A DNA stretch of 40,498 nt from a virus (IMGVR_UViG_3300042896_001363:1-40498), one strand, 5' to 3'; positions 1-40,498 are shown, counted from the stretch's first letter. The notes: generated by a model not told the origin, from the sequence alone. A program made the numbers and translations.

Positions 1-468
1 CTAATTTTGACCGGGTGGCATTCCGCCTGGGTGGTTATGCCAAAGATTACCTGTTCGATCAAACTCTGATTTTTTCCATTCTAACCACTCATTAAAATCC
101 ATCGGGCCTAACCCTGGATTGCTTTCAGAGTACCCGTCAGGGATTAAGTCATTTGCCAATTCGTAGGCAAATAAATCTACTTCAGCCATGCCATTTTGAA
201 AAGCCTTTAACGTAGTGTTTGCCGATAACTCTTTGTCAGATGAAGTATTTGATTTGGCATTCAACGAAGCTATGGCCTCTGCATAAGCAATTCCTTCCGA
301 TCTGCCGGCATTAAATACGAATTTGATCAGCAGTGATATTCCAATTGCAAAACTCAAAGCCCAAAGCCAAGACTGTGGCTGTTCATAGCACCAAAAAATT
401 GCTATTGCGGCGACAATAAAAAGTGCGGCTTTGTAAACTGCATCACCAGATTGATTAAAGCTCATCAT
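1..468 (-). CDS. small two-TM membrane protein, coupled partner of the GIY-YIG protein
   Basis: I do not recognise this 155-aa protein. Two hydrophobic segments (about residues 11-28 and 33-53) form a helical hairpin. They are followed by a polar Ser/Thr/Asn-rich stretch and a soluble tail rich in Trp and acidic residues (NEWLEWKK, near 126-133), ending in a Gly/Pro-rich tip. The stop codon is at bases 1-3, so the gene is complete. Its ATG overlaps the TGA of the upstream GIY-YIG gene as ATGA, which suggests translational coupling. Both genes are clearly more AT-rich than the phage structural genes and lie beyond the lysis genes, the usual place for accessory 'moron' genes. A role in superinfection exclusion, defence or host modification is inference from position and membrane topology only. 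Confidence 0.6.
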   Translation of the reverse strand: MMSFNQSGDAVYKAALFIVAAIAIFWCYEQPQSWLWALSFAIGISLLIKFVFNAGRSEGIAYAEAIASLNAKSNTSSDKELSANTTLKAFQNGMAEVDLFAYELANDLIPDGYSESNPGLGPMDFNEWLEWKKSEFDRTGNLWHNHPGGMPPGQN

Positions 469-1337
469 CGTCTCCTACTATCAAGCCGCGCCGCCCGCTC
501 GAAACCCCTATCATCCACAAGGATGGGGTTTGCAGTAACAAATTCAGATAAATTTGTCGGCAAATAAATTTTCTGACCTTCAAGTTTTTGAAGGTCAAAC
601 TTGAGATTAAATATTTCACGCTCAAGCAAAAAAATTGGAAGGTTGTGCTCTTTTTTCTTTTGTGAAATTGATTTAATCTGTCGCCATGAAATCAGTAACG
701 CAGCCGCAATGACGGCCGATAAACCAGAGAATAAAAAATTGTTGGCTGCGAATGCAACAATGCAAATAATTAAAAAAACTAACCCTAACAGTAACAGCAG
801 GGTCAGCCCGCGATCTTCTATCCAACTGAATTTAACCATCGGTGGCGAATTGTTGGATTTGGCTTGAAGTTCCTCTAGCGCGTGTTTGAGCCGCTTTTTT
901 TTGTCTTGCAGTTCGCTAGCTTCAAGGTCAAATTGTTCAAACTCGCGCGCTTTTTCAGCAAGAATTTGTTTTTCACGTTCCTCGGCGCGCCGCCTAGCGG
1001 ATTCATCAACCATCTCAATGAATTTGGGGTGACACTCCTCGTCCAGGCGTTCGGCGGCGAGATTGCGAACACACAAAATGGCTTCAATCACGTCCACTTC
1101 AAAGAATTCACGAGAATTACGAACTCTGTAACCTGTTAGTAGCGAATGCGCACGTCGCTCTAACGATTCGGGCCCTCTAACTTCTACCTGATAGGCGATC
1201 TCAAATGGCTCGGGGGTACCCGTCGCATCCAATTCTTTCGCTCTGCCCTCTACGGTCCCCAAGGTAAAGCCAATCTTTACTAATCCCTGCATACGGGGGT
1301 TTGTAAGAACGTAAACACGGCCCACTGGCTCTTTCAT
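465..1337 (-). CDS. membrane-anchored GIY-YIG (T5orf172/MUG113-like) protein
   Basis: Residues about 6-88 match the T5orf172/MUG113 branch of the GIY-YIG superfamily: a VYVLTNP strand (the GIY position), VKIGF (the YIG position), an Arg in EGRAKEL, a Glu in ESLERRAH and the REFFEV block. A charged coiled coil follows (about 115-162), then two adjacent TM helices (about 177-218), then a cytoplasmic helical tail. The longest reading frame starts at 1379. I prefer the ATG at 1337 because AAGGAA lies 8 nt upstream and the domain begins directly after it. T5orf172 proteins are often phage or mobile-element genes and some are nucleases. Tethering such a domain to the membrane is unusual. A candidate promoter of its own lies at 1420-1448. 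Nuclease activity is inferred, not shown. Confidence 0.7.
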   Translation of the reverse strand: MKEPVGRVYVLTNPRMQGLVKIGFTLGTVEGRAKELDATGTPEPFEIAYQVEVRGPESLERRAHSLLTGYRVRNSREFFEVDVIEAILCVRNLAAERLDEECHPKFIEMVDESARRRAEEREKQILAEKAREFEQFDLEASELQDKKKRLKHALEELQAKSNNSPPMVKFSWIEDRGLTLLLLLGLVFLIICIVAFAANNFLFSGLSAVIAAALLISWRQIKSISQKKKEHNLPIFLLEREIFNLKFDLQKLEGQKIYLPTNLSEFVTANPILVDDRGFERAARLDSRRR

Positions 1338-1419
1338 GTAAATGTTCCTTGTTAGGCTCTGCTGGTCAGAGCAATGCACTGAATTTTTGTAAGGGGTCTG
1401 CGTTTAAGCAACATTGTTT

Positions 1420-1448
1420 ACTTTAGAGCACATTGCCTAGCACGCCAA
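1420..1448 (-). promoter_or_regulatory. candidate promoter of the accessory pair
   Basis: On the minus strand TTGGCG (1443-1448) is followed after 17 bp by TAAAGT (1420-1425); each hexamer matches four of six sigma-70 consensus positions. It lies in the AT-rich gap between the holin stop and the GIY-YIG start, giving a leader of about 75 nt. The rest of the 1338-1527 gap shows no gene and no convincing terminator. This is a weak consensus call. Confidence 0.4.
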
Positions 1449-1527
1449 ATAAAGAATTTAACTTATGTAGATGCATCTTATCCGTTACGTCTTTGTGCTC
1501 TGAACTTTTTCAACGCCCTAAAGGTTT

Positions 1528-2040
1528 TTAAACATTGCGCCTGTTCAAGAGTTCTGTCTTTAATGCTGAACTTGAACTGGTGCCATACCAATAGGCCAGC
1601 ACGGTCATGGCGATAGCGTCCAACAGACCCAGCACTCGCCCGACCACCAGCTCACTGGTGCCAACCGGCAATCCAAGCACCAGCAAAGCCACCTCCGTTC
1701 CCAGACAGAGCAGCAGCAAAAGTACCGACAACCAAAACAAGGGCCTCTGCGTGCCGCCACTCACGCTGGCTTGACGGGCGCTGTCACGGTCCTTGAAGGC
1801 CAGCTCGGCGTACTTGAAACCCATCTCCCGCTCGTTGTCTTGCAACTGCAATTCGAGCTGGCGCAGTTGGCCGACCTGCTCACCGGACAGGCGCCCGCCT
1901 TCGATCGCTTTGCGAACATCCTCAATGTTGCTGCCACCCACAATGCCAACTAAAGCAGATACAGCTTCAGCGGCCAGCGGGCCGCCCAAGGCTGCGGCAA
2001 CTGTGGGAGCTAAGTTCTTGATGGTGTTGAGCCAATCCAT
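1528..2040 (-). CDS. holin, GTA-type three-TM family
   Basis: This 170-aa protein matches the pattern of the 3-TM holin family first noted for gene transfer agent release (PF11351). It has a small-residue hydrophobic segment near the N-terminus (about 12-35, APTVAAALGGPLAAEAV), a charged amphipathic middle (about 50-90), and two strong TM segments (about 101-123 and 134-153). It is expected to form inner-membrane lesions that let the endolysin reach the peptidoglycan. The gene follows the M15 peptidase by 2 bp and ends the lysis cassette. The same family occurs in RcGTA-like elements, in keeping with the RcGTA-type tail tip encoded upstream. The start is the ATG at 2040. Family assignment rests on topology and the N-terminal signature. 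Confidence 0.75.
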   Translation of the reverse strand: MDWLNTIKNLAPTVAAALGGPLAAEAVSALVGIVGGSNIEDVRKAIEGGRLSGEQVGQLRQLELQLQDNEREMGFKYAELAFKDRDSARQASVSGGTQRPLFWLSVLLLLLCLGTEVALLVLGLPVGTSELVVGRVLGLLDAIAMTVLAYWYGTSSSSALKTELLNRRNV

Positions 2041-2042
2041 GG

Positions 2043-2507
2043 TCAGACTTTCACAATGCCAGGCTGAGGGCCCAGGCTGTTGATGGTGATGATGCGGTTA
2101 ACCAATACATCTGGGATGCGGGTACTCACATGAACCCAAGCCCCAAACTCATTGATGAGTTGCCCAATTTGCAAAGCGTGAACCGCTGGACGCAATGCCT
2201 CAGCCACGGCAAATGCTGTTCCAAATTGGGATGCCTTAAAGTCCACCGCCAGCATGCGCACATGGTCAGACAGGGGTTTGCTGCCAATGGCCTGATTCAG
2301 ACTCAGACAGCGATATCCACTGCTCACCTCGATCGGGATGTCGCACCCGGCTCGATCGCACAAATACGCCCGAATACGCTCCATCATGTGCGCCGTCTCT
2401 CGTGCTTCTGGCATCAGTCGCTGGGGCAATCGGTTATCAATTCCCAGGCGCAGCGCCGTATCCGAACGCGTAAATTCTTCCAGCGTGAAATGTGGCGTTA
2501 ATTTCAT
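2043..2507 (-). CDS. M15-family peptidoglycan peptidase (endolysin)
   Basis: This 154-aa zinc peptidase resembles D-Ala-D-Ala carboxypeptidases and the phage T5-type endopeptidase endolysins (Peptidase_M15_3). The visible metal-site pattern is SSGYRC (63-67 region), SDHVRMLAVDF giving His82 and Asp89, and WVHVS giving His126. The usual Gly in the SxHxxGxAxD motif is Met here, a minor departure. There is no signal peptide, so it should depend on the neighbouring holin for release. It cleaves peptide stems of the host murein at the end of infection. It overlaps the preceding small membrane gene by 4 bp (ATGA, 2504-2507) and is followed 2 bp later by the holin, forming a compact lysis cassette. 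Confidence 0.85.
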   Translation of the reverse strand: MKLTPHFTLEEFTRSDTALRLGIDNRLPQRLMPEARETAHMMERIRAYLCDRAGCDIPIEVSSGYRCLSLNQAIGSKPLSDHVRMLAVDFKASQFGTAFAVAEALRPAVHALQIGQLINEFGAWVHVSTRIPDVLVNRIITINSLGPQPGIVKV

Positions 2508-2755
2508 TTGCTTGCCCGTTCAATCAGGCGATCCAACTTGTCGTTGATCCGGTCCAGCTGGGTGCGCAGCACCCCAGCCGTTTCCTTTTGAAAATTGACC
2601 TGCGATTCCACCACCGCCACCCGTTGCTCGATCTTGTTGACATACACGATGGCAGAAATCGCCACCGTCACCGTCGTGATCAAGTGCCCAAGCTGAATTT
2701 CCTTTTTCAGATGCCAGCCCTGCACACCGCTCGAATCCGTGACCTTGTCCGTCAT
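2504..2755 (-). CDS. small membrane coiled-coil protein of the lysis cassette
   Basis: This 83-aa protein has one TM helix (about residues 22-39, GHLITTVTVAISAIVYV) followed by a heptad-patterned coiled coil to the C-terminus (about 41-80, with IEQRVAVVE and LDRINDKLDRLIER). The architecture resembles XhlA-like holin accessory proteins and some i-spanins. The gene sits between the tail fibre and the endolysin, and its stop overlaps the endolysin start. AGGGGATGGT just before the ATG is a strong ribosome binding site. No lipoprotein o-spanin partner was found nearby in any frame, so spanin function is not assured. The lysis role is inferred from context. Confidence 0.65.
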   Translation of the reverse strand: MTDKVTDSSGVQGWHLKKEIQLGHLITTVTVAISAIVYVNKIEQRVAVVESQVNFQKETAGVLRTQLDRINDKLDRLIERASK

Positions 2756-2801
2756 ACCATCCCCTTTTCAGTCAAAGTAAGGTGCTGCTTGTCAGGTCGC
2801 T

Positions 2802-3647
2802 TCAGCCAATAAAGCAATTGACGGTGCCGTTGTCGAACAGTTCCGTGCCACCCACGGTGGTCAGACGCAGCGAGATCAAATCGGCAGTCAAAGCCCGATA
2901 GCAAACCGTGGTGCCGACAAAGCCACTGGCGCCGTCTTCGGCGTAAATGCTGGCATTGATCGTGTACACAAAGCTGGTGGGGTGCTGGCGCAAGATGGTG
3001 ATGTTGCCGTAGCGCTTGGCGCTTGCCGTCGCCCCCGGCAAGATGGCGCCGGTCGTGCCGTTCACCCAATTGCTGCTGGCACTGGCCACTTCGGTCAAGG
3101 CCCCGACATACAAAGTGGTTTTGATGCCAACGGAGTCCCCCAGCTGCAACAACAGCCGGCTGGTGCCACTGGTAGACACCGCGTCCAAGGCCAAGCTGAT
3201 GCGGTTGGTGCCGGTGGGAATGCCGGAAATGTCGTAACTGGTGCCCGTGCCCACACTGGTGACGCCCAGGCCCACCGGCAACAGCAGCAACGCGTGCGCG
3301 CCGTAGGTGGCGCCATGCCAGGCTTTAATGCTGGTGATGGTGTAGGTGCCCGTCACCACCTCAAACATGCGCGCATAGCTTTCGGGCTTGTTCCAGCTGG
3401 TGGTGGTCGTGGAGGTGCTGATGGCGCCGCTTTGCCGGTTGATCACCACGTAATTGGTGCTGCTGGCCGTCAACGTGACCGTGCCGTCCGCAATGGTGAA
3501 GGTGCCCCAATAGCCGCCGTAATAACCCAGCACCAAGCCTGTGCTGGTCACCGGGTTGCGGGTCAAGCAAGCGGCCCACTCCAGGGAGGCAAAATTTTCA
3601 TTGATCGGCACTTCTGGGCTGGCCTGGTTGCCACTGATGTTTTGCAT
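2802..3647 (-). CDS. tail fibre / receptor-binding-type tail protein
   Basis: This 281-aa, Ser/Thr/Gly-rich protein is predicted to be mainly beta. Its N-terminal pattern (VPINENFASLEWA, a Tyr/Gly-rich LGYYGGYWG segment, then an LTASSTNYVVINRQSGAIS block) is familiar from phage tail proteins that begin with a shared attachment domain and diverge C-terminally. It follows the tail hub gene by 12 bp and is the last tail gene before the lysis genes, the normal place for an adhesin. AAGGA 6 nt before the ATG supports the start. The protein is likely to trimerise and contact the host surface; the receptor cannot be told from sequence. No reverse transcriptase or variable repeat is present, so a diversity-generating retroelement is unlikely. 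Confidence 0.65.
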   Translation of the reverse strand: MQNISGNQASPEVPINENFASLEWAACLTRNPVTSTGLVLGYYGGYWGTFTIADGTVTLTASSTNYVVINRQSGAISTSTTTTSWNKPESYARMFEVVTGTYTITSIKAWHGATYGAHALLLLPVGLGVTSVGTGTSYDISGIPTGTNRISLALDAVSTSGTSRLLLQLGDSVGIKTTLYVGALTEVASASSNWVNGTTGAILPGATASAKRYGNITILRQHPTSFVYTINASIYAEDGASGFVGTTVCYRALTADLISLRLTTVGGTELFDNGTVNCFIG

Positions 3648-3659
3648 GTTGCGTCCTTG

Positions 3660-6600
3660 TTAAATTTTGGCTTTGGCGGGCTGACCTTTGCCAACGGTGG
3701 CCGATACTTGGTAAATCTTCACGTACAAAAACTGCTGTAACGCGCCAAAGTCGGTGATCTGCTGCGCTGCTGTGTAAGGCGCTGAATTGGTGCTGGCCGT
3801 CAAGGTGCGTTTGATGGTGGCGTAACCCGCATCGGTAAAAATCTCAATCACATACGACTCGGACGCTTCACCCAATGGCGCCACAGGGATCAGTGGCCCA
3901 ACAAAGCGCGTCTCCAAGCGCGTGCACCGTAACCACTGGATCGTGATGGCCCCATCGGTTTCTGAGACATCTTTGTGCAAATGCACAGGCGCCAGGCAGC
4001 GCAGGTGAAAGGAATAGGTGTCGGCATCAACAAAGGTGCCATCGCTGTATTTTTGGTTGGCACTGACGGCCACCCAGGTTTTTGTAAGTCCAAGGGATGC
4101 CAGTGTTTCAGGGATGAATTGCACGCCGCCATTGGTTTGCAGCAAGGTAAATAGAGAGTAATAAATCGCTGGATAACCGATGGCAAATTCAGAATTGTTG
4201 CGGTAACGCAGCAAATTGCTCAATCGATAAGTCTGGGGGGCAATCAGCTCGGCTGTTTGAAATTGCAAAACCTCATACCGCAGCACCGCCAAATTTAAGG
4301 TGGGATCTTTCAGCAAATCCGCGCGAGTCACGCTTGACAAGGAGTCGGCCGCGGTCAGCACAATGTCCACCGTGTTAATTTGGTCCATGACATCGCCTTT
4401 CGTCCAGTTCTCCAAGGTTGTCTGGCTTTGGCCCATCACCGTCCGCTGTGTAAAGCGCGCCAATTGCTTGGGCGAGACGCTGTTGTCTTCAAACAGCGTG
4501 CAGCCGTTCCAGTCGGTCACATCACTGCCCACTGCCACGTACTCGCCAATCTGGTCGGCATAAACGTCGAGCACGGAAGGCAGGCTGTTGAGCACGCGCA
4601 ACAAAGTGGTGTCTGGGGCCAAAACGGTGGTTTGTGTACCATCAACGATGGCGCTAACGGCCCCAGCTTGAACCAAAACGCTGGCGTCTTCTTTAACCCC
4701 TTTGAAGGTCAACACCCCATCGGTTTCTTTGCGCGACACCATGCGCATGTCGTAATTCAAGCCATCGCGGTCCACCAGGCGCAACACATCGTCCGGCTCG
4801 TAGGCGTAGTATTTCCGCGGCAAACTGATCGTCACTTGCAAAGCTGCCAACACCTGGTTGAGCAGCAAGGTGTCGGCGATGGCTTTGGCCTCGCTGGCAG
4901 TAAAACTCAAAGGCAACTGCACCGCTTTGGTGTTGTCTTGTGTGCGCACCAGGCGGTCTGAGTATTGCGTGTCGGTCTGGTAGTCGCGCTCCGAACAGGT
5001 GTAAGTTAATGCAAATTTTGAGGGGATTTCCAGCTCATCGACTTGCGTCAGTGGCATGGGGTCGTGGCTGTCATTTTGTCCATCACTGGCCGACATCTCG
5101 GTGTACGGGATGGTGGCCGCCGCCGCTTGGCCACGATGGCGAAAATACAATTTGTCGCTCAAATGGCAATCAAAGAAATATGCCGTGCCCAATTGCTCCA
5201 ACAGCACGCGCACACTGGTGAGCTGGCCCGAGACCAAGCCGTGCACTTTTTTGCCCAGCGAATCCAGATCGCTGGCATCGTATTGCGTTGGTGTTAATCC
5301 AGCCCGTTGGCACAAGTCCTCCACCACTTCGCGCAAGGTGGGATCTGCGGGGGCAGACAAGCCTTCTGGAAAGGCAATGGGCTGGCTCGGAATACAAAAT
5401 TCTTTGTCTTTGGAAATGATTGTAAAAAGCTTGGTCTGCGTGTCAAAGCGGTAGTAATTCCCGTAATCCGCATCGACAATGAAGATGTTGATGCCGTCGG
5501 TGGCCATCTCCATGAATTGCATGTAAGACGGGACGGTCGGGTTCACGTAAGTCGCCACTTCAGTGAGCGTCACACTTGGCGGACTGGCGACCGTGGTGAC
5601 ATTGAATTCAATGACCTTGTTGTCGTACACCATGCCCAAGTAGGCTTTAAGACCGTCCACGCTGAAAATCAAGTCACTGGCGGTTCGTTCCAGGCTCGAA
5701 TTACCCACCCAAGCCTCAGTGACTGCATAGGTGACCATGTCAATGCGCCACAAAGAGTTGCAGCCAAAAAACAAAAATCGATCATCTGAGGTGAACCGGC
5801 CTTGCCCAGCGTCATTGCTGGCTGTTGTAATAAACACGGTATTTAGCAAAGTACCGGTGGCTGTGTCATAAATATGCATTGAGTTTCCGGTGTACCAATC
5901 ACCGAACGGCACTACCAAACGCGTGCCCGCATGGTTCAAATACATTTTCCAAAAAAACGGGTCATCGCCAGGTGTCACGGGTGGGATGGGTGCAAAGTCA
6001 CTCCAGGCCTTGGTCACGGTGTTGATGGCAACAACAAACGGATAATCAGTGATCAAAAAATAAACCGTGCCCCCGTCTGGTGAGATGCACATCCAGGCCG
6101 GGATGTTGTAAATGGGGTTAGTGCCCAAATCAACGGTGCTGATTACGGCCCCGGTGTCTTTGTTGACTTCCCAAACCAGGATTTGAAACGGGCTGGTGTC
6201 TTCGTAATAGCCAGCCACCCAAAAGTTGTTGGTGACCGGGTTGTAGACCATGGCGAATTCAAAATAATATCCGACCGGTGGGGGAATAAATTTCACCGTG
6301 CCGCCCGCTTTGGCCCCAAAGCCTTTGATGCCAAAACTGGACACGGTCCACATCGAGCCACTGCTGGCGCCTTGCGTCAGGACTTCAAAGGTCAAGTTGG
6401 GCAAAAAGCCAGAATTGCCCAGCCCGTAGCTTTTGAAAAAGATCGAGCCCCGGCCACGGTACGCGGGGGCATCCGGGTGGCCGTCCGGGTCAGGCATTTG
6501 GTCAGCGGCCCCGGTGTACACCGTGACGCGCGACCAGGTGCTGGTGTTGTCACTGGCATCGACCGAGGTGTTCACCGCGCCGTCGGTTTTGTTGTAGATC

Positions 6601-6989
6601 AGTTTGCCGTTGGACCAGATCCGCGTCACGTCGTGAATTTCCACGTCGGTCAGTAAGAAATGAAGATCCGCTTCATAGGTGTACGTGGTTTGGGTGGTAC
6701 TGCCGCCCTTGCCGCCCACCTCGGTCACCGTCACAATTTCGCGCTTCTCGCTGGCCCAAATCAACTGGCCCGAGATGCGCATGGTGCCCTGCAAATACGG
6801 GATGGCCGCACCATAAGCACTGCTAGAGACCGTGAGGTCTTCCAAACGTGGCCCTGTAATGTTTTGGTCAGGCGCAAAAGCGGCGCCCAATATCGTGCCC
6901 GCCATCCAGCCATAGCTTGCGCCGGCGGCAGTCGCCGTGATGCCATAACCGATTGCGGCTCCAGCCACAGCAAGAACAAGTTGTGCCAT
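3660..6989 (-). CDS. tail tip hub / host-specificity protein with beta-propeller insertion
   Basis: This 1109-aa protein occupies the gp15/J position of the tail tip. Residues about 1-210 form a membrane-like Ala/Gly start followed by the phage tail protein domain (PRLEDLTVSSSAYGAAIP, then a YEADLHFLLTDVEI region). Residues about 212-530 (bases 5400-6356) are different: repeated blades of the form TxTVYFL..PFVVAINTVTKAW and SMHIYDTATGTLLNT resemble YVTN/NHL beta-propeller repeats. Residues about 535-770 return to a hub domain (LREVVEDLCQRAGL, a DVLRLVDRDG strand), and the C-terminus is fibronectin-like beta. It should cap the tail tube, hold the fibre and start DNA ejection. The gene ends 12 bp before the fibre gene and starts 2 bp after the NlpC/P60 gene. 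Confidence 0.8.
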   Translation of the reverse strand: MAQLVLAVAGAAIGYGITATAAGASYGWMAGTILGAAFAPDQNITGPRLEDLTVSSSAYGAAIPYLQGTMRISGQLIWASEKREIVTVTEVGGKGGSTTQTTYTYEADLHFLLTDVEIHDVTRIWSNGKLIYNKTDGAVNTSVDASDNTSTWSRVTVYTGAADQMPDPDGHPDAPAYRGRGSIFFKSYGLGNSGFLPNLTFEVLTQGASSGSMWTVSSFGIKGFGAKAGGTVKFIPPPVGYYFEFAMVYNPVTNNFWVAGYYEDTSPFQILVWEVNKDTGAVISTVDLGTNPIYNIPAWMCISPDGGTVYFLITDYPFVVAINTVTKAWSDFAPIPPVTPGDDPFFWKMYLNHAGTRLVVPFGDWYTGNSMHIYDTATGTLLNTVFITTASNDAGQGRFTSDDRFLFFGCNSLWRIDMVTYAVTEAWVGNSSLERTASDLIFSVDGLKAYLGMVYDNKVIEFNVTTVASPPSVTLTEVATYVNPTVPSYMQFMEMATDGINIFIVDADYGNYYRFDTQTKLFTIISKDKEFCIPSQPIAFPEGLSAPADPTLREVVEDLCQRAGLTPTQYDASDLDSLGKKVHGLVSGQLTSVRVLLEQLGTAYFFDCHLSDKLYFRHRGQAAAATIPYTEMSASDGQNDSHDPMPLTQVDELEIPSKFALTYTCSERDYQTDTQYSDRLVRTQDNTKAVQLPLSFTASEAKAIADTLLLNQVLAALQVTISLPRKYYAYEPDDVLRLVDRDGLNYDMRMVSRKETDGVLTFKGVKEDASVLVQAGAVSAIVDGTQTTVLAPDTTLLRVLNSLPSVLDVYADQIGEYVAVGSDVTDWNGCTLFEDNSVSPKQLARFTQRTVMGQSQTTLENWTKGDVMDQINTVDIVLTAADSLSSVTRADLLKDPTLNLAVLRYEVLQFQTAELIAPQTYRLSNLLRYRNNSEFAIGYPAIYYSLFTLLQTNGGVQFIPETLASLGLTKTWVAVSANQKYSDGTFVDADTYSFHLRCLAPVHLHKDVSETDGAITIQWLRCTRLETRFVGPLIPVAPLGEASESYVIEIFTDAGYATIKRTLTASTNSAPYTAAQQITDFGALQQFLYVKIYQVSATVGKGQPAKAKI

Positions 6990-6991
6990 CG

Positions 6992-7420
6992 TTAAAAACC
7001 TGGTAATTGAAACGCTGCAACAAAGAACATGGCTTTGCTGAACATGAGCCGCTGCTCGACCACTTTTCCGTAAGTTGAAGCGGCATGGATGATGCTGAAA
7101 CCGCCGTGGCGGTAGTCGCCGATGATTCCAAAATGCTGCGGTAATTTGTCAAAGCCCACCACCACCACATCCCCAAGCTGCATTTGGTCGAGCGTGACCG
7201 GGTTCATCTTTTCGCGGGCCATGGCCATCAAGGCACGCCCATCGGGGTATCGGCTGTACCCGGTTACATCAAACTCGGGTTGGATCAATTGCAGCTCGCG
7301 CGCCACACCAATGACCAGGCCAATGCAATCGACGCCCACCGCTTTGAGGCGCGCTTGGTGGTGAAAAGGGGTGCCCAGCCAATCGCGTGCTGTGCTGACA
7401 ATGAGGCTGCGCTCAGTCAT
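6992..7420 (-). CDS. NlpC/P60 tail-tip cysteine peptidase
   Basis: This 142-aa protein has the Cys-His-His arrangement of NlpC/P60 peptidases: Cys32 in GVDCIGLV, His96 in PQHFGII and His112 in IIHAAS. It belongs to the phage/GTA gp14 type, thought to cut peptidoglycan locally while the tail penetrates the envelope. A longer frame runs upstream to 7651. The ATG at 7420 is preferred because the domain begins there and because it overlaps the stop of the DUF2163 gene (TGATG), the normal arrangement in this module. It lies between the DUF2163 gene and the hub gene, as in RcGTA. Confidence 0.85.
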   Translation of the reverse strand: MTERSLIVSTARDWLGTPFHHQARLKAVGVDCIGLVIGVARELQLIQPEFDVTGYSRYPDGRALMAMAREKMNPVTLDQMQLGDVVVVGFDKLPQHFGIIGDYRHGGFSIIHAASTYGKVVEQRLMFSKAMFFVAAFQLPGF

Positions 7421-8268
7421 CAGGACCGGCGCCCCACCGTGGCGGTGTATTTGTCCAGCCCTGGCACATGCGGCTCGCCCTGAAAATTCAAACTGTTGGC
7501 AAATTTGCCGATGCAGTCCTCGACAAAGCGCTTTTTGCAGCCCGCAATGGCCACAAAAGTGTCGCCTACGCCAGGCTGAAGAATCAACGGCAATTGCAGC
7601 GTGAAGGTGTTGCTGGTGTAAGTTTTGACCACGCCCGACATGCCCAGGCACACCCCGCTGGTGAACCGCAGCACGCCATTTTCAAAATAGCCATTGGCCT
7701 GGCTGCTCAAGGCGTTGACAAAAGTTTGTTTGCTTGAGGCACTGGCCACTTGGCCAACAAACGTGAGGGGGGGCAAATTGACGGTGCACAGGCTGTCGCC
7801 CAAACGGGCCCGGCAAGTGGCCGAAATCACCGAGCCGACCGGCTGCTGCAAATACTGCTGCAGGCCACGCAGCTCGACCTTGACCGAGCCGTTGCTCAAT
7901 GTCGCTTCGCCCAGCGTGCCCACCATGATGGTTTCAAAACCATCGGCCAGCGACGCCACGTTGTAGCGCACGATGGAAAACTGGGCATTGCGCCACAAGC
8001 CGCCCAAAATGTCCGTGCGCTTGAACAGCGTGCCATCGTCCAGGGTGCTCAATTCCAGATTGTCCACGCTGAAGCCGGAATTGCTCTCCAGGCTGGAAAT
8101 GTTCAAACCCTGCGCCGCTTTGTACAAGGTGCTGTTGAAATAGGCATCCTTGTCAGCACTGGTGAAGCCATAAACAGTGGCATCTTCGCGCTCGATGCGC
8201 AGCGCATAGGCCAAGCTGGTGGAGCCCAGCGCATAGTGCGCCGCCAAAGCGATGGGCAAGGTTTTCAT
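7420..8268 (-). CDS. DUF2163 / BR0599-type tail tip hub protein
   Basis: This 282-aa protein matches the DUF2163 plus phage BR0599 family (TIGR02218 type). The N-terminal half is a beta-rich DUF2163 domain with LAYALRIEREDATVYGFTSADK. The C-terminal part carries the conserved cysteines of the family (CRARLGDSLCTVN and CKKRFVEDCIGKFANSLNFQGEPHVPG). In RcGTA the equivalent protein (gp13) is part of the tail hub. Here it overlaps DUF2460 by ATGA and NlpC/P60 by TGATG, so the three tip genes are probably translated together. The Cys-rich C-terminus may hold a metal or Fe-S centre, as seen in related hubs; that is inferred from family knowledge. Confidence 0.85.
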   Translation of the reverse strand: MKTLPIALAAHYALGSTSLAYALRIEREDATVYGFTSADKDAYFNSTLYKAAQGLNISSLESNSGFSVDNLELSTLDDGTLFKRTDILGGLWRNAQFSIVRYNVASLADGFETIMVGTLGEATLSNGSVKVELRGLQQYLQQPVGSVISATCRARLGDSLCTVNLPPLTFVGQVASASSKQTFVNALSSQANGYFENGVLRFTSGVCLGMSGVVKTYTSNTFTLQLPLILQPGVGDTFVAIAGCKKRFVEDCIGKFANSLNFQGEPHVPGLDKYTATVGRRS

Positions 8269-9191
8269 GACTCACGCACCTCTTCCAACATTACTTGCGG
8301 GCCCGCCACCAGCCTGTTTTCATACTCTCCGCCCAAGGTCAAGTCCCAGTCGATGGTGTCCTCCATGAAGTGCACGGGCACATAAAACTGGCCCGACCAG
8401 GTTAAAACGTCCGCTGGCTGCGGGTAGAACGCCCCCTGCCCTGCGGTGATCGTGAGGCCTGTGGTGTTGACATCAAGCGTGATGGCGCTGCCGGAAATGT
8501 TGATGATCAGGTGCGATTTGTCATTGAGTGTTGCCGCCGCGGTGCCGGTCACCGATTGCAGCCACAAGCGCCCCCCAATGGTGAACAAGGCTGGGAAAAC
8601 CCCGCTGCTGAACGTGATCACGGTGGTGGCACCTGGCGTGAAAGACACCCCGGCGCTGCTGCTGGTGGCGTTGATCGTGATCACACCGGTGGCCGAGTTG
8701 AAGGTGAATTGACCAACGCCGGCGCCCAAGGTCAAAGGCGTGCTGTTTTTGTAAACCACAGGCGTGCCCTTTGGCCGTGTGATGGTGCGGTCTTTAAAAA
8801 GTGAGGTGCCCGTCACCCCGTAGCGTTTGATCAGGTTGTAAGTTGGCACGCCGTAACCCAAGCCAGCGGTGCCCACATTGGCGGTGTTGGTGCGGGGATA
8901 GAGTTTCCCGGCACTGGCGTCTGCCGTGTCATCTTTGGGGTCTTGCAGCAGCATGCCAAAGGCGCCGCCGTCAGTCACCTCGTACAGGGCTTCGATTTGC
9001 TGCCACTGCGCAATGAGCATGGGCACCACGCCCAGCTCGTACTGGCGAATGGTGCGCGTCCAATTGACGTTCACCTGCTGCTCGCCGTTGTAGGTGGTCA
9101 CGCGGGTGTTGTTGCGCATGTTTTTGCCGCGCACCCCGGCTGCGATCACGCTGCTGGGGATGATGATGTCGGAAAGGACTGTGATGGGCAT
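8265..9191 (-). CDS. DUF2460 distal tail protein with inserted beta module
   Basis: This 308-aa protein belongs to the DUF2460/TIGR02217 family, the RcGTA gp12-like distal tail protein that links the tail tube to the tip. The family core is seen at residues 1-140 (NWTRTIRQYELG, then KRYG) and again at 265-300 (FYVPVHFMEDTIDW, then ENRLVAGPQVMLEEVRE). Residues about 188-257 (bases 8421-8630) are an insertion with the pattern SVTGTAAATLN...VNTTGLTIT. This is strikingly like a module in the major tail protein (bases 12741-12959). The gene directly abuts the tape measure stop and overlaps the next gene by ATGA. Confidence 0.85.
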   Translation of the reverse strand: MPITVLSDIIIPSSVIAAGVRGKNMRNNTRVTTYNGEQQVNVNWTRTIRQYELGVVPMLIAQWQQIEALYEVTDGGAFGMLLQDPKDDTADASAGKLYPRTNTANVGTAGLGYGVPTYNLIKRYGVTGTSLFKDRTITRPKGTPVVYKNSTPLTLGAGVGQFTFNSATGVITINATSSSAGVSFTPGATTVITFSSGVFPALFTIGGRLWLQSVTGTAAATLNDKSHLIINISGSAITLDVNTTGLTITAGQGAFYPQPADVLTWSGQFYVPVHFMEDTIDWDLTLGGEYENRLVAGPQVMLEEVRES

Positions 9192-11645
9192 TTAGGTGTT
9201 CCTGGCCAGGGCGCGTTGCACACTCAAGCCGGCTTGGGTGGCAATTTGGGCTTGCGTACGGCGGTCGGTGGGGCTGTTGAAGGTAAAGTTGTTGGTGACA
9301 TTCACCGTGGCCCCTTGGCCAGAAAAGGGCACCACTTGGCCGCTTTGATCGTCCATCAGCAGGTATTGCCGCCCGGATGACAGATTGAGCAACTCAGGTC
9401 CCCGCTCGTTGACCCGGTACACGCCAAAGGGAGTAACCGGCCCGCCCGAGGCACGCGGTTCCAGGATGCCGCCTAACTGTTCAGGCCCACCTCCGCCAAA
9501 CAACACACTCAGACCAGTGCCGATGAATGACAGGAATCCGCCGCTTTCACCACTGGCGGTGCCAGCCACGCCCAGTGCGTTCGAGATTTGCTGCTTGATG
9601 ATGATGCGGGTGATGTCGGCCACGATGGAGTTGGCCAAATCGGAGAAACTGAGCTTGCCGGTGGTGACGAACTGCACCAACGCGTCTTCCATGCCCTGAA
9701 AAGCATTCGTCATGGCACTTTCAACTTGCGCCGCTGCATTACCAGCCTCTTCCTGGTACTTGCGCACCGCCTCAGCGGCACCAAAGATGGCGTCGCGTTG
9801 CTTGTTGTACGCCACTTCAATCAATGACGTGGCATTGGCAATTTGGATGGCGGCATTGGCCAAGGCATCCGAGGTGTCAACGGTCGGGTCTTGCAATTGC
9901 AATTGCCGAATGCGCTCTTCAACTTCCAGTTGAATTTCACGCGCAGCGGTGAGCTTTAACACTGCCAGCGTGTTTTGGCCCATCATGTCGATGGCAAACT
10001 GGGCGTTTTTATTGTCCAAAGCGCTCAAGCGCGCTCGCTCTTCTGTGCCCAAATTGAACTTGGCCCGTACCGCCAACAGTTTCAACGAAGACTCAATGAC
10101 AGCTTCGTTGGCTGCAATTTCAGCTGCGCTGCGCTTTCGCATGGCCTCTTCAGCCTTGTTGTTGGCTTCGGCAATTTGCACCTGTGTGGCGTCTTGCCGC
10201 GCGGCCGCTTCTCGCGCCAGGCGGATTTCTTGGTCGTAAGCCGCTTGAACCGTTGCCAGGTTATCGATCAGCAGCTGCTGCTTTTTCGTTTCGGCCTCAC
10301 GCAAGGTGGTGTATTGCAAGCCGTAATAGAAATCAAGCATCTTCACGCGATTGGCCAACAGCTTGTTTTCTGCGGCAATGCTGTCTTCGATGGCTTTAAT
10401 TTGCCCTTCCAAAATTTTCTTGAACGGGTCGTCTCTAAATCGGTTTTGGTTGCCTAAACCAGATATGTCAGGTAAGGGTAATGCGGGCTTGGGTGGCTTT
10501 GGTGGTTCCAAGCTGGGTTTGGCCAGCGCTTGGTTGCTGATCTCAAACTGTTTGCGCAGCGCCGTGCTGAAGGTGGTGCCATCTTTGAGCAGTTCGGCAT
10601 AGCGGGCGTTGGCATCGGCCAGTATTTTGGCCCGGTTATCCAGCGCCGTTTTTAATGAACTGTTATCGGTCTTGCCAAAGGTTTTGAGCTCCTCCCAGGC
10701 CTGTTTTACCGCCGCAATGCCCGTTTGCACATCGGCATACATGACTTGCACACTGCCCGCCAAAGCAGAAACAAACTTGACCACCCCGATGATTGATTCG
10801 GACACAACAGCCAATGCGACCAACGTATCCTGAGCCCAAGTCCTAAAAGCCCCGTTTGAGGCCAACTCTTCCACAGACTTCCGGATTCCGTTTTGAGCGT
10901 TTTGTAGATTGAGCAGGGTTTTCAAAAAGTCGTTGAATACCGGCACCAATTCCATGCCAACAATTTGAAACAAGGCTTGCGAGGATTGACCCAGCCGCAC
11001 CATGTTTTTAAACATCTCATCGGCTGCTACGGCTTGCGCCGTGGTCACTGTGACCAGGAACTCGTTCGCAACGGCCAAATCTTTCATGACCGGCAGCAAA
11101 TTGGCACCGCTGCGGCCCATCAGCACTTGCGCAATGGTGGTTTTTTCCACCCCGTCGCGATACATTTCCATTTGCAGCGCTATTTGCTTGAAAACCTCTT
11201 CGGGTCCCATGCCGCGCAATGATTCAATGGAAATACCGAGGGCCTTGAAGGCCGCTGCGGTTTGCTTGCCACCATTTTGGGCCTCAACAACCGCACGGCT
11301 GAGCCGTTGCAAGCCTCCCGCCAACGAATCCAAGTCAGTGTTGGACAAACGCGCCACGGCCGCCAGCTCCGACAAAGACTCCACCGACGCCCCAGTGCGA
11401 TCGGACAAGTTTTGCAAATCATCCGCCAGTCGAATTGAGCTTTCGATTTTGCTTTTGATTTGATCAATCACAACGCCCAGGGACACCGCAATCCCCAAAG
11501 CCGCCAAACTGCTCTTGACCATACCAATGGCGTTGTCAATTTGCGCCATGTGGCGTTCAGTCATTTGCGCGGCCCGGCCTAAGTCCGACTCGAACTTGGC
11601 CGTGCTGGCGGACATTTCAACAACAACTGAACCGAGTGTGGCCAT
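9192..11645 (-). CDS. tail tape measure protein
   Basis: This 817-aa protein sets tail length and is ejected ahead of the DNA. The N-terminus has the typical start (GSVVVEMSASTAKFESDLGRA) and a long helical region with LADDLQNLSDRTGASVESLSELA. The middle (about 400-640) is predicted coiled coil rich in Ala, Glu, Gln and Arg. The C-terminus (about 640-817) is lambda tail tape-measure C-terminal type: FSDLANSIVADITRIIIKQQI, a Gly-rich hydrophobic stretch, then ASGGPVTPFGVYRVNERGPEL. At the usual roughly 1.5 angstrom per residue this predicts a tail of about 120 nm (inference). It follows the G/GT chaperone genes, as in lambda, and its stop abuts the DUF2460 start. Confidence 0.9.
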   Translation of the reverse strand: MATLGSVVVEMSASTAKFESDLGRAAQMTERHMAQIDNAIGMVKSSLAALGIAVSLGVVIDQIKSKIESSIRLADDLQNLSDRTGASVESLSELAAVARLSNTDLDSLAGGLQRLSRAVVEAQNGGKQTAAAFKALGISIESLRGMGPEEVFKQIALQMEMYRDGVEKTTIAQVLMGRSGANLLPVMKDLAVANEFLVTVTTAQAVAADEMFKNMVRLGQSSQALFQIVGMELVPVFNDFLKTLLNLQNAQNGIRKSVEELASNGAFRTWAQDTLVALAVVSESIIGVVKFVSALAGSVQVMYADVQTGIAAVKQAWEELKTFGKTDNSSLKTALDNRAKILADANARYAELLKDGTTFSTALRKQFEISNQALAKPSLEPPKPPKPALPLPDISGLGNQNRFRDDPFKKILEGQIKAIEDSIAAENKLLANRVKMLDFYYGLQYTTLREAETKKQQLLIDNLATVQAAYDQEIRLAREAAARQDATQVQIAEANNKAEEAMRKRSAAEIAANEAVIESSLKLLAVRAKFNLGTEERARLSALDNKNAQFAIDMMGQNTLAVLKLTAAREIQLEVEERIRQLQLQDPTVDTSDALANAAIQIANATSLIEVAYNKQRDAIFGAAEAVRKYQEEAGNAAAQVESAMTNAFQGMEDALVQFVTTGKLSFSDLANSIVADITRIIIKQQISNALGVAGTASGESGGFLSFIGTGLSVLFGGGGPEQLGGILEPRASGGPVTPFGVYRVNERGPELLNLSSGRQYLLMDDQSGQVVPFSGQGATVNVTNNFTFNSPTDRRTQAQIATQAGLSVQRALARNT

Positions 11646-11669
11646 GGCGGTGTAAATCTGCAGTTAATG

Positions 11670-12023
11670 TCAATGCTTCTTTTGAAACAGTGACTTGATC
11701 AAAGAAGACTGGGCTTTAGGATTACTGAGCAACTTACCTTGGGTGGCTTTGTCTGCTTTCCGATGCGTTTCATGCCAGGGGATAAAGTCTTCTGGCGTGT
11801 ACGGCTGCGGCGTGCGTTTGGCATCGCGTTGCAAGTTGGCGCTGAGCGACTGAGCAATGCCATGGCGTTGGTCGGCAATCAAATCGCCAAAAGGCTCCAG
11901 CGAGTAAAAAGCACGCCATTCATTGAGCTCAGCACTGGTGGTCTGCTTCAACAATTGGCGTACTGTCATACCAAGGGCCAGCGCCAAGCGAAAGTAAAAC
12001 CTCCGCTCTGGCTGGCCAATCAG
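11670..12023 (-). CDS. tail assembly chaperone T segment, expressed as GT by -1 frameshift
   Basis: This frame has no ordinary start codon; the first candidate is a TTG inside it. It reads open from the A_AAA_AAC heptamer at the end of the G gene. A -1 slip there continues as LIGQPERRFYFRLALALGMTVRQLL, the DUF4035/GpT-like signature, and runs to 11670. The predicted GT product is about 236 aa (119 from G, 117 from T). In lambda-like phages GT chaperones wrap the tape measure before tail tube polymerisation. The segment lies between G and the tape measure gene, exactly where T is expected. The frame relation, canonical heptamer, lack of a start codon and family match agree with one another. 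Confidence 0.85.
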   Translation of the reverse strand: MIGQPERRFYFRLALALGMTVRQLLKQTTSAELNEWRAFYSLEPFGDLIADQRHGIAQSLSANLQRDAKRTPQPYTPEDFIPWHETHRKADKATQGKLLSNPKAQSSLIKSLFQKKH

Positions 12024-12379
12024 TTTTTTACAGCTGCGTCCTCGGCCTTTAAGCCCAAGCCGTTGATGCGTTGAGACACATCAAACACCCGCTCCAATGC
12101 CGCAGAAGATTTAGCGGCCAAACGCGGGATGTCGGACACATCAAACAAGCGGTTGTTGGCCTCGTCTACCAAAGTCAACGCCACCAGCTTGGCTCGCAAA
12201 TTTTTCATCTCTGGCGTGCGTGAGCCGTCGGGGTTGGTGATCACCATGCTCGATTCAAAAGCATCGCGATCCGCCCCGGTCATTGTGCGCACCAAGACGG
12301 TGCCGCCCCATTCGGGGACCTGCACCTCCACAGATGTCAGATCAGAAGATTCAAGAATTTGGTCTTTGGACAATGTCAT
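12020..12379 (-). CDS. tail assembly chaperone G
   Basis: This 119-aa protein lies directly after the major tail protein and before the frameshifted T segment. The sequence (VPEWGGTVLVRTMTGADRDAFESS, then LRAKLVALTLVDEANNRLFDVSDIPRLAAKSSAALERVFDVSQRINGL) follows the phage tail assembly chaperone pattern, in which a short beta part precedes a helical part ending in a sigma-like LxRVFDVSQRINGL motif. AAGGGG 6 nt before the ATG gives a strong ribosome binding site. The last codons, GTA AAA AAC TGA, carry the frameshift heptamer. The unshifted G form should be in excess over GT, as in lambda. Confidence 0.8.
   Translation of the reverse strand: MTLSKDQILESSDLTSVEVQVPEWGGTVLVRTMTGADRDAFESSMVITNPDGSRTPEMKNLRAKLVALTLVDEANNRLFDVSDIPRLAAKSSAALERVFDVSQRINGLGLKAEDAAVKN
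12023..12029 (-). promoter_or_regulatory. -1 ribosomal frameshift slippery site (A_AAA_AAC)
   Basis: The minus strand reads GT A_AAA_AAC TGA in the G frame. This is a canonical X_XXY_YYZ heptamer placed directly before the G stop codon. Slipping back one base enters the T frame, which stays open for another 117 codons. I did not fold the downstream region for a stimulatory structure. Confidence 0.85.
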
Positions 12380-12389
12380 TTAATACCCC

Positions 12390-13028
12390 TTACAGCCCAG
12401 TGATGGCGCCCGTGATGCGCAAATCAACCGCCGTGCGCACAACAGCATCAACGCCACCAGCCAAACTGAATTTCTTCACGTAGGCGTTGAAGGTGATGAC
12501 GGTCGCATCTGGCAAAGACAACTTAAAACCCGTCAGCACGCCGGACACTTGCTTGGAACGCAAGGCCACATGGCCCGTGTTGTCGGAGTCATAGTCCATT
12601 TCAAAGCTGAACATGCCCGAGTCAACCAAGCCCAACACAAATTCTTTGGCCGTGCTGGAAAAGTTGGTGACATCAATTTCACTGGCCGCACCATCAAAGC
12701 CGCTGAAGGTGCGCACGTTGATGATGTTGGTGAAGGTCGCAGAAGTGGCTGTGCCCGCTGCGGTGATGGTTTTGCCCAAGGTGTTGACATACACCGCAAA
12801 GGTGTTTGTGGTCACGTTACGCACACTGACCGTTTGACCGTTAAGCACCGCGGCGTCGGTGCCAGTCAGCCCAGCCAACGTGACCACATCGCCATCGATA
12901 AATCCATGTGCGGTAGCGGTGATGATGGTGGGACTGCCTAGGCTGATGGCAGTAATGGTTTTAACGGCACCGGTTCCGGTGGCAATGGCGATAACGCTGC
13001 CCTGAGCAGAAATGGCGGTTGAAGGCAT
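12390..13028 (-). CDS. major tail (tube) protein with inserted E1-FCCH-like module
   Basis: This 212-aa protein is in the lambda V/tail tube position between the terminator gene and the G/GT chaperones. Residues about 100-212 carry the tube-protein core (FSGFDGAASEIDVTNFSS, LGLVDSGMFSFEMDYD, then SGVLTGFKLSLPDATVITFNAYVKKFS). Residues about 24-96 are a small inserted beta module with HGFIDGDVVTLAGLTGTDAAVLN. It resembles the E1-FCCH-like domain found in various phage tail proteins, and also the insertion in the DUF2460 protein. It would decorate the outer tube surface in every ring (inference). Its leader shares 22 identical bases with that of the capsid gene and carries three tandem hairpins. 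Confidence 0.85.
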   Translation of the reverse strand: MPSTAISAQGSVIAIATGTGAVKTITAISLGSPTIITATAHGFIDGDVVTLAGLTGTDAAVLNGQTVSVRNVTTNTFAVYVNTLGKTITAAGTATSATFTNIINVRTFSGFDGAASEIDVTNFSSTAKEFVLGLVDSGMFSFEMDYDSDNTGHVALRSKQVSGVLTGFKLSLPDATVITFNAYVKKFSLAGGVDAVVRTAVDLRITGAITGL

Positions 13029-13035
13029 AAAAGAA

Positions 13036-13127
13036 CTCCAGAAATGAAAAAACCCGCCGAAGCGGGTTGGGTGGGAAAAGCCGCCGAAGCGGTTTGCGGA
13101 CGAAAAAAAACCCGCTCAAGGCGGGTT
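13036..13127 (-). terminator. three tandem terminator-like hairpins in the major tail protein leader
   Basis: Reading the minus strand: hairpin 1 (13109-13127) is AACCCGC-loop-GCGGGTT followed by a T run; hairpin 2 (about 13076-13095) is CCGC-TTCG-GCGG followed by TTTT; hairpin 3 (13051-13068) is AACCCGC-TTCG-GCGGGTT followed by TTTTTT. The C(UUCG)G tetraloop is exceptionally stable. The Shine-Dalgarno TGGAG (13036-13040) follows directly, 7-8 nt before the ATG. No promoter fits between hairpin 3 and the gene. Bases 13036-13057 are identical to 16453-16474 before the capsid gene. Confidence 0.8.
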
Positions 13128-13154
13128 AGGTGAGGAACAAGGGTTGTTCAGGTT

Positions 13155-13505
13155 TCAGGTGTGCCAGATCGAGTAGTCCGTCATCACGCGATGGAGCTTG
13201 ACTTCGCTCTCGTAGATGTCTTGGGCCAAAATCTGCACGTTGGGCAGTGCCCACTCGGCCATGAGATCCGTAACTTGGGTGGCGATCTGCTGCGCTTGGG
13301 CATATGTGGTGGCATAACAATCAACCTGTAAACGGGTGTTGATGAGGGTGGTGCGGCCAGTCAGCACGTTCTCGACGTTTTCCGTCACGCGCTGATAAAC
13401 GATGAAAGGCGGCACAACGCCATCGGGAGCAACTTGTGGGTAAACCCGCTCCTGGGCGTCGGTGGCGTTTTGCACCAAAGCGACAAACAATTCCTGCATG
13501 CTCAT
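13155..13505 (-). CDS. tail terminator / completion protein (DUF3168)
   Basis: This 116-aa protein matches the DUF3168 pattern: an N-terminal helix (LFVALVQNATDAQERVYPQ), APDGVVPPFIVYQRV, then LINTRLQVDCYATTYAQAQQIATQVTDLM. DUF3168 proteins cap the tail tube and join it to the head, like lambda U or the HK97 tail completion protein. It overlaps the gp10-like gene by ATGA (13502-13505). After its stop come the tandem hairpins at 13036-13127, so transcription ending here would separate the head-completion genes from the tail genes. A second in-frame ATG lies two codons downstream. Confidence 0.85.
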   Translation of the reverse strand: MSMQELFVALVQNATDAQERVYPQVAPDGVVPPFIVYQRVTENVENVLTGRTTLINTRLQVDCYATTYAQAQQIATQVTDLMAEWALPNVQILAQDIYESEVKLHRVMTDYSIWHT

Positions 13506-14050
13506 GAACGTCGCGCCTTTTCTACTTCTTGCGGCACGCGTTGCAGCAGGTATTGGCGGATGGCCTCGACTGAGTCATATTTTTTGGCCTCAAACGCTGG
13601 ACGCAGAAATGGATGGGGCCGCACATAAACCCCGCTGGCATGTTGATGCTGCCGGTGACGTTTCCAACTGGTGTTTTTGGGCTTAGGGGCGACGTAGTAG
13701 TGACCCAACTCCACCCAGGCGCCATAAAAGGCATCTTGAGATTTGTTTTGGTGCCGCCCTTGGCCTCGGTATTTCTTGCCTTGGCGCACCGTCACGTAAT
13801 AAGTGGCTTGCTGGGTATTGGACTTTTCCAAGATGTAGGCGGTCACGATGGAGCGTTTGAGCGTGCCTGGCGGCTGATGCCCTGGTACAGAAGCCGGCAA
13901 AACTGGGGCATTGATGCGGGCCTGATCGCGCACGACGCGGGCCCCGGCGTTGACCGAGGCGCGCAGCACATTGCGGGCGATGTTGCTGGGCAAGGCTTGC
14001 ATGGCACGTTTGAGTTCCGTCAAACCCATGATGTGAACCAATTCAGCCAT
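13502..14050 (-). CDS. HK97 gp10-like head-tail joining protein
   Basis: This 182-aa protein belongs to the HK97 gp10 family (head-tail adaptor/tail completion). It has the opening MGLTELKRAMQALPSNIARNVLRASVNAGARVVRDQARINAP, which is the conserved helical part of the family, and the later AWVELGHYYVAPKP and PHPFLRPAFE motifs. A basic loop (RQGKKYRGQGRHQNK, about 89-103) may touch DNA or the connector. Four bases overlap the DUF3168 gene and eight overlap the head closure gene upstream, typical of this tightly packed connector block. GGGGATG before the ATG is a good ribosome binding site. Confidence 0.85.
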   Translation of the reverse strand: MAELVHIMGLTELKRAMQALPSNIARNVLRASVNAGARVVRDQARINAPVLPASVPGHQPPGTLKRSIVTAYILEKSNTQQATYYVTVRQGKKYRGQGRHQNKSQDAFYGAWVELGHYYVAPKPKNTSWKRHRQHQHASGVYVRPHPFLRPAFEAKKYDSVEAIRQYLLQRVPQEVEKARRS

Positions 14051-14384
14051 CGTTCATCCCCTCAAAGACCATCAAGGTCACTTGTCGGTTGGACTCGTCT
14101 TCGTTGATGGCGGCGTGGATGTTGAAAATCCGAGTGCCCCACACGATGCGCATCTTGGGCAGCTCCAGCGGGTCGGCAAAGCGGTGGGTGTAGCGCACCA
14201 GGATTTGGTGCGTGAGCTGGGCGTTAAAAGCTTGCGCCACCAGGGCTTGCCTGCCCGACAGCGGCATGATGGCGGCCCGCATTTGGGCCACATCGCTCCA
14301 GGTGGGCACTTGCGCGCCGTGCGAGTCGCGTTGCATGTCCCGGCGCTGCAGCACGATGGTTTTGTTCAAGTGGCCTGCTTGCAT
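14043..14384 (-). CDS. head closure protein (SPP1 gp16 / phage_H_T_join family)
   Basis: This 113-aa protein fits the head-tail joining family PF05521: an N-terminal MQAGHLNKTIVLQRRDMQRDSHG, then a WSDVAQMRAAIMPLSGRQ block, QILVRYTHRF, and a final WGTRIFNIHAAINEDESNRQVTLMVFEG. It forms the ring that closes the filled head and prepares for tail attachment. A longer frame begins with TTG at 14402. I chose the ATG at 14384 because GGGG lies 6 nt upstream and the start matches family members. It overlaps the gp10-like gene by 8 bp. Confidence 0.85.
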   Translation of the reverse strand: MQAGHLNKTIVLQRRDMQRDSHGAQVPTWSDVAQMRAAIMPLSGRQALVAQAFNAQLTHQILVRYTHRFADPLELPKMRIVWGTRIFNIHAAINEDESNRQVTLMVFEGMNDG

Positions 14385-14398
14385 GTCTTGCCCCGCAT

Positions 14399-14974
14399 TC
14401 AATATTCCAGCAATCGGTAGGGGCTGAGCAGCGCATCGGCAAATGGCAGCGGAGCAAGCGTGATGGCCCGGCCCGTCAAGACCTCTTCCCGGTTTTCGTA
14501 GAGCGCGCCAATGCGCAGCAGCATCCAGCGCTTGATCGACTCGGGCACGGCCTCAGGTCCACCGAAACCACATGAATATGTGATGCTCACCGCATTGATC
14601 TCGACCCGGGTGGCAGGCCACGCTGTGCCATAAGCGGGCACCAAACGGCAGGGCTCGGTGATCTTGTCCAGCTTGTAGCCCGCAGCGTCCAGCGTGCGCT
14701 CGACCCCGTCGCTATCGATGTAGAGCACCGAGGTGATGGTGCTGACCGGGGCGAAGTCCAGCGTGATGGCCCCTGCGGGAAACTGATCGAGCACCAGTTT
14801 TCTGGTTTGGCTCACCAATGCGCGCCGGGTGTCGTGCTCAGCATGCTGGCGCGCCGTCGTGATCAAGGCCCCCAGCAGCACATCGTCTGCGTTGTCATCG
14901 ATGCGAAGGTGCAGCTTGACCTCGGCCAAAGTCACAGGCTCTGCTGCAGGCGCGGTGACCAAAACACTGGGCAT
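14399..14974 (-). CDS. head-tail connector protein (gp6-like)
   Basis: This 191-aa protein belongs to the gp6-like connector family. It has VTLAEVKLHLRIDDNADDVLLGALITTARQHAEHDTRRAL, the helical bundle signature, and a C-terminal SIKRWMLLRIGALYENREEV block. It forms the ring below the portal. The reading frame extends to 15076, but the ATG at 14974 has AAGG 7 nt upstream, overlaps the stop of the preceding small ORF (TAATG) and begins at the family start. An extra beta segment (about 95-140) lies between the two helical parts, as in the longer TIGR02215-like members. Confidence 0.85.
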   Translation of the reverse strand: MPSVLVTAPAAEPVTLAEVKLHLRIDDNADDVLLGALITTARQHAEHDTRRALVSQTRKLVLDQFPAGAITLDFAPVSTITSVLYIDSDGVERTLDAAGYKLDKITEPCRLVPAYGTAWPATRVEINAVSITYSCGFGGPEAVPESIKRWMLLRIGALYENREEVLTGRAITLAPLPFADALLSPYRLLEY

Positions 14975-15153
14975 TATTTGGCCTTGGAAGCAGTTTGGGC
15001 TGCAGACTTGGCAGCAGCGGGCTCGGCAATGGCTTGCACACTGGGCACGGCCGCGCCACAAGCGATAGCATCGCACGCCACTTGGTCTGAGGCCAGAACG
15101 TGGTCGCCCGCCTTGAAGGCGTCAAAGTCTTGCAAAATCAGGATGGGTTTCAT
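14974..15153 (-). CDS. 59-aa Ala/Lys-tailed protein between capsid and connector
   Basis: This short gene starts with MKPILILQDFDAFKAGDHVLA and ends in an Ala/Ser/Lys tail (EPAAAKSAAQTASKAK). It is complete, with ATG at 15153 and TAA at 14974 overlapping the connector ATG as TAATG. Its start lies about 10 nt after the U-run of the terminator that follows the capsid gene. I do not recognise the family. Small proteins in this position occur in several HK97-like phages; head decoration, capsid stabilisation or a connector accessory role are all possible. The three cysteines and the flexible basic tail are the only notable features. Coding is supported by the ribosome binding site, tight overlap and codon use. 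Confidence 0.6.
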   Translation of the reverse strand: MKPILILQDFDAFKAGDHVLASDQVACDAIACGAAVPSVQAIAEPAAAKSAAQTASKAK

Positions 15154-15162
15154 GGGCTTCTT

Positions 15163-15203
15163 TCAAAAAAGAAACCCCAGAGCACACCAGGTGCCCCAGG
15201 GTT
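15163..15203 (-). terminator. intrinsic terminator after the capsid gene
   Basis: On the minus strand a 13-bp stem (15191-15203 with 15173-15185, several G-U pairs, 5-nt loop) is followed by a U-rich run (15161-15172). It lies 6 bp after the capsid stop and just before the ATG of the 59-aa gene. It would make capsid mRNA abundant relative to the connector genes, unless transcription is antiterminated. Confidence 0.8.
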
Positions 15204-15209
15204 GGTTCA

Positions 15210-16445
15210 TCAAGCGGTGGCGAACTTCAGCACCTTGATGGTTTCGCTGTTGATCAGCGCACCACCGACTCGTTTGGTGGTGTAAAAGCCGATGTAAGGC
15301 TTGTTGCTGAAGGGGTCACGCACGACACGGGTGCCGATGCGATCGACGATCAGATAGCCCTGTTTAAAGTTGCCAAAAGCCAGCGACAAGCTGTTGGCAC
15401 CCTTGGCTGCGATGTCTTCGGCTTCCACGACGGGGTAACCCAAGATCGTGTCGGCCACGCCAGGCGCAGTGGTGGGGTTGAACACGTAGCGGCCTTGGTA
15501 GTCCTTGAACGCCATCATTTCAAACAGCAAGGCTTTGTTGGTCACCCAAGAGCAGCCACTGCGGTACGCCGCTTTCATCTTGCTCACCACGGTGAACAGG
15601 TCGTCAGCAGGGTTGACCGTGGCGGACAGGGTTTTCCAAGCGCCCGAGGTGCCGGTGGCGATGTGCTCGATGGTGCCAAAGGCACGCGAGCCGTCTGCTG
15701 TGGCGGCCGTAGCTCCTGCCAAGAAGCCGGTGGGCTTGTTGGTGCCGTCGCCCGTGATGAAGGCAGCGCCCTCAGCCCGTGCGAACTCGGTCGCCACTTC
15801 GCTGGCCAGCCATTGCTCGGCGTTGAAGAACACGTCGTCCAGCATCTGCTGAGTGGCCTGGGGGTTAGCGTACAACTCGCCCATGGTGGGCTTGATGTCA
15901 GCCAGCACCGAGGTGGCAGTTGACGGACGGGCGTCCGTTTCACCCACCCAGCCAGAGACCGTGCCGTGCTTGTTGACCAGCTTGTGGTAATCGGTCGTGC
16001 TGATTTGCACCACGCTGGCCAGTGCACGCATCGGGCTCACATTGATGGCCAGCTCGGCAATCATGGAGTCAATGGTTTTGGGCACGGCGTAACCACCGTC
16101 GGCACCGCTGTTGGTGGACCAGGCGTAGGCTTTGGACTCCAGATCGGCCAAACCATCCACCTTGCCTTTGCGCATGAAGCCGTTGAAGGCTTGTTTGTGC
16201 TCGGCTTCGGCTTGGTTGACCTCTTTGCCATCACCGCCGAAATTCGGCCGCTTGGCTTTGGCTTCCATGTCTTCAATGACACGCTTTTGTTCGGCCATGT
16301 CTTTTTGGATGGCCTCCATCTTGGCTTGCATGTCGGCGGTGGCACCGCCTTTTTTCAGCTCTTCGATGCGCACATCGTTAACTTTTTTGAACTCTTCAAA
16401 CGCACGGTTCGAGGTTTCAATGGCTTCAAGGATTTCTTTACTCAT
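15210..16445 (-). CDS. major capsid protein, HK97 fold
   Basis: This 411-aa protein is of the phage_capsid family (PF05065). Residues 1-100 are a charged coiled-coil delta/scaffold domain (ETSNRAFEEFKKVNDVRIEELKKG). The mature capsid probably begins soon after (SGADGGYAVPKTIDSMI). Later features are the spine and P-domain region (YHKLVNKHGTVSGWVGETDARPST, FFNAEQWLASEVATEFARAEGAAFITGDGTNKPTG) and the C-terminal GYLIVDRIGTRVVRDPF. The frame extends to 16478, but the ATG at 16445 has TGGAG 9 nt upstream. The delta domain should be removed by the neighbouring protease. The gene is bracketed by hairpins at 16464-16486 and 15163-15203. Confidence 0.93.
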   Translation of the reverse strand: MSKEILEAIETSNRAFEEFKKVNDVRIEELKKGGATADMQAKMEAIQKDMAEQKRVIEDMEAKAKRPNFGGDGKEVNQAEAEHKQAFNGFMRKGKVDGLADLESKAYAWSTNSGADGGYAVPKTIDSMIAELAINVSPMRALASVVQISTTDYHKLVNKHGTVSGWVGETDARPSTATSVLADIKPTMGELYANPQATQQMLDDVFFNAEQWLASEVATEFARAEGAAFITGDGTNKPTGFLAGATAATADGSRAFGTIEHIATGTSGAWKTLSATVNPADDLFTVVSKMKAAYRSGCSWVTNKALLFEMMAFKDYQGRYVFNPTTAPGVADTILGYPVVEAEDIAAKGANSLSLAFGNFKQGYLIVDRIGTRVVRDPFSNKPYIGFYTTKRVGGALINSETIKVLKFATA

Positions 16446-16452
16446 TTGGTTG

Positions 16453-16486
16453 CTCCAGAAATGAAAAAACCCGCTCAAGGCGGGTT
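16453..16486 (-). terminator. terminator-like leader hairpin of the capsid gene
   Basis: On the minus strand AACCCGC (16480-16486) pairs with GCGGGTT (16468-16474) around a 5-nt loop. A T run to 16464 follows, then the Shine-Dalgarno of the capsid gene. The stem and loop equal hairpin 1 in front of the major tail gene, and 16453-16474 is identical to 13036-13057. It follows the protease stop by about 20 bp and leaves no room for a promoter before the capsid ATG. Confidence 0.75.
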
Positions 16487-16508
16487 CGTTGGGGGTTGCA
16501 GGGACTGC

Positions 16509-17159
16509 TTACGGGGTCAGCATCTGGGTTCGCAGCGCAAGCGCCTTGATCAGTTGCCGGGTTTCGTCTTCATCCACAGACTCACTCTGGGTCAGACACT
16601 TGATCCGTGACACAAGGGCCACGGCTTCAGAGCGAGAAAACCCGCCTGCATCACGCAGGAGGCGTTCAGCGCTCTTGAAATCAACGACTTCTTCAATCGA
16701 TTTGATGTGAACAATGCGTGCAGCGTCGTTCATGGGAAAAGTGACCAGGGAGACCTCCCACAGATCCCCTTTGAGGATGGTGCGAACACCGCTTTTGCGA
16801 TCGAAATCGTCCTCTTTGGTCTGAAACCCGATGCTCATGCCACTGATGGCTTTCATTTGCATCAGCTCGTAGGCTTCGGCCCCACGTTGGGTTTTGAGGG
16901 CCAATTTGCCCTCGACGTAGAGGCCGTGATCGTCTTCGCGCATGGCCGTGAACGTGCCAATCGGCTCAGATTGCTTGTGCTGCCAAAGCAGCGCGGGCAG
17001 ACGACCCTTGGCGCTGTGAGATTTGAGAGAGTCGGCAAAGGCACCGGGGGCAACGATGTCATCGCCCTGATCGACATTGCCGTAAACGCTGCCGTAGCCA
17101 GCAAAAGTGCCGCTTGCCGATACATCTTTGATCTCAAAGGGTTTGTCGAGGTGAAACAT
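16509..17159 (-). CDS. HK97-family prohead protease
   Basis: This 216-aa protein belongs to peptidase family U35/S78 (PF04586). The family signatures are visible: GTFAGYGSVYGNVDQGDDIVAPGAF near the start, ALLWQHKQSEPIG with the catalytic His61, and AISGMSIGF with the nucleophile Ser109, followed by WEVSLVTFPMN. It removes the capsid delta domain inside the prohead and then digests itself. The C-terminal tail (about 150-216) is charged and probably acts in scaffold packaging. GAGGA 6 nt before the ATG supports the start. It lies between portal and capsid, the standard HK97 order. Confidence 0.93.
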   Translation of the reverse strand: MFHLDKPFEIKDVSASGTFAGYGSVYGNVDQGDDIVAPGAFADSLKSHSAKGRLPALLWQHKQSEPIGTFTAMREDDHGLYVEGKLALKTQRGAEAYELMQMKAISGMSIGFQTKEDDFDRKSGVRTILKGDLWEVSLVTFPMNDAARIVHIKSIEEVVDFKSAERLLRDAGGFSRSEAVALVSRIKCLTQSESVDEDETRQLIKALALRTQMLTP

Positions 17160-17167
17160 TCAGGTCC

Positions 17168-18454
17168 TCACTGGGGTGGGTTATTCGAGTCATCGCTGGG
17201 CTCGGGGTTGGATTCGGGCTCATCGGGCTCTGGCGGACGGGTGCCGTCTTCCATGTTCAAAGGGATCAGGGGCAGATCAAGCCCTTGCAGGGGGTTGAGC
17301 ACGATGCCCAGCTCACTTTCGGCGGCTCGGGCCTCATTGCGGGTCATCCAGCCGTCCAAAATTCCGTTGTGATAGAGCGCGCTGCGTGCACTGGCATCGC
17401 CGCGCAGCAAGCCTGAGACATTGAATTTGGCGGTCAGGTTCTTGCGCTCGGCGGGGGTCATCAAGTCGCGTTTGATGGCTTTTTCGATGCGCACCAGCCA
17501 AGGCATCAGCGAGTAGTTCACGAATTCGAGCGACTGCTGCTCAATGTTGCTGAAGGTGGCTTTTTCCAGGTCGCCGATCATGTGCGGGGGCACCCGAAAG
17601 ATGGCCGCAATCTCGCTGCGCTGGTATTTGCGGGTTTCCAGGAACTGAGAATCGTTGGCGCTGAGCGAAATGCGCGAAAACTTCATGCCCTCTTCCAGCA
17701 GCGCAGTTTTGTGGGCGTTGTCACCCGAGTGCGCTTCGTCAAAGCTGGCTTTGATGCGCTCATACGAGTCTTTGGACAACTTGCCCGGGTGTTCCAGCAC
17801 CCCGCCCATCTTTGCGCCGTTCTTGAACAACTGCCCGCCAAATTTTTCGGTGGCCAAGGACAAACCGATGCTTTCTCGGGCGTAACTGATGGGGCTGATG
17901 CCCTGCCAGCCGTTCATGGACATGCCCCGGATGTGGAAGATTTCCCCCACTGCAAAGCGTTTGAAGGTGCCATCGGGCATCGAAACGTCGTACTGCAACT
18001 GAAAATCGGTGCCCATTTGCACCTGCACCATGTCCGGCTGCAGCGGCAACAGCTCCACCACTTGGCCAGATCGGTTGCGGTTGATGTAGGCGAAGGCATT
18101 GCCGCGCAGATTCAGGGAGATGACCATCATTTCCCAGAACTCCACGCTGGTCATCCATTCGTTGGGCTGATCGTGGCAAAGCACATGCAACGGATGCTCG
18201 GCCATCAAAGTGCGCTGGTTGTTCGCATCCTTGCGGTACAGGTTCAAGGGCAGCATGCCGATCGATTCGGCCAGCACTTTGACGCTGGAGTAGACCGCTG
18301 CACTTTGCATCGCCGTCTGGGGACTGACCACCACACCGCTGGCCGAAGCCCCGCCGCTGAAAGCCCAGCTCATGTACCGCTCCAACGAACCCCAATCGGG
18401 CGAATTCGCGCTTTTGCGCATCATCCCGGTGAGGTTTTGCCAAAAACTTGCCAT
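17168..18454 (-). CDS. portal protein (HK97 family)
   Basis: This 428-aa protein is a PF04860-type portal. Recognisable stretches are AMQSAAVYSSVKVLAESIGMLPLNLYR, HPLHVLCHDQPNEWMTSVEFWEMMVISLNLRGNAFAYI, the stem region LSANDSQFLETRKYQRSEIAAIFRVPPHMIGD, and LEFVNYSLMPWLVRIEKAI. The C-terminus is acidic and Pro/Ser-rich (PPEPDEPESNPEPSDDSN), probably disordered inside the head. It forms the dodecameric DNA gate at one capsid vertex and docks the terminase. Its upstream neighbour is not TerL, as is usual, but a block of beta-rich genes. Confidence 0.93.
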   Translation of the reverse strand: MASFWQNLTGMMRKSANSPDWGSLERYMSWAFSGGASASGVVVSPQTAMQSAAVYSSVKVLAESIGMLPLNLYRKDANNQRTLMAEHPLHVLCHDQPNEWMTSVEFWEMMVISLNLRGNAFAYINRNRSGQVVELLPLQPDMVQVQMGTDFQLQYDVSMPDGTFKRFAVGEIFHIRGMSMNGWQGISPISYARESIGLSLATEKFGGQLFKNGAKMGGVLEHPGKLSKDSYERIKASFDEAHSGDNAHKTALLEEGMKFSRISLSANDSQFLETRKYQRSEIAAIFRVPPHMIGDLEKATFSNIEQQSLEFVNYSLMPWLVRIEKAIKRDLMTPAERKNLTAKFNVSGLLRGDASARSALYHNGILDGWMTRNEARAAESELGIVLNPLQGLDLPLIPLNMEDGTRPPEPDEPESNPEPSDDSNNPPQ

Positions 18455-18462
18455 GCTGTGCC

Positions 18463-18816
18463 TTATTGGTTGCTCAGGATCGACAACTTCATGCGGGCCA
18501 CCAAGGTGTTGCCGGTCGATGTCGAAAAGGTGCTCAACACGCTGTAAATGCGCTGCGTGCTGGCGTTGCTGGAAGTGCCTCCACTGATGCGGATCTGGAT
18601 CACGCCGCCGACTTTCCCCACCTTGCCGTCGGCATAGCGGAGGGCAACTTCATTGATGACGGGCGTGCCAAAGGTGAGCGCGTCCACACCAGTGAGCGCT
18701 GGGTAAAACGTCATGGCAGGCGTACCCACGATCGTTTCCTCGGGCGCCAGGTTGTCAGTGCAGTCCAAATCGAACAAGATCGACTCGGCTGCGAACTTTT
18801 CAAGCGTGATGCTCAT
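18463..18816 (-). CDS. fibre-tail-adaptor-like beta protein
   Basis: This 117-aa protein shows ILFDLDCTDNLAPEETIVG near the N-terminus and ISGGTSSNASTQRIYSVLST with a final MKLSIL strand. That resembles the small immunoglobulin-like phage proteins annotated as fibre-tail adaptors or decoration proteins (a DWxxWLxxGdTI start, then GG.aG..Y.v...i.T). It overlaps the upstream repeat-protein gene by ATGA (18813-18816) and stops 8 bp before the portal. Context suggests it joins the long repeat protein to the virion. The family match is from memory of the pattern and should be treated as tentative. Confidence 0.55.
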   Translation of the reverse strand: MSITLEKFAAESILFDLDCTDNLAPEETIVGTPAMTFYPALTGVDALTFGTPVINEVALRYADGKVGKVGGVIQIRISGGTSSNASTQRIYSVLSTFSTSTGNTLVARMKLSILSNQ

Positions 18817-20564
18817 TGGACGGCTTCGTGGATGACCCGCGCACGCGTGGGCTGGTGAAAGAATGTGGCGCGAAACTCCCTGGCGTGGCGAGGTCGTTTT
18901 TGCGCATGCACTGTGTAAGGGTTGAATAACTCAAACGAGACGGCCACCAAAACGGCACTGCCCTGCCCCTGAATCGAATAACTCCCGGTCGTGGTCAGGA
19001 CCAAACGGCCACAAAGCACTTGGGCCAGCTGGCCCTGCCAGCCGTAGCTGCCAAACTCGGTGCTCAAACTCAAGGTGCGCAGCAGTTGCGCCGGGCTGCC
19101 CGAAATCGCAAAGCTGCTGGCACTGGCGGTCAAGAACCGACCTTTGCCCAGCGTTGCACTCGACCCGGTCAGGGTAAAAACCTCGGCATTGGCCGCCAGC
19201 AAATGGCTGCGCAGCACTTGCGCCGCTTGCCCGGTGGTGTTGGTGCTGCCCGTGGTGGCCTGCAAAGCCTTGTTGCGTCCGATCTGAGCCGTTTGGCCAG
19301 TGCTGCCATACGTGCCAACCACGCCTTGCAGCACATAGGCGTTCAACTTGCTCAAAGTGGCACTTTGACCAGCCAGCGTGAAGGCTGCGGCTTGCGCGTT
19401 GGCATTTCGATTCAGCAAGGTGCCCGCAGGCTGCCCGGAAATTGTCAACGCCCCTGGCTGCGCGTCCAAAATGCGACCGTAACCAAGCGTGGCGGCAACC
19501 CCGGTGTAAGCTACTGCCGCTGCATCGGCGCTCAGTTTGTACTGGTTGATCTTTGTCAGCGTGGCTGTTGAACCCGTGAGGGCAAAACTGCCCGCATCGG
19601 CTGCAATCTGCCGGAGCTGCGTCAAACCTAACGTGGCCGTTTGCCCCGTCAAAACCAGGGATGCCGGTTGCGCATCCAAGCTGTAAACCCTGACCCAAGT
19701 CACCGTGGCCGGTTGGCCAGAAATCGTCAAGCTGGCGGCATCAGAATTTAAAACATGGCTGATAACCGTGGCCGCTGCTTGGCCGGTGCTGGTGAAGGCC
19801 GCTGGCTGCGCGTCCAATGAATACACACTGACTTTGGTCAGCGTGGCAGTTTGTCCCGCCATGGCCAACCCGGTGGGCTGTGCATCCAAAGCGTACGCCG
19901 TGGCCTTGGTCAGCGTGGCAGCTTGGCCCGTGATCGAAAAAGCGGCTACCTCTAAATTCAGGGCATGACTGAACAGCGTGGTGGCTGCTTGGCCGGTAGC
20001 AGTAAACGCCGCCGGCTGCGCGTCCACCAGGTGCTGAACAAATTGACTGGCGTTTTGGCCTGCCAGCGCAAACGCATCTGCCTGGGCATTGATTGCAAAG
20101 CCTTTGGCTAAGCTGGCCGCTTGGCCAGCAAGGACAAAGCCCGCGGGCTGGGCATCTGTGAGCGCTGTGCGGGCTGTTGTGGCCGCTTGGCCAGCAATGT
20201 TAAAGCTGCCTGCCTCAGCACTCAAACGTCTGGTGTTGAAGACGGTCGCAGCTTGGCCCGTGTAACTAAAAGACCCGGCGTCAGCGCTTAGGGCAAAACC
20301 ATGGCCAAGCGTGGCGGCTTGCCCCGCAATGACAAACGCCGCCGCATCAGCAACGTGCGTGCGGGCAAACAAAGTGTCTGCAGTCTGGCCGGTGAGAGCA
20401 AACGCGGCTGCATCGGCCGACAACGTGTAGGCGCCAGCCCCGGATTCCAATAAGGTATTGATGGCAATGGCCGCCGGCACACTGCCATGCTGATACCGAT
20501 AAAACTTGGCATCAAGAGGGGAACTTGCGAACCCTTTGAACGGATACTGGCCAATCTTAGCCAC
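18813..20564 (-). CDS. 22-repeat beta-rich virion-type protein
   Basis: About 583 aa. After a roughly 53-aa head (AKIGQYPFKGFASSPLDAKFY) come 22 tandem units of 22 or 24 residues, of form [AS]F.[LIT].GQ.A.L....YxLDAQPA; the last is partial and leads into a 35-40 residue basic tail with NPYTVHAQKRPRHAREF. Hydrophobic residues alternate within each unit, with Gly-Gln at the turn, which suggests a stacked beta structure such as a solenoid or extended fibre. The unit is conserved in protein but drifted in DNA, so it is an old array. The first in-frame candidates are TTG at 20576 and GTG at 20564; I prefer GTG, which overlaps the preceding stop (GTGGCTAA). It is probably a head- or tail-attached fibre; the function is unknown. 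Confidence 0.65.
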   Translation of the reverse strand: MAKIGQYPFKGFASSPLDAKFYRYQHGSVPAAIAINTLLESGAGAYTLSADAAAFALTGQTADTLFARTHVADAAAFVIAGQAATLGHGFALSADAGSFSYTGQAATVFNTRRLSAEAGSFNIAGQAATTARTALTDAQPAGFVLAGQAASLAKGFAINAQADAFALAGQNASQFVQHLVDAQPAAFTATGQAATTLFSHALNLEVAAFSITGQAATLTKATAYALDAQPTGLAMAGQTATLTKVSVYSLDAQPAAFTSTGQAAATVISHVLNSDAASLTISGQPATVTWVRVYSLDAQPASLVLTGQTATLGLTQLRQIAADAGSFALTGSTATLTKINQYKLSADAAAVAYTGVAATLGYGRILDAQPGALTISGQPAGTLLNRNANAQAAAFTLAGQSATLSKLNAYVLQGVVGTYGSTGQTAQIGRNKALQATTGSTNTTGQAAQVLRSHLLAANAEVFTLTGSSATLGKGRFLTASASSFAISGSPAQLLRTLSLSTEFGSYGWQGQLAQVLCGRLVLTTTGSYSIQGQGSAVLVAVSFELFNPYTVHAQKRPRHAREFRATFFHQPTRARVIHEAVQ

Positions 20565-21363
20565 TGACAATTCCAATATCTACGTTGAATGCGCCAGTGT
20601 TGGCCAACGATGTGCCGGTTGAGACAAAACACTGCAAGGCAGAGTCGTCAAAAATTTGAGGCATCAAGATTTTGTTCAGCCCCACAAAACAACTGGCGTT
20701 TTGCTGTGCCCCATCGGTCACCACGCACGCCAAAAGCCGAACTACCAAGATATTGAAGGTGCCAGCGGTAGCGACTGAACCAACCACCCCGGTAACGCCT
20801 TGTACGCCCGTATCACCTGATTGAAAGGGTAGGCGCATCATTCGGCCAAGACCAGTGCCGCCAGTGACAGCCTGTGTACCCGTGCTGCGTCCCCCAACTC
20901 CATCTTGATTGGTGTAAGTCACGTTGATGTTCTGAACACCAGTCGTGGCGGTCACCATCTCAACCCAAATTTCGGTGCTTTTGTAATCCCCGCCCAGAAT
21001 ACGACTGGCATAACTGGTTGGTGTTTGGCCAGTGGTGGTCTGGTTGAAGGTATAAGCGCCGCCTTTCCAGAGCACATCTGCAATGATAAATTTAGATTGG
21101 TGTACGTTGGCTGCTTCAATGTCAACGATGTAACCCGTGTTGCCGTTGAACGACTCAATGGGCATGAAGCCGGCCGTAGCGTCGGTTGGCACCACCCCCG
21201 TGGTCGTGCTGGTGCCAGCCAACACACCTGTGACACCTTCGTGCGCTAGACCCATCATGGATGTAAAAAGCCCATTGGCGGCATTGGTGCGGCTAGCGAC
21301 ATAGGCATAACTGACCACTTGGCGCTTGGCCGCCAGCAGTTGGGCAAAAGTTGTGATGGCCAT
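20557..21363 (-). CDS. virion-type beta protein, copy 2 of a tandem pair
   Basis: This 268-aa Gly/Thr/Val-rich protein is clearly paralogous to its neighbour at 21368-22159. Shared stretches include GVLAGTSTTTGVVPTDATAG, VLWKGGAYTFNQTTTGQTPTSYASRI, TEIWVEMVTATTGVQNINVTY and GVQGVTGVVGSVATAGTFNILVVR. I do not recognise a named family; composition and position between TerL and portal point to a structural (decoration or fibre) protein. The N-termini (MAITT, then a helical stretch) match as well. It ends with an overlap into the repeat-protein gene, suggesting translation in series. The copies differ most in the N-terminal 40 residues and in the last 60. Confidence 0.7.
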   Translation of the reverse strand: MAITTFAQLLAAKRQVVSYAYVASRTNAANGLFTSMMGLAHEGVTGVLAGTSTTTGVVPTDATAGFMPIESFNGNTGYIVDIEAANVHQSKFIIADVLWKGGAYTFNQTTTGQTPTSYASRILGGDYKSTEIWVEMVTATTGVQNINVTYTNQDGVGGRSTGTQAVTGGTGLGRMMRLPFQSGDTGVQGVTGVVGSVATAGTFNILVVRLLACVVTDGAQQNASCFVGLNKILMPQIFDDSALQCFVSTGTSLANTGAFNVDIGIVSG

Positions 21364-21367
21364 GGTG

Positions 21368-22159
21368 TCACCCGTTGGCGATGGTTACGTCAAGTTCAGG
21401 AAGGCCAAGGCTGGTGGAATCGCACGCAACAAGCATTGTTAGGGCGCTATCTTCAAAGACCACCGGCATGCCTGTTCCCTCAATACAGTTGGTCACACCA
21501 TCATTGGCGGTGCGAATACGACCTGTCCAAAGTGGGCGCAGAACCAAGATGTTGAAGGTGCCCACCGTGGCCGTCGAACCCACCACACCCGTAACGCCCT
21601 GCACGCCCTCGTCACCGGCTTGCAAAGGCAAACGCCACATGCGGCCGAGGATGTTAGCTGCGGTGGCCACGGTGCCCGTGCTGCGCCCGGCAGTGCCCGA
21701 CTCGTTGATATAGGTGACGTTCACGTTCTGAATGCCCGTGCCTGCTGTCACCTGCTCAAGCCAAATTTCGGTGCCAATGTAATTGCTATTAGGGATGCGG
21801 CTGGCGTAACTGGTAGGCGTTTGTCCGGTGGTGCTGGCATTGAAGGCGTAAGCGCCACCTTTCCAAAGCATATCGACAAGGCGCATACGCGAAATCACGC
21901 TGTTTGCGGCCTGCACGCCGGCCAGATAACCCGTTGCGCCGCCAGTAAAGGCATTGATAACGGGGCAACCTGCGGTGGCATCCGTGGGCACCACGCCAGT
22001 GGTGGTGCTGGTGCCAGCAAGGACGCCTGCACCGGGATTACCTGACACCTCAAACACAGAGAACCATTGCGCAGCCACCGTTGTTCGGGTGCCAAACTTG
22101 TTCATCGTGACACGTTGCTTGGCCGAACCAATGAGCTCGTCAAGTGTTGTGATCGCCAT
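21368..22159 (-). CDS. virion-type beta protein, copy 1 of a tandem pair
   Basis: This 263-aa paralogue of the next gene downstream has the same start (MAITT), the same central blocks and a similar end (DDSALTMLVA against DDSALQCFVS in the other copy). By eye about half of the aligned residues agree. The two genes lie 4 bp apart. The gap upstream (22160-22206) holds only a 14-bp AT palindrome at 22177-22190 and no convincing promoter. A function in host contact or capsid decoration is inferred from its place in the head-gene region and its beta-rich make-up. A tandem duplication followed by divergence is the simplest explanation. Confidence 0.7.
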   Translation of the reverse strand: MAITTLDELIGSAKQRVTMNKFGTRTTVAAQWFSVFEVSGNPGAGVLAGTSTTTGVVPTDATAGCPVINAFTGGATGYLAGVQAANSVISRMRLVDMLWKGGAYAFNASTTGQTPTSYASRIPNSNYIGTEIWLEQVTAGTGIQNVNVTYINESGTAGRSTGTVATAANILGRMWRLPLQAGDEGVQGVTGVVGSTATVGTFNILVLRPLWTGRIRTANDGVTNCIEGTGMPVVFEDSALTMLVACDSTSLGLPELDVTIANG

Positions 22160-22206
22160 GGCGCGTTCCTACGTTTCTTTTAATTAAAAGTGAGCTGGGC
22201 ATGGTC

Positions 22207-22629
22207 TTAGACCAGCGTCAAGATCGCGCCCGGCGTGGTGTTGGAGAACTTAACCGTGAACGTCTCGCCGTTGGCCAGTGAAATGGCGGAGCCATAGTCC
22301 CAGGCTCCGACCAAGTTGTCGCTGGCACTGGTGTCGTTGTAGAGCACCGCATACTGGAAGGGCCCGACAGCGCCGGTGGCGGTGAACACCACTTCAGTGC
22401 CCGACACGGTGGTGGTGCCGGTGACTTCCGCCACCGTGATGGTGGTGGCGTTGCCGCCTGCGGTGTAACCGTTGCCAGCAGCGATTTCGGCCAAGTCGGT
22501 TTTGATGGCGTCCAAGCTGGCACTGGGTGCCGCGTTGCTCAAGTAAACCTTGAACGTGTGCGCGTCAAAGTCGTGGATGCCTCGGATCAGTTGCTCGCTG
22601 AAGTCCTGAAATTTAAAAAATACAGCCAT
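22207..22629 (-). CDS. phage virion-type protein, copy 2 of a second pair
   Basis: This 140-aa protein has a pattern common in phage genomes: a short helical start (FKFQDFSEQLIRGIHDFDAHTFKVYLSN), the block EIAAGNGYTAGGNATTITV, then PFQYAVLYNDT and LVGAWDYGSAISLANGETFTVKF. The same order of motifs is seen in the neighbour at 22665-23075 (NGYTAGGNA, FRYAILWN, PVGAWDYGSA, GESVTVIL). Such proteins are usually annotated as phage structural or hypothetical; I know of no assigned biochemical role. GGAGG just before the ATG gives a strong ribosome binding site, suggesting high expression. Confidence 0.75.
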   Translation of the reverse strand: MAVFFKFQDFSEQLIRGIHDFDAHTFKVYLSNAAPSASLDAIKTDLAEIAAGNGYTAGGNATTITVAEVTGTTTVSGTEVVFTATGAVGPFQYAVLYNDTSASDNLVGAWDYGSAISLANGETFTVKFSNTTPGAILTLV

Positions 22630-22664
22630 GAAAAGTTACCTCCAAAAATAAATGAAATGAGTGA

Positions 22665-23075
22665 TCAAGTGGCTTGAATCACCCCGTTGGTGCCATCCAA
22701 AATTACAGTGACGCTTTCCCCGACGTTCACCGTTTGCGCGCTGCCGTAATCCCACGCCCCAACGGGTTGGTTGGTGGTGGCATTCCACAAAATGGCGTAG
22801 CGGAAATTGAAACCGGCGCCCGCAGCCGTCCAAACAGCCGGACTGGCCAGCACCAACTTGTAAGTTCCGCCACTTTGCGATGAACTTGTCAGGCTGCAAG
22901 CGTTGCCGCCCGCGGTGTAGCCGTTGGCCGTGGCCAAATCGCTAGTGCCTGGGGTGAATGCGGTGTCGGCCAGGTTGATGGTGGCGGCCAGCGCCACCTT
23001 CCAGCTGTCCGTGCTCAGATTCATGCCTTCGAGCATCGGCTCGATTGCTGCGGTGTACTTTTGATACGCTGCCAT
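22665..23075 (-). CDS. phage virion-type protein, copy 1 of a second pair
   Basis: This 136-aa paralogue of the following gene starts MAAYQKYTAAIEPMLEGMNLSTDSWKVALA. It shares the NGYTAGGNA and AWDYGSA motifs and the final beta strand with it. It is the first gene after TerL (9 bp gap), and so opens the 4.6-kb insertion between TerL and portal. Identity with the second copy is lower than in the other pair (about one third by eye), so this duplication is older or has diverged under selection. A decoration or fibre function is inferred from context. Confidence 0.7.
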   Translation of the reverse strand: MAAYQKYTAAIEPMLEGMNLSTDSWKVALAATINLADTAFTPGTSDLATANGYTAGGNACSLTSSSQSGGTYKLVLASPAVWTAAGAGFNFRYAILWNATTNQPVGAWDYGSAQTVNVGESVTVILDGTNGVIQAT

Positions 23076-23084
23076 TGCTTACTT

Positions 23085-24605
23085 TCAAAAGGAAAATACG
23101 CCCCGTTCCTCGTAAACCGAGGGGCCGGTGCCTTCGTTGGGCATCATCGCCACGGCCATAGCCAGGGCCACCATGCCGTCAATGCGACCGTGTTGCTTTT
23201 TCTTGTCAAACTTGCGGGCGCCGGAGTCACCCACCACCACAGCATTGCGGGCGCACATTTCCAAAATCGGGTGGTTGCTGTGTTTCAAGCGCTTGCCCAG
23301 CAGCTTGACTTCCAGCTCCCGCAGAGCTGGGGTCATCGACAAGGTGCCTTGGCCATAAGGGATGAACTTTTCCAGCTCGGAGTCTGAAAAGTTGGCCTTC
23401 ACCAGCCAGGGCTTGAGGTGCACAAACAAGGCCCGGTCAAAGGCGATGGCTTGCACGTCGCAGCGGTCAAACAGACCCCGCATGAACTCGGCGACAAACT
23501 CATACTCAATGGCGGCGCCCGGCGTTGTGTTCAAAAAGCCCTGTTTGGCCCACAAGTCATAGGGCACGTGGTCCTTGCGGCTTTTTTCAGTCAAGCCTGA
23601 GCTGGGCAACCAAAACTCCGAATGCACATCGCCTTGCTCGGTGACCAACACCAATGCGGTGAGGTCGTTGACACTGGACAAGTCCAGTCCGCCCCAGACC
23701 TTTTGCGACTCAATCGGCTCGGCCTGACCACCGTTGGCCTTCCAAACGGAGGGCGCGACAAAGGGGCTAGAGGCTTCCACCCGCTGATTCAGGATCAGGT
23801 TGCGGAACTCCGGCTCGTTAGCAGGCATCTCCAACGCCTGGCGGCATTGTTTTTCGATGTCATTGATCGAGCGAAACTTACCCATCGCTGGGTTAGCCGC
23901 CGCCCAGGCCTGGCGGTCATCCATCTGGCAATCTGCGGGGGCTTCGTAAATATGTGACACCACCCGCGGGTCTGGAGCATTCTTTTGCGAATCGATCCAA
24001 ATGCTGAACAGGTCGGCATCGGTTGGGGCTTGAGTTGAAATCGCGATCAGCAGCGGGTTTTCATATGCCCCTTGCGCTGTGGTGATTGCTGAAACAAATT
24101 CATCGGTCGGGCCTGCGACCTGGCCAACTTCGTCAAGGATCGCCAAGATCGGGCTCAGCCCGTGTGCGGTCTTGCCTTCGGCGGCCAGCGCCCGGTACAA
24201 GACATTGCGATTGAGACCGATCAGGCGTTTGCCAGAGGGCTGCACACGCACGACTTGGCTGAGCGCCGGGCTCATATCCACCATCTTGCGGGCCAGCTCG
24301 AACACCACGGCGGCCTGATCCTTGGATCGCGCACCACTGATGATCTGACTGTTTTGCACCGCTTCGGGCCCAGCCAGGTGCGCCAGCAAGATGGCCGCGA
24401 TTAAACCTGTCTTGCCATTCTTTCGAGCAATCGAAAGGTAGGCCGTATGGGTCTTGTACGGGTTGTCGTAAATCTCAAGAATGAAGCGCTTTTGGAACGG
24501 CTCCAGCTTCATTGGCTTACCGATGTGCTGCCCCTCTGGGGTCACGCAATAACTTTCAATGAACTCACAGACCCGCTCACCACGGGTCAGCTTCTTTTTG
24601 GTCAC
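23085..24605 (-). CDS. terL: terminase large subunit (Terminase_1, HK97-like)
   Basis: This 506-aa packaging motor has an N-terminal ATPase with a Walker A-like loop SIARKNGKTG (58-67), Walker B LAILDEVGQ (Asp158, Glu159) and coupling motif ISTQAP (189-194). It is followed by an RNase H-fold nuclease with acidic residues in GGLDLSSVND, IAFDRALF and the final GRIDGMVALAMA. It cuts concatemers and pumps DNA through the portal. Its start is GTG at 24605, overlapping the TerS stop as GTGA, so the two subunits are made together. The lysine-rich start (TKKKLTRGERV) is typical. The Walker A loop has the RKNGKT form characteristic of this terminase family. Confidence 0.93.
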   Translation of the reverse strand: MTKKKLTRGERVCEFIESYCVTPEGQHIGKPMKLEPFQKRFILEIYDNPYKTHTAYLSIARKNGKTGLIAAILLAHLAGPEAVQNSQIISGARSKDQAAVVFELARKMVDMSPALSQVVRVQPSGKRLIGLNRNVLYRALAAEGKTAHGLSPILAILDEVGQVAGPTDEFVSAITTAQGAYENPLLIAISTQAPTDADLFSIWIDSQKNAPDPRVVSHIYEAPADCQMDDRQAWAAANPAMGKFRSINDIEKQCRQALEMPANEPEFRNLILNQRVEASSPFVAPSVWKANGGQAEPIESQKVWGGLDLSSVNDLTALVLVTEQGDVHSEFWLPSSGLTEKSRKDHVPYDLWAKQGFLNTTPGAAIEYEFVAEFMRGLFDRCDVQAIAFDRALFVHLKPWLVKANFSDSELEKFIPYGQGTLSMTPALRELEVKLLGKRLKHSNHPILEMCARNAVVVGDSGARKFDKKKQHGRIDGMVALAMAVAMMPNEGTGPSVYEERGVFSF

Positions 24606-25060
24606 AGTGCCAGCAGCCCGTCGTCTTCCAGCTCGGTCCGGATTTGGTGCGCTTTGCGCTCAATGGCTCGCTTGCCTGCCTGGTCTCTTGCATCGCCTGC
24701 GATCCGACCACCCATGCGCAGTGTGCGCATCAGGGCCATTTCGCGACGTGACAACTGCTCCAAGACCGTAACTCGGGGATTCATGATTTGAGTGCCTTTG
24801 GCGTTCTCAACCACCGTCCCCTCGTAGTTCAGGAGCTGCTGCTCTCGCTCAATGTCGGCTTGGCAGCGGGCCAATTGGGCTGCAACCACCAGATCGGATT
24901 CGGTCCATTCGTCTCGCGCGCGCGCACGAAGCACTCCTTCCCAAAAGGGATGGTCCGCTTCCCGAAGCTGGACGTGACCCGGCAATGGCAAAGGGGGAAG
25001 AGCCGCGTTCACCATGGCCTTGACGGCGCTGGCGGCGGAATCTGATCGGGTGCGTTTCAT
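24602..25060 (-). CDS. terS: terminase small subunit
   Basis: This 152-aa protein lies directly before TerL and overlaps it by 4 bp. It has a basic N-terminus (MKRTRSDSAASAVKAMVNAAL), a helical core with WTESDLVVAAQLARCQADIEREQ and an oligomerisation-like LEQLSRREMALMRTLRMGG, then a C-terminal acidic tip (ELEDDGLLAL) that probably contacts TerL. This arrangement is typical of P27-like small terminases. The frame runs up to 25168, but the ATG at 25060 matches the family start. The ribosome binding site is weak. It should recognise the phage packaging site; the three palindromes at 25144-25269 just upstream are the obvious candidate. Confidence 0.8.
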   Translation of the reverse strand: MKRTRSDSAASAVKAMVNAALPPLPLPGHVQLREADHPFWEGVLRARARDEWTESDLVVAAQLARCQADIEREQQLLNYEGTVVENAKGTQIMNPRVTVLEQLSRREMALMRTLRMGGRIAGDARDQAGKRAIERKAHQIRTELEDDGLLAL

Positions 25061-25143
25061 TGTGAGTCGTGGGTTAGCGTTAAAACCAAGGTAAAACGTC
25101 GGTCTGATGCAATTGGGTCGTAGGGATTTGCACCCCCTCCCCT

Positions 25144-25269
25144 TATGTGTTGCTTCACACATAGACACGTTGGCTACGTACCGTTGCGCACAAAGCTATG
25201 TGCAAGTGCACACATAGACACGTTGGCTACGTACCGTTGCGCACACAGCTATGTGCAAGTGCACACATA
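25144..25269. repeat. three 20-bp palindromes at exact 53-bp spacing: candidate cosB/pac or operator array
   Basis: TATGTG-(8 nt)-CACATA occurs at 25144-25163, 25197-25216 and 25250-25269. The second and third copies are identical 20-mers and the first differs only in the centre. The spacing is 53 bp twice, five turns of B-DNA, so all three lie on one face. Between them is a direct repeat of 53 bp (25156-25208 and 25209-25261, one mismatch). The array fills the 224-bp gap between the HNH gene and TerS, the usual position of cos. The C-rich stretch near 25132-25142 could be part of a nick site. Nothing else is visible in the gap. Confidence 0.75.
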
Positions 25270-25284
25270 ACTTCAATAAAGTTG

Positions 25285-25602
25285 CTACCAAACTAGTCGG
25301 CCACTTGGATCAAAGCGGGCACGTTCGCGGCCGCCACGTTCCAAGCGTGCTTTGTCACTATCGTGGTGCATCTTGCATAGCGGCTGCCAGTTGGTGGCAT
25401 CCCAAAACAAGGCTCGATCACCGCGATGCGGCTGGATGTGGTCCACCACGTCGGCGGCTGTTGTCTGTCCATTGGCCTCACACATTACGCATAACGGGTT
25501 GGCCAACAAGAACTGCTGCCTGGCACGTTGCCAGTGCGCGCCGTAGCCACGCTCAGAGCTGTTGCGGCGCTCTTTGCGCCAGCTGTCGATGGATACGGTC
25601 AT
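25285..25602 (-). CDS. HNH endonuclease
   Basis: This 105-aa protein has the phage packaging HNH pattern: zinc cysteines 38 and 41 (CVMC), the catalytic DH pair (VVDHIQPHRGD, Asp54/His55), Asn71 in TNWQPLC, then Cys76 and His79/His80 (CKMHHDSDK). HNH proteins beside terminase assist cos cleavage and head morphogenesis in HK97-like phages. The longest frame starts at 25773; the ATG at 25602 is preferred because AAGGA precedes it and family members start with the same RKERRNSSERGYG segment. The ATG at 25695 is the alternative. It is the first gene of the late operon, downstream of the candidate promoter and terminator at 25772-25899. Confidence 0.85.
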   Translation of the reverse strand: MTVSIDSWRKERRNSSERGYGAHWQRARQQFLLANPLCVMCEANGQTTAADVVDHIQPHRGDRALFWDATNWQPLCKMHHDSDKARLERGGRERARFDPSGRLVW

Positions 25603-25771
25603 GGTGTCCTTAGATGAGTCCAACACACCCCACCACTGGCCGAAGAAGGCACGGCGCCGATGCGATGAGGTGGCTGGTGGCTGCGATTTACCCATCGCTG
25701 CGCGGGCCTGCTTGGCCTCACTGCTTAAACCGAGCGTCCAGCAGATCAGTGGTGTGCAGGATTTGAGCAAC

Positions 25772-25802
25772 AAAAAAGCCCGCCAACATCACTGTCGCGA
25801 GC
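25772..25802 (-). terminator. terminator in the late-operon leader
   Basis: On the minus strand GCTCGC (25797-25802) pairs with GCGGGC (25778-25783) around a 13-nt loop, with one wobble, followed by a six-T run (25772-25777). It lies about 65-90 nt after the expected transcription start and before every late gene. This matches the tR' position in lambdoid phages. The loop carries GTGATG, complementary to an upstream hairpin arm at 25815-25820. Confidence 0.65.
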
Positions 25803-25814
25803 TTAAGTTTGGAG

Positions 25815-25848
25815 GTGATGCGGCCTGCCAATAGGCATACCGCATCAC
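25815..25848 (-). promoter_or_regulatory. leader hairpin able to alternate with the terminator
   Basis: On the minus strand GTGATGCGG (25840-25848) is complementary over 9 bp to CCGCATCAC (25815-25823). The CATCAC part can instead pair with a second GTGATG (25787-25792) in the terminator loop, spanning and so opening the terminator stem. The two folds are mutually exclusive, as in attenuators. This rests on base pairing only; no energies were calculated. Confidence 0.5.
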
Positions 25849-25870
25849 TGAAAATTTATCAGGTAGCGCT

Positions 25871-25899
25871 ATCCTGCCACAATTTTTCTGAAATGTCAA
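25871..25899 (-). promoter_or_regulatory. candidate late promoter (pR'-like)
   Basis: The minus strand carries a perfect -35 TTGACA (25894-25899), a 17-bp spacer and CAGGAT (25871-25876), with TGG just before it as an extended -10. Transcription would start near 25864 and run into HNH, TerS, TerL and the structural genes. It lies directly after the Q-like gene. The weak -10 fits a promoter that needs help or is paused. The remaining part of the 415-bp gene-free stretch (25603-26017) holds the leader hairpins and the twin stem-loops. Confidence 0.6.
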
Positions 25900-25930
25900 G
25901 TTTTTTGAATTGAGCACCTAGCATGTAAGT

Positions 25931-26011
25931 TTCAGGGGTTCGCTAACCCCTGAAGAATTGAAGGTTCCTGTCCTCAACATATGGCTTTCACGGGTTCGCT
26001 AACCCGTGAAA
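25931..26011. repeat. twin perfect stem-loops with the same apical sequence
   Basis: TTCAGGGGTT-CGCT-AACCCCTGAA (25931-25954, 10-bp stem) and an 11-bp stem with the same GGGTT-CGCT-AACCC head (25986-26011) have centres 56 bp apart. They lie between the stop of the Q-like gene and the late promoter. No U-run follows either, so they are not ordinary terminators. They could be protein-binding RNA or DNA sites, or put-like antitermination elements. Confidence 0.7.
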
Positions 26012-26017
26012 GTTGCT

Positions 26018-26410
26018 TCATTTTTTGGCTGCGTAATAGTTTCTAAAGATATTCTCAAACATCCGCAACCCGCGCAAATGCCTCTCTTGACATAACCGTG
26101 GCGGAATGCGTGCCAAGCGCAGCTGTGCCTCAATTGGTAAACGATGCGCAACATACAAAATTGTGAGCACCTTGCGCTCCTGCTCGGGCACCTTGGCCAG
26201 CGCCCGCTGACAGGCTAGCGCTTCATCAATGTGTTGAAGCATCTCCCGAGGTGCTCGGTCTTCATCGTCTTGGAAGCTGCGGTATTGCCCTTCTGCGCTA
26301 CCACAGCGTTGCCGGCGCAGGCGTTCCTTGGCCCAGCGCCCATAACGCGTCAAACGTTCATCGGCTTCCTGCAGGTTCAGCGGAATCAATGCCGCTAGGT
26401 TAACTCTCAT
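26018..26410 (-). CDS. Q-like antitermination / late-gene regulator
   Basis: This 130-aa protein resembles the small Q family of phi80-type phages (PF06530-like). It has LTRYGRWAKERLRRQR, a GSAEGQYRSF segment, HIDEALACQRALAKVPEQERKVLTILYV and a C-terminal helix-turn-helix-like stretch ending LRMFENIFRNYYAAKK. The IDxAL and YV.. spacing recalls a sigma-70 region 4 fold. Position supports the call: it is the last gene before a strong -35 promoter and a leader terminator, as Q is in lambda. It overlaps the PD-(D/E)XK gene by ATGA. Late RNA polymerase modified by this protein would read through terminators in the head and tail genes (inference). Confidence 0.6.
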   Translation of the reverse strand: MRVNLAALIPLNLQEADERLTRYGRWAKERLRRQRCGSAEGQYRSFQDDEDRAPREMLQHIDEALACQRALAKVPEQERKVLTILYVAHRLPIEAQLRLARIPPRLCQERHLRGLRMFENIFRNYYAAKK

Positions 26411-26817
26411 TGCGGCTCCCCCAATTCCATCTCAATTTCCCGTGCTATGGCTGCCCAGGCCGATACGCTGCCTTCCACCGTCCATTCGTAGTTATGCCAC
26501 TGCTGCGCGTGCTGGAGCCGTAGGTTGACCGCCAGTGGCCAGACTCCGCGCCACTCGCCGCGATCGAGCCGGTAAAACAGCACGGGCAATTCACTACCCG
26601 CTTGTTTCACGCATTGCCCCCACCACCCGGCAATCTCTGAGCGGGTCGCACTGGCGTAGCGTTTGATTTCGACCGACCAGCCCGGGATGCCAACCAGGTC
26701 GCTGTCCCCAGCCGCATTGCGCACGCGTCGCCGGACTTGCCAGCCGGTGTGGTCTTGGATCAGCGCGGCTGCTTCGCGCTCGCCGACTTGGCCTTTGGTG
26801 CGTTGCATGCGTCCCAT
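26407..26817 (-). CDS. PD-(D/E)XK endonuclease (resolvase-like)
   Basis: This 136-aa protein shows the PD-(D/E)XK core: Glu in KGQVGEREAAALI (residues 9-20), GDSDLVGIPGWSVEIKRY giving Asp38/Asp40 and the E50-x-K52 pair, then WWGQCVKQAG and LPVLFYRLDRGEWRGVWPL. It belongs to the small phage nucleases often annotated as putative PDDEXK or Holliday junction resolvase, and may trim branched DNA before packaging. A GTG lies just before the chosen ATG at 26817. The Shine-Dalgarno GGGGGTG is part of the octamer array at 26823-26945, so a protein bound there could also control this gene. Confidence 0.75.
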   Translation of the reverse strand: MGRMQRTKGQVGEREAAALIQDHTGWQVRRRVRNAAGDSDLVGIPGWSVEIKRYASATRSEIAGWWGQCVKQAGSELPVLFYRLDRGEWRGVWPLAVNLRLQHAQQWHNYEWTVEGSVSAWAAIAREIEMELGEPQ

Positions 26818-26822
26818 CACAG

Positions 26823-26945
26823 CACCCCCCCGGGGGATCGGGGGATACCGGGGGATGATCCAGCCCCTCTATAGAAATTTGTCATCTGCCAAATTCCCCC
26901 GCTCCGGTTAAACATCCCCCGTGATGCCCCGATCCCCCGGGGGTG
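26823..26945. repeat. inverted array of six CGGGGGAT boxes: candidate replication origin or operator
   Basis: Left arm: CGGGGGAT at 26831-26838, 26839-26846 and 26849-26856. Right arm, inverted: 26914-26921, 26924-26931 (one mismatch) and 26932-26939. Start-to-start spacings mirror each other (8 and 10, then 10 and 8). Flanking bases extend the arms to about 35 and 33 bp around a 55-bp AT-rich centre (26858-26912). The array lies right after the polymerase-primase-helicase gene and before the nuclease gene, as iterons do in several phage and plasmid origins. Confidence 0.65.
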
Positions 26946-26968
26946 TTTGCTTATTTTTTGAGCAAATT

Positions 26969-29900
26969 TCACAGTTCTGCCTCCTGAGTCGAAGACTGGA
27001 GCTGCCATTTGTTGGACTGACGCCCGCCGTCTACCTGTTTGACCACCAGCTTCAAACCACCTGCGATGCGGTTTTTATGCGCCCGCAACCAGTAACCCAC
27101 CTTGCTGCTGCTGACTGGGTCAGCGCATCCCGCTTGCTCCAAGGCATCCCGCAAGGCAAAGTTGCCACTCGCCCACAGCGCCAAATCACTGGCGCGGAAC
27201 TCGGAAATTCGTCCCGCCACCTTGGCGGTGACCACGGTCTTAATCGTGTCAAACACCATGCTGATCTCACCCGAACCGTCGTTGCTGTAGTCCACCGCTG
27301 CAACTGGGTCTTCCTCGCCCAGCCAGACCAACGCATCGCGCACCCGCCAGGACCAGTCCTCAAAGGAATCGAGCGGCGGCAGGTTCAAGGGCTGTGGATG
27401 CAAGGCGTAGGCCCGCAGCACCGTCAAGGCAGCGGTGATGAACTGCGCTCGGTGCAGTTTGATGTAGGTCGCTAAACTGGGGTGATCAAACACCACCTGG
27501 CGGTCTTTCAGCGACTCCACCTGCAATTGCAAGTCACAGACGATGGTGCGGCGAGCGTTGTCGCTGGCCAATGTGACGTTGTTGCCGGTCATCACCACCC
27601 GGGTCCGGTTGCGGAATTTCACCCGCTCCGATTCACCCAGCTTGCGGTCCGCGTAATCGTCCGAGGTGACGAACTGCGACAGCGCCGCACTTTTGATCTG
27701 GGCGCCATTGGGCAGGTTGTCGAACACCACCACCGGGTCCCCGGCCAGCAACACCGAGGTGAAGACCTTTTTCAGTTCTTCCTCGTTGCCGTTTGGCCAA
27801 GGGTGGGTGGTGGCATGGCCATAGGCAATCAGGTTGGCGATCGAGGCCATCAAGGTCTTGCCCGACCCAGCCATGCTGGCGGTGTAGAGCACCACCGGAG
27901 ACTTGGGCAAGGTGGGACGGGCCAATGCCGTCAGCACATCCGAAAGGAACACCGAGCGCGAGACCGCATCGGCAAACGGAAATTGCTTGACCAAGTCGCA
28001 CAGATCATTGAGCGCTGCTCGGGCTTCAGCCCAACTCGGCTGCAACGACAGCTGAGGAAAGTTCAGCGTTGGCGCGTAGTAGATACCGGTTTCATCGTCA
28101 TACCCGGGGGTGTCACAGACCGAGCCATCCACCCGCAGAAAGGGGGCGTTGGCCAAGGCCGTCAAGGGTCGGAAGGTCCAGTCATCGGTGCCGTCTTCCA
28201 GAGCACTGGCCACGTTGGCTGGGCAATCCACCACCTTGTAGTCATTTTTGCGAATGTCCCAGCGTTGGAACTCGGCTCGCTCGGTCAACTCGCGCACCAG
28301 CCAATTGCGCGTCACGGGCAACACGATGGGTTGGCTGCTCAAACGCGAAAGGCCATCGTGGATTTCCGCCCCTTGGCCAATGCGCACCAGGTACATGCCG
28401 CGCTTGAATACAACGTCATCCAGCAATTGGGCACATTGACGCATGACCGATGGCAGCAGACCGGGATCGATGTAAATCACGGGCTTGGATGAGCCGCCAG
28501 AACCTCCTCCCGCTGAACCGGCATTGCCACTGCCGCCACCGCCCTGCACTTCGGGATCGGGGTAATCGACCTCCTCACCAGCACCACCATCGTCCGGGTC
28601 CAAGAAAGTGAAATCCTCATCGTCTGGCACAGACGGCTGTGTAAACGGCAGTCGGGTGGGATCGATGCGGGCCACATAGATGCGGTGTTGAGGTGGTGTC
28701 ACCGTCTGGCCATGCTCGACCAACCAGCGGTATAGATCACGCGGGGTTTGATCGGCACAGTGCCCATGCAAGCACTTCCAAGTCCAGCTGCCGTCTTTGC
28801 GCACCTTGACGGCTGTGCCGTCATCCATGCCTTTGGTGTGCAGGTGGTGTTGATGGCAAGTGATGTCCCACCAGCCCGAGCCTTTTTGCTGTGCTGATTT
28901 GAGCAAACCTGCCGTCTGCAGTGCCTGAATCAAGGGATGCTCGCCCGATTGCTCGGCTGCTGCGGCTGGTAGTGCGTTGATCTGAGGTGCCTGCTCCAGG
29001 CTCTGACCGAACCACCCCGCCACCTCCTGCGCGGGGTACGCCAATTCCGGGCGCCAGCTCACCAGCCGGTTCTGCCAAGGCTGTCCCAGCGCCAGCTTGA
29101 GGTTGCGGCCCTGCGGCAACTTGCACAGGCGAGTGATGCCTTTGGCGCCTTGATCGGTCATCAGGAGCCCTTGGACTGGGGTCGCCAGCACCTGCTTGGT
29201 GAGAAAACTGGCCTGTGAAAGGTCCACCACCGGCACGCTCAGCCGGTAAAACCACTGGTGGTTGCCGGGAGATGTCTCGATGATGGCTGTAGGTTCACCA
29301 AACCCCAGCGTGCGCGGATCGATCTGCACCTTGGTACCGATGTCATCAAGCACCAGAAAGTGCAAGGCGTCAAAGAATTCGATCTGGCGGTAGTAGATGC
29401 CCTCCGCATCGCGGCGAAATGCTGACACGCAGGTGTAGTTCTGCCGCTGCGGGTCTTGGTATAGATCGCGTGAGTGCTCAATCGGACCTCCGCCCCACAT
29501 GCCCGCCCGGGCAAGCTCGTTTTTCGTGTCCGGCGGTGTGGTGTTGGAGCAGACAAACGCATCATCAAGCGCCGCCCCGAACATCAAGTGCAGAAAATCA
29601 TCGTTAGTCACTGACTCGGCATCGGTTGGCAAAGATTGGGCGCTCCCTTTATCTGCCACCACTCCTGATTCTGGACTCACTGGCTGCCCAGCCACCAATG
29701 GCTTCAACTCGTCTATCAAGTCATAGACCTTGATCCAGCCCTTTTCTTGCAGCTCGATGCCAGCTTTGCGTAGTCGCCGTAGCTCCGATTTGCCCAGACG
29801 CTGCCGGTCGTGGATTTCTCCAACGGCTTGGCCTTCGGTGCCAAAGCGCAACACCAGAGAGGCCTCACCCGTGACACCGACCGGCAGCGCCAGCACGCCT

Positions 29901-30727
29901 GAGGCTTTTGTCAGACTAACAGCCAGGCCACGGTCTCCCGAAAAGTTGTGTGGATTCTTGGGGGTGCCCTTGGCCGCTGCTTCGGTATCGATTGCGCCAT
30001 CGTTGAGGTCAGTGGCGGCACCCCCAATGCCCAGCACCTCAAGACCCAGCGCTTGGAACTGCTGCGCCAGTGCATTGTGGTGTGGGCTGTACGGCACATC
30101 GGTTTGCGCCAACATCAGCCGAGCCTGTTGTACATACCAATCCACGTCCACGTCGTTGACCGCTGGCCACTGGGTGTCGGCCAAATATGCAAATCCCGCT
30201 TCCAGTTGCTGCTCCGATGCAGCACCGGTGGCGTCCTTTTTGATGGCGGGCAAGTCGCCCCGCGTGGAGCGGTAGACGCGAATGAGCTTGCCCACCGCCT
30301 CACCCCCGACGCGCAGGCCACTGCCAGGGGCTGAGCGCATCTCGGTGAACAACAAAATCTCGCGCCGATCGGCGGCTGCGCGGATGAAGTCTTTTACCGG
30401 CGTGCCATCCAGCATCTGCTGGCCAATTGCCTGGCGCACCACCAGCGCGTCGTGGTTGGCCGAAATGCCGGGGTCGTGCGCCAACAAGCCTTTGCTTTTG
30501 ATCTCGGGTGGACCGTTGCCTTCGCGCACTACCTCGATGTAGGAGTTGATATTCAGACCCCGGTGGGCCAGCACTTCGGTGCGTTCCATCTGAAAGTCGA
30601 AAGCGGCCTCCCAATCGGCGATAACTTTCTCCACCCGGTCTTCGTCGCCCGGGGCGATCTGCAGCGCGATGGAGTCGGTGTTGAGCGAGACCACCCGGGT
30701 CTCATGTGTAGGCTCGGTCTTAAACAT
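26969..30727 (-). CDS. family B polymerase C-terminal part fused to primase and SF3 helicase
   Basis: About 1252 aa. It begins with family B motif C (SLNTDSI, residues 14-20) and the thumb (IKSKGLLAHDPG, then GTPVKDFI, and VDVDWYVQQA near 195). After an unassigned region (about 210-350) comes an archaeo-eukaryotic-type primase: FLVLDDIGTKV (motif I), SPGNHQWFYRL (motif II) and GITRLCKLPQGRN. A zinc-ribbon-like WDITCHQHHLH...WKCLHGHC follows (about 620-660). A Gly/Ser linker (about 729-748) leads to an SF3/AAA+ helicase with AGSGKT, VVVFDN, VMTGNN and Arg finger DNARR. The N-terminal polymerase half is the ORF upstream, overlapping by ATGTTTAA. The ATG has GGAAAG 8 nt upstream. Together they give a replisome in two polypeptides. 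Confidence 0.85.
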   Translation of the reverse strand: MFKTEPTHETRVVSLNTDSIALQIAPGDEDRVEKVIADWEAAFDFQMERTEVLAHRGLNINSYIEVVREGNGPPEIKSKGLLAHDPGISANHDALVVRQAIGQQMLDGTPVKDFIRAAADRREILLFTEMRSAPGSGLRVGGEAVGKLIRVYRSTRGDLPAIKKDATGAASEQQLEAGFAYLADTQWPAVNDVDVDWYVQQARLMLAQTDVPYSPHHNALAQQFQALGLEVLGIGGAATDLNDGAIDTEAAAKGTPKNPHNFSGDRGLAVSLTKASGVLALPVGVTGEASLVLRFGTEGQAVGEIHDRQRLGKSELRRLRKAGIELQEKGWIKVYDLIDELKPLVAGQPVSPESGVVADKGSAQSLPTDAESVTNDDFLHLMFGAALDDAFVCSNTTPPDTKNELARAGMWGGGPIEHSRDLYQDPQRQNYTCVSAFRRDAEGIYYRQIEFFDALHFLVLDDIGTKVQIDPRTLGFGEPTAIIETSPGNHQWFYRLSVPVVDLSQASFLTKQVLATPVQGLLMTDQGAKGITRLCKLPQGRNLKLALGQPWQNRLVSWRPELAYPAQEVAGWFGQSLEQAPQINALPAAAAEQSGEHPLIQALQTAGLLKSAQQKGSGWWDITCHQHHLHTKGMDDGTAVKVRKDGSWTWKCLHGHCADQTPRDLYRWLVEHGQTVTPPQHRIYVARIDPTRLPFTQPSVPDDEDFTFLDPDDGGAGEEVDYPDPEVQGGGGSGNAGSAGGGSGGSSKPVIYIDPGLLPSVMRQCAQLLDDVVFKRGMYLVRIGQGAEIHDGLSRLSSQPIVLPVTRNWLVRELTERAEFQRWDIRKNDYKVVDCPANVASALEDGTDDWTFRPLTALANAPFLRVDGSVCDTPGYDDETGIYYAPTLNFPQLSLQPSWAEARAALNDLCDLVKQFPFADAVSRSVFLSDVLTALARPTLPKSPVVLYTASMAGSGKTLMASIANLIAYGHATTHPWPNGNEEELKKVFTSVLLAGDPVVVFDNLPNGAQIKSAALSQFVTSDDYADRKLGESERVKFRNRTRVVMTGNNVTLASDNARRTIVCDLQLQVESLKDRQVVFDHPSLATYIKLHRAQFITAALTVLRAYALHPQPLNLPPLDSFEDWSWRVRDALVWLGEEDPVAAVDYSNDGSGEISMVFDTIKTVVTAKVAGRISEFRASDLALWASGNFALRDALEQAGCADPVSSSKVGYWLRAHKNRIAGGLKLVVKQVDGGRQSNKWQLQSSTQEAEL

Positions 30728-31967
30728 GGGCAAGGCTTTCCAGGGGTTGGGTCAGGCGGGCACGCTCGGCCAGTGCCAGCAGGCACAGCTGGCCGCTGAC
30801 GGTGATGGCGAGGAAGGCATCGGGGGAATACAGCAGCGAAAAGCCGAAGTTGTAGGCCCCGAAGGCACTGTTGAGCACCAGCTTCAAGGCGTTGGAGGTG
30901 GCTTTGTCACCCGCCTTTTTGGCTTGCAGGCGACGCTCGATCAAACGTCCATAGATGGCGTGGAACTGCGCCTCTTCCAAATGGGTGGGCGTGCAGTCGG
31001 GGTGCATGATGATGTGCGGGTACAGCGAGGCCACGTCGTAGCTCACGCCGCTGTAGTGGCAGGCGCTGTCCTTGGTGTGCACGCCGCCCAGGCCGAACGC
31101 GGCCTCCAGCCCGTCCTCTTCGGACAGTCGGATCACCTCCGGCCAGGGGCGGGTGAGAGGCTGGCGCACCCCGTCCACCACCGTGAACTCGGTGCCGTCG
31201 ATCGCGTCGGCGATTCGCTCCGCTTGGGTGCCCTGAATGCCTGCCCTCACCCACTCGGGCACGTAGAAGGTGAACACGCAGTTGCGCATGCGCTGCGCCG
31301 CCGCCCTGATGTCGGCCTGTTCCACTTCGGGGTTGGCCCGCAGGTACTCGGTGACGATGATGGTGGCCGCCACGTTGGCGGCGGTCTTCTTGGTCAGGCC
31401 AGGCAAATCAAACATGCGCTCCAGCACCAGCCGGGCCTGCACATCGCCCTCCACCGCTTGGCGCAGGGTCTCGGTGGCCACCAGGTCGTGCTCCAGGTAG
31501 CGGATCACCTCGGGCAACTGGGTGTCGGTGATCGGATGGTGCGGATCGAACGGCAGATCGACGATGGCCAGCCCCAGCCGTCCTTCGTAATCCTTCAGGC
31601 GTCCACGCGGGGTGTAATGCATCAGGTCCAACTCGTTGAAGTTGCACCGATCCACCCCGTAGCTCCGTGCCACCTGCCAGGCGGGCGCTTTGGTCGTGAT
31701 GATGTCCTGCGCCAACTGGTGTAAAAACGCGGGCTCGGCGCCATTGAGCGCGGCGTTCAGGATGTAGCTGTCGAAGCCGGAATTGTTGTAGCCGGTGAGT
31801 TCCCGCCCACCCCCCAGGCGCTGGTCGATTTCGGCAGCGGTGTCAGCGTCCAACGGTGCATCGATCACCACATGCTCAGCCGGCTGGCCCGGGGCCTTGA
31901 TGCCAAGGATGGTGCGGTTAACGGCAATTTCCATGTCGTAAACCAGCCGGGTATCAGGCTGCTGCAT
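30720..31967 (-). CDS. family B DNA polymerase, exonuclease and palm part (motifs A and B)
   Basis: This 415-aa protein has the three 3'-5' exonuclease motifs of family B polymerases: Exo I VYDMEI (Asp11, Glu13), Exo II GYNNSGFD (Asp66) and Exo III YLEHDL (Tyr157, Asp161). Palm motif A is SYDVASLYPHII (Asp311) and motif B is KLVLNSAFG (Lys362). It stops shortly afterwards at TAA, before motif C, which is encoded at the start of the next ORF. Alone it would lack a complete polymerase active site but keep the exonuclease. GGGGAGGTG 5 nt before the ATG is a strong ribosome binding site. It overlaps the helicase stop by 14 bp. Confidence 0.85.
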   Translation of the reverse strand: MQQPDTRLVYDMEIAVNRTILGIKAPGQPAEHVVIDAPLDADTAAEIDQRLGGGRELTGYNNSGFDSYILNAALNGAEPAFLHQLAQDIITTKAPAWQVARSYGVDRCNFNELDLMHYTPRGRLKDYEGRLGLAIVDLPFDPHHPITDTQLPEVIRYLEHDLVATETLRQAVEGDVQARLVLERMFDLPGLTKKTAANVAATIIVTEYLRANPEVEQADIRAAAQRMRNCVFTFYVPEWVRAGIQGTQAERIADAIDGTEFTVVDGVRQPLTRPWPEVIRLSEEDGLEAAFGLGGVHTKDSACHYSGVSYDVASLYPHIIMHPDCTPTHLEEAQFHAIYGRLIERRLQAKKAGDKATSNALKLVLNSAFGAYNFGFSLLYSPDAFLAITVSGQLCLLALAERARLTQPLESLAHV

Positions 31968-32814
31968 GGCTCACCTCCCCTTTGTCGAAGCGGTGGCGGA
32001 TGTCCAGCACGTCTAGGATGGCCCGCTCGCTGTCCTGCTTTGCTTCCAAGGCCCGCAGCGCCATGAGGTCGAGGCCTGCGTCGGCCACCAGGTTGACGAT
32101 CGACACCGTCTTGGTCTGACCCGAGCGCACCAAGCGAGCGTTGAACTGGGCTCGCTGCGCCCAGTCAAAGGAATGGGTGTGCCAAACCACGGTGCGTGAG
32201 CTGCCGTGCTGCAGGTTGATGCCGTGCCCCATGGCACTGGGCGCAGCCAGCAGCACCGGGATGCGGTCAGCGTTCCAGTCGGCGATCAGGCAGGCGCGTT
32301 CGCCCGGCGGCGTGCTGCCGACAAAGGCTTTTGCCTGACCGCGAAAACGTCGCAGCAAGGCCTCCACCTCGGCACGGTAGAACACCGCCACCAATACCGG
32401 CCCCTGTGTGCCTTCAATCAGATCTTGCAGCGCGTCCATGCGCGAACTCGACAACAAGTGGGCATGGTTGTCGCCCTCCCCGGCATACACCAGACCTGAA
32501 GTCAATTGGCGCAAGATAGCCAAAAATGCCCCTTCCGAAGGAGCTTGGCGTACCTTGCCATTGGGCAACTCCACCTCGTTGGTGGCCATAAAACGTTGAA
32601 TGCGCTGCCGGTGGGAGTCATCCCAGGCGAAAGGGTGAACGCTGTACAAAGGCTCAGGAATGCCCTTGGTGGCGTCTTCCAACTTAATGGCCACGGCGTG
32701 CTTGGCCAGTTCGTCGCGGATGCATTTTTCACTCTGGTGGTTTTTTGGGCGCCAGGAATACTCAGAGACCTGCACGAAATGGCGACTCCGCCAAGCGAAG
32801 AATTCTTTGCTCAT
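31954..32814 (-). CDS. SNF2-like helicase, C-terminal RecA domain as a separate ORF
   Basis: This 286-aa protein carries the second half of a phage SNF2-type helicase. The start MSKEFFAWRSRHFVQVS matches the segment that normally follows motif III in one chain. Later come GPVLVAVFYRAEVEALLRRF (motif IV region), APSAMGHGINLQHGSSRTVVWHT (motif V) and QRAQFNARLVRSGQTKTVSIV (motif VI with the arginine finger). The upstream ORF supplies motifs I-III. The ATG overlaps the preceding TGA as ATGA, and GGGGAG lies 8 nt before it, so translation can restart here. The two chains should assemble to form the ATPase site. The family usually acts in DNA remodelling or replication start. Confidence 0.8.
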   Translation of the reverse strand: MSKEFFAWRSRHFVQVSEYSWRPKNHQSEKCIRDELAKHAVAIKLEDATKGIPEPLYSVHPFAWDDSHRQRIQRFMATNEVELPNGKVRQAPSEGAFLAILRQLTSGLVYAGEGDNHAHLLSSSRMDALQDLIEGTQGPVLVAVFYRAEVEALLRRFRGQAKAFVGSTPPGERACLIADWNADRIPVLLAAPSAMGHGINLQHGSSRTVVWHTHSFDWAQRAQFNARLVRSGQTKTVSIVNLVADAGLDLMALRALEAKQDSERAILDVLDIRHRFDKGEVSHAAA

Positions 32815-33362
32815 TGCCAGAACTCCCCACCCTTGGAAACGATGCGCCCAGGCGACCAGCAGTCGATTGAACCGTTGGGGGTGGGCGTGCCTGAGAGCAG
32901 CCAGGTCGGCACATGCTCGGCCACCACATGCAAAGCCATAGTGCGGGTGGCGGTGGCGTTCTTGAAGAACTGGGATTCATCGACCACGATACGGCGCACG
33001 GGCATGACACTCCGGCGTTGGACCTCATGGGCAAACTTGATCAAGGTATCGGGGGTGCAGGTGACCAAGTCGGCGTGACCTTCAAACCACAGGCGGGCAC
33101 GCTCGGCGCCGGTGTAGTGGTGCGCCAGATCAAAGGTCAAGTGATGGGTATGACTCCAAGCGAGGGCCTCAGAGGGCCAAACGCTGTCGAGGATGATGGC
33201 GGGCGCCACCAGCAAGGTGCGGCGCGTCTGTTGGGAAATGGCTGTCAAGGTGGTGACGGTTTTGCCACTACCGGGTTGAGCGCCCAGCAGTTGGTAGTCG
33301 TGGCTAGCCAAGATGTTGGCGGCTTTGCGTTGCCATGAACGCAGTTGGTCGGGAGTGTGCAT
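32811..33362 (-). CDS. SNF2-like helicase, N-terminal RecA domain as a separate ORF
   Basis: This 183-aa protein contains the Q-like WQRKAANIL, Walker A QPGSGKT (29-35), motif Ia LLVAPAIIL, DEAH-type box VVDESQFFKN (Asp128-Glu-Ser-Gln) and motif III WLLSGTPTPNG. It stops soon after, in GGEFWQ, where normal-length relatives continue into the second domain. In a -1 frame the text would run on as AMSKEFFAWRS, but no slippery heptamer is present at the junction, so re-initiation is favoured over programmed frameshifting. AGGA lies about 9 nt before the ATG. The start follows an intrinsic terminator at 33380-33406 with no room for a promoter. Confidence 0.8.
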   Translation of the reverse strand: MHTPDQLRSWQRKAANILASHDYQLLGAQPGSGKTVTTLTAISQQTRRTLLVAPAIILDSVWPSEALAWSHTHHLTFDLAHHYTGAERARLWFEGHADLVTCTPDTLIKFAHEVQRRSVMPVRRIVVDESQFFKNATATRTMALHVVAEHVPTWLLSGTPTPNGSIDCWSPGRIVSKGGEFWQ

Positions 33363-33379
33363 GCTTTGGTCCTGTGGTG

Positions 33380-33406
33380 AAAAAAAGGGGCGGTTTTCAC
33401 CGCCCC
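33380..33406 (-). terminator. intrinsic terminator inside the replication operon
   Basis: On the minus strand a perfect 7-bp GC stem GGGGCGG/CCGCCCC (33387-33393 and 33400-33406, loop of 6) is followed by seven Ts (33380-33386). It lies 8 bp after the DUF2815 stop and 17 bp before the helicase ATG. Only partial read-through would express helicase and polymerase below the ssDNA-binding protein. Confidence 0.85.
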
Positions 33407-33413
33407 ACAGAAC

Positions 33414-34043
33414 TCAGGCTGCTTCGCCTGTGCCATCGTTGAAGCGCAGACGGCTGCGGTCGATGCGGCGCACGTTTGCAGTGGCACCGCTACCGCGCTC
33501 GATCTTGGTAATTCCTTTTTCAATCAGCCAGACACGACCAAGACTCAAACCGACCCCTTGGCTTTGGTTTGAATAACCATATGCAGAGAGCTGAACAACC
33601 ACCTCATCACCGCCGTTGATCTCGTCGGAGGCAATTTCGCTTTCATTTGGCCCCCACACGCAAACCGGTGGGTAGCCAGTTTTGGCTCGCACAACCATCC
33701 CGCTTGGTGTGCGGAAAACGGGATGTTTAAAGGCGAATTCCCCAGCAAGATTACGCTCGTTCGAGTCGCGCAGCGGGTTATGCGCACCTGGCGGCAGCTC
33801 GCGGCTACGGAAGGTTTGCGCACAGGCGTCACCCACCAGATCAATCAACGCTTGCTGATCCTCAGGGTCTTTAATAAGCAGCAAAGCGGTGTATTTGTCA
33901 CCGGATTTCGGATCGGGGGTTGAAAGCGAAGGGTAAGCGATGATCGCCTTGACCTCACAGACCGAAGGTGCTGCCTGGTTGGTCGAACCAACGCTGTGCA
34001 CAGCGTTGGAAACAACAGAAGATTTGAATGCCGGTTTGGTCAT
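33414..34043 (-). CDS. DUF2815 ssDNA-binding-like protein
   Basis: This 209-aa protein fits DUF2815, a phage family next to DUF2800 and DNA polymerases, thought to be an OB-fold single-strand DNA-binding protein. Recognisable parts are KAIIAYPSLSTPDPKSGDKYTALLLI, FKHPVFRTPSGMVVRAKTGYPPVCVWG and GGDEVVVQLSAYGYSNQSQGVGLSLGRVWLIEKG. The final ATANVRRIDRSRLRFNDGTGEAA is basic then acidic. The frame reaches 34139, but the ATG at 34043 has AAGG 8 nt upstream and the family start. The 130-bp gap before it holds an inverted repeat GCTGACA/TGTCAGC (34072-34095). A terminator follows, which would favour high yield of this protein, as expected for an SSB. Confidence 0.8.
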   Translation of the reverse strand: MTKPAFKSSVVSNAVHSVGSTNQAAPSVCEVKAIIAYPSLSTPDPKSGDKYTALLLIKDPEDQQALIDLVGDACAQTFRSRELPPGAHNPLRDSNERNLAGEFAFKHPVFRTPSGMVVRAKTGYPPVCVWGPNESEIASDEINGGDEVVVQLSAYGYSNQSQGVGLSLGRVWLIEKGITKIERGSGATANVRRIDRSRLRFNDGTGEAA

Positions 34044-34173
34044 GATGTAAGCCTTGAAAGTTTGGCAAGTTGCTGACACCGAATTCGCTGTCAGCACGCG
34101 GTGTCTTTTGATCACCCCGCCTTGATTCATACTTACCAAGCTTCAAAATTTCTCAGCGCATCATTCAAGTCGG

Positions 34174-34878
34174 TTACCAAACTGGGCACACGCCTTTTGC
34201 TGGACACCACACACAAGCCTCTTTACTCGGTGAGGGTTCCGTTTCAACTTGATCGGTGAGAGCAGCTTGCCCCATAACGTATTTTTCAAATGCCCGTAAT
34301 TCGGACATGTTGGTTTCCCAGACAGCCGGATTACTTCCCAAAACTGGAGGCTGTAGGATGGCCAAAATTACGCGTTCTGGCGTGAAGTCCACCAAGTCCA
34401 GACTACCCATGGCGTAACACATCAGCTGAGTGTTGTTTCGGACATCTACTCGACCGCGACCAGTTTTGAAGTCTCCGACCATCAAAATCCGATGGTGCGG
34501 GTCTGCACCGATCAGGTCAGCCGTTCCCCAAAAATCTTTTCGTCCAATACGCCGACCAGGATCGACGCGAACTTCGGTCACAAATTCAGCGAGTCTGTAA
34601 CGCGCCAGCGCCGTTCTGGCTGCAGCAACTCCTTGGTCAATGATCAAGCGTGCCCGCTTTTCGCCGAAGTCCAATCGCGAAAGTTCTTCAATTTCAATCG
34701 GATTTAAGTGCCCCTGGTTCAACAACAACCGCTCAAAAACAGTGTGCATTAATGTCCCCGCAGATGCTGCTGGACCCGACGCCCGCTCTGGCACCACATC
34801 AGACATGCGAACAGATGCTGGACACTGCATCCAACGACTCGAACTCGATGGACCCAACCTTGCATGTATACGGCTCAT
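34174..34878 (-). CDS. DUF2800 Cas4/RecB-like Fe-S nuclease
   Basis: This 234-aa protein has the four-cysteine layout of Cas4/AddB-type Fe-S nucleases: Cys19 (WMQCPAS) and the C-terminal cluster Cys222, Cys225, Cys231 (CVWCPAKGVCPVW). The PD-(D/E)XK residues are also visible: His45 (LMHTVFE), Asp121 (GTADLIG), Asp136-x-Lys138 (GDFKTG) and Gln151 (NTQLMCYA). The family is standard in phage replication modules next to DUF2815 and probably makes single-stranded ends for recombination-dependent replication. The gene follows the preceding ORF after 1 bp, with no clear ribosome binding site, suggesting coupled translation. Confidence 0.85.
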   Translation of the reverse strand: MSRIHARLGPSSSSRWMQCPASVRMSDVVPERASGPAASAGTLMHTVFERLLLNQGHLNPIEIEELSRLDFGEKRARLIIDQGVAAARTALARYRLAEFVTEVRVDPGRRIGRKDFWGTADLIGADPHHRILMVGDFKTGRGRVDVRNNTQLMCYAMGSLDLVDFTPERVILAILQPPVLGSNPAVWETNMSELRAFEKYVMGQAALTDQVETEPSPSKEACVWCPAKGVCPVW

Positions 34879-34879
34879 T

Positions 34880-35128
34880 TCAGGCCAACAAGCACTGAAG
34901 CCGATTAACGATCTCTTGCTCTTTCGGATTTAGCTGCTGATCCTGCCAATACAGAAAGTCCAAAAGTTCACGCGTAAGGGCAACGACTTGAAGTTGTCGG
35001 TCATATTCTTCAACCAACCACTCTTGCATAAGCTCGGGCAAAACACCTTGTAGCCGATAAATTTCACGAGGGGTAAAGCTTCCAAATTGCCGTTCAGGAA
35101 GAATGCAATTTTTGTCAAAGTTGATCAT
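34880..35128 (-). CDS. small unknown early protein (82 aa)
   Basis: I do not recognise this protein. It starts MINFDKNCILPERQFGSFTPREIYRLQG and is mostly helical and acidic, with LPELMQEWLVEEYDRQLQVVALTRELLDFLYWQDQQLNPKEQEIVNRL. The single Cys near residue 8 is the only one before a final CLLA. The longest frame begins at 35182; the ATG at 35128 has GGGGA 7-8 nt upstream and overlaps the preceding stop (ATGA, 35125-35128). It is translated directly before the DUF2800 nuclease, so a replication-accessory or regulatory role is possible. No motif supports a function. Confidence 0.55.
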   Translation of the reverse strand: MINFDKNCILPERQFGSFTPREIYRLQGVLPELMQEWLVEEYDRQLQVVALTRELLDFLYWQDQQLNPKEQEIVNRLQCLLA

Positions 35129-35490
35129 TGCATCATCCCCAAGGTCGTGTTGGATCGAACGGCCATGTATCGATACCGGCACTCTCCCAATCGCTCACTG
35201 TAGAGATGCAACAAGCCCACTTCGGCGGCAATCCAGGCACGGCGTGCCAACGCGCTAATGCGTTGCTGTTCTTTAGCGCCGTAAATACCGTTTGAGCCCG
35301 TCCGGTCACATATCAGATAACCACAGTGATATTCGATAGCCTCCCCTGAAGTAGCAGAGGCTATCCAGTCACAAAAGCTTTCTTCGTCTGTACAACGCTG
35401 GTAGTTTTCGGGAAGAAGTTGTGACCGTGAGATCGTCACAGCGTCATGAGCATCACACTGGAGCTCGTAGTGTTTAAGTTCTTTTTCCAT
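35125..35490 (-). CDS. unknown phage protein (121 aa)
   Basis: No family is recognised. The sequence begins MEKELKHYELQCDAHDAVTISRSQLL, has an acidic middle (DEESFCDWIASATSGEAIEYHCGYLICDRTG) with five cysteines in all, and ends in a helical ISALARRAWIAAEVGLLHLYSERLGECRYRYMAVRS. Similar C-terminal text occurs in other prophage early regions in my recollection, but without a function. The start at 35490 has only a weak ribosome binding site. A gap of 56 bp separates it from the sigma-like gene upstream. It overlaps the next small gene by 4 bp. It is the first gene of the replication operon proper. Confidence 0.5.
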   Translation of the reverse strand: MEKELKHYELQCDAHDAVTISRSQLLPENYQRCTDEESFCDWIASATSGEAIEYHCGYLICDRTGSNGIYGAKEQQRISALARRAWIAAEVGLLHLYSERLGECRYRYMAVRSNTTLGMMQ

Positions 35491-35546
35491 TTTGATTAAG
35501 CTTTAGTTGCCATGTAAGGTTGATACTTGCAGTCGGCTGATTTTTC

Positions 35547-36143
35547 TCAGTCGGTCGCTTTGATGCCGAACATTCGTAGATGCATCTTCAAATCGCTGAC
35601 GCGACGATAAAAAGTGGCAGCGGAACCGTGATATGCGCGGCAGGCACTGGCCATATCAGCTTCGGTCAAAAGTAGTTCAAACAAATTTTGCTGCTCTGTG
35701 TTCATGCACCGCACAGCCTTATCCAGGTCACGCAAAGCCATGCTCAAATCGAATAAATCGTCATCAACAGCCCAGAGGGGAATAACATCGCCTTTATCCA
35801 GCAGATTCCACTGTTCTTCTGAACCATCGTTGGCAGCCACCGTAGACACAAACGTCAGATGCTTCTTGTCTTTCATGTACCGATCCAGCAGCTCCGTGGC
35901 ACGGTTTTTAGACACTACTCCGGTAAAAGTTCCCAAGCTACCTCTGGTGGAGTCGTAATGCTGGGATTGCGCCAACAGGTCTGTGAGTAGTTCTTGCTTG
36001 ATTTCTTCACGGTCTTCTCGGCTCATGCCCGTGCGGGCGGCAAGTTGATATGCACGGGTAGCAGCGGCGTTTTGCGCTGCTTGAAGGTAATCGTTGTGAC
36101 CAGAAATCGTATTGACCCAAATTGATTGCTGTTGGAGGTTCAT
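35547..36143 (-). CDS. sigma-70-like regulator, copy B
   Basis: This 198-aa protein has a region 2-like N-terminal half (REDREEIKQELLTDLLAQSQHYDSTRGSLGTFTGVVSKNRATELLDRY) with the DxxRGSLxTFxxxxxxNRxxELLDR pattern of sigma factors. A C-terminal region 4-like HTH (MASACRAYHGSAATFYRRVSDLKMHLRMF) follows. It is clearly paralogous to the gene at 37299-37862, about two thirds identical by eye. The linker is acidic (WAVDDDLFDL). GGGAGG before the ATG gives a strong ribosome binding site, and the start overlaps the AlpA-like stop (ATGA). It may direct phage early or late promoters, or act as a DNA-binding regulator without core binding. Confidence 0.65.
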   Translation of the reverse strand: MNLQQQSIWVNTISGHNDYLQAAQNAAATRAYQLAARTGMSREDREEIKQELLTDLLAQSQHYDSTRGSLGTFTGVVSKNRATELLDRYMKDKKHLTFVSTVAANDGSEEQWNLLDKGDVIPLWAVDDDLFDLSMALRDLDKAVRCMNTEQQNLFELLLTEADMASACRAYHGSAATFYRRVSDLKMHLRMFGIKATD

Positions 36144-36493
36144 GACTTACCTCCCAACTGGAGCGTTTCTGAATCAAATATGTTGATACTTGGCGGGCGA
36201 CCTCTCTGTCTGAGTTTTGCGGGGTCAAAATCAGACCTTAAATTTGCAATACTTTCTTGATAATCTCGACCCCTGCGATCAACGAGAAACCGCACTAGCT
36301 CCCGAATCTCGTCCTCTGGCTTGCCAGCGATTCTTGCGATGCAAACAGCTTTGACTTCGTCCTCTGGCCAGCCGACAGCCCTTTTGCCAATTCGCACGGA
36401 CTTTGGAAATAGCCCTTCACGAATGTTGGCGTAAACGCTTGAGTTTGAGCGTTCTCCGGTTTCAGCTTTAACAGCTCCGATTCTGAGCAGCAT
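36140..36493 (-). CDS. AlpA-like HTH regulator
   Basis: This 117-aa protein starts MLLRIGAVKAETGERSNSSVYANIREGLFPKSVRIGKRAVGWPEDEVKAV, the familiar AlpA/excisionase-type winged HTH (about residues 4-50). It continues with a helical tail and a basic KLRQRGRPPSIN segment (about 93-104) that contains an AT-hook-like RGRP core. AlpA relatives activate excision or early phage genes. The frame runs to 36529, but the ATG at 36493 has AAGGAG 7 nt upstream. It overlaps the sigma-like copy B gene by ATGA, so both regulators are co-expressed. A second RGRP motif occurs in the neighbouring protein at 36586-37182. Confidence 0.75.
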   Translation of the reverse strand: MLLRIGAVKAETGERSNSSVYANIREGLFPKSVRIGKRAVGWPEDEVKAVCIARIAGKPEDEIRELVRFLVDRRGRDYQESIANLRSDFDPAKLRQRGRPPSINIFDSETLQLGGKS

Positions 36494-36585
36494 TTTGATT
36501 CTCCTTGGTACAGCGATGTGCAACGACATGCACTAACTGCAGTATGAAGTTTCAAGCTGCCAGAGTCACTGGCGATAAATGGGCC

Positions 36586-37182
36586 TTATTTAATGTCAGT
36601 AACTTTGGCCAATTGCTCAGCAACGATTGCGTCTATTTCGGCAAAGTAATCTCGCTGCTTGTCCATCTTTTTCGCCTCATCGATCACAGCCATGTAACTG
36701 GCTAAAGGCTGGGTCCCGTCTATGTTCATTTTTCGCATGACTTCTTGCCAATCACGCTCGCGCTGACGCTCTTCTTTGGTCGGCTCGAACATGTCTTTGT
36801 GTTTTGTGATGTACCGGCTTATCTGACGAGGATTTCTCTCAAACTGTTCCGCTGTGCGTTCGGTTGCCTCTTCGTAGTTGAGCCCCTCAAGGTCACGCAG
36901 TGACCAAAAGAAATTGCAGGCTTCAATCTCCTTCTCTTCCGACTTCCCTGACGGCCTGCCACGAGGTTTGGTTGGCTTAACCTCGCCCGTCAAAATCCAC
37001 TCAACAACAATCGCATTCAGTACTGCCTGAAACTCCTGTCTCAGCTGAACCTTATTCAAGACCAACGCTGGTAACAACTCCATGATCTTGGAAACCCCGT
37101 CCGAAATGTCGAACTTGAGCGCCTTCAACGCTTCGGTTTGAGGATCGGATTTAACCCAAGTGATTTTTTTTTCTCTTGCCAT
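36586..37182 (-). CDS. unknown basic protein with AT-hook-like motif and HTH-like segment
   Basis: This 198-aa protein has an N-terminal helical part (DPQTEALKALKFDISDGVSKIMELLPALVLNKVQLRQEFQAVL), a basic KPTKPRGRPSGKSEEK (about 69-84) that resembles an AT-hook, an HTH-like YEEATERTAEQFERNPRQISRYITKH (about 103-128) and a charged coiled C-terminus (PTKEERQRERDWQEVMRKM, then DEAKKMDKQRDYFAEID). No named family is recognised. The longest frame begins at 37221; the ATG at 37182 has AAGG 7 nt upstream. It sits between the two sigma-like genes and probably binds DNA (inference). Confidence 0.55.
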   Translation of the reverse strand: MAREKKITWVKSDPQTEALKALKFDISDGVSKIMELLPALVLNKVQLRQEFQAVLNAIVVEWILTGEVKPTKPRGRPSGKSEEKEIEACNFFWSLRDLEGLNYEEATERTAEQFERNPRQISRYITKHKDMFEPTKEERQRERDWQEVMRKMNIDGTQPLASYMAVIDEAKKMDKQRDYFAEIDAIVAEQLAKVTDIK

Positions 37183-37298
37183 TGCACTGCCTTGGTTGAT
37201 CTGCCACGTCTGTATTCTCAATCAACGACCCGACTTTGAACAAATATCAACCCAGAAAGCGCAACTTACGCTGGATGGTCATATCGCAGGGATCAGGC

Positions 37299-37862
37299 TC
37301 ACGCCTTGATCCCAAACATGCGCAAGTGCATCTTCAGCTCACTGACGCGCCGATAGAAGGTTGCGGTTGATCCACCAAAAGCACGGCACGCTGAGGCCAT
37401 GCTGTCATGAGCAATCAGCAATTCGAGCAGGTCAACCTGATCTAAACACATTGTTTGCACCGCCTTGCCCAAGTCATGTAACGCAATGGACATGCCTACA
37501 TGGTCGTCATCAACACTCCAGAACGGGATCACTCCGCCGTCTTCCAGCAGGTCGTAATGATCATCTGCTCCATCGTTGGCCGCCACGGTGGAAACAAACG
37601 TCAGGCGCATCTTGTCTTTTACGTACCGATCAAGCAGTTCGATGGCACGGTTCTTTGATACCACCCCCGTATATGTGCTTACGGCAGCCCTGGCTGGGTC
37701 GTAATGGGGCGCCTGCGCCAGCAGGTCGGTCAGCAATTCTTGGGTAATATCTTCGCGCTCTTCTCGGTTCATGCCCATTCGAGCGGCTAGTTTGTATGCA
37801 CGGGTCGCAGCAGCGTTTTGGGCGGCGCGAAGGTAGTCCGATGTGTAAGTAGCAGAATTCAT
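37299..37862 (-). CDS. sigma-70-like regulator, copy A
   Basis: This 187-aa paralogue of copy B has the same blocks (REEREDITQELLTDLLAQAPHYD, STYTGVVSKNRAIELLDRYVKDK, LTFVSTVAANDGADD, MASACRAFGGSTATFYRRVSELKMHLRMFGIKA). The N-terminal ten residues differ and the linker is acidic. The leader contains an inverted repeat CATGATCG/CGATCATG (37860-37867 and 37890-37897) that includes the start codon, and operator-like palindromes further up (37925-37978), so this copy looks more tightly regulated than copy B. The ribosome binding site is weak (AGG about 11 nt upstream). Two sigma-like genes in one prophage suggest a duplicated control step; competition or sequential action are both possible. Confidence 0.65.
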   Translation of the reverse strand: MNSATYTSDYLRAAQNAAATRAYKLAARMGMNREEREDITQELLTDLLAQAPHYDPARAAVSTYTGVVSKNRAIELLDRYVKDKMRLTFVSTVAANDGADDHYDLLEDGGVIPFWSVDDDHVGMSIALHDLGKAVQTMCLDQVDLLELLIAHDSMASACRAFGGSTATFYRRVSELKMHLRMFGIKA

Positions 37863-37897
37863 GATCGATTGCCTGTTTAAATTTCAGGGCGATCATG
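37860..37897 (-). promoter_or_regulatory. inverted repeat covering the start codon of sigma-like copy A
   Basis: CATGATCG (37860-37867) and CGATCATG (37890-37897) form 8-bp arms around 22 nt. In the mRNA the stem would hide the ATG, with the weak Shine-Dalgarno in the loop. It could act as a translational switch or as a DNA operator. No copy is seen before copy B. Confidence 0.5.
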
Positions 37898-37924
37898 CCG
37901 GCCTATTTGACCGAGTAAAAGTCA

Positions 37925-37978
37925 TCTCCTAGGAGAGTGTTTATTGTCCTGCGGAGGCTGCGCACTCTCCTATGGAGA
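37925..37978. promoter_or_regulatory. operator-like palindrome cluster upstream of sigma-like copy A
   Basis: TCTCCTAGGAGA (37925-37936) is a perfect 12-bp palindrome. TCTCCTATGGAGA (37966-37978) is the same with one extra central base. A degenerate site (TCCTGCGGA, 37946-37954) lies between them. Centres are about 20 and 22 bp apart, two helical turns. The rest of the 37863-38015 gap shows no gene. Confidence 0.6.
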
Positions 37979-38015
37979 AGGTGATTGTTGGGGTTTTATA
38001 GCTAGACCGTTACCT

Positions 38016-38984
38016 TTATCGCTTGCCAAAAGGTATCCCCAGTTCGGCGGCTTTTTTGCTGATCCACTTCACAACTGTACGCTGCTTGGTTGTGTATCCT
38101 AGTTCTCGCAAAACCTCTTCGTAATGGTCCCCTGCTCCCTCAAGTGTTGTGAATTGACGAGGGTTGAGTTCCCAGCTTTCCAGAACAACTTTCTTGGCGG
38201 CATGGTTATCCTGGTGCCGACGCTGGTTGTTTTCAGCAGACCGGCGTTTTCGCTCAAGAGCTTGCTCTTCACGGGCCAACATCTGGGATTCTTGTTTGAT
38301 CTTCGCAACCAATTGATTGTTGGTGATCGATTGCTGATTCAGATGTTGATTGAGTTGATCTTCAAACTTCTTTTCCAAACGTTGTGCGTCACGAAGTTTT
38401 TGGGCGTATCCGAGCAATTCCATTGCGCCAATCACGTTGGAAGCAAATCGAACAATTTCATGAGCCTCTAACTGTGCTTTGCTTCGAGGAACCCACTTCA
38501 TCAGTTTCAGGTCTAGTTTAAATTTGAGGTCCCGAACATACTGCGCCAGGTAGCACATAGCCACAGCAGAAAAAATCTCAAAATCCTGCGCGTCTTGAAC
38601 ATCTTCGATCACGCTTGGATCAAAGAAACGGTCCATGGCGTTCGTCAAGGCTTCGAAGTCGCTGGTGGTATCCCTGTTATACACATCGTATTCGTCGATC
38701 GCGTCGTCCCGAATGCGGTTGGTGGCGTAGCCGTTTTCATCTGTTTCAAGCAAATCAAAGCGTCCGTCCGCCTTGATTTGTTGGAGAAGATAGTCTTTTT
38801 CAGATTCGAAGTAGATGTCGATGATGGCTTCAGCTTCGATAGCCAGACTTTTGATTTCTGCAGAACTTCTCGCGTAGAGCAACCCCTTGCCTCTGAAATA
38901 AGCGGTGTTGGCCTCAAGGATTGGCCAATAGTGCATCACCCCTGTTTTGGGGTCGAGGTACTGAAATGCGTCAACGTTGATCAT
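38016..38984 (-). CDS. unknown protein with long coiled coil
   Basis: No family is recognised in this 322-aa protein. The N-terminal half (about 1-190) is acidic and mixed (FQYLDPKTGVMHYWPILEANTAYFRGKGLLYARSS, then DENGYATNRIRDDAIDEYDVYNRD). Residues about 195-270 are a Gln/Glu/Arg-rich coiled coil (LRDAQRLEKKFEDQLNQHLNQQSITNN, then REEQALERKRRSAENNQRRHQDNH). The C-terminus is basic and may be HTH-like (KQRTVVKWISKKAAELGIPFGKR). It lies where a lysogeny or superinfection gene is common, next to the divergent excisionase gene. A weak promoter match (TTGAGA-16-TATTAA, 38996-39023, minus strand) lies just upstream, close to the ATG. Confidence 0.55.
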   Translation of the reverse strand: MINVDAFQYLDPKTGVMHYWPILEANTAYFRGKGLLYARSSAEIKSLAIEAEAIIDIYFESEKDYLLQQIKADGRFDLLETDENGYATNRIRDDAIDEYDVYNRDTTSDFEALTNAMDRFFDPSVIEDVQDAQDFEIFSAVAMCYLAQYVRDLKFKLDLKLMKWVPRSKAQLEAHEIVRFASNVIGAMELLGYAQKLRDAQRLEKKFEDQLNQHLNQQSITNNQLVAKIKQESQMLAREEQALERKRRSAENNQRRHQDNHAAKKVVLESWELNPRQFTTLEGAGDHYEEVLRELGYTTKQRTVVKWISKKAAELGIPFGKR

Positions 38985-39055
38985 TTGTGTTCATTTTAAT
39001 AATCAGGTCGCTCAAAATCTCAAAAATCGACTGCAGAGTGAGAAATTTCCTTTTC

Positions 39056-39070
39056 TGTTCAGTATGAACA
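39056..39070. promoter_or_regulatory. operator-like palindrome before the excisionase start
   Basis: TGTTCA-GTA-TGAACA (39056-39070) ends 3 bp before the ATG at 39074. A half-site TGTTCA recurs at 38988-38993, near the start of the divergent coiled-coil gene. The position suits a repressor that controls both directions. No repressor gene is recognised in the window. Confidence 0.5.
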
Positions 39071-39073
39071 AGC

Positions 39074-39385
39074 ATGGAGCCGAATCTAAAACCGATCTTG
39101 ACCGCCCAGGAAGTAGCCGAGCTGCTGTGCTGCAGCGTCAAGACCGTGGAGAACCATGCGCGGGCTGGCAGCATCCCCGGCGCCAAATTTGGCGACGGCT
39201 GGGTCTTTTCGGCCGACTTGGTGATCGAAGCCGTCAAAACCATCAGTCAGCAAGAAGCGGCAGAACGCGCCCAGCCCCAACGCAAGGCCAAGGGCTTCAA
39301 GGTAATGGAAAACACCCAGCGCAAGCCGCCAGGCATGAAACACCTGTCAGAAGAAGCGATCCGACAAATCCTCACCCCGCAGTGA
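39074..39385 (+). CDS. excisionase-like HTH protein
   Basis: This 103-aa protein has an excisionase/MerR-like winged HTH (HTH_17): LTAQEVAELLCCSVKTVENHARAGSIPGAKFGDGWVFSADLVIEAV (about residues 9-54). A basic, Gln-rich tail follows (QQEAAERAQPQRKAKG). It is the only plus-strand gene. It converges on the integrase, and the two coding regions overlap by 39 bp (39347-39385), so strong expression of one could interfere with the other. It would bend attachment-site DNA and favour excision, or may act as an early regulator. No strong Shine-Dalgarno is visible; the operator-like palindrome directly before the ATG suggests transcriptional control. Confidence 0.75.
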   Translation: MEPNLKPILTAQEVAELLCCSVKTVENHARAGSIPGAKFGDGWVFSADLVIEAVKTISQQEAAERAQPQRKAKGFKVMENTQRKPPGMKHLSEEAIRQILTPQ

Positions 39386-40498
39386 GGCGTAGCGCAAAAA
39401 CATATCGGTCTTGGTCCAGCCCATGATCTTGCAAATTTCCAGCTCACTCCACATCCAGCCGTTGTCCCCTTTGTTGCGCATGGTGGCCCAACGGCAGGTC
39501 GCCTCGTGGCGCAAGTCGTGCTCGGTGAAGTCGGGCACCCCAGCGTAGCTAAAAAGGGTTTTAAAGCGGCTAGACAGTGCGCTGGTGACTCTGCTCAAGT
39601 TGACAGGGTCACCGTCCCAAAACGGAAAGAGAAAACCCTTTTTGCCAGCACAACGGGCACGCAACTTTTCGCGCAAAACGGGCACCACCGGCACCAAACG
39701 AGGCTTGATCACACCGCCATGGCCTTTGGTGCCCCGCACGTGCAGAAGCCCCTTGCCCTGATCAAACTCCTCGCAGCGCAGCCAATAGGCCTCTCTGAGA
39801 CGCAGACCCGTGTTCAAGATCAAGTCAAACAGCAAGGTTAAATCCTCATCGATGGCCAAGGTCCTTTGCCGGTCTGCGGCTTTGATGCCTGCCAACGCAT
39901 CGCGAATTTTCTGCTCCTCACCGGGGGCCAATCGGCGGTCGCGTTTGGTGTCTTTTTTAGGTTGCTTGCCGTTTTCCACCAAAGCAGCGGCTTCTTTGGC
40001 CGTGTAAACGCTGTAGCCCCTTGGCATGACGCGCAAGGGATTCACGGGAGCGGACTGATCCGCTGGGGTGGTCTTGCGGTTGTGCCAGTCGATCACGCGG
40101 GCCAGCGATTCCACCCGTTTGCGGATTGAGCCGGGGGCCAGATGCAAGTCCAATTTGAGTCTGGACACCCAGATGTCAGCCCAAGCGGCGTTGATCTTGT
40201 CTACGGTGACTTGTCCCACCTCGTCTTGAATCCGGGCCAAGGTGGCCAGATCAGACTTGGCCGGGCCTGGTGAGCTGAGCCTGTAGTTTTCGATCAACGT
40301 GCTGATCTTGTGACCGCTGCGCTTTTGCGTTGGCTCCACCAAGTCCAGCGGCACCACACCCCGCTCCAAAAAGCTGAGCATGTAGGCTTGGTATTTCTCC
40401 GCCTCGGACTTGGTCGCGAAGGTGGCGAAGTGTTTGCGGGGCAGGAGTTTGTTTTCGAGACGAACCTGCCATTTGTCTCGGTGTTGGTGAATTGCCAT
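39347..40498 (-). CDS. int: tyrosine-family phage integrase
   Basis: This 383-aa recombinase has an N-terminal Arm-type region (KWQVRLENKLLPRKHFATFATKSEAEKYQ), a core-binding domain (about 65-145) and a catalytic domain with the expected residues: Arg233 (TGLRLRE), Lys258 (RGTKGH), His327 and Arg330 (EHDLRHEATCR), Trp361 in the second-His position (MGWTKTD) and the nucleophile Tyr370 (FLRYASL). It inserts and removes the prophage. The start codon is at the very edge of the window (40496-40498), so no attachment site can be seen. The Trp-for-His change is known in this family. It is read towards the phage genes and overlaps the convergent excisionase gene. Confidence 0.9.
   Translation of the reverse strand: MAIHQHRDKWQVRLENKLLPRKHFATFATKSEAEKYQAYMLSFLERGVVPLDLVEPTQKRSGHKISTLIENYRLSSPGPAKSDLATLARIQDEVGQVTVDKINAAWADIWVSRLKLDLHLAPGSIRKRVESLARVIDWHNRKTTPADQSAPVNPLRVMPRGYSVYTAKEAAALVENGKQPKKDTKRDRRLAPGEEQKIRDALAGIKAADRQRTLAIDEDLTLLFDLILNTGLRLREAYWLRCEEFDQGKGLLHVRGTKGHGGVIKPRLVPVVPVLREKLRARCAGKKGFLFPFWDGDPVNLSRVTSALSSRFKTLFSYAGVPDFTEHDLRHEATCRWATMRNKGDNGWMWSELEICKIMGWTKTDMFLRYASLRGEDLSDRFF

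Follow-up and report, generated by a model that had tools for sequence, protein, structure and literature searches.

How can a polymerase, a primase and a helicase be encoded as one unit of two open reading frames (ORFs), and what is to be made of a unit in which the break between the two ORFs falls inside the polymerase itself? These questions are raised by a replication locus in the window, the whole 40,498-nt stretch of viral DNA that was analyzed here. The original prediction had read the locus as a compact replisome of a family B polymerase (PolB), an archaeo-eukaryotic-type (AEP) primase and an SF3 helicase. Our analyses indicate that the two-ORF unit is real, but that this reading had missed the division of the polymerase active site between the two chains. 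That the replisome is self-priming, as was also proposed, is a reasonable inference. We consider it likely that the locus encodes a two-chain, self-priming replicase of a Comamonadaceae temperate siphovirus lineage that is made by translational coupling, with the activities and the assembly of the chains predicted from sequence.

The divided polymerase and its fused primase-helicase

All features of the unit lie on the minus strand. ORF1 (30720-31967, 415 aa) encodes the N-terminal part of PolB, with the 3'-5' exonuclease, palm motif A and the fingers with motif B. ORF2 (26969-30727, 1252 aa from its ATG) encodes the C-terminal part of PolB followed by a piece of no assigned family, the AEP primase, a Cys/His site, a linker and the SF3 helicase, for a total of 1667 residues (415 + 1252). 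The two ORFs overlap by 8 nt, ATGTTTAA (30720-30727), which hold both the ATG start of ORF2 and the TAA stop of ORF1. An alternative start, a TTG at 30733, would extend ORF2 to 26969-30733 and 1254 aa; the ATG at 30727 is conserved and is the sole ORF2 start common to all four members of the group described below.

The phrog_1252 profile ("DNA polymerase", 663 positions) continues from ORF1 (residues 5-404 at profile positions 52-446, E 7e-68) into ORF2 (residues 11-215 at 449-655), which identifies the two ORFs as two parts of one PolB. The cut falls inside the palm: motif A (DVASLYP, 31017-31037, with catalytic Asp 311 of ORF1) and motif B (KLVLNSAFG, 30858-30884) lie towards the C-terminus of ORF1. 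ORF2 opens with motif C (SLNTDS) and the thumb, and its NTDS (30671-30682) holds the second catalytic Asp 18 residues past the ATG. Each polypeptide therefore carries one catalytic aspartate. The Exo I, II and III motifs, motifs A, B and C and the K-x-K-G motif of the thumb follow in order over the two ORFs, and the near-invariant columns of a 55-row PolB alignment are D11 and E13, N61 and D66, Y157 and D161, D311, K362, N366 and G370, N429, T430 and D431 (read-through numbering for motif C), and K490, K492 and G493. Exonuclease, polymerase, primase and helicase all retain their catalytic motifs intact. At the split site there are approximately 15 to 18 extra, poorly conserved residues, compared with a turn of 2 to 4 residues in unsplit relatives; these make up the chain ends created by the split, at the C-terminus of ORF1 and the N-terminus of ORF2.

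Structure prediction, which had been proposed as a check, was applied to a read-through in which the overlap was crossed in +1 by reading the unique four-letter word CCCC. AlphaFold2, run with 55 sequences, returned a complete PolB (pLDDT 88.5, pTM 0.87) for this one read-through chain, as distinct from two chains. The longest internal stretch with pLDDT below 50 was the junction itself (residues 409-417), an unstructured loop that links the helix following motif B (382-405) to the motif C hairpin (424-436). The best Foldseek matches of the model were E. coli Pol II, Pol alpha and archaeal PolBs (E down to 1e-13, probability 1.0), which a sequence profile also recovers. As a prediction, the model shows the two PolB parts to be compatible with one polymerase fold and does not imply the assembly of separate chains.

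The domain calls for the remainder of ORF2 were likewise borne out by profile matches, as those for PolB had been by phrog_1252. Downstream of the PolB part (30059-30727, the motif C hairpin and thumb, delimited by the profile and the AlphaFold2 read-through model) lies a middle piece of approximately 150 residues (29609-30058) that is confined to this lineage. It matched no Pfam or PHROG family, a search of IMG/VR returned a known member only, and it was modeled with pLDDT below 50 and has a pN/pS of 0.24-0.53. The AEP primase domain (28898-29608; LDDIGTK, ETSPGNHQ and RLCKLPxGxNLK) matches PF16793 (RepB_primase) above the cut-off and phrog_4861, and its DD, ETS-GN-Q and R-LP-N-K motifs are invariant in the primase alignment. 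A joint AlphaFold2 model of the middle piece and primase was poor (pLDDT 50, pTM 0.43), with the AEP region at moderate confidence; Foldseek matches were used for the AEP part only, where they indicate likeness to the cyanophage S-2L PrimPol (6zp9) and RepB' (3h20), with 3h25 as a further match. A zinc-ribbon-like Cys/His site (C626..H632..C654-x-H-x-H-C659, 28727-28873) is conserved in the ORF2 and primase alignments, while the Gly/Ser-rich linker that follows (28484-28546) varies in length and sequence. The SF3-type (DUF5906) helicase (26972-28480) matches the primase-helicase family phrog_29234 (E 2.7e-79 for ORF2) and, below the cut-off, PF19263 (DUF5906/SF3, E 1.4e-4); its Walker A (MAGSGKT), Walker B (VVVFDN), motif C Asn (TGNN) and Arg finger (ARRT) are conserved in the ORF2 alignment.

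Conservation and origin of the arrangement

Three further full copies of the unit were found, in an IMG/VR contig (3300020205_003425, here L005), a Comamonadaceae MAG (L007) and the cultured Limnohabitans radicicola JUR4 (L008). All three were sequenced independently and have the two ORFs, the break, the overlap and the fusion as in the window. ORF1, of equal length throughout, is 94% identical to that of the window in L007, 88% in L008 and 68% in L005, and the corresponding values for ORF2 are 83%, 80% and 68%. The junction DNA reads CATGTTTAA or CATGTTTGA. The 8-nt overlap of ATG and stop (ATGTTTRA) is present in all four members, CATGTTT is invariant, and the ORF1 stop is TAA or TGA at the same position.

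The pN/pS (from Nei-Gojobori counts, own script) was 0.09-0.32 for ORF1 and 0.18-0.29 for ORF2, and comparison of the window with L005, the most distant member, showed saturation at synonymous sites. The low pN/pS, the saturated synonymous sites and the conserved split together indicate that the arrangement has long been kept by selection. The in-frame fusion of PolB thumb, primase and helicase that had been described is real, since it recurs in the independently sequenced L005, L007 and L008 under purifying selection. The accompanying concern, that relatives would carry separate polymerase and primase genes and that the fusion was an assembly error, does not hold for the direct relatives, where three independent assemblies agree; in every relative further removed, however, the genes are indeed separate.

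The four full members, three of which are close relatives, are all that we found. Searches of IMG/VR (with single proteins and with alignments), GTDB genomes, phages, plasmids and the genomes around the Limnohabitans strain (400 of its family, 399 of its order and 90 of its genus) returned no member beyond the same lineage and two fragments (L006 and L009), and no phage record covered 80% of ORF2.

All four members have a split PolB, whereas PolB motifs B to C lie within one ORF in 80 of 80 IMG/VR relatives fetched with the PolB alignment. Of 901 phage records, 40 were examined as a spread sample; their matches were single-piece and none repeated this split. PolB is a single gene in Pseudomonas phage JG054, Escherichia phage slur01, Acinetobacter phage IMEAB3, Paenibacillus phage Wanderer, Xanthomonas phage Langgrundblatt1, Alteromonas phage R7M and others. 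In the tree, the four split PolBs form one clade (SH-aLRT support 100%) on a long branch, whose exact sister among the single-ORF PolBs was not placed. The break is a derived state.

Relatives of both halves of the fusion exist as separate proteins. The single-ORF phrog_1252 PolBs of Queuovirinae (such as slur01 and JG054), the Lokivirus IMEAB3 and Langgrundblatt1 share the family from end to end (the read-through matches it at E 4.5e-97), but each is one uninterrupted gene, of 565 to 729 aa in the phages checked, without the primase or helicase that is fused to the split polymerase here. Stand-alone primase-helicases of Comamonadaceae genomes (L025, L027 and L030; phrog_29234) have the same domain order and family as ORF2 at approximately 30% identity; unlike ORF2, they are 861 to 883 aa long and have no PolB part.

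The window also contains an integrase (39350-40498), a tape-measure protein, a major head protein and a terminase, which together point to a temperate siphovirus. The group infects freshwater bacteria. The replication operon runs in the order exonuclease (DUF2800), SSB, SNF2 helicase, PolB unit and RusA-like resolvase. The SNF2-type helicase (31954-33362, minus strand) is also encoded by two ORFs, a RecA1 half (32811-33362) and a RecA2 half (31954-32814) that match phrog_62 at positions 696-863 and 872-1134, whereas the SNF2-like helicase of phage 1706 is one protein of 418 aa. The SNF2 split falls between the RecA domains at residue 183, at TGGCAATGA with the overlap ATGA, in the window and in all three relatives. 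The presence of two conserved splits within a single operon suggests a lineage that tolerates or favors the division of replication enzymes.

Proposed mechanism and competing explanations

We propose that the ancestor had a single phrog_1252 PolB gene, that this gene broke at the short turn linking the palm helix behind motif B to the motif C strand, and that its C-terminal part was joined, through a new piece of approximately 150 residues, to a stand-alone AEP primase-SF3 helicase. ORF1 and ORF2 would be translated from one mRNA, with ribosomes that finish ORF1 reinitiating on ORF2 at the ATG within the overlap (termination-reinitiation). The ORF1 start has a very strong Shine-Dalgarno sequence (-12.2 kcal/mol). 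At the ORF2 ATG a good one is found in L005 only (-7.1 kcal/mol), and none is recognizable in the window (-3.3), L007 (-3.3) or L008 (-0.9 kcal/mol), so that initiation of ORF2 in these three would rest on coupling to ORF1. The stop-start overlap and this Shine-Dalgarno pattern point to termination-reinitiation as the probable route.

ORF1 (exonuclease, motif A Asp and fingers) and ORF2 (motif C Asp, thumb, primase and helicase) would then form a complete PolB non-covalently. Assembly of the chains would be needed for this, since the two metal-binding aspartates are divided between them, and the arrangement suggests that the PolB palm tolerates being cut between motifs B and C. The assembled particle would prime and unwind its own template, and polymerase activity would arise only where the primase-helicase chain sits. 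Reinitiation, assembly of the chains, their activities and co-localized priming are what we infer for this lineage. We lean, by a modest degree, towards an obligate heterodimer in which docking of the primase-helicase chain completes the active site and thereby ties the polymerase to priming and unwinding.

A programmed +1 frameshift at the overlap would yield one polyprotein of approximately 1,660 residues, and the polymerase would not be truly split. The +1 relation of the ORFs, the invariance of the 7-mer CATGTTT, the lack of a Shine-Dalgarno sequence for ORF2 in three of the four members and the predicted folding of the read-through into a complete PolB would all agree with this. However, the four members share no +1-prone codon: the CAU GUU that they have in common would pair poorly with AUG/UUU after a +1 shift, and GCC-CAU, a more promising site with a possible slip from GCC to CCC, is missing in L005 and L008. 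The Shine-Dalgarno-like element occurs in L005 only and stands at initiation spacing, not at the shorter one of the RF2 +1 site. The ATG is conserved, and the superfluous, variable residues at the junction are what new chain ends would lead one to expect. We therefore regard frameshifting as unlikely. It is less probable still that no polymerase is formed, with ORF1 acting as an exonuclease, ORF2 as a primase-helicase with a PolB remnant, and a host polymerase copying the phage. A divided palm works only if the chains assemble, which leaves room for such a reading, but all four members retain motifs A, B and C and the thumb K-x-K-G, on which selection equals that on the other domains in strength, and motif C and the thumb would be the first to go in a remnant.

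A one-base difference in a single genome would also give the pattern of a sequencing or assembly error, or of a decaying gene that had lately shifted frame. The split is present in four independent assemblies, including that of the cultured Limnohabitans, with differing stops (TAA and TGA), extra residues at the junction, saturated synonymous divergence and low pN/pS; the relatives and the pN/pS values exclude both versions for practical purposes. A different kind of question is how the break arose. It may have been left behind by an intein, intron or homing endonuclease that has since disappeared, an origin that would be compatible with the two-chain replicase and that we hold as a tentative, minority view. 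The split PolB3 of Methanobacteriales has been ascribed to such elements (PMC4104785), as possibly has gene 43 of Aeromonas phage 25 (PMC2988022), and a second enzyme of the operon, the SNF2 helicase, is split as well. Against this, neither site retains any sequence of an intein, intron or endonuclease, the overlaps are only 8 and 4 nt, and the PolB split lies approximately 15 residues before the DTDS intein site rather than at it.

Comparison with known replicases

The original prediction did not count a PolB joined to a primase-helicase among known fusions, but such a class has already been named and biochemically characterized, in the opposite order. Fusions of PolB, AEP primase and SF3 helicase constitute HelPrimPolB (Kazlauskas et al. 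2020, PMC7544198), and GP55 of Lactococcus phage 1706 has all four activities in vitro, is self-priming and makes DNA de novo (PMC12205980). Biochemical work on this one-chain enzyme has demonstrated the linkage of priming, unwinding and synthesis that the two-chain replicase would share. The present unit resembles them in bringing together an exonuclease-bearing PolB, an AEP primase and a helicase (SF3 in HelPrimPolB), and phage 1706 also has an SSB, an exonuclease and an SNF2-like helicase. The differences are in order and chain number: HelPrimPolB and GP55 are Hel-Prim-PolB in one chain (phrog_4210, 1304 positions, to which both GP55 and Pippin15 gp56 belong), whereas the order here is PolB-Prim-Hel on two chains with the palm split, and ORF1 is separate from primase and helicase unless a frameshift joins it. 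ORF2 has no phrog_4210 match, and an N-terminal SF3 helicase and PrimPol on PolB was not found. The primase and helicase of ORF2 show no significant BLAST similarity to GP55 and fall into different families (phrog_29234 and phrog_4861, as against phrog_1156, phrog_864 and phrog_1829); only the exonuclease part of PolB aligns with GP55 (E 1e-11). Membership in HelPrimPolB is ruled out by domain order and sequence. The reverse order, the other primase-helicase family and the full-length phrog_1252 PolB instead argue for an independent fusion.

PolBs on two chains have precedents of their own. In Aeromonas phages 25 and 44RR, gene 43 is divided into 43A and 43B, and gp43A and gp43B of phage 25 co-purify with polymerase activity (PMC2988022); these are T4-type PolBs whose parts are separated by an endonuclease gene or spacer and lack a primase-helicase fusion. 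Archaeal PolBs encoded by two genes occur in Methanobacteriales (PolB3, cited in PMC4104785) and Nanoarchaeum equitans; they have been ascribed to intein events and have no primase-helicase fusion, and in N. equitans an intein could rejoin the PolB parts.

How polymerase, primase and helicase stay coordinated is a question posed by multi-enzyme replicases such as GP55. The two ORFs offer a two-plasmid system in which the assembly of a split PolB, and a polymerase conditional on its primase-helicase partner, could be studied. Primase-helicase-PolB fusions and split PolBs were each known separately; their combination is, as far as we found, new, and the present lineage would represent an independent second natural solution, with the domain order reversed and the polymerase cut through its active site.

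Piece between polymerase and primase in ORF2

The polymerase and primase parts of ORF2 are separated by a lineage-specific piece of approximately 150 residues (window 29609-30058, minus strand; ORF2 residues 226-375), which is conserved within the lineage at 46-74% identity. Searches of this piece returned no Pfam or PHROG family, no second context in IMG/VR and no confident AlphaFold2 fold. In L009 (3848-5833), a short beta-proteobacterial MAG contig, the primase-helicase part begins at about ORF2 residue 384 and adjoins an integrase-like gene on the opposite strand; the polymerase part is absent. Recombination may have left such a remnant, or the contig may have been joined wrongly.

Split SNF2-type helicase

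The SNF2-type helicase adjoining the polymerase is likewise encoded in two ORFs in all four members: the window (31954-33362, minus strand), the IMG/VR contig L005 (~5390-6783), the Comamonadaceae MAG L007 (5372-6780) and Limnohabitans radicicola JUR4 (L008, ~5369-6774). The break falls exactly at the RecA1/RecA2 boundary (phrog_62 696-863, then 872-1134), and the two ORFs overlap by ATGA in each member.

Other genes and processivity factor

A 187-aa protein (window 37302-37862, minus strand) weakly matched phrog_1740, phage RNA polymerase sigma factors (E 1e-5). Gp75 of Lactococcus phage 1706 (L139 22083-25172, 1029 aa) is annotated as 'RNA-dependent RNA polymerase', though this is a DNA phage.

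Whereas no sliding clamp was matched among the scanned proteins of the window replication operon (26000-35000), many single-ORF PolB relatives carry a processivity-factor gene directly upstream.
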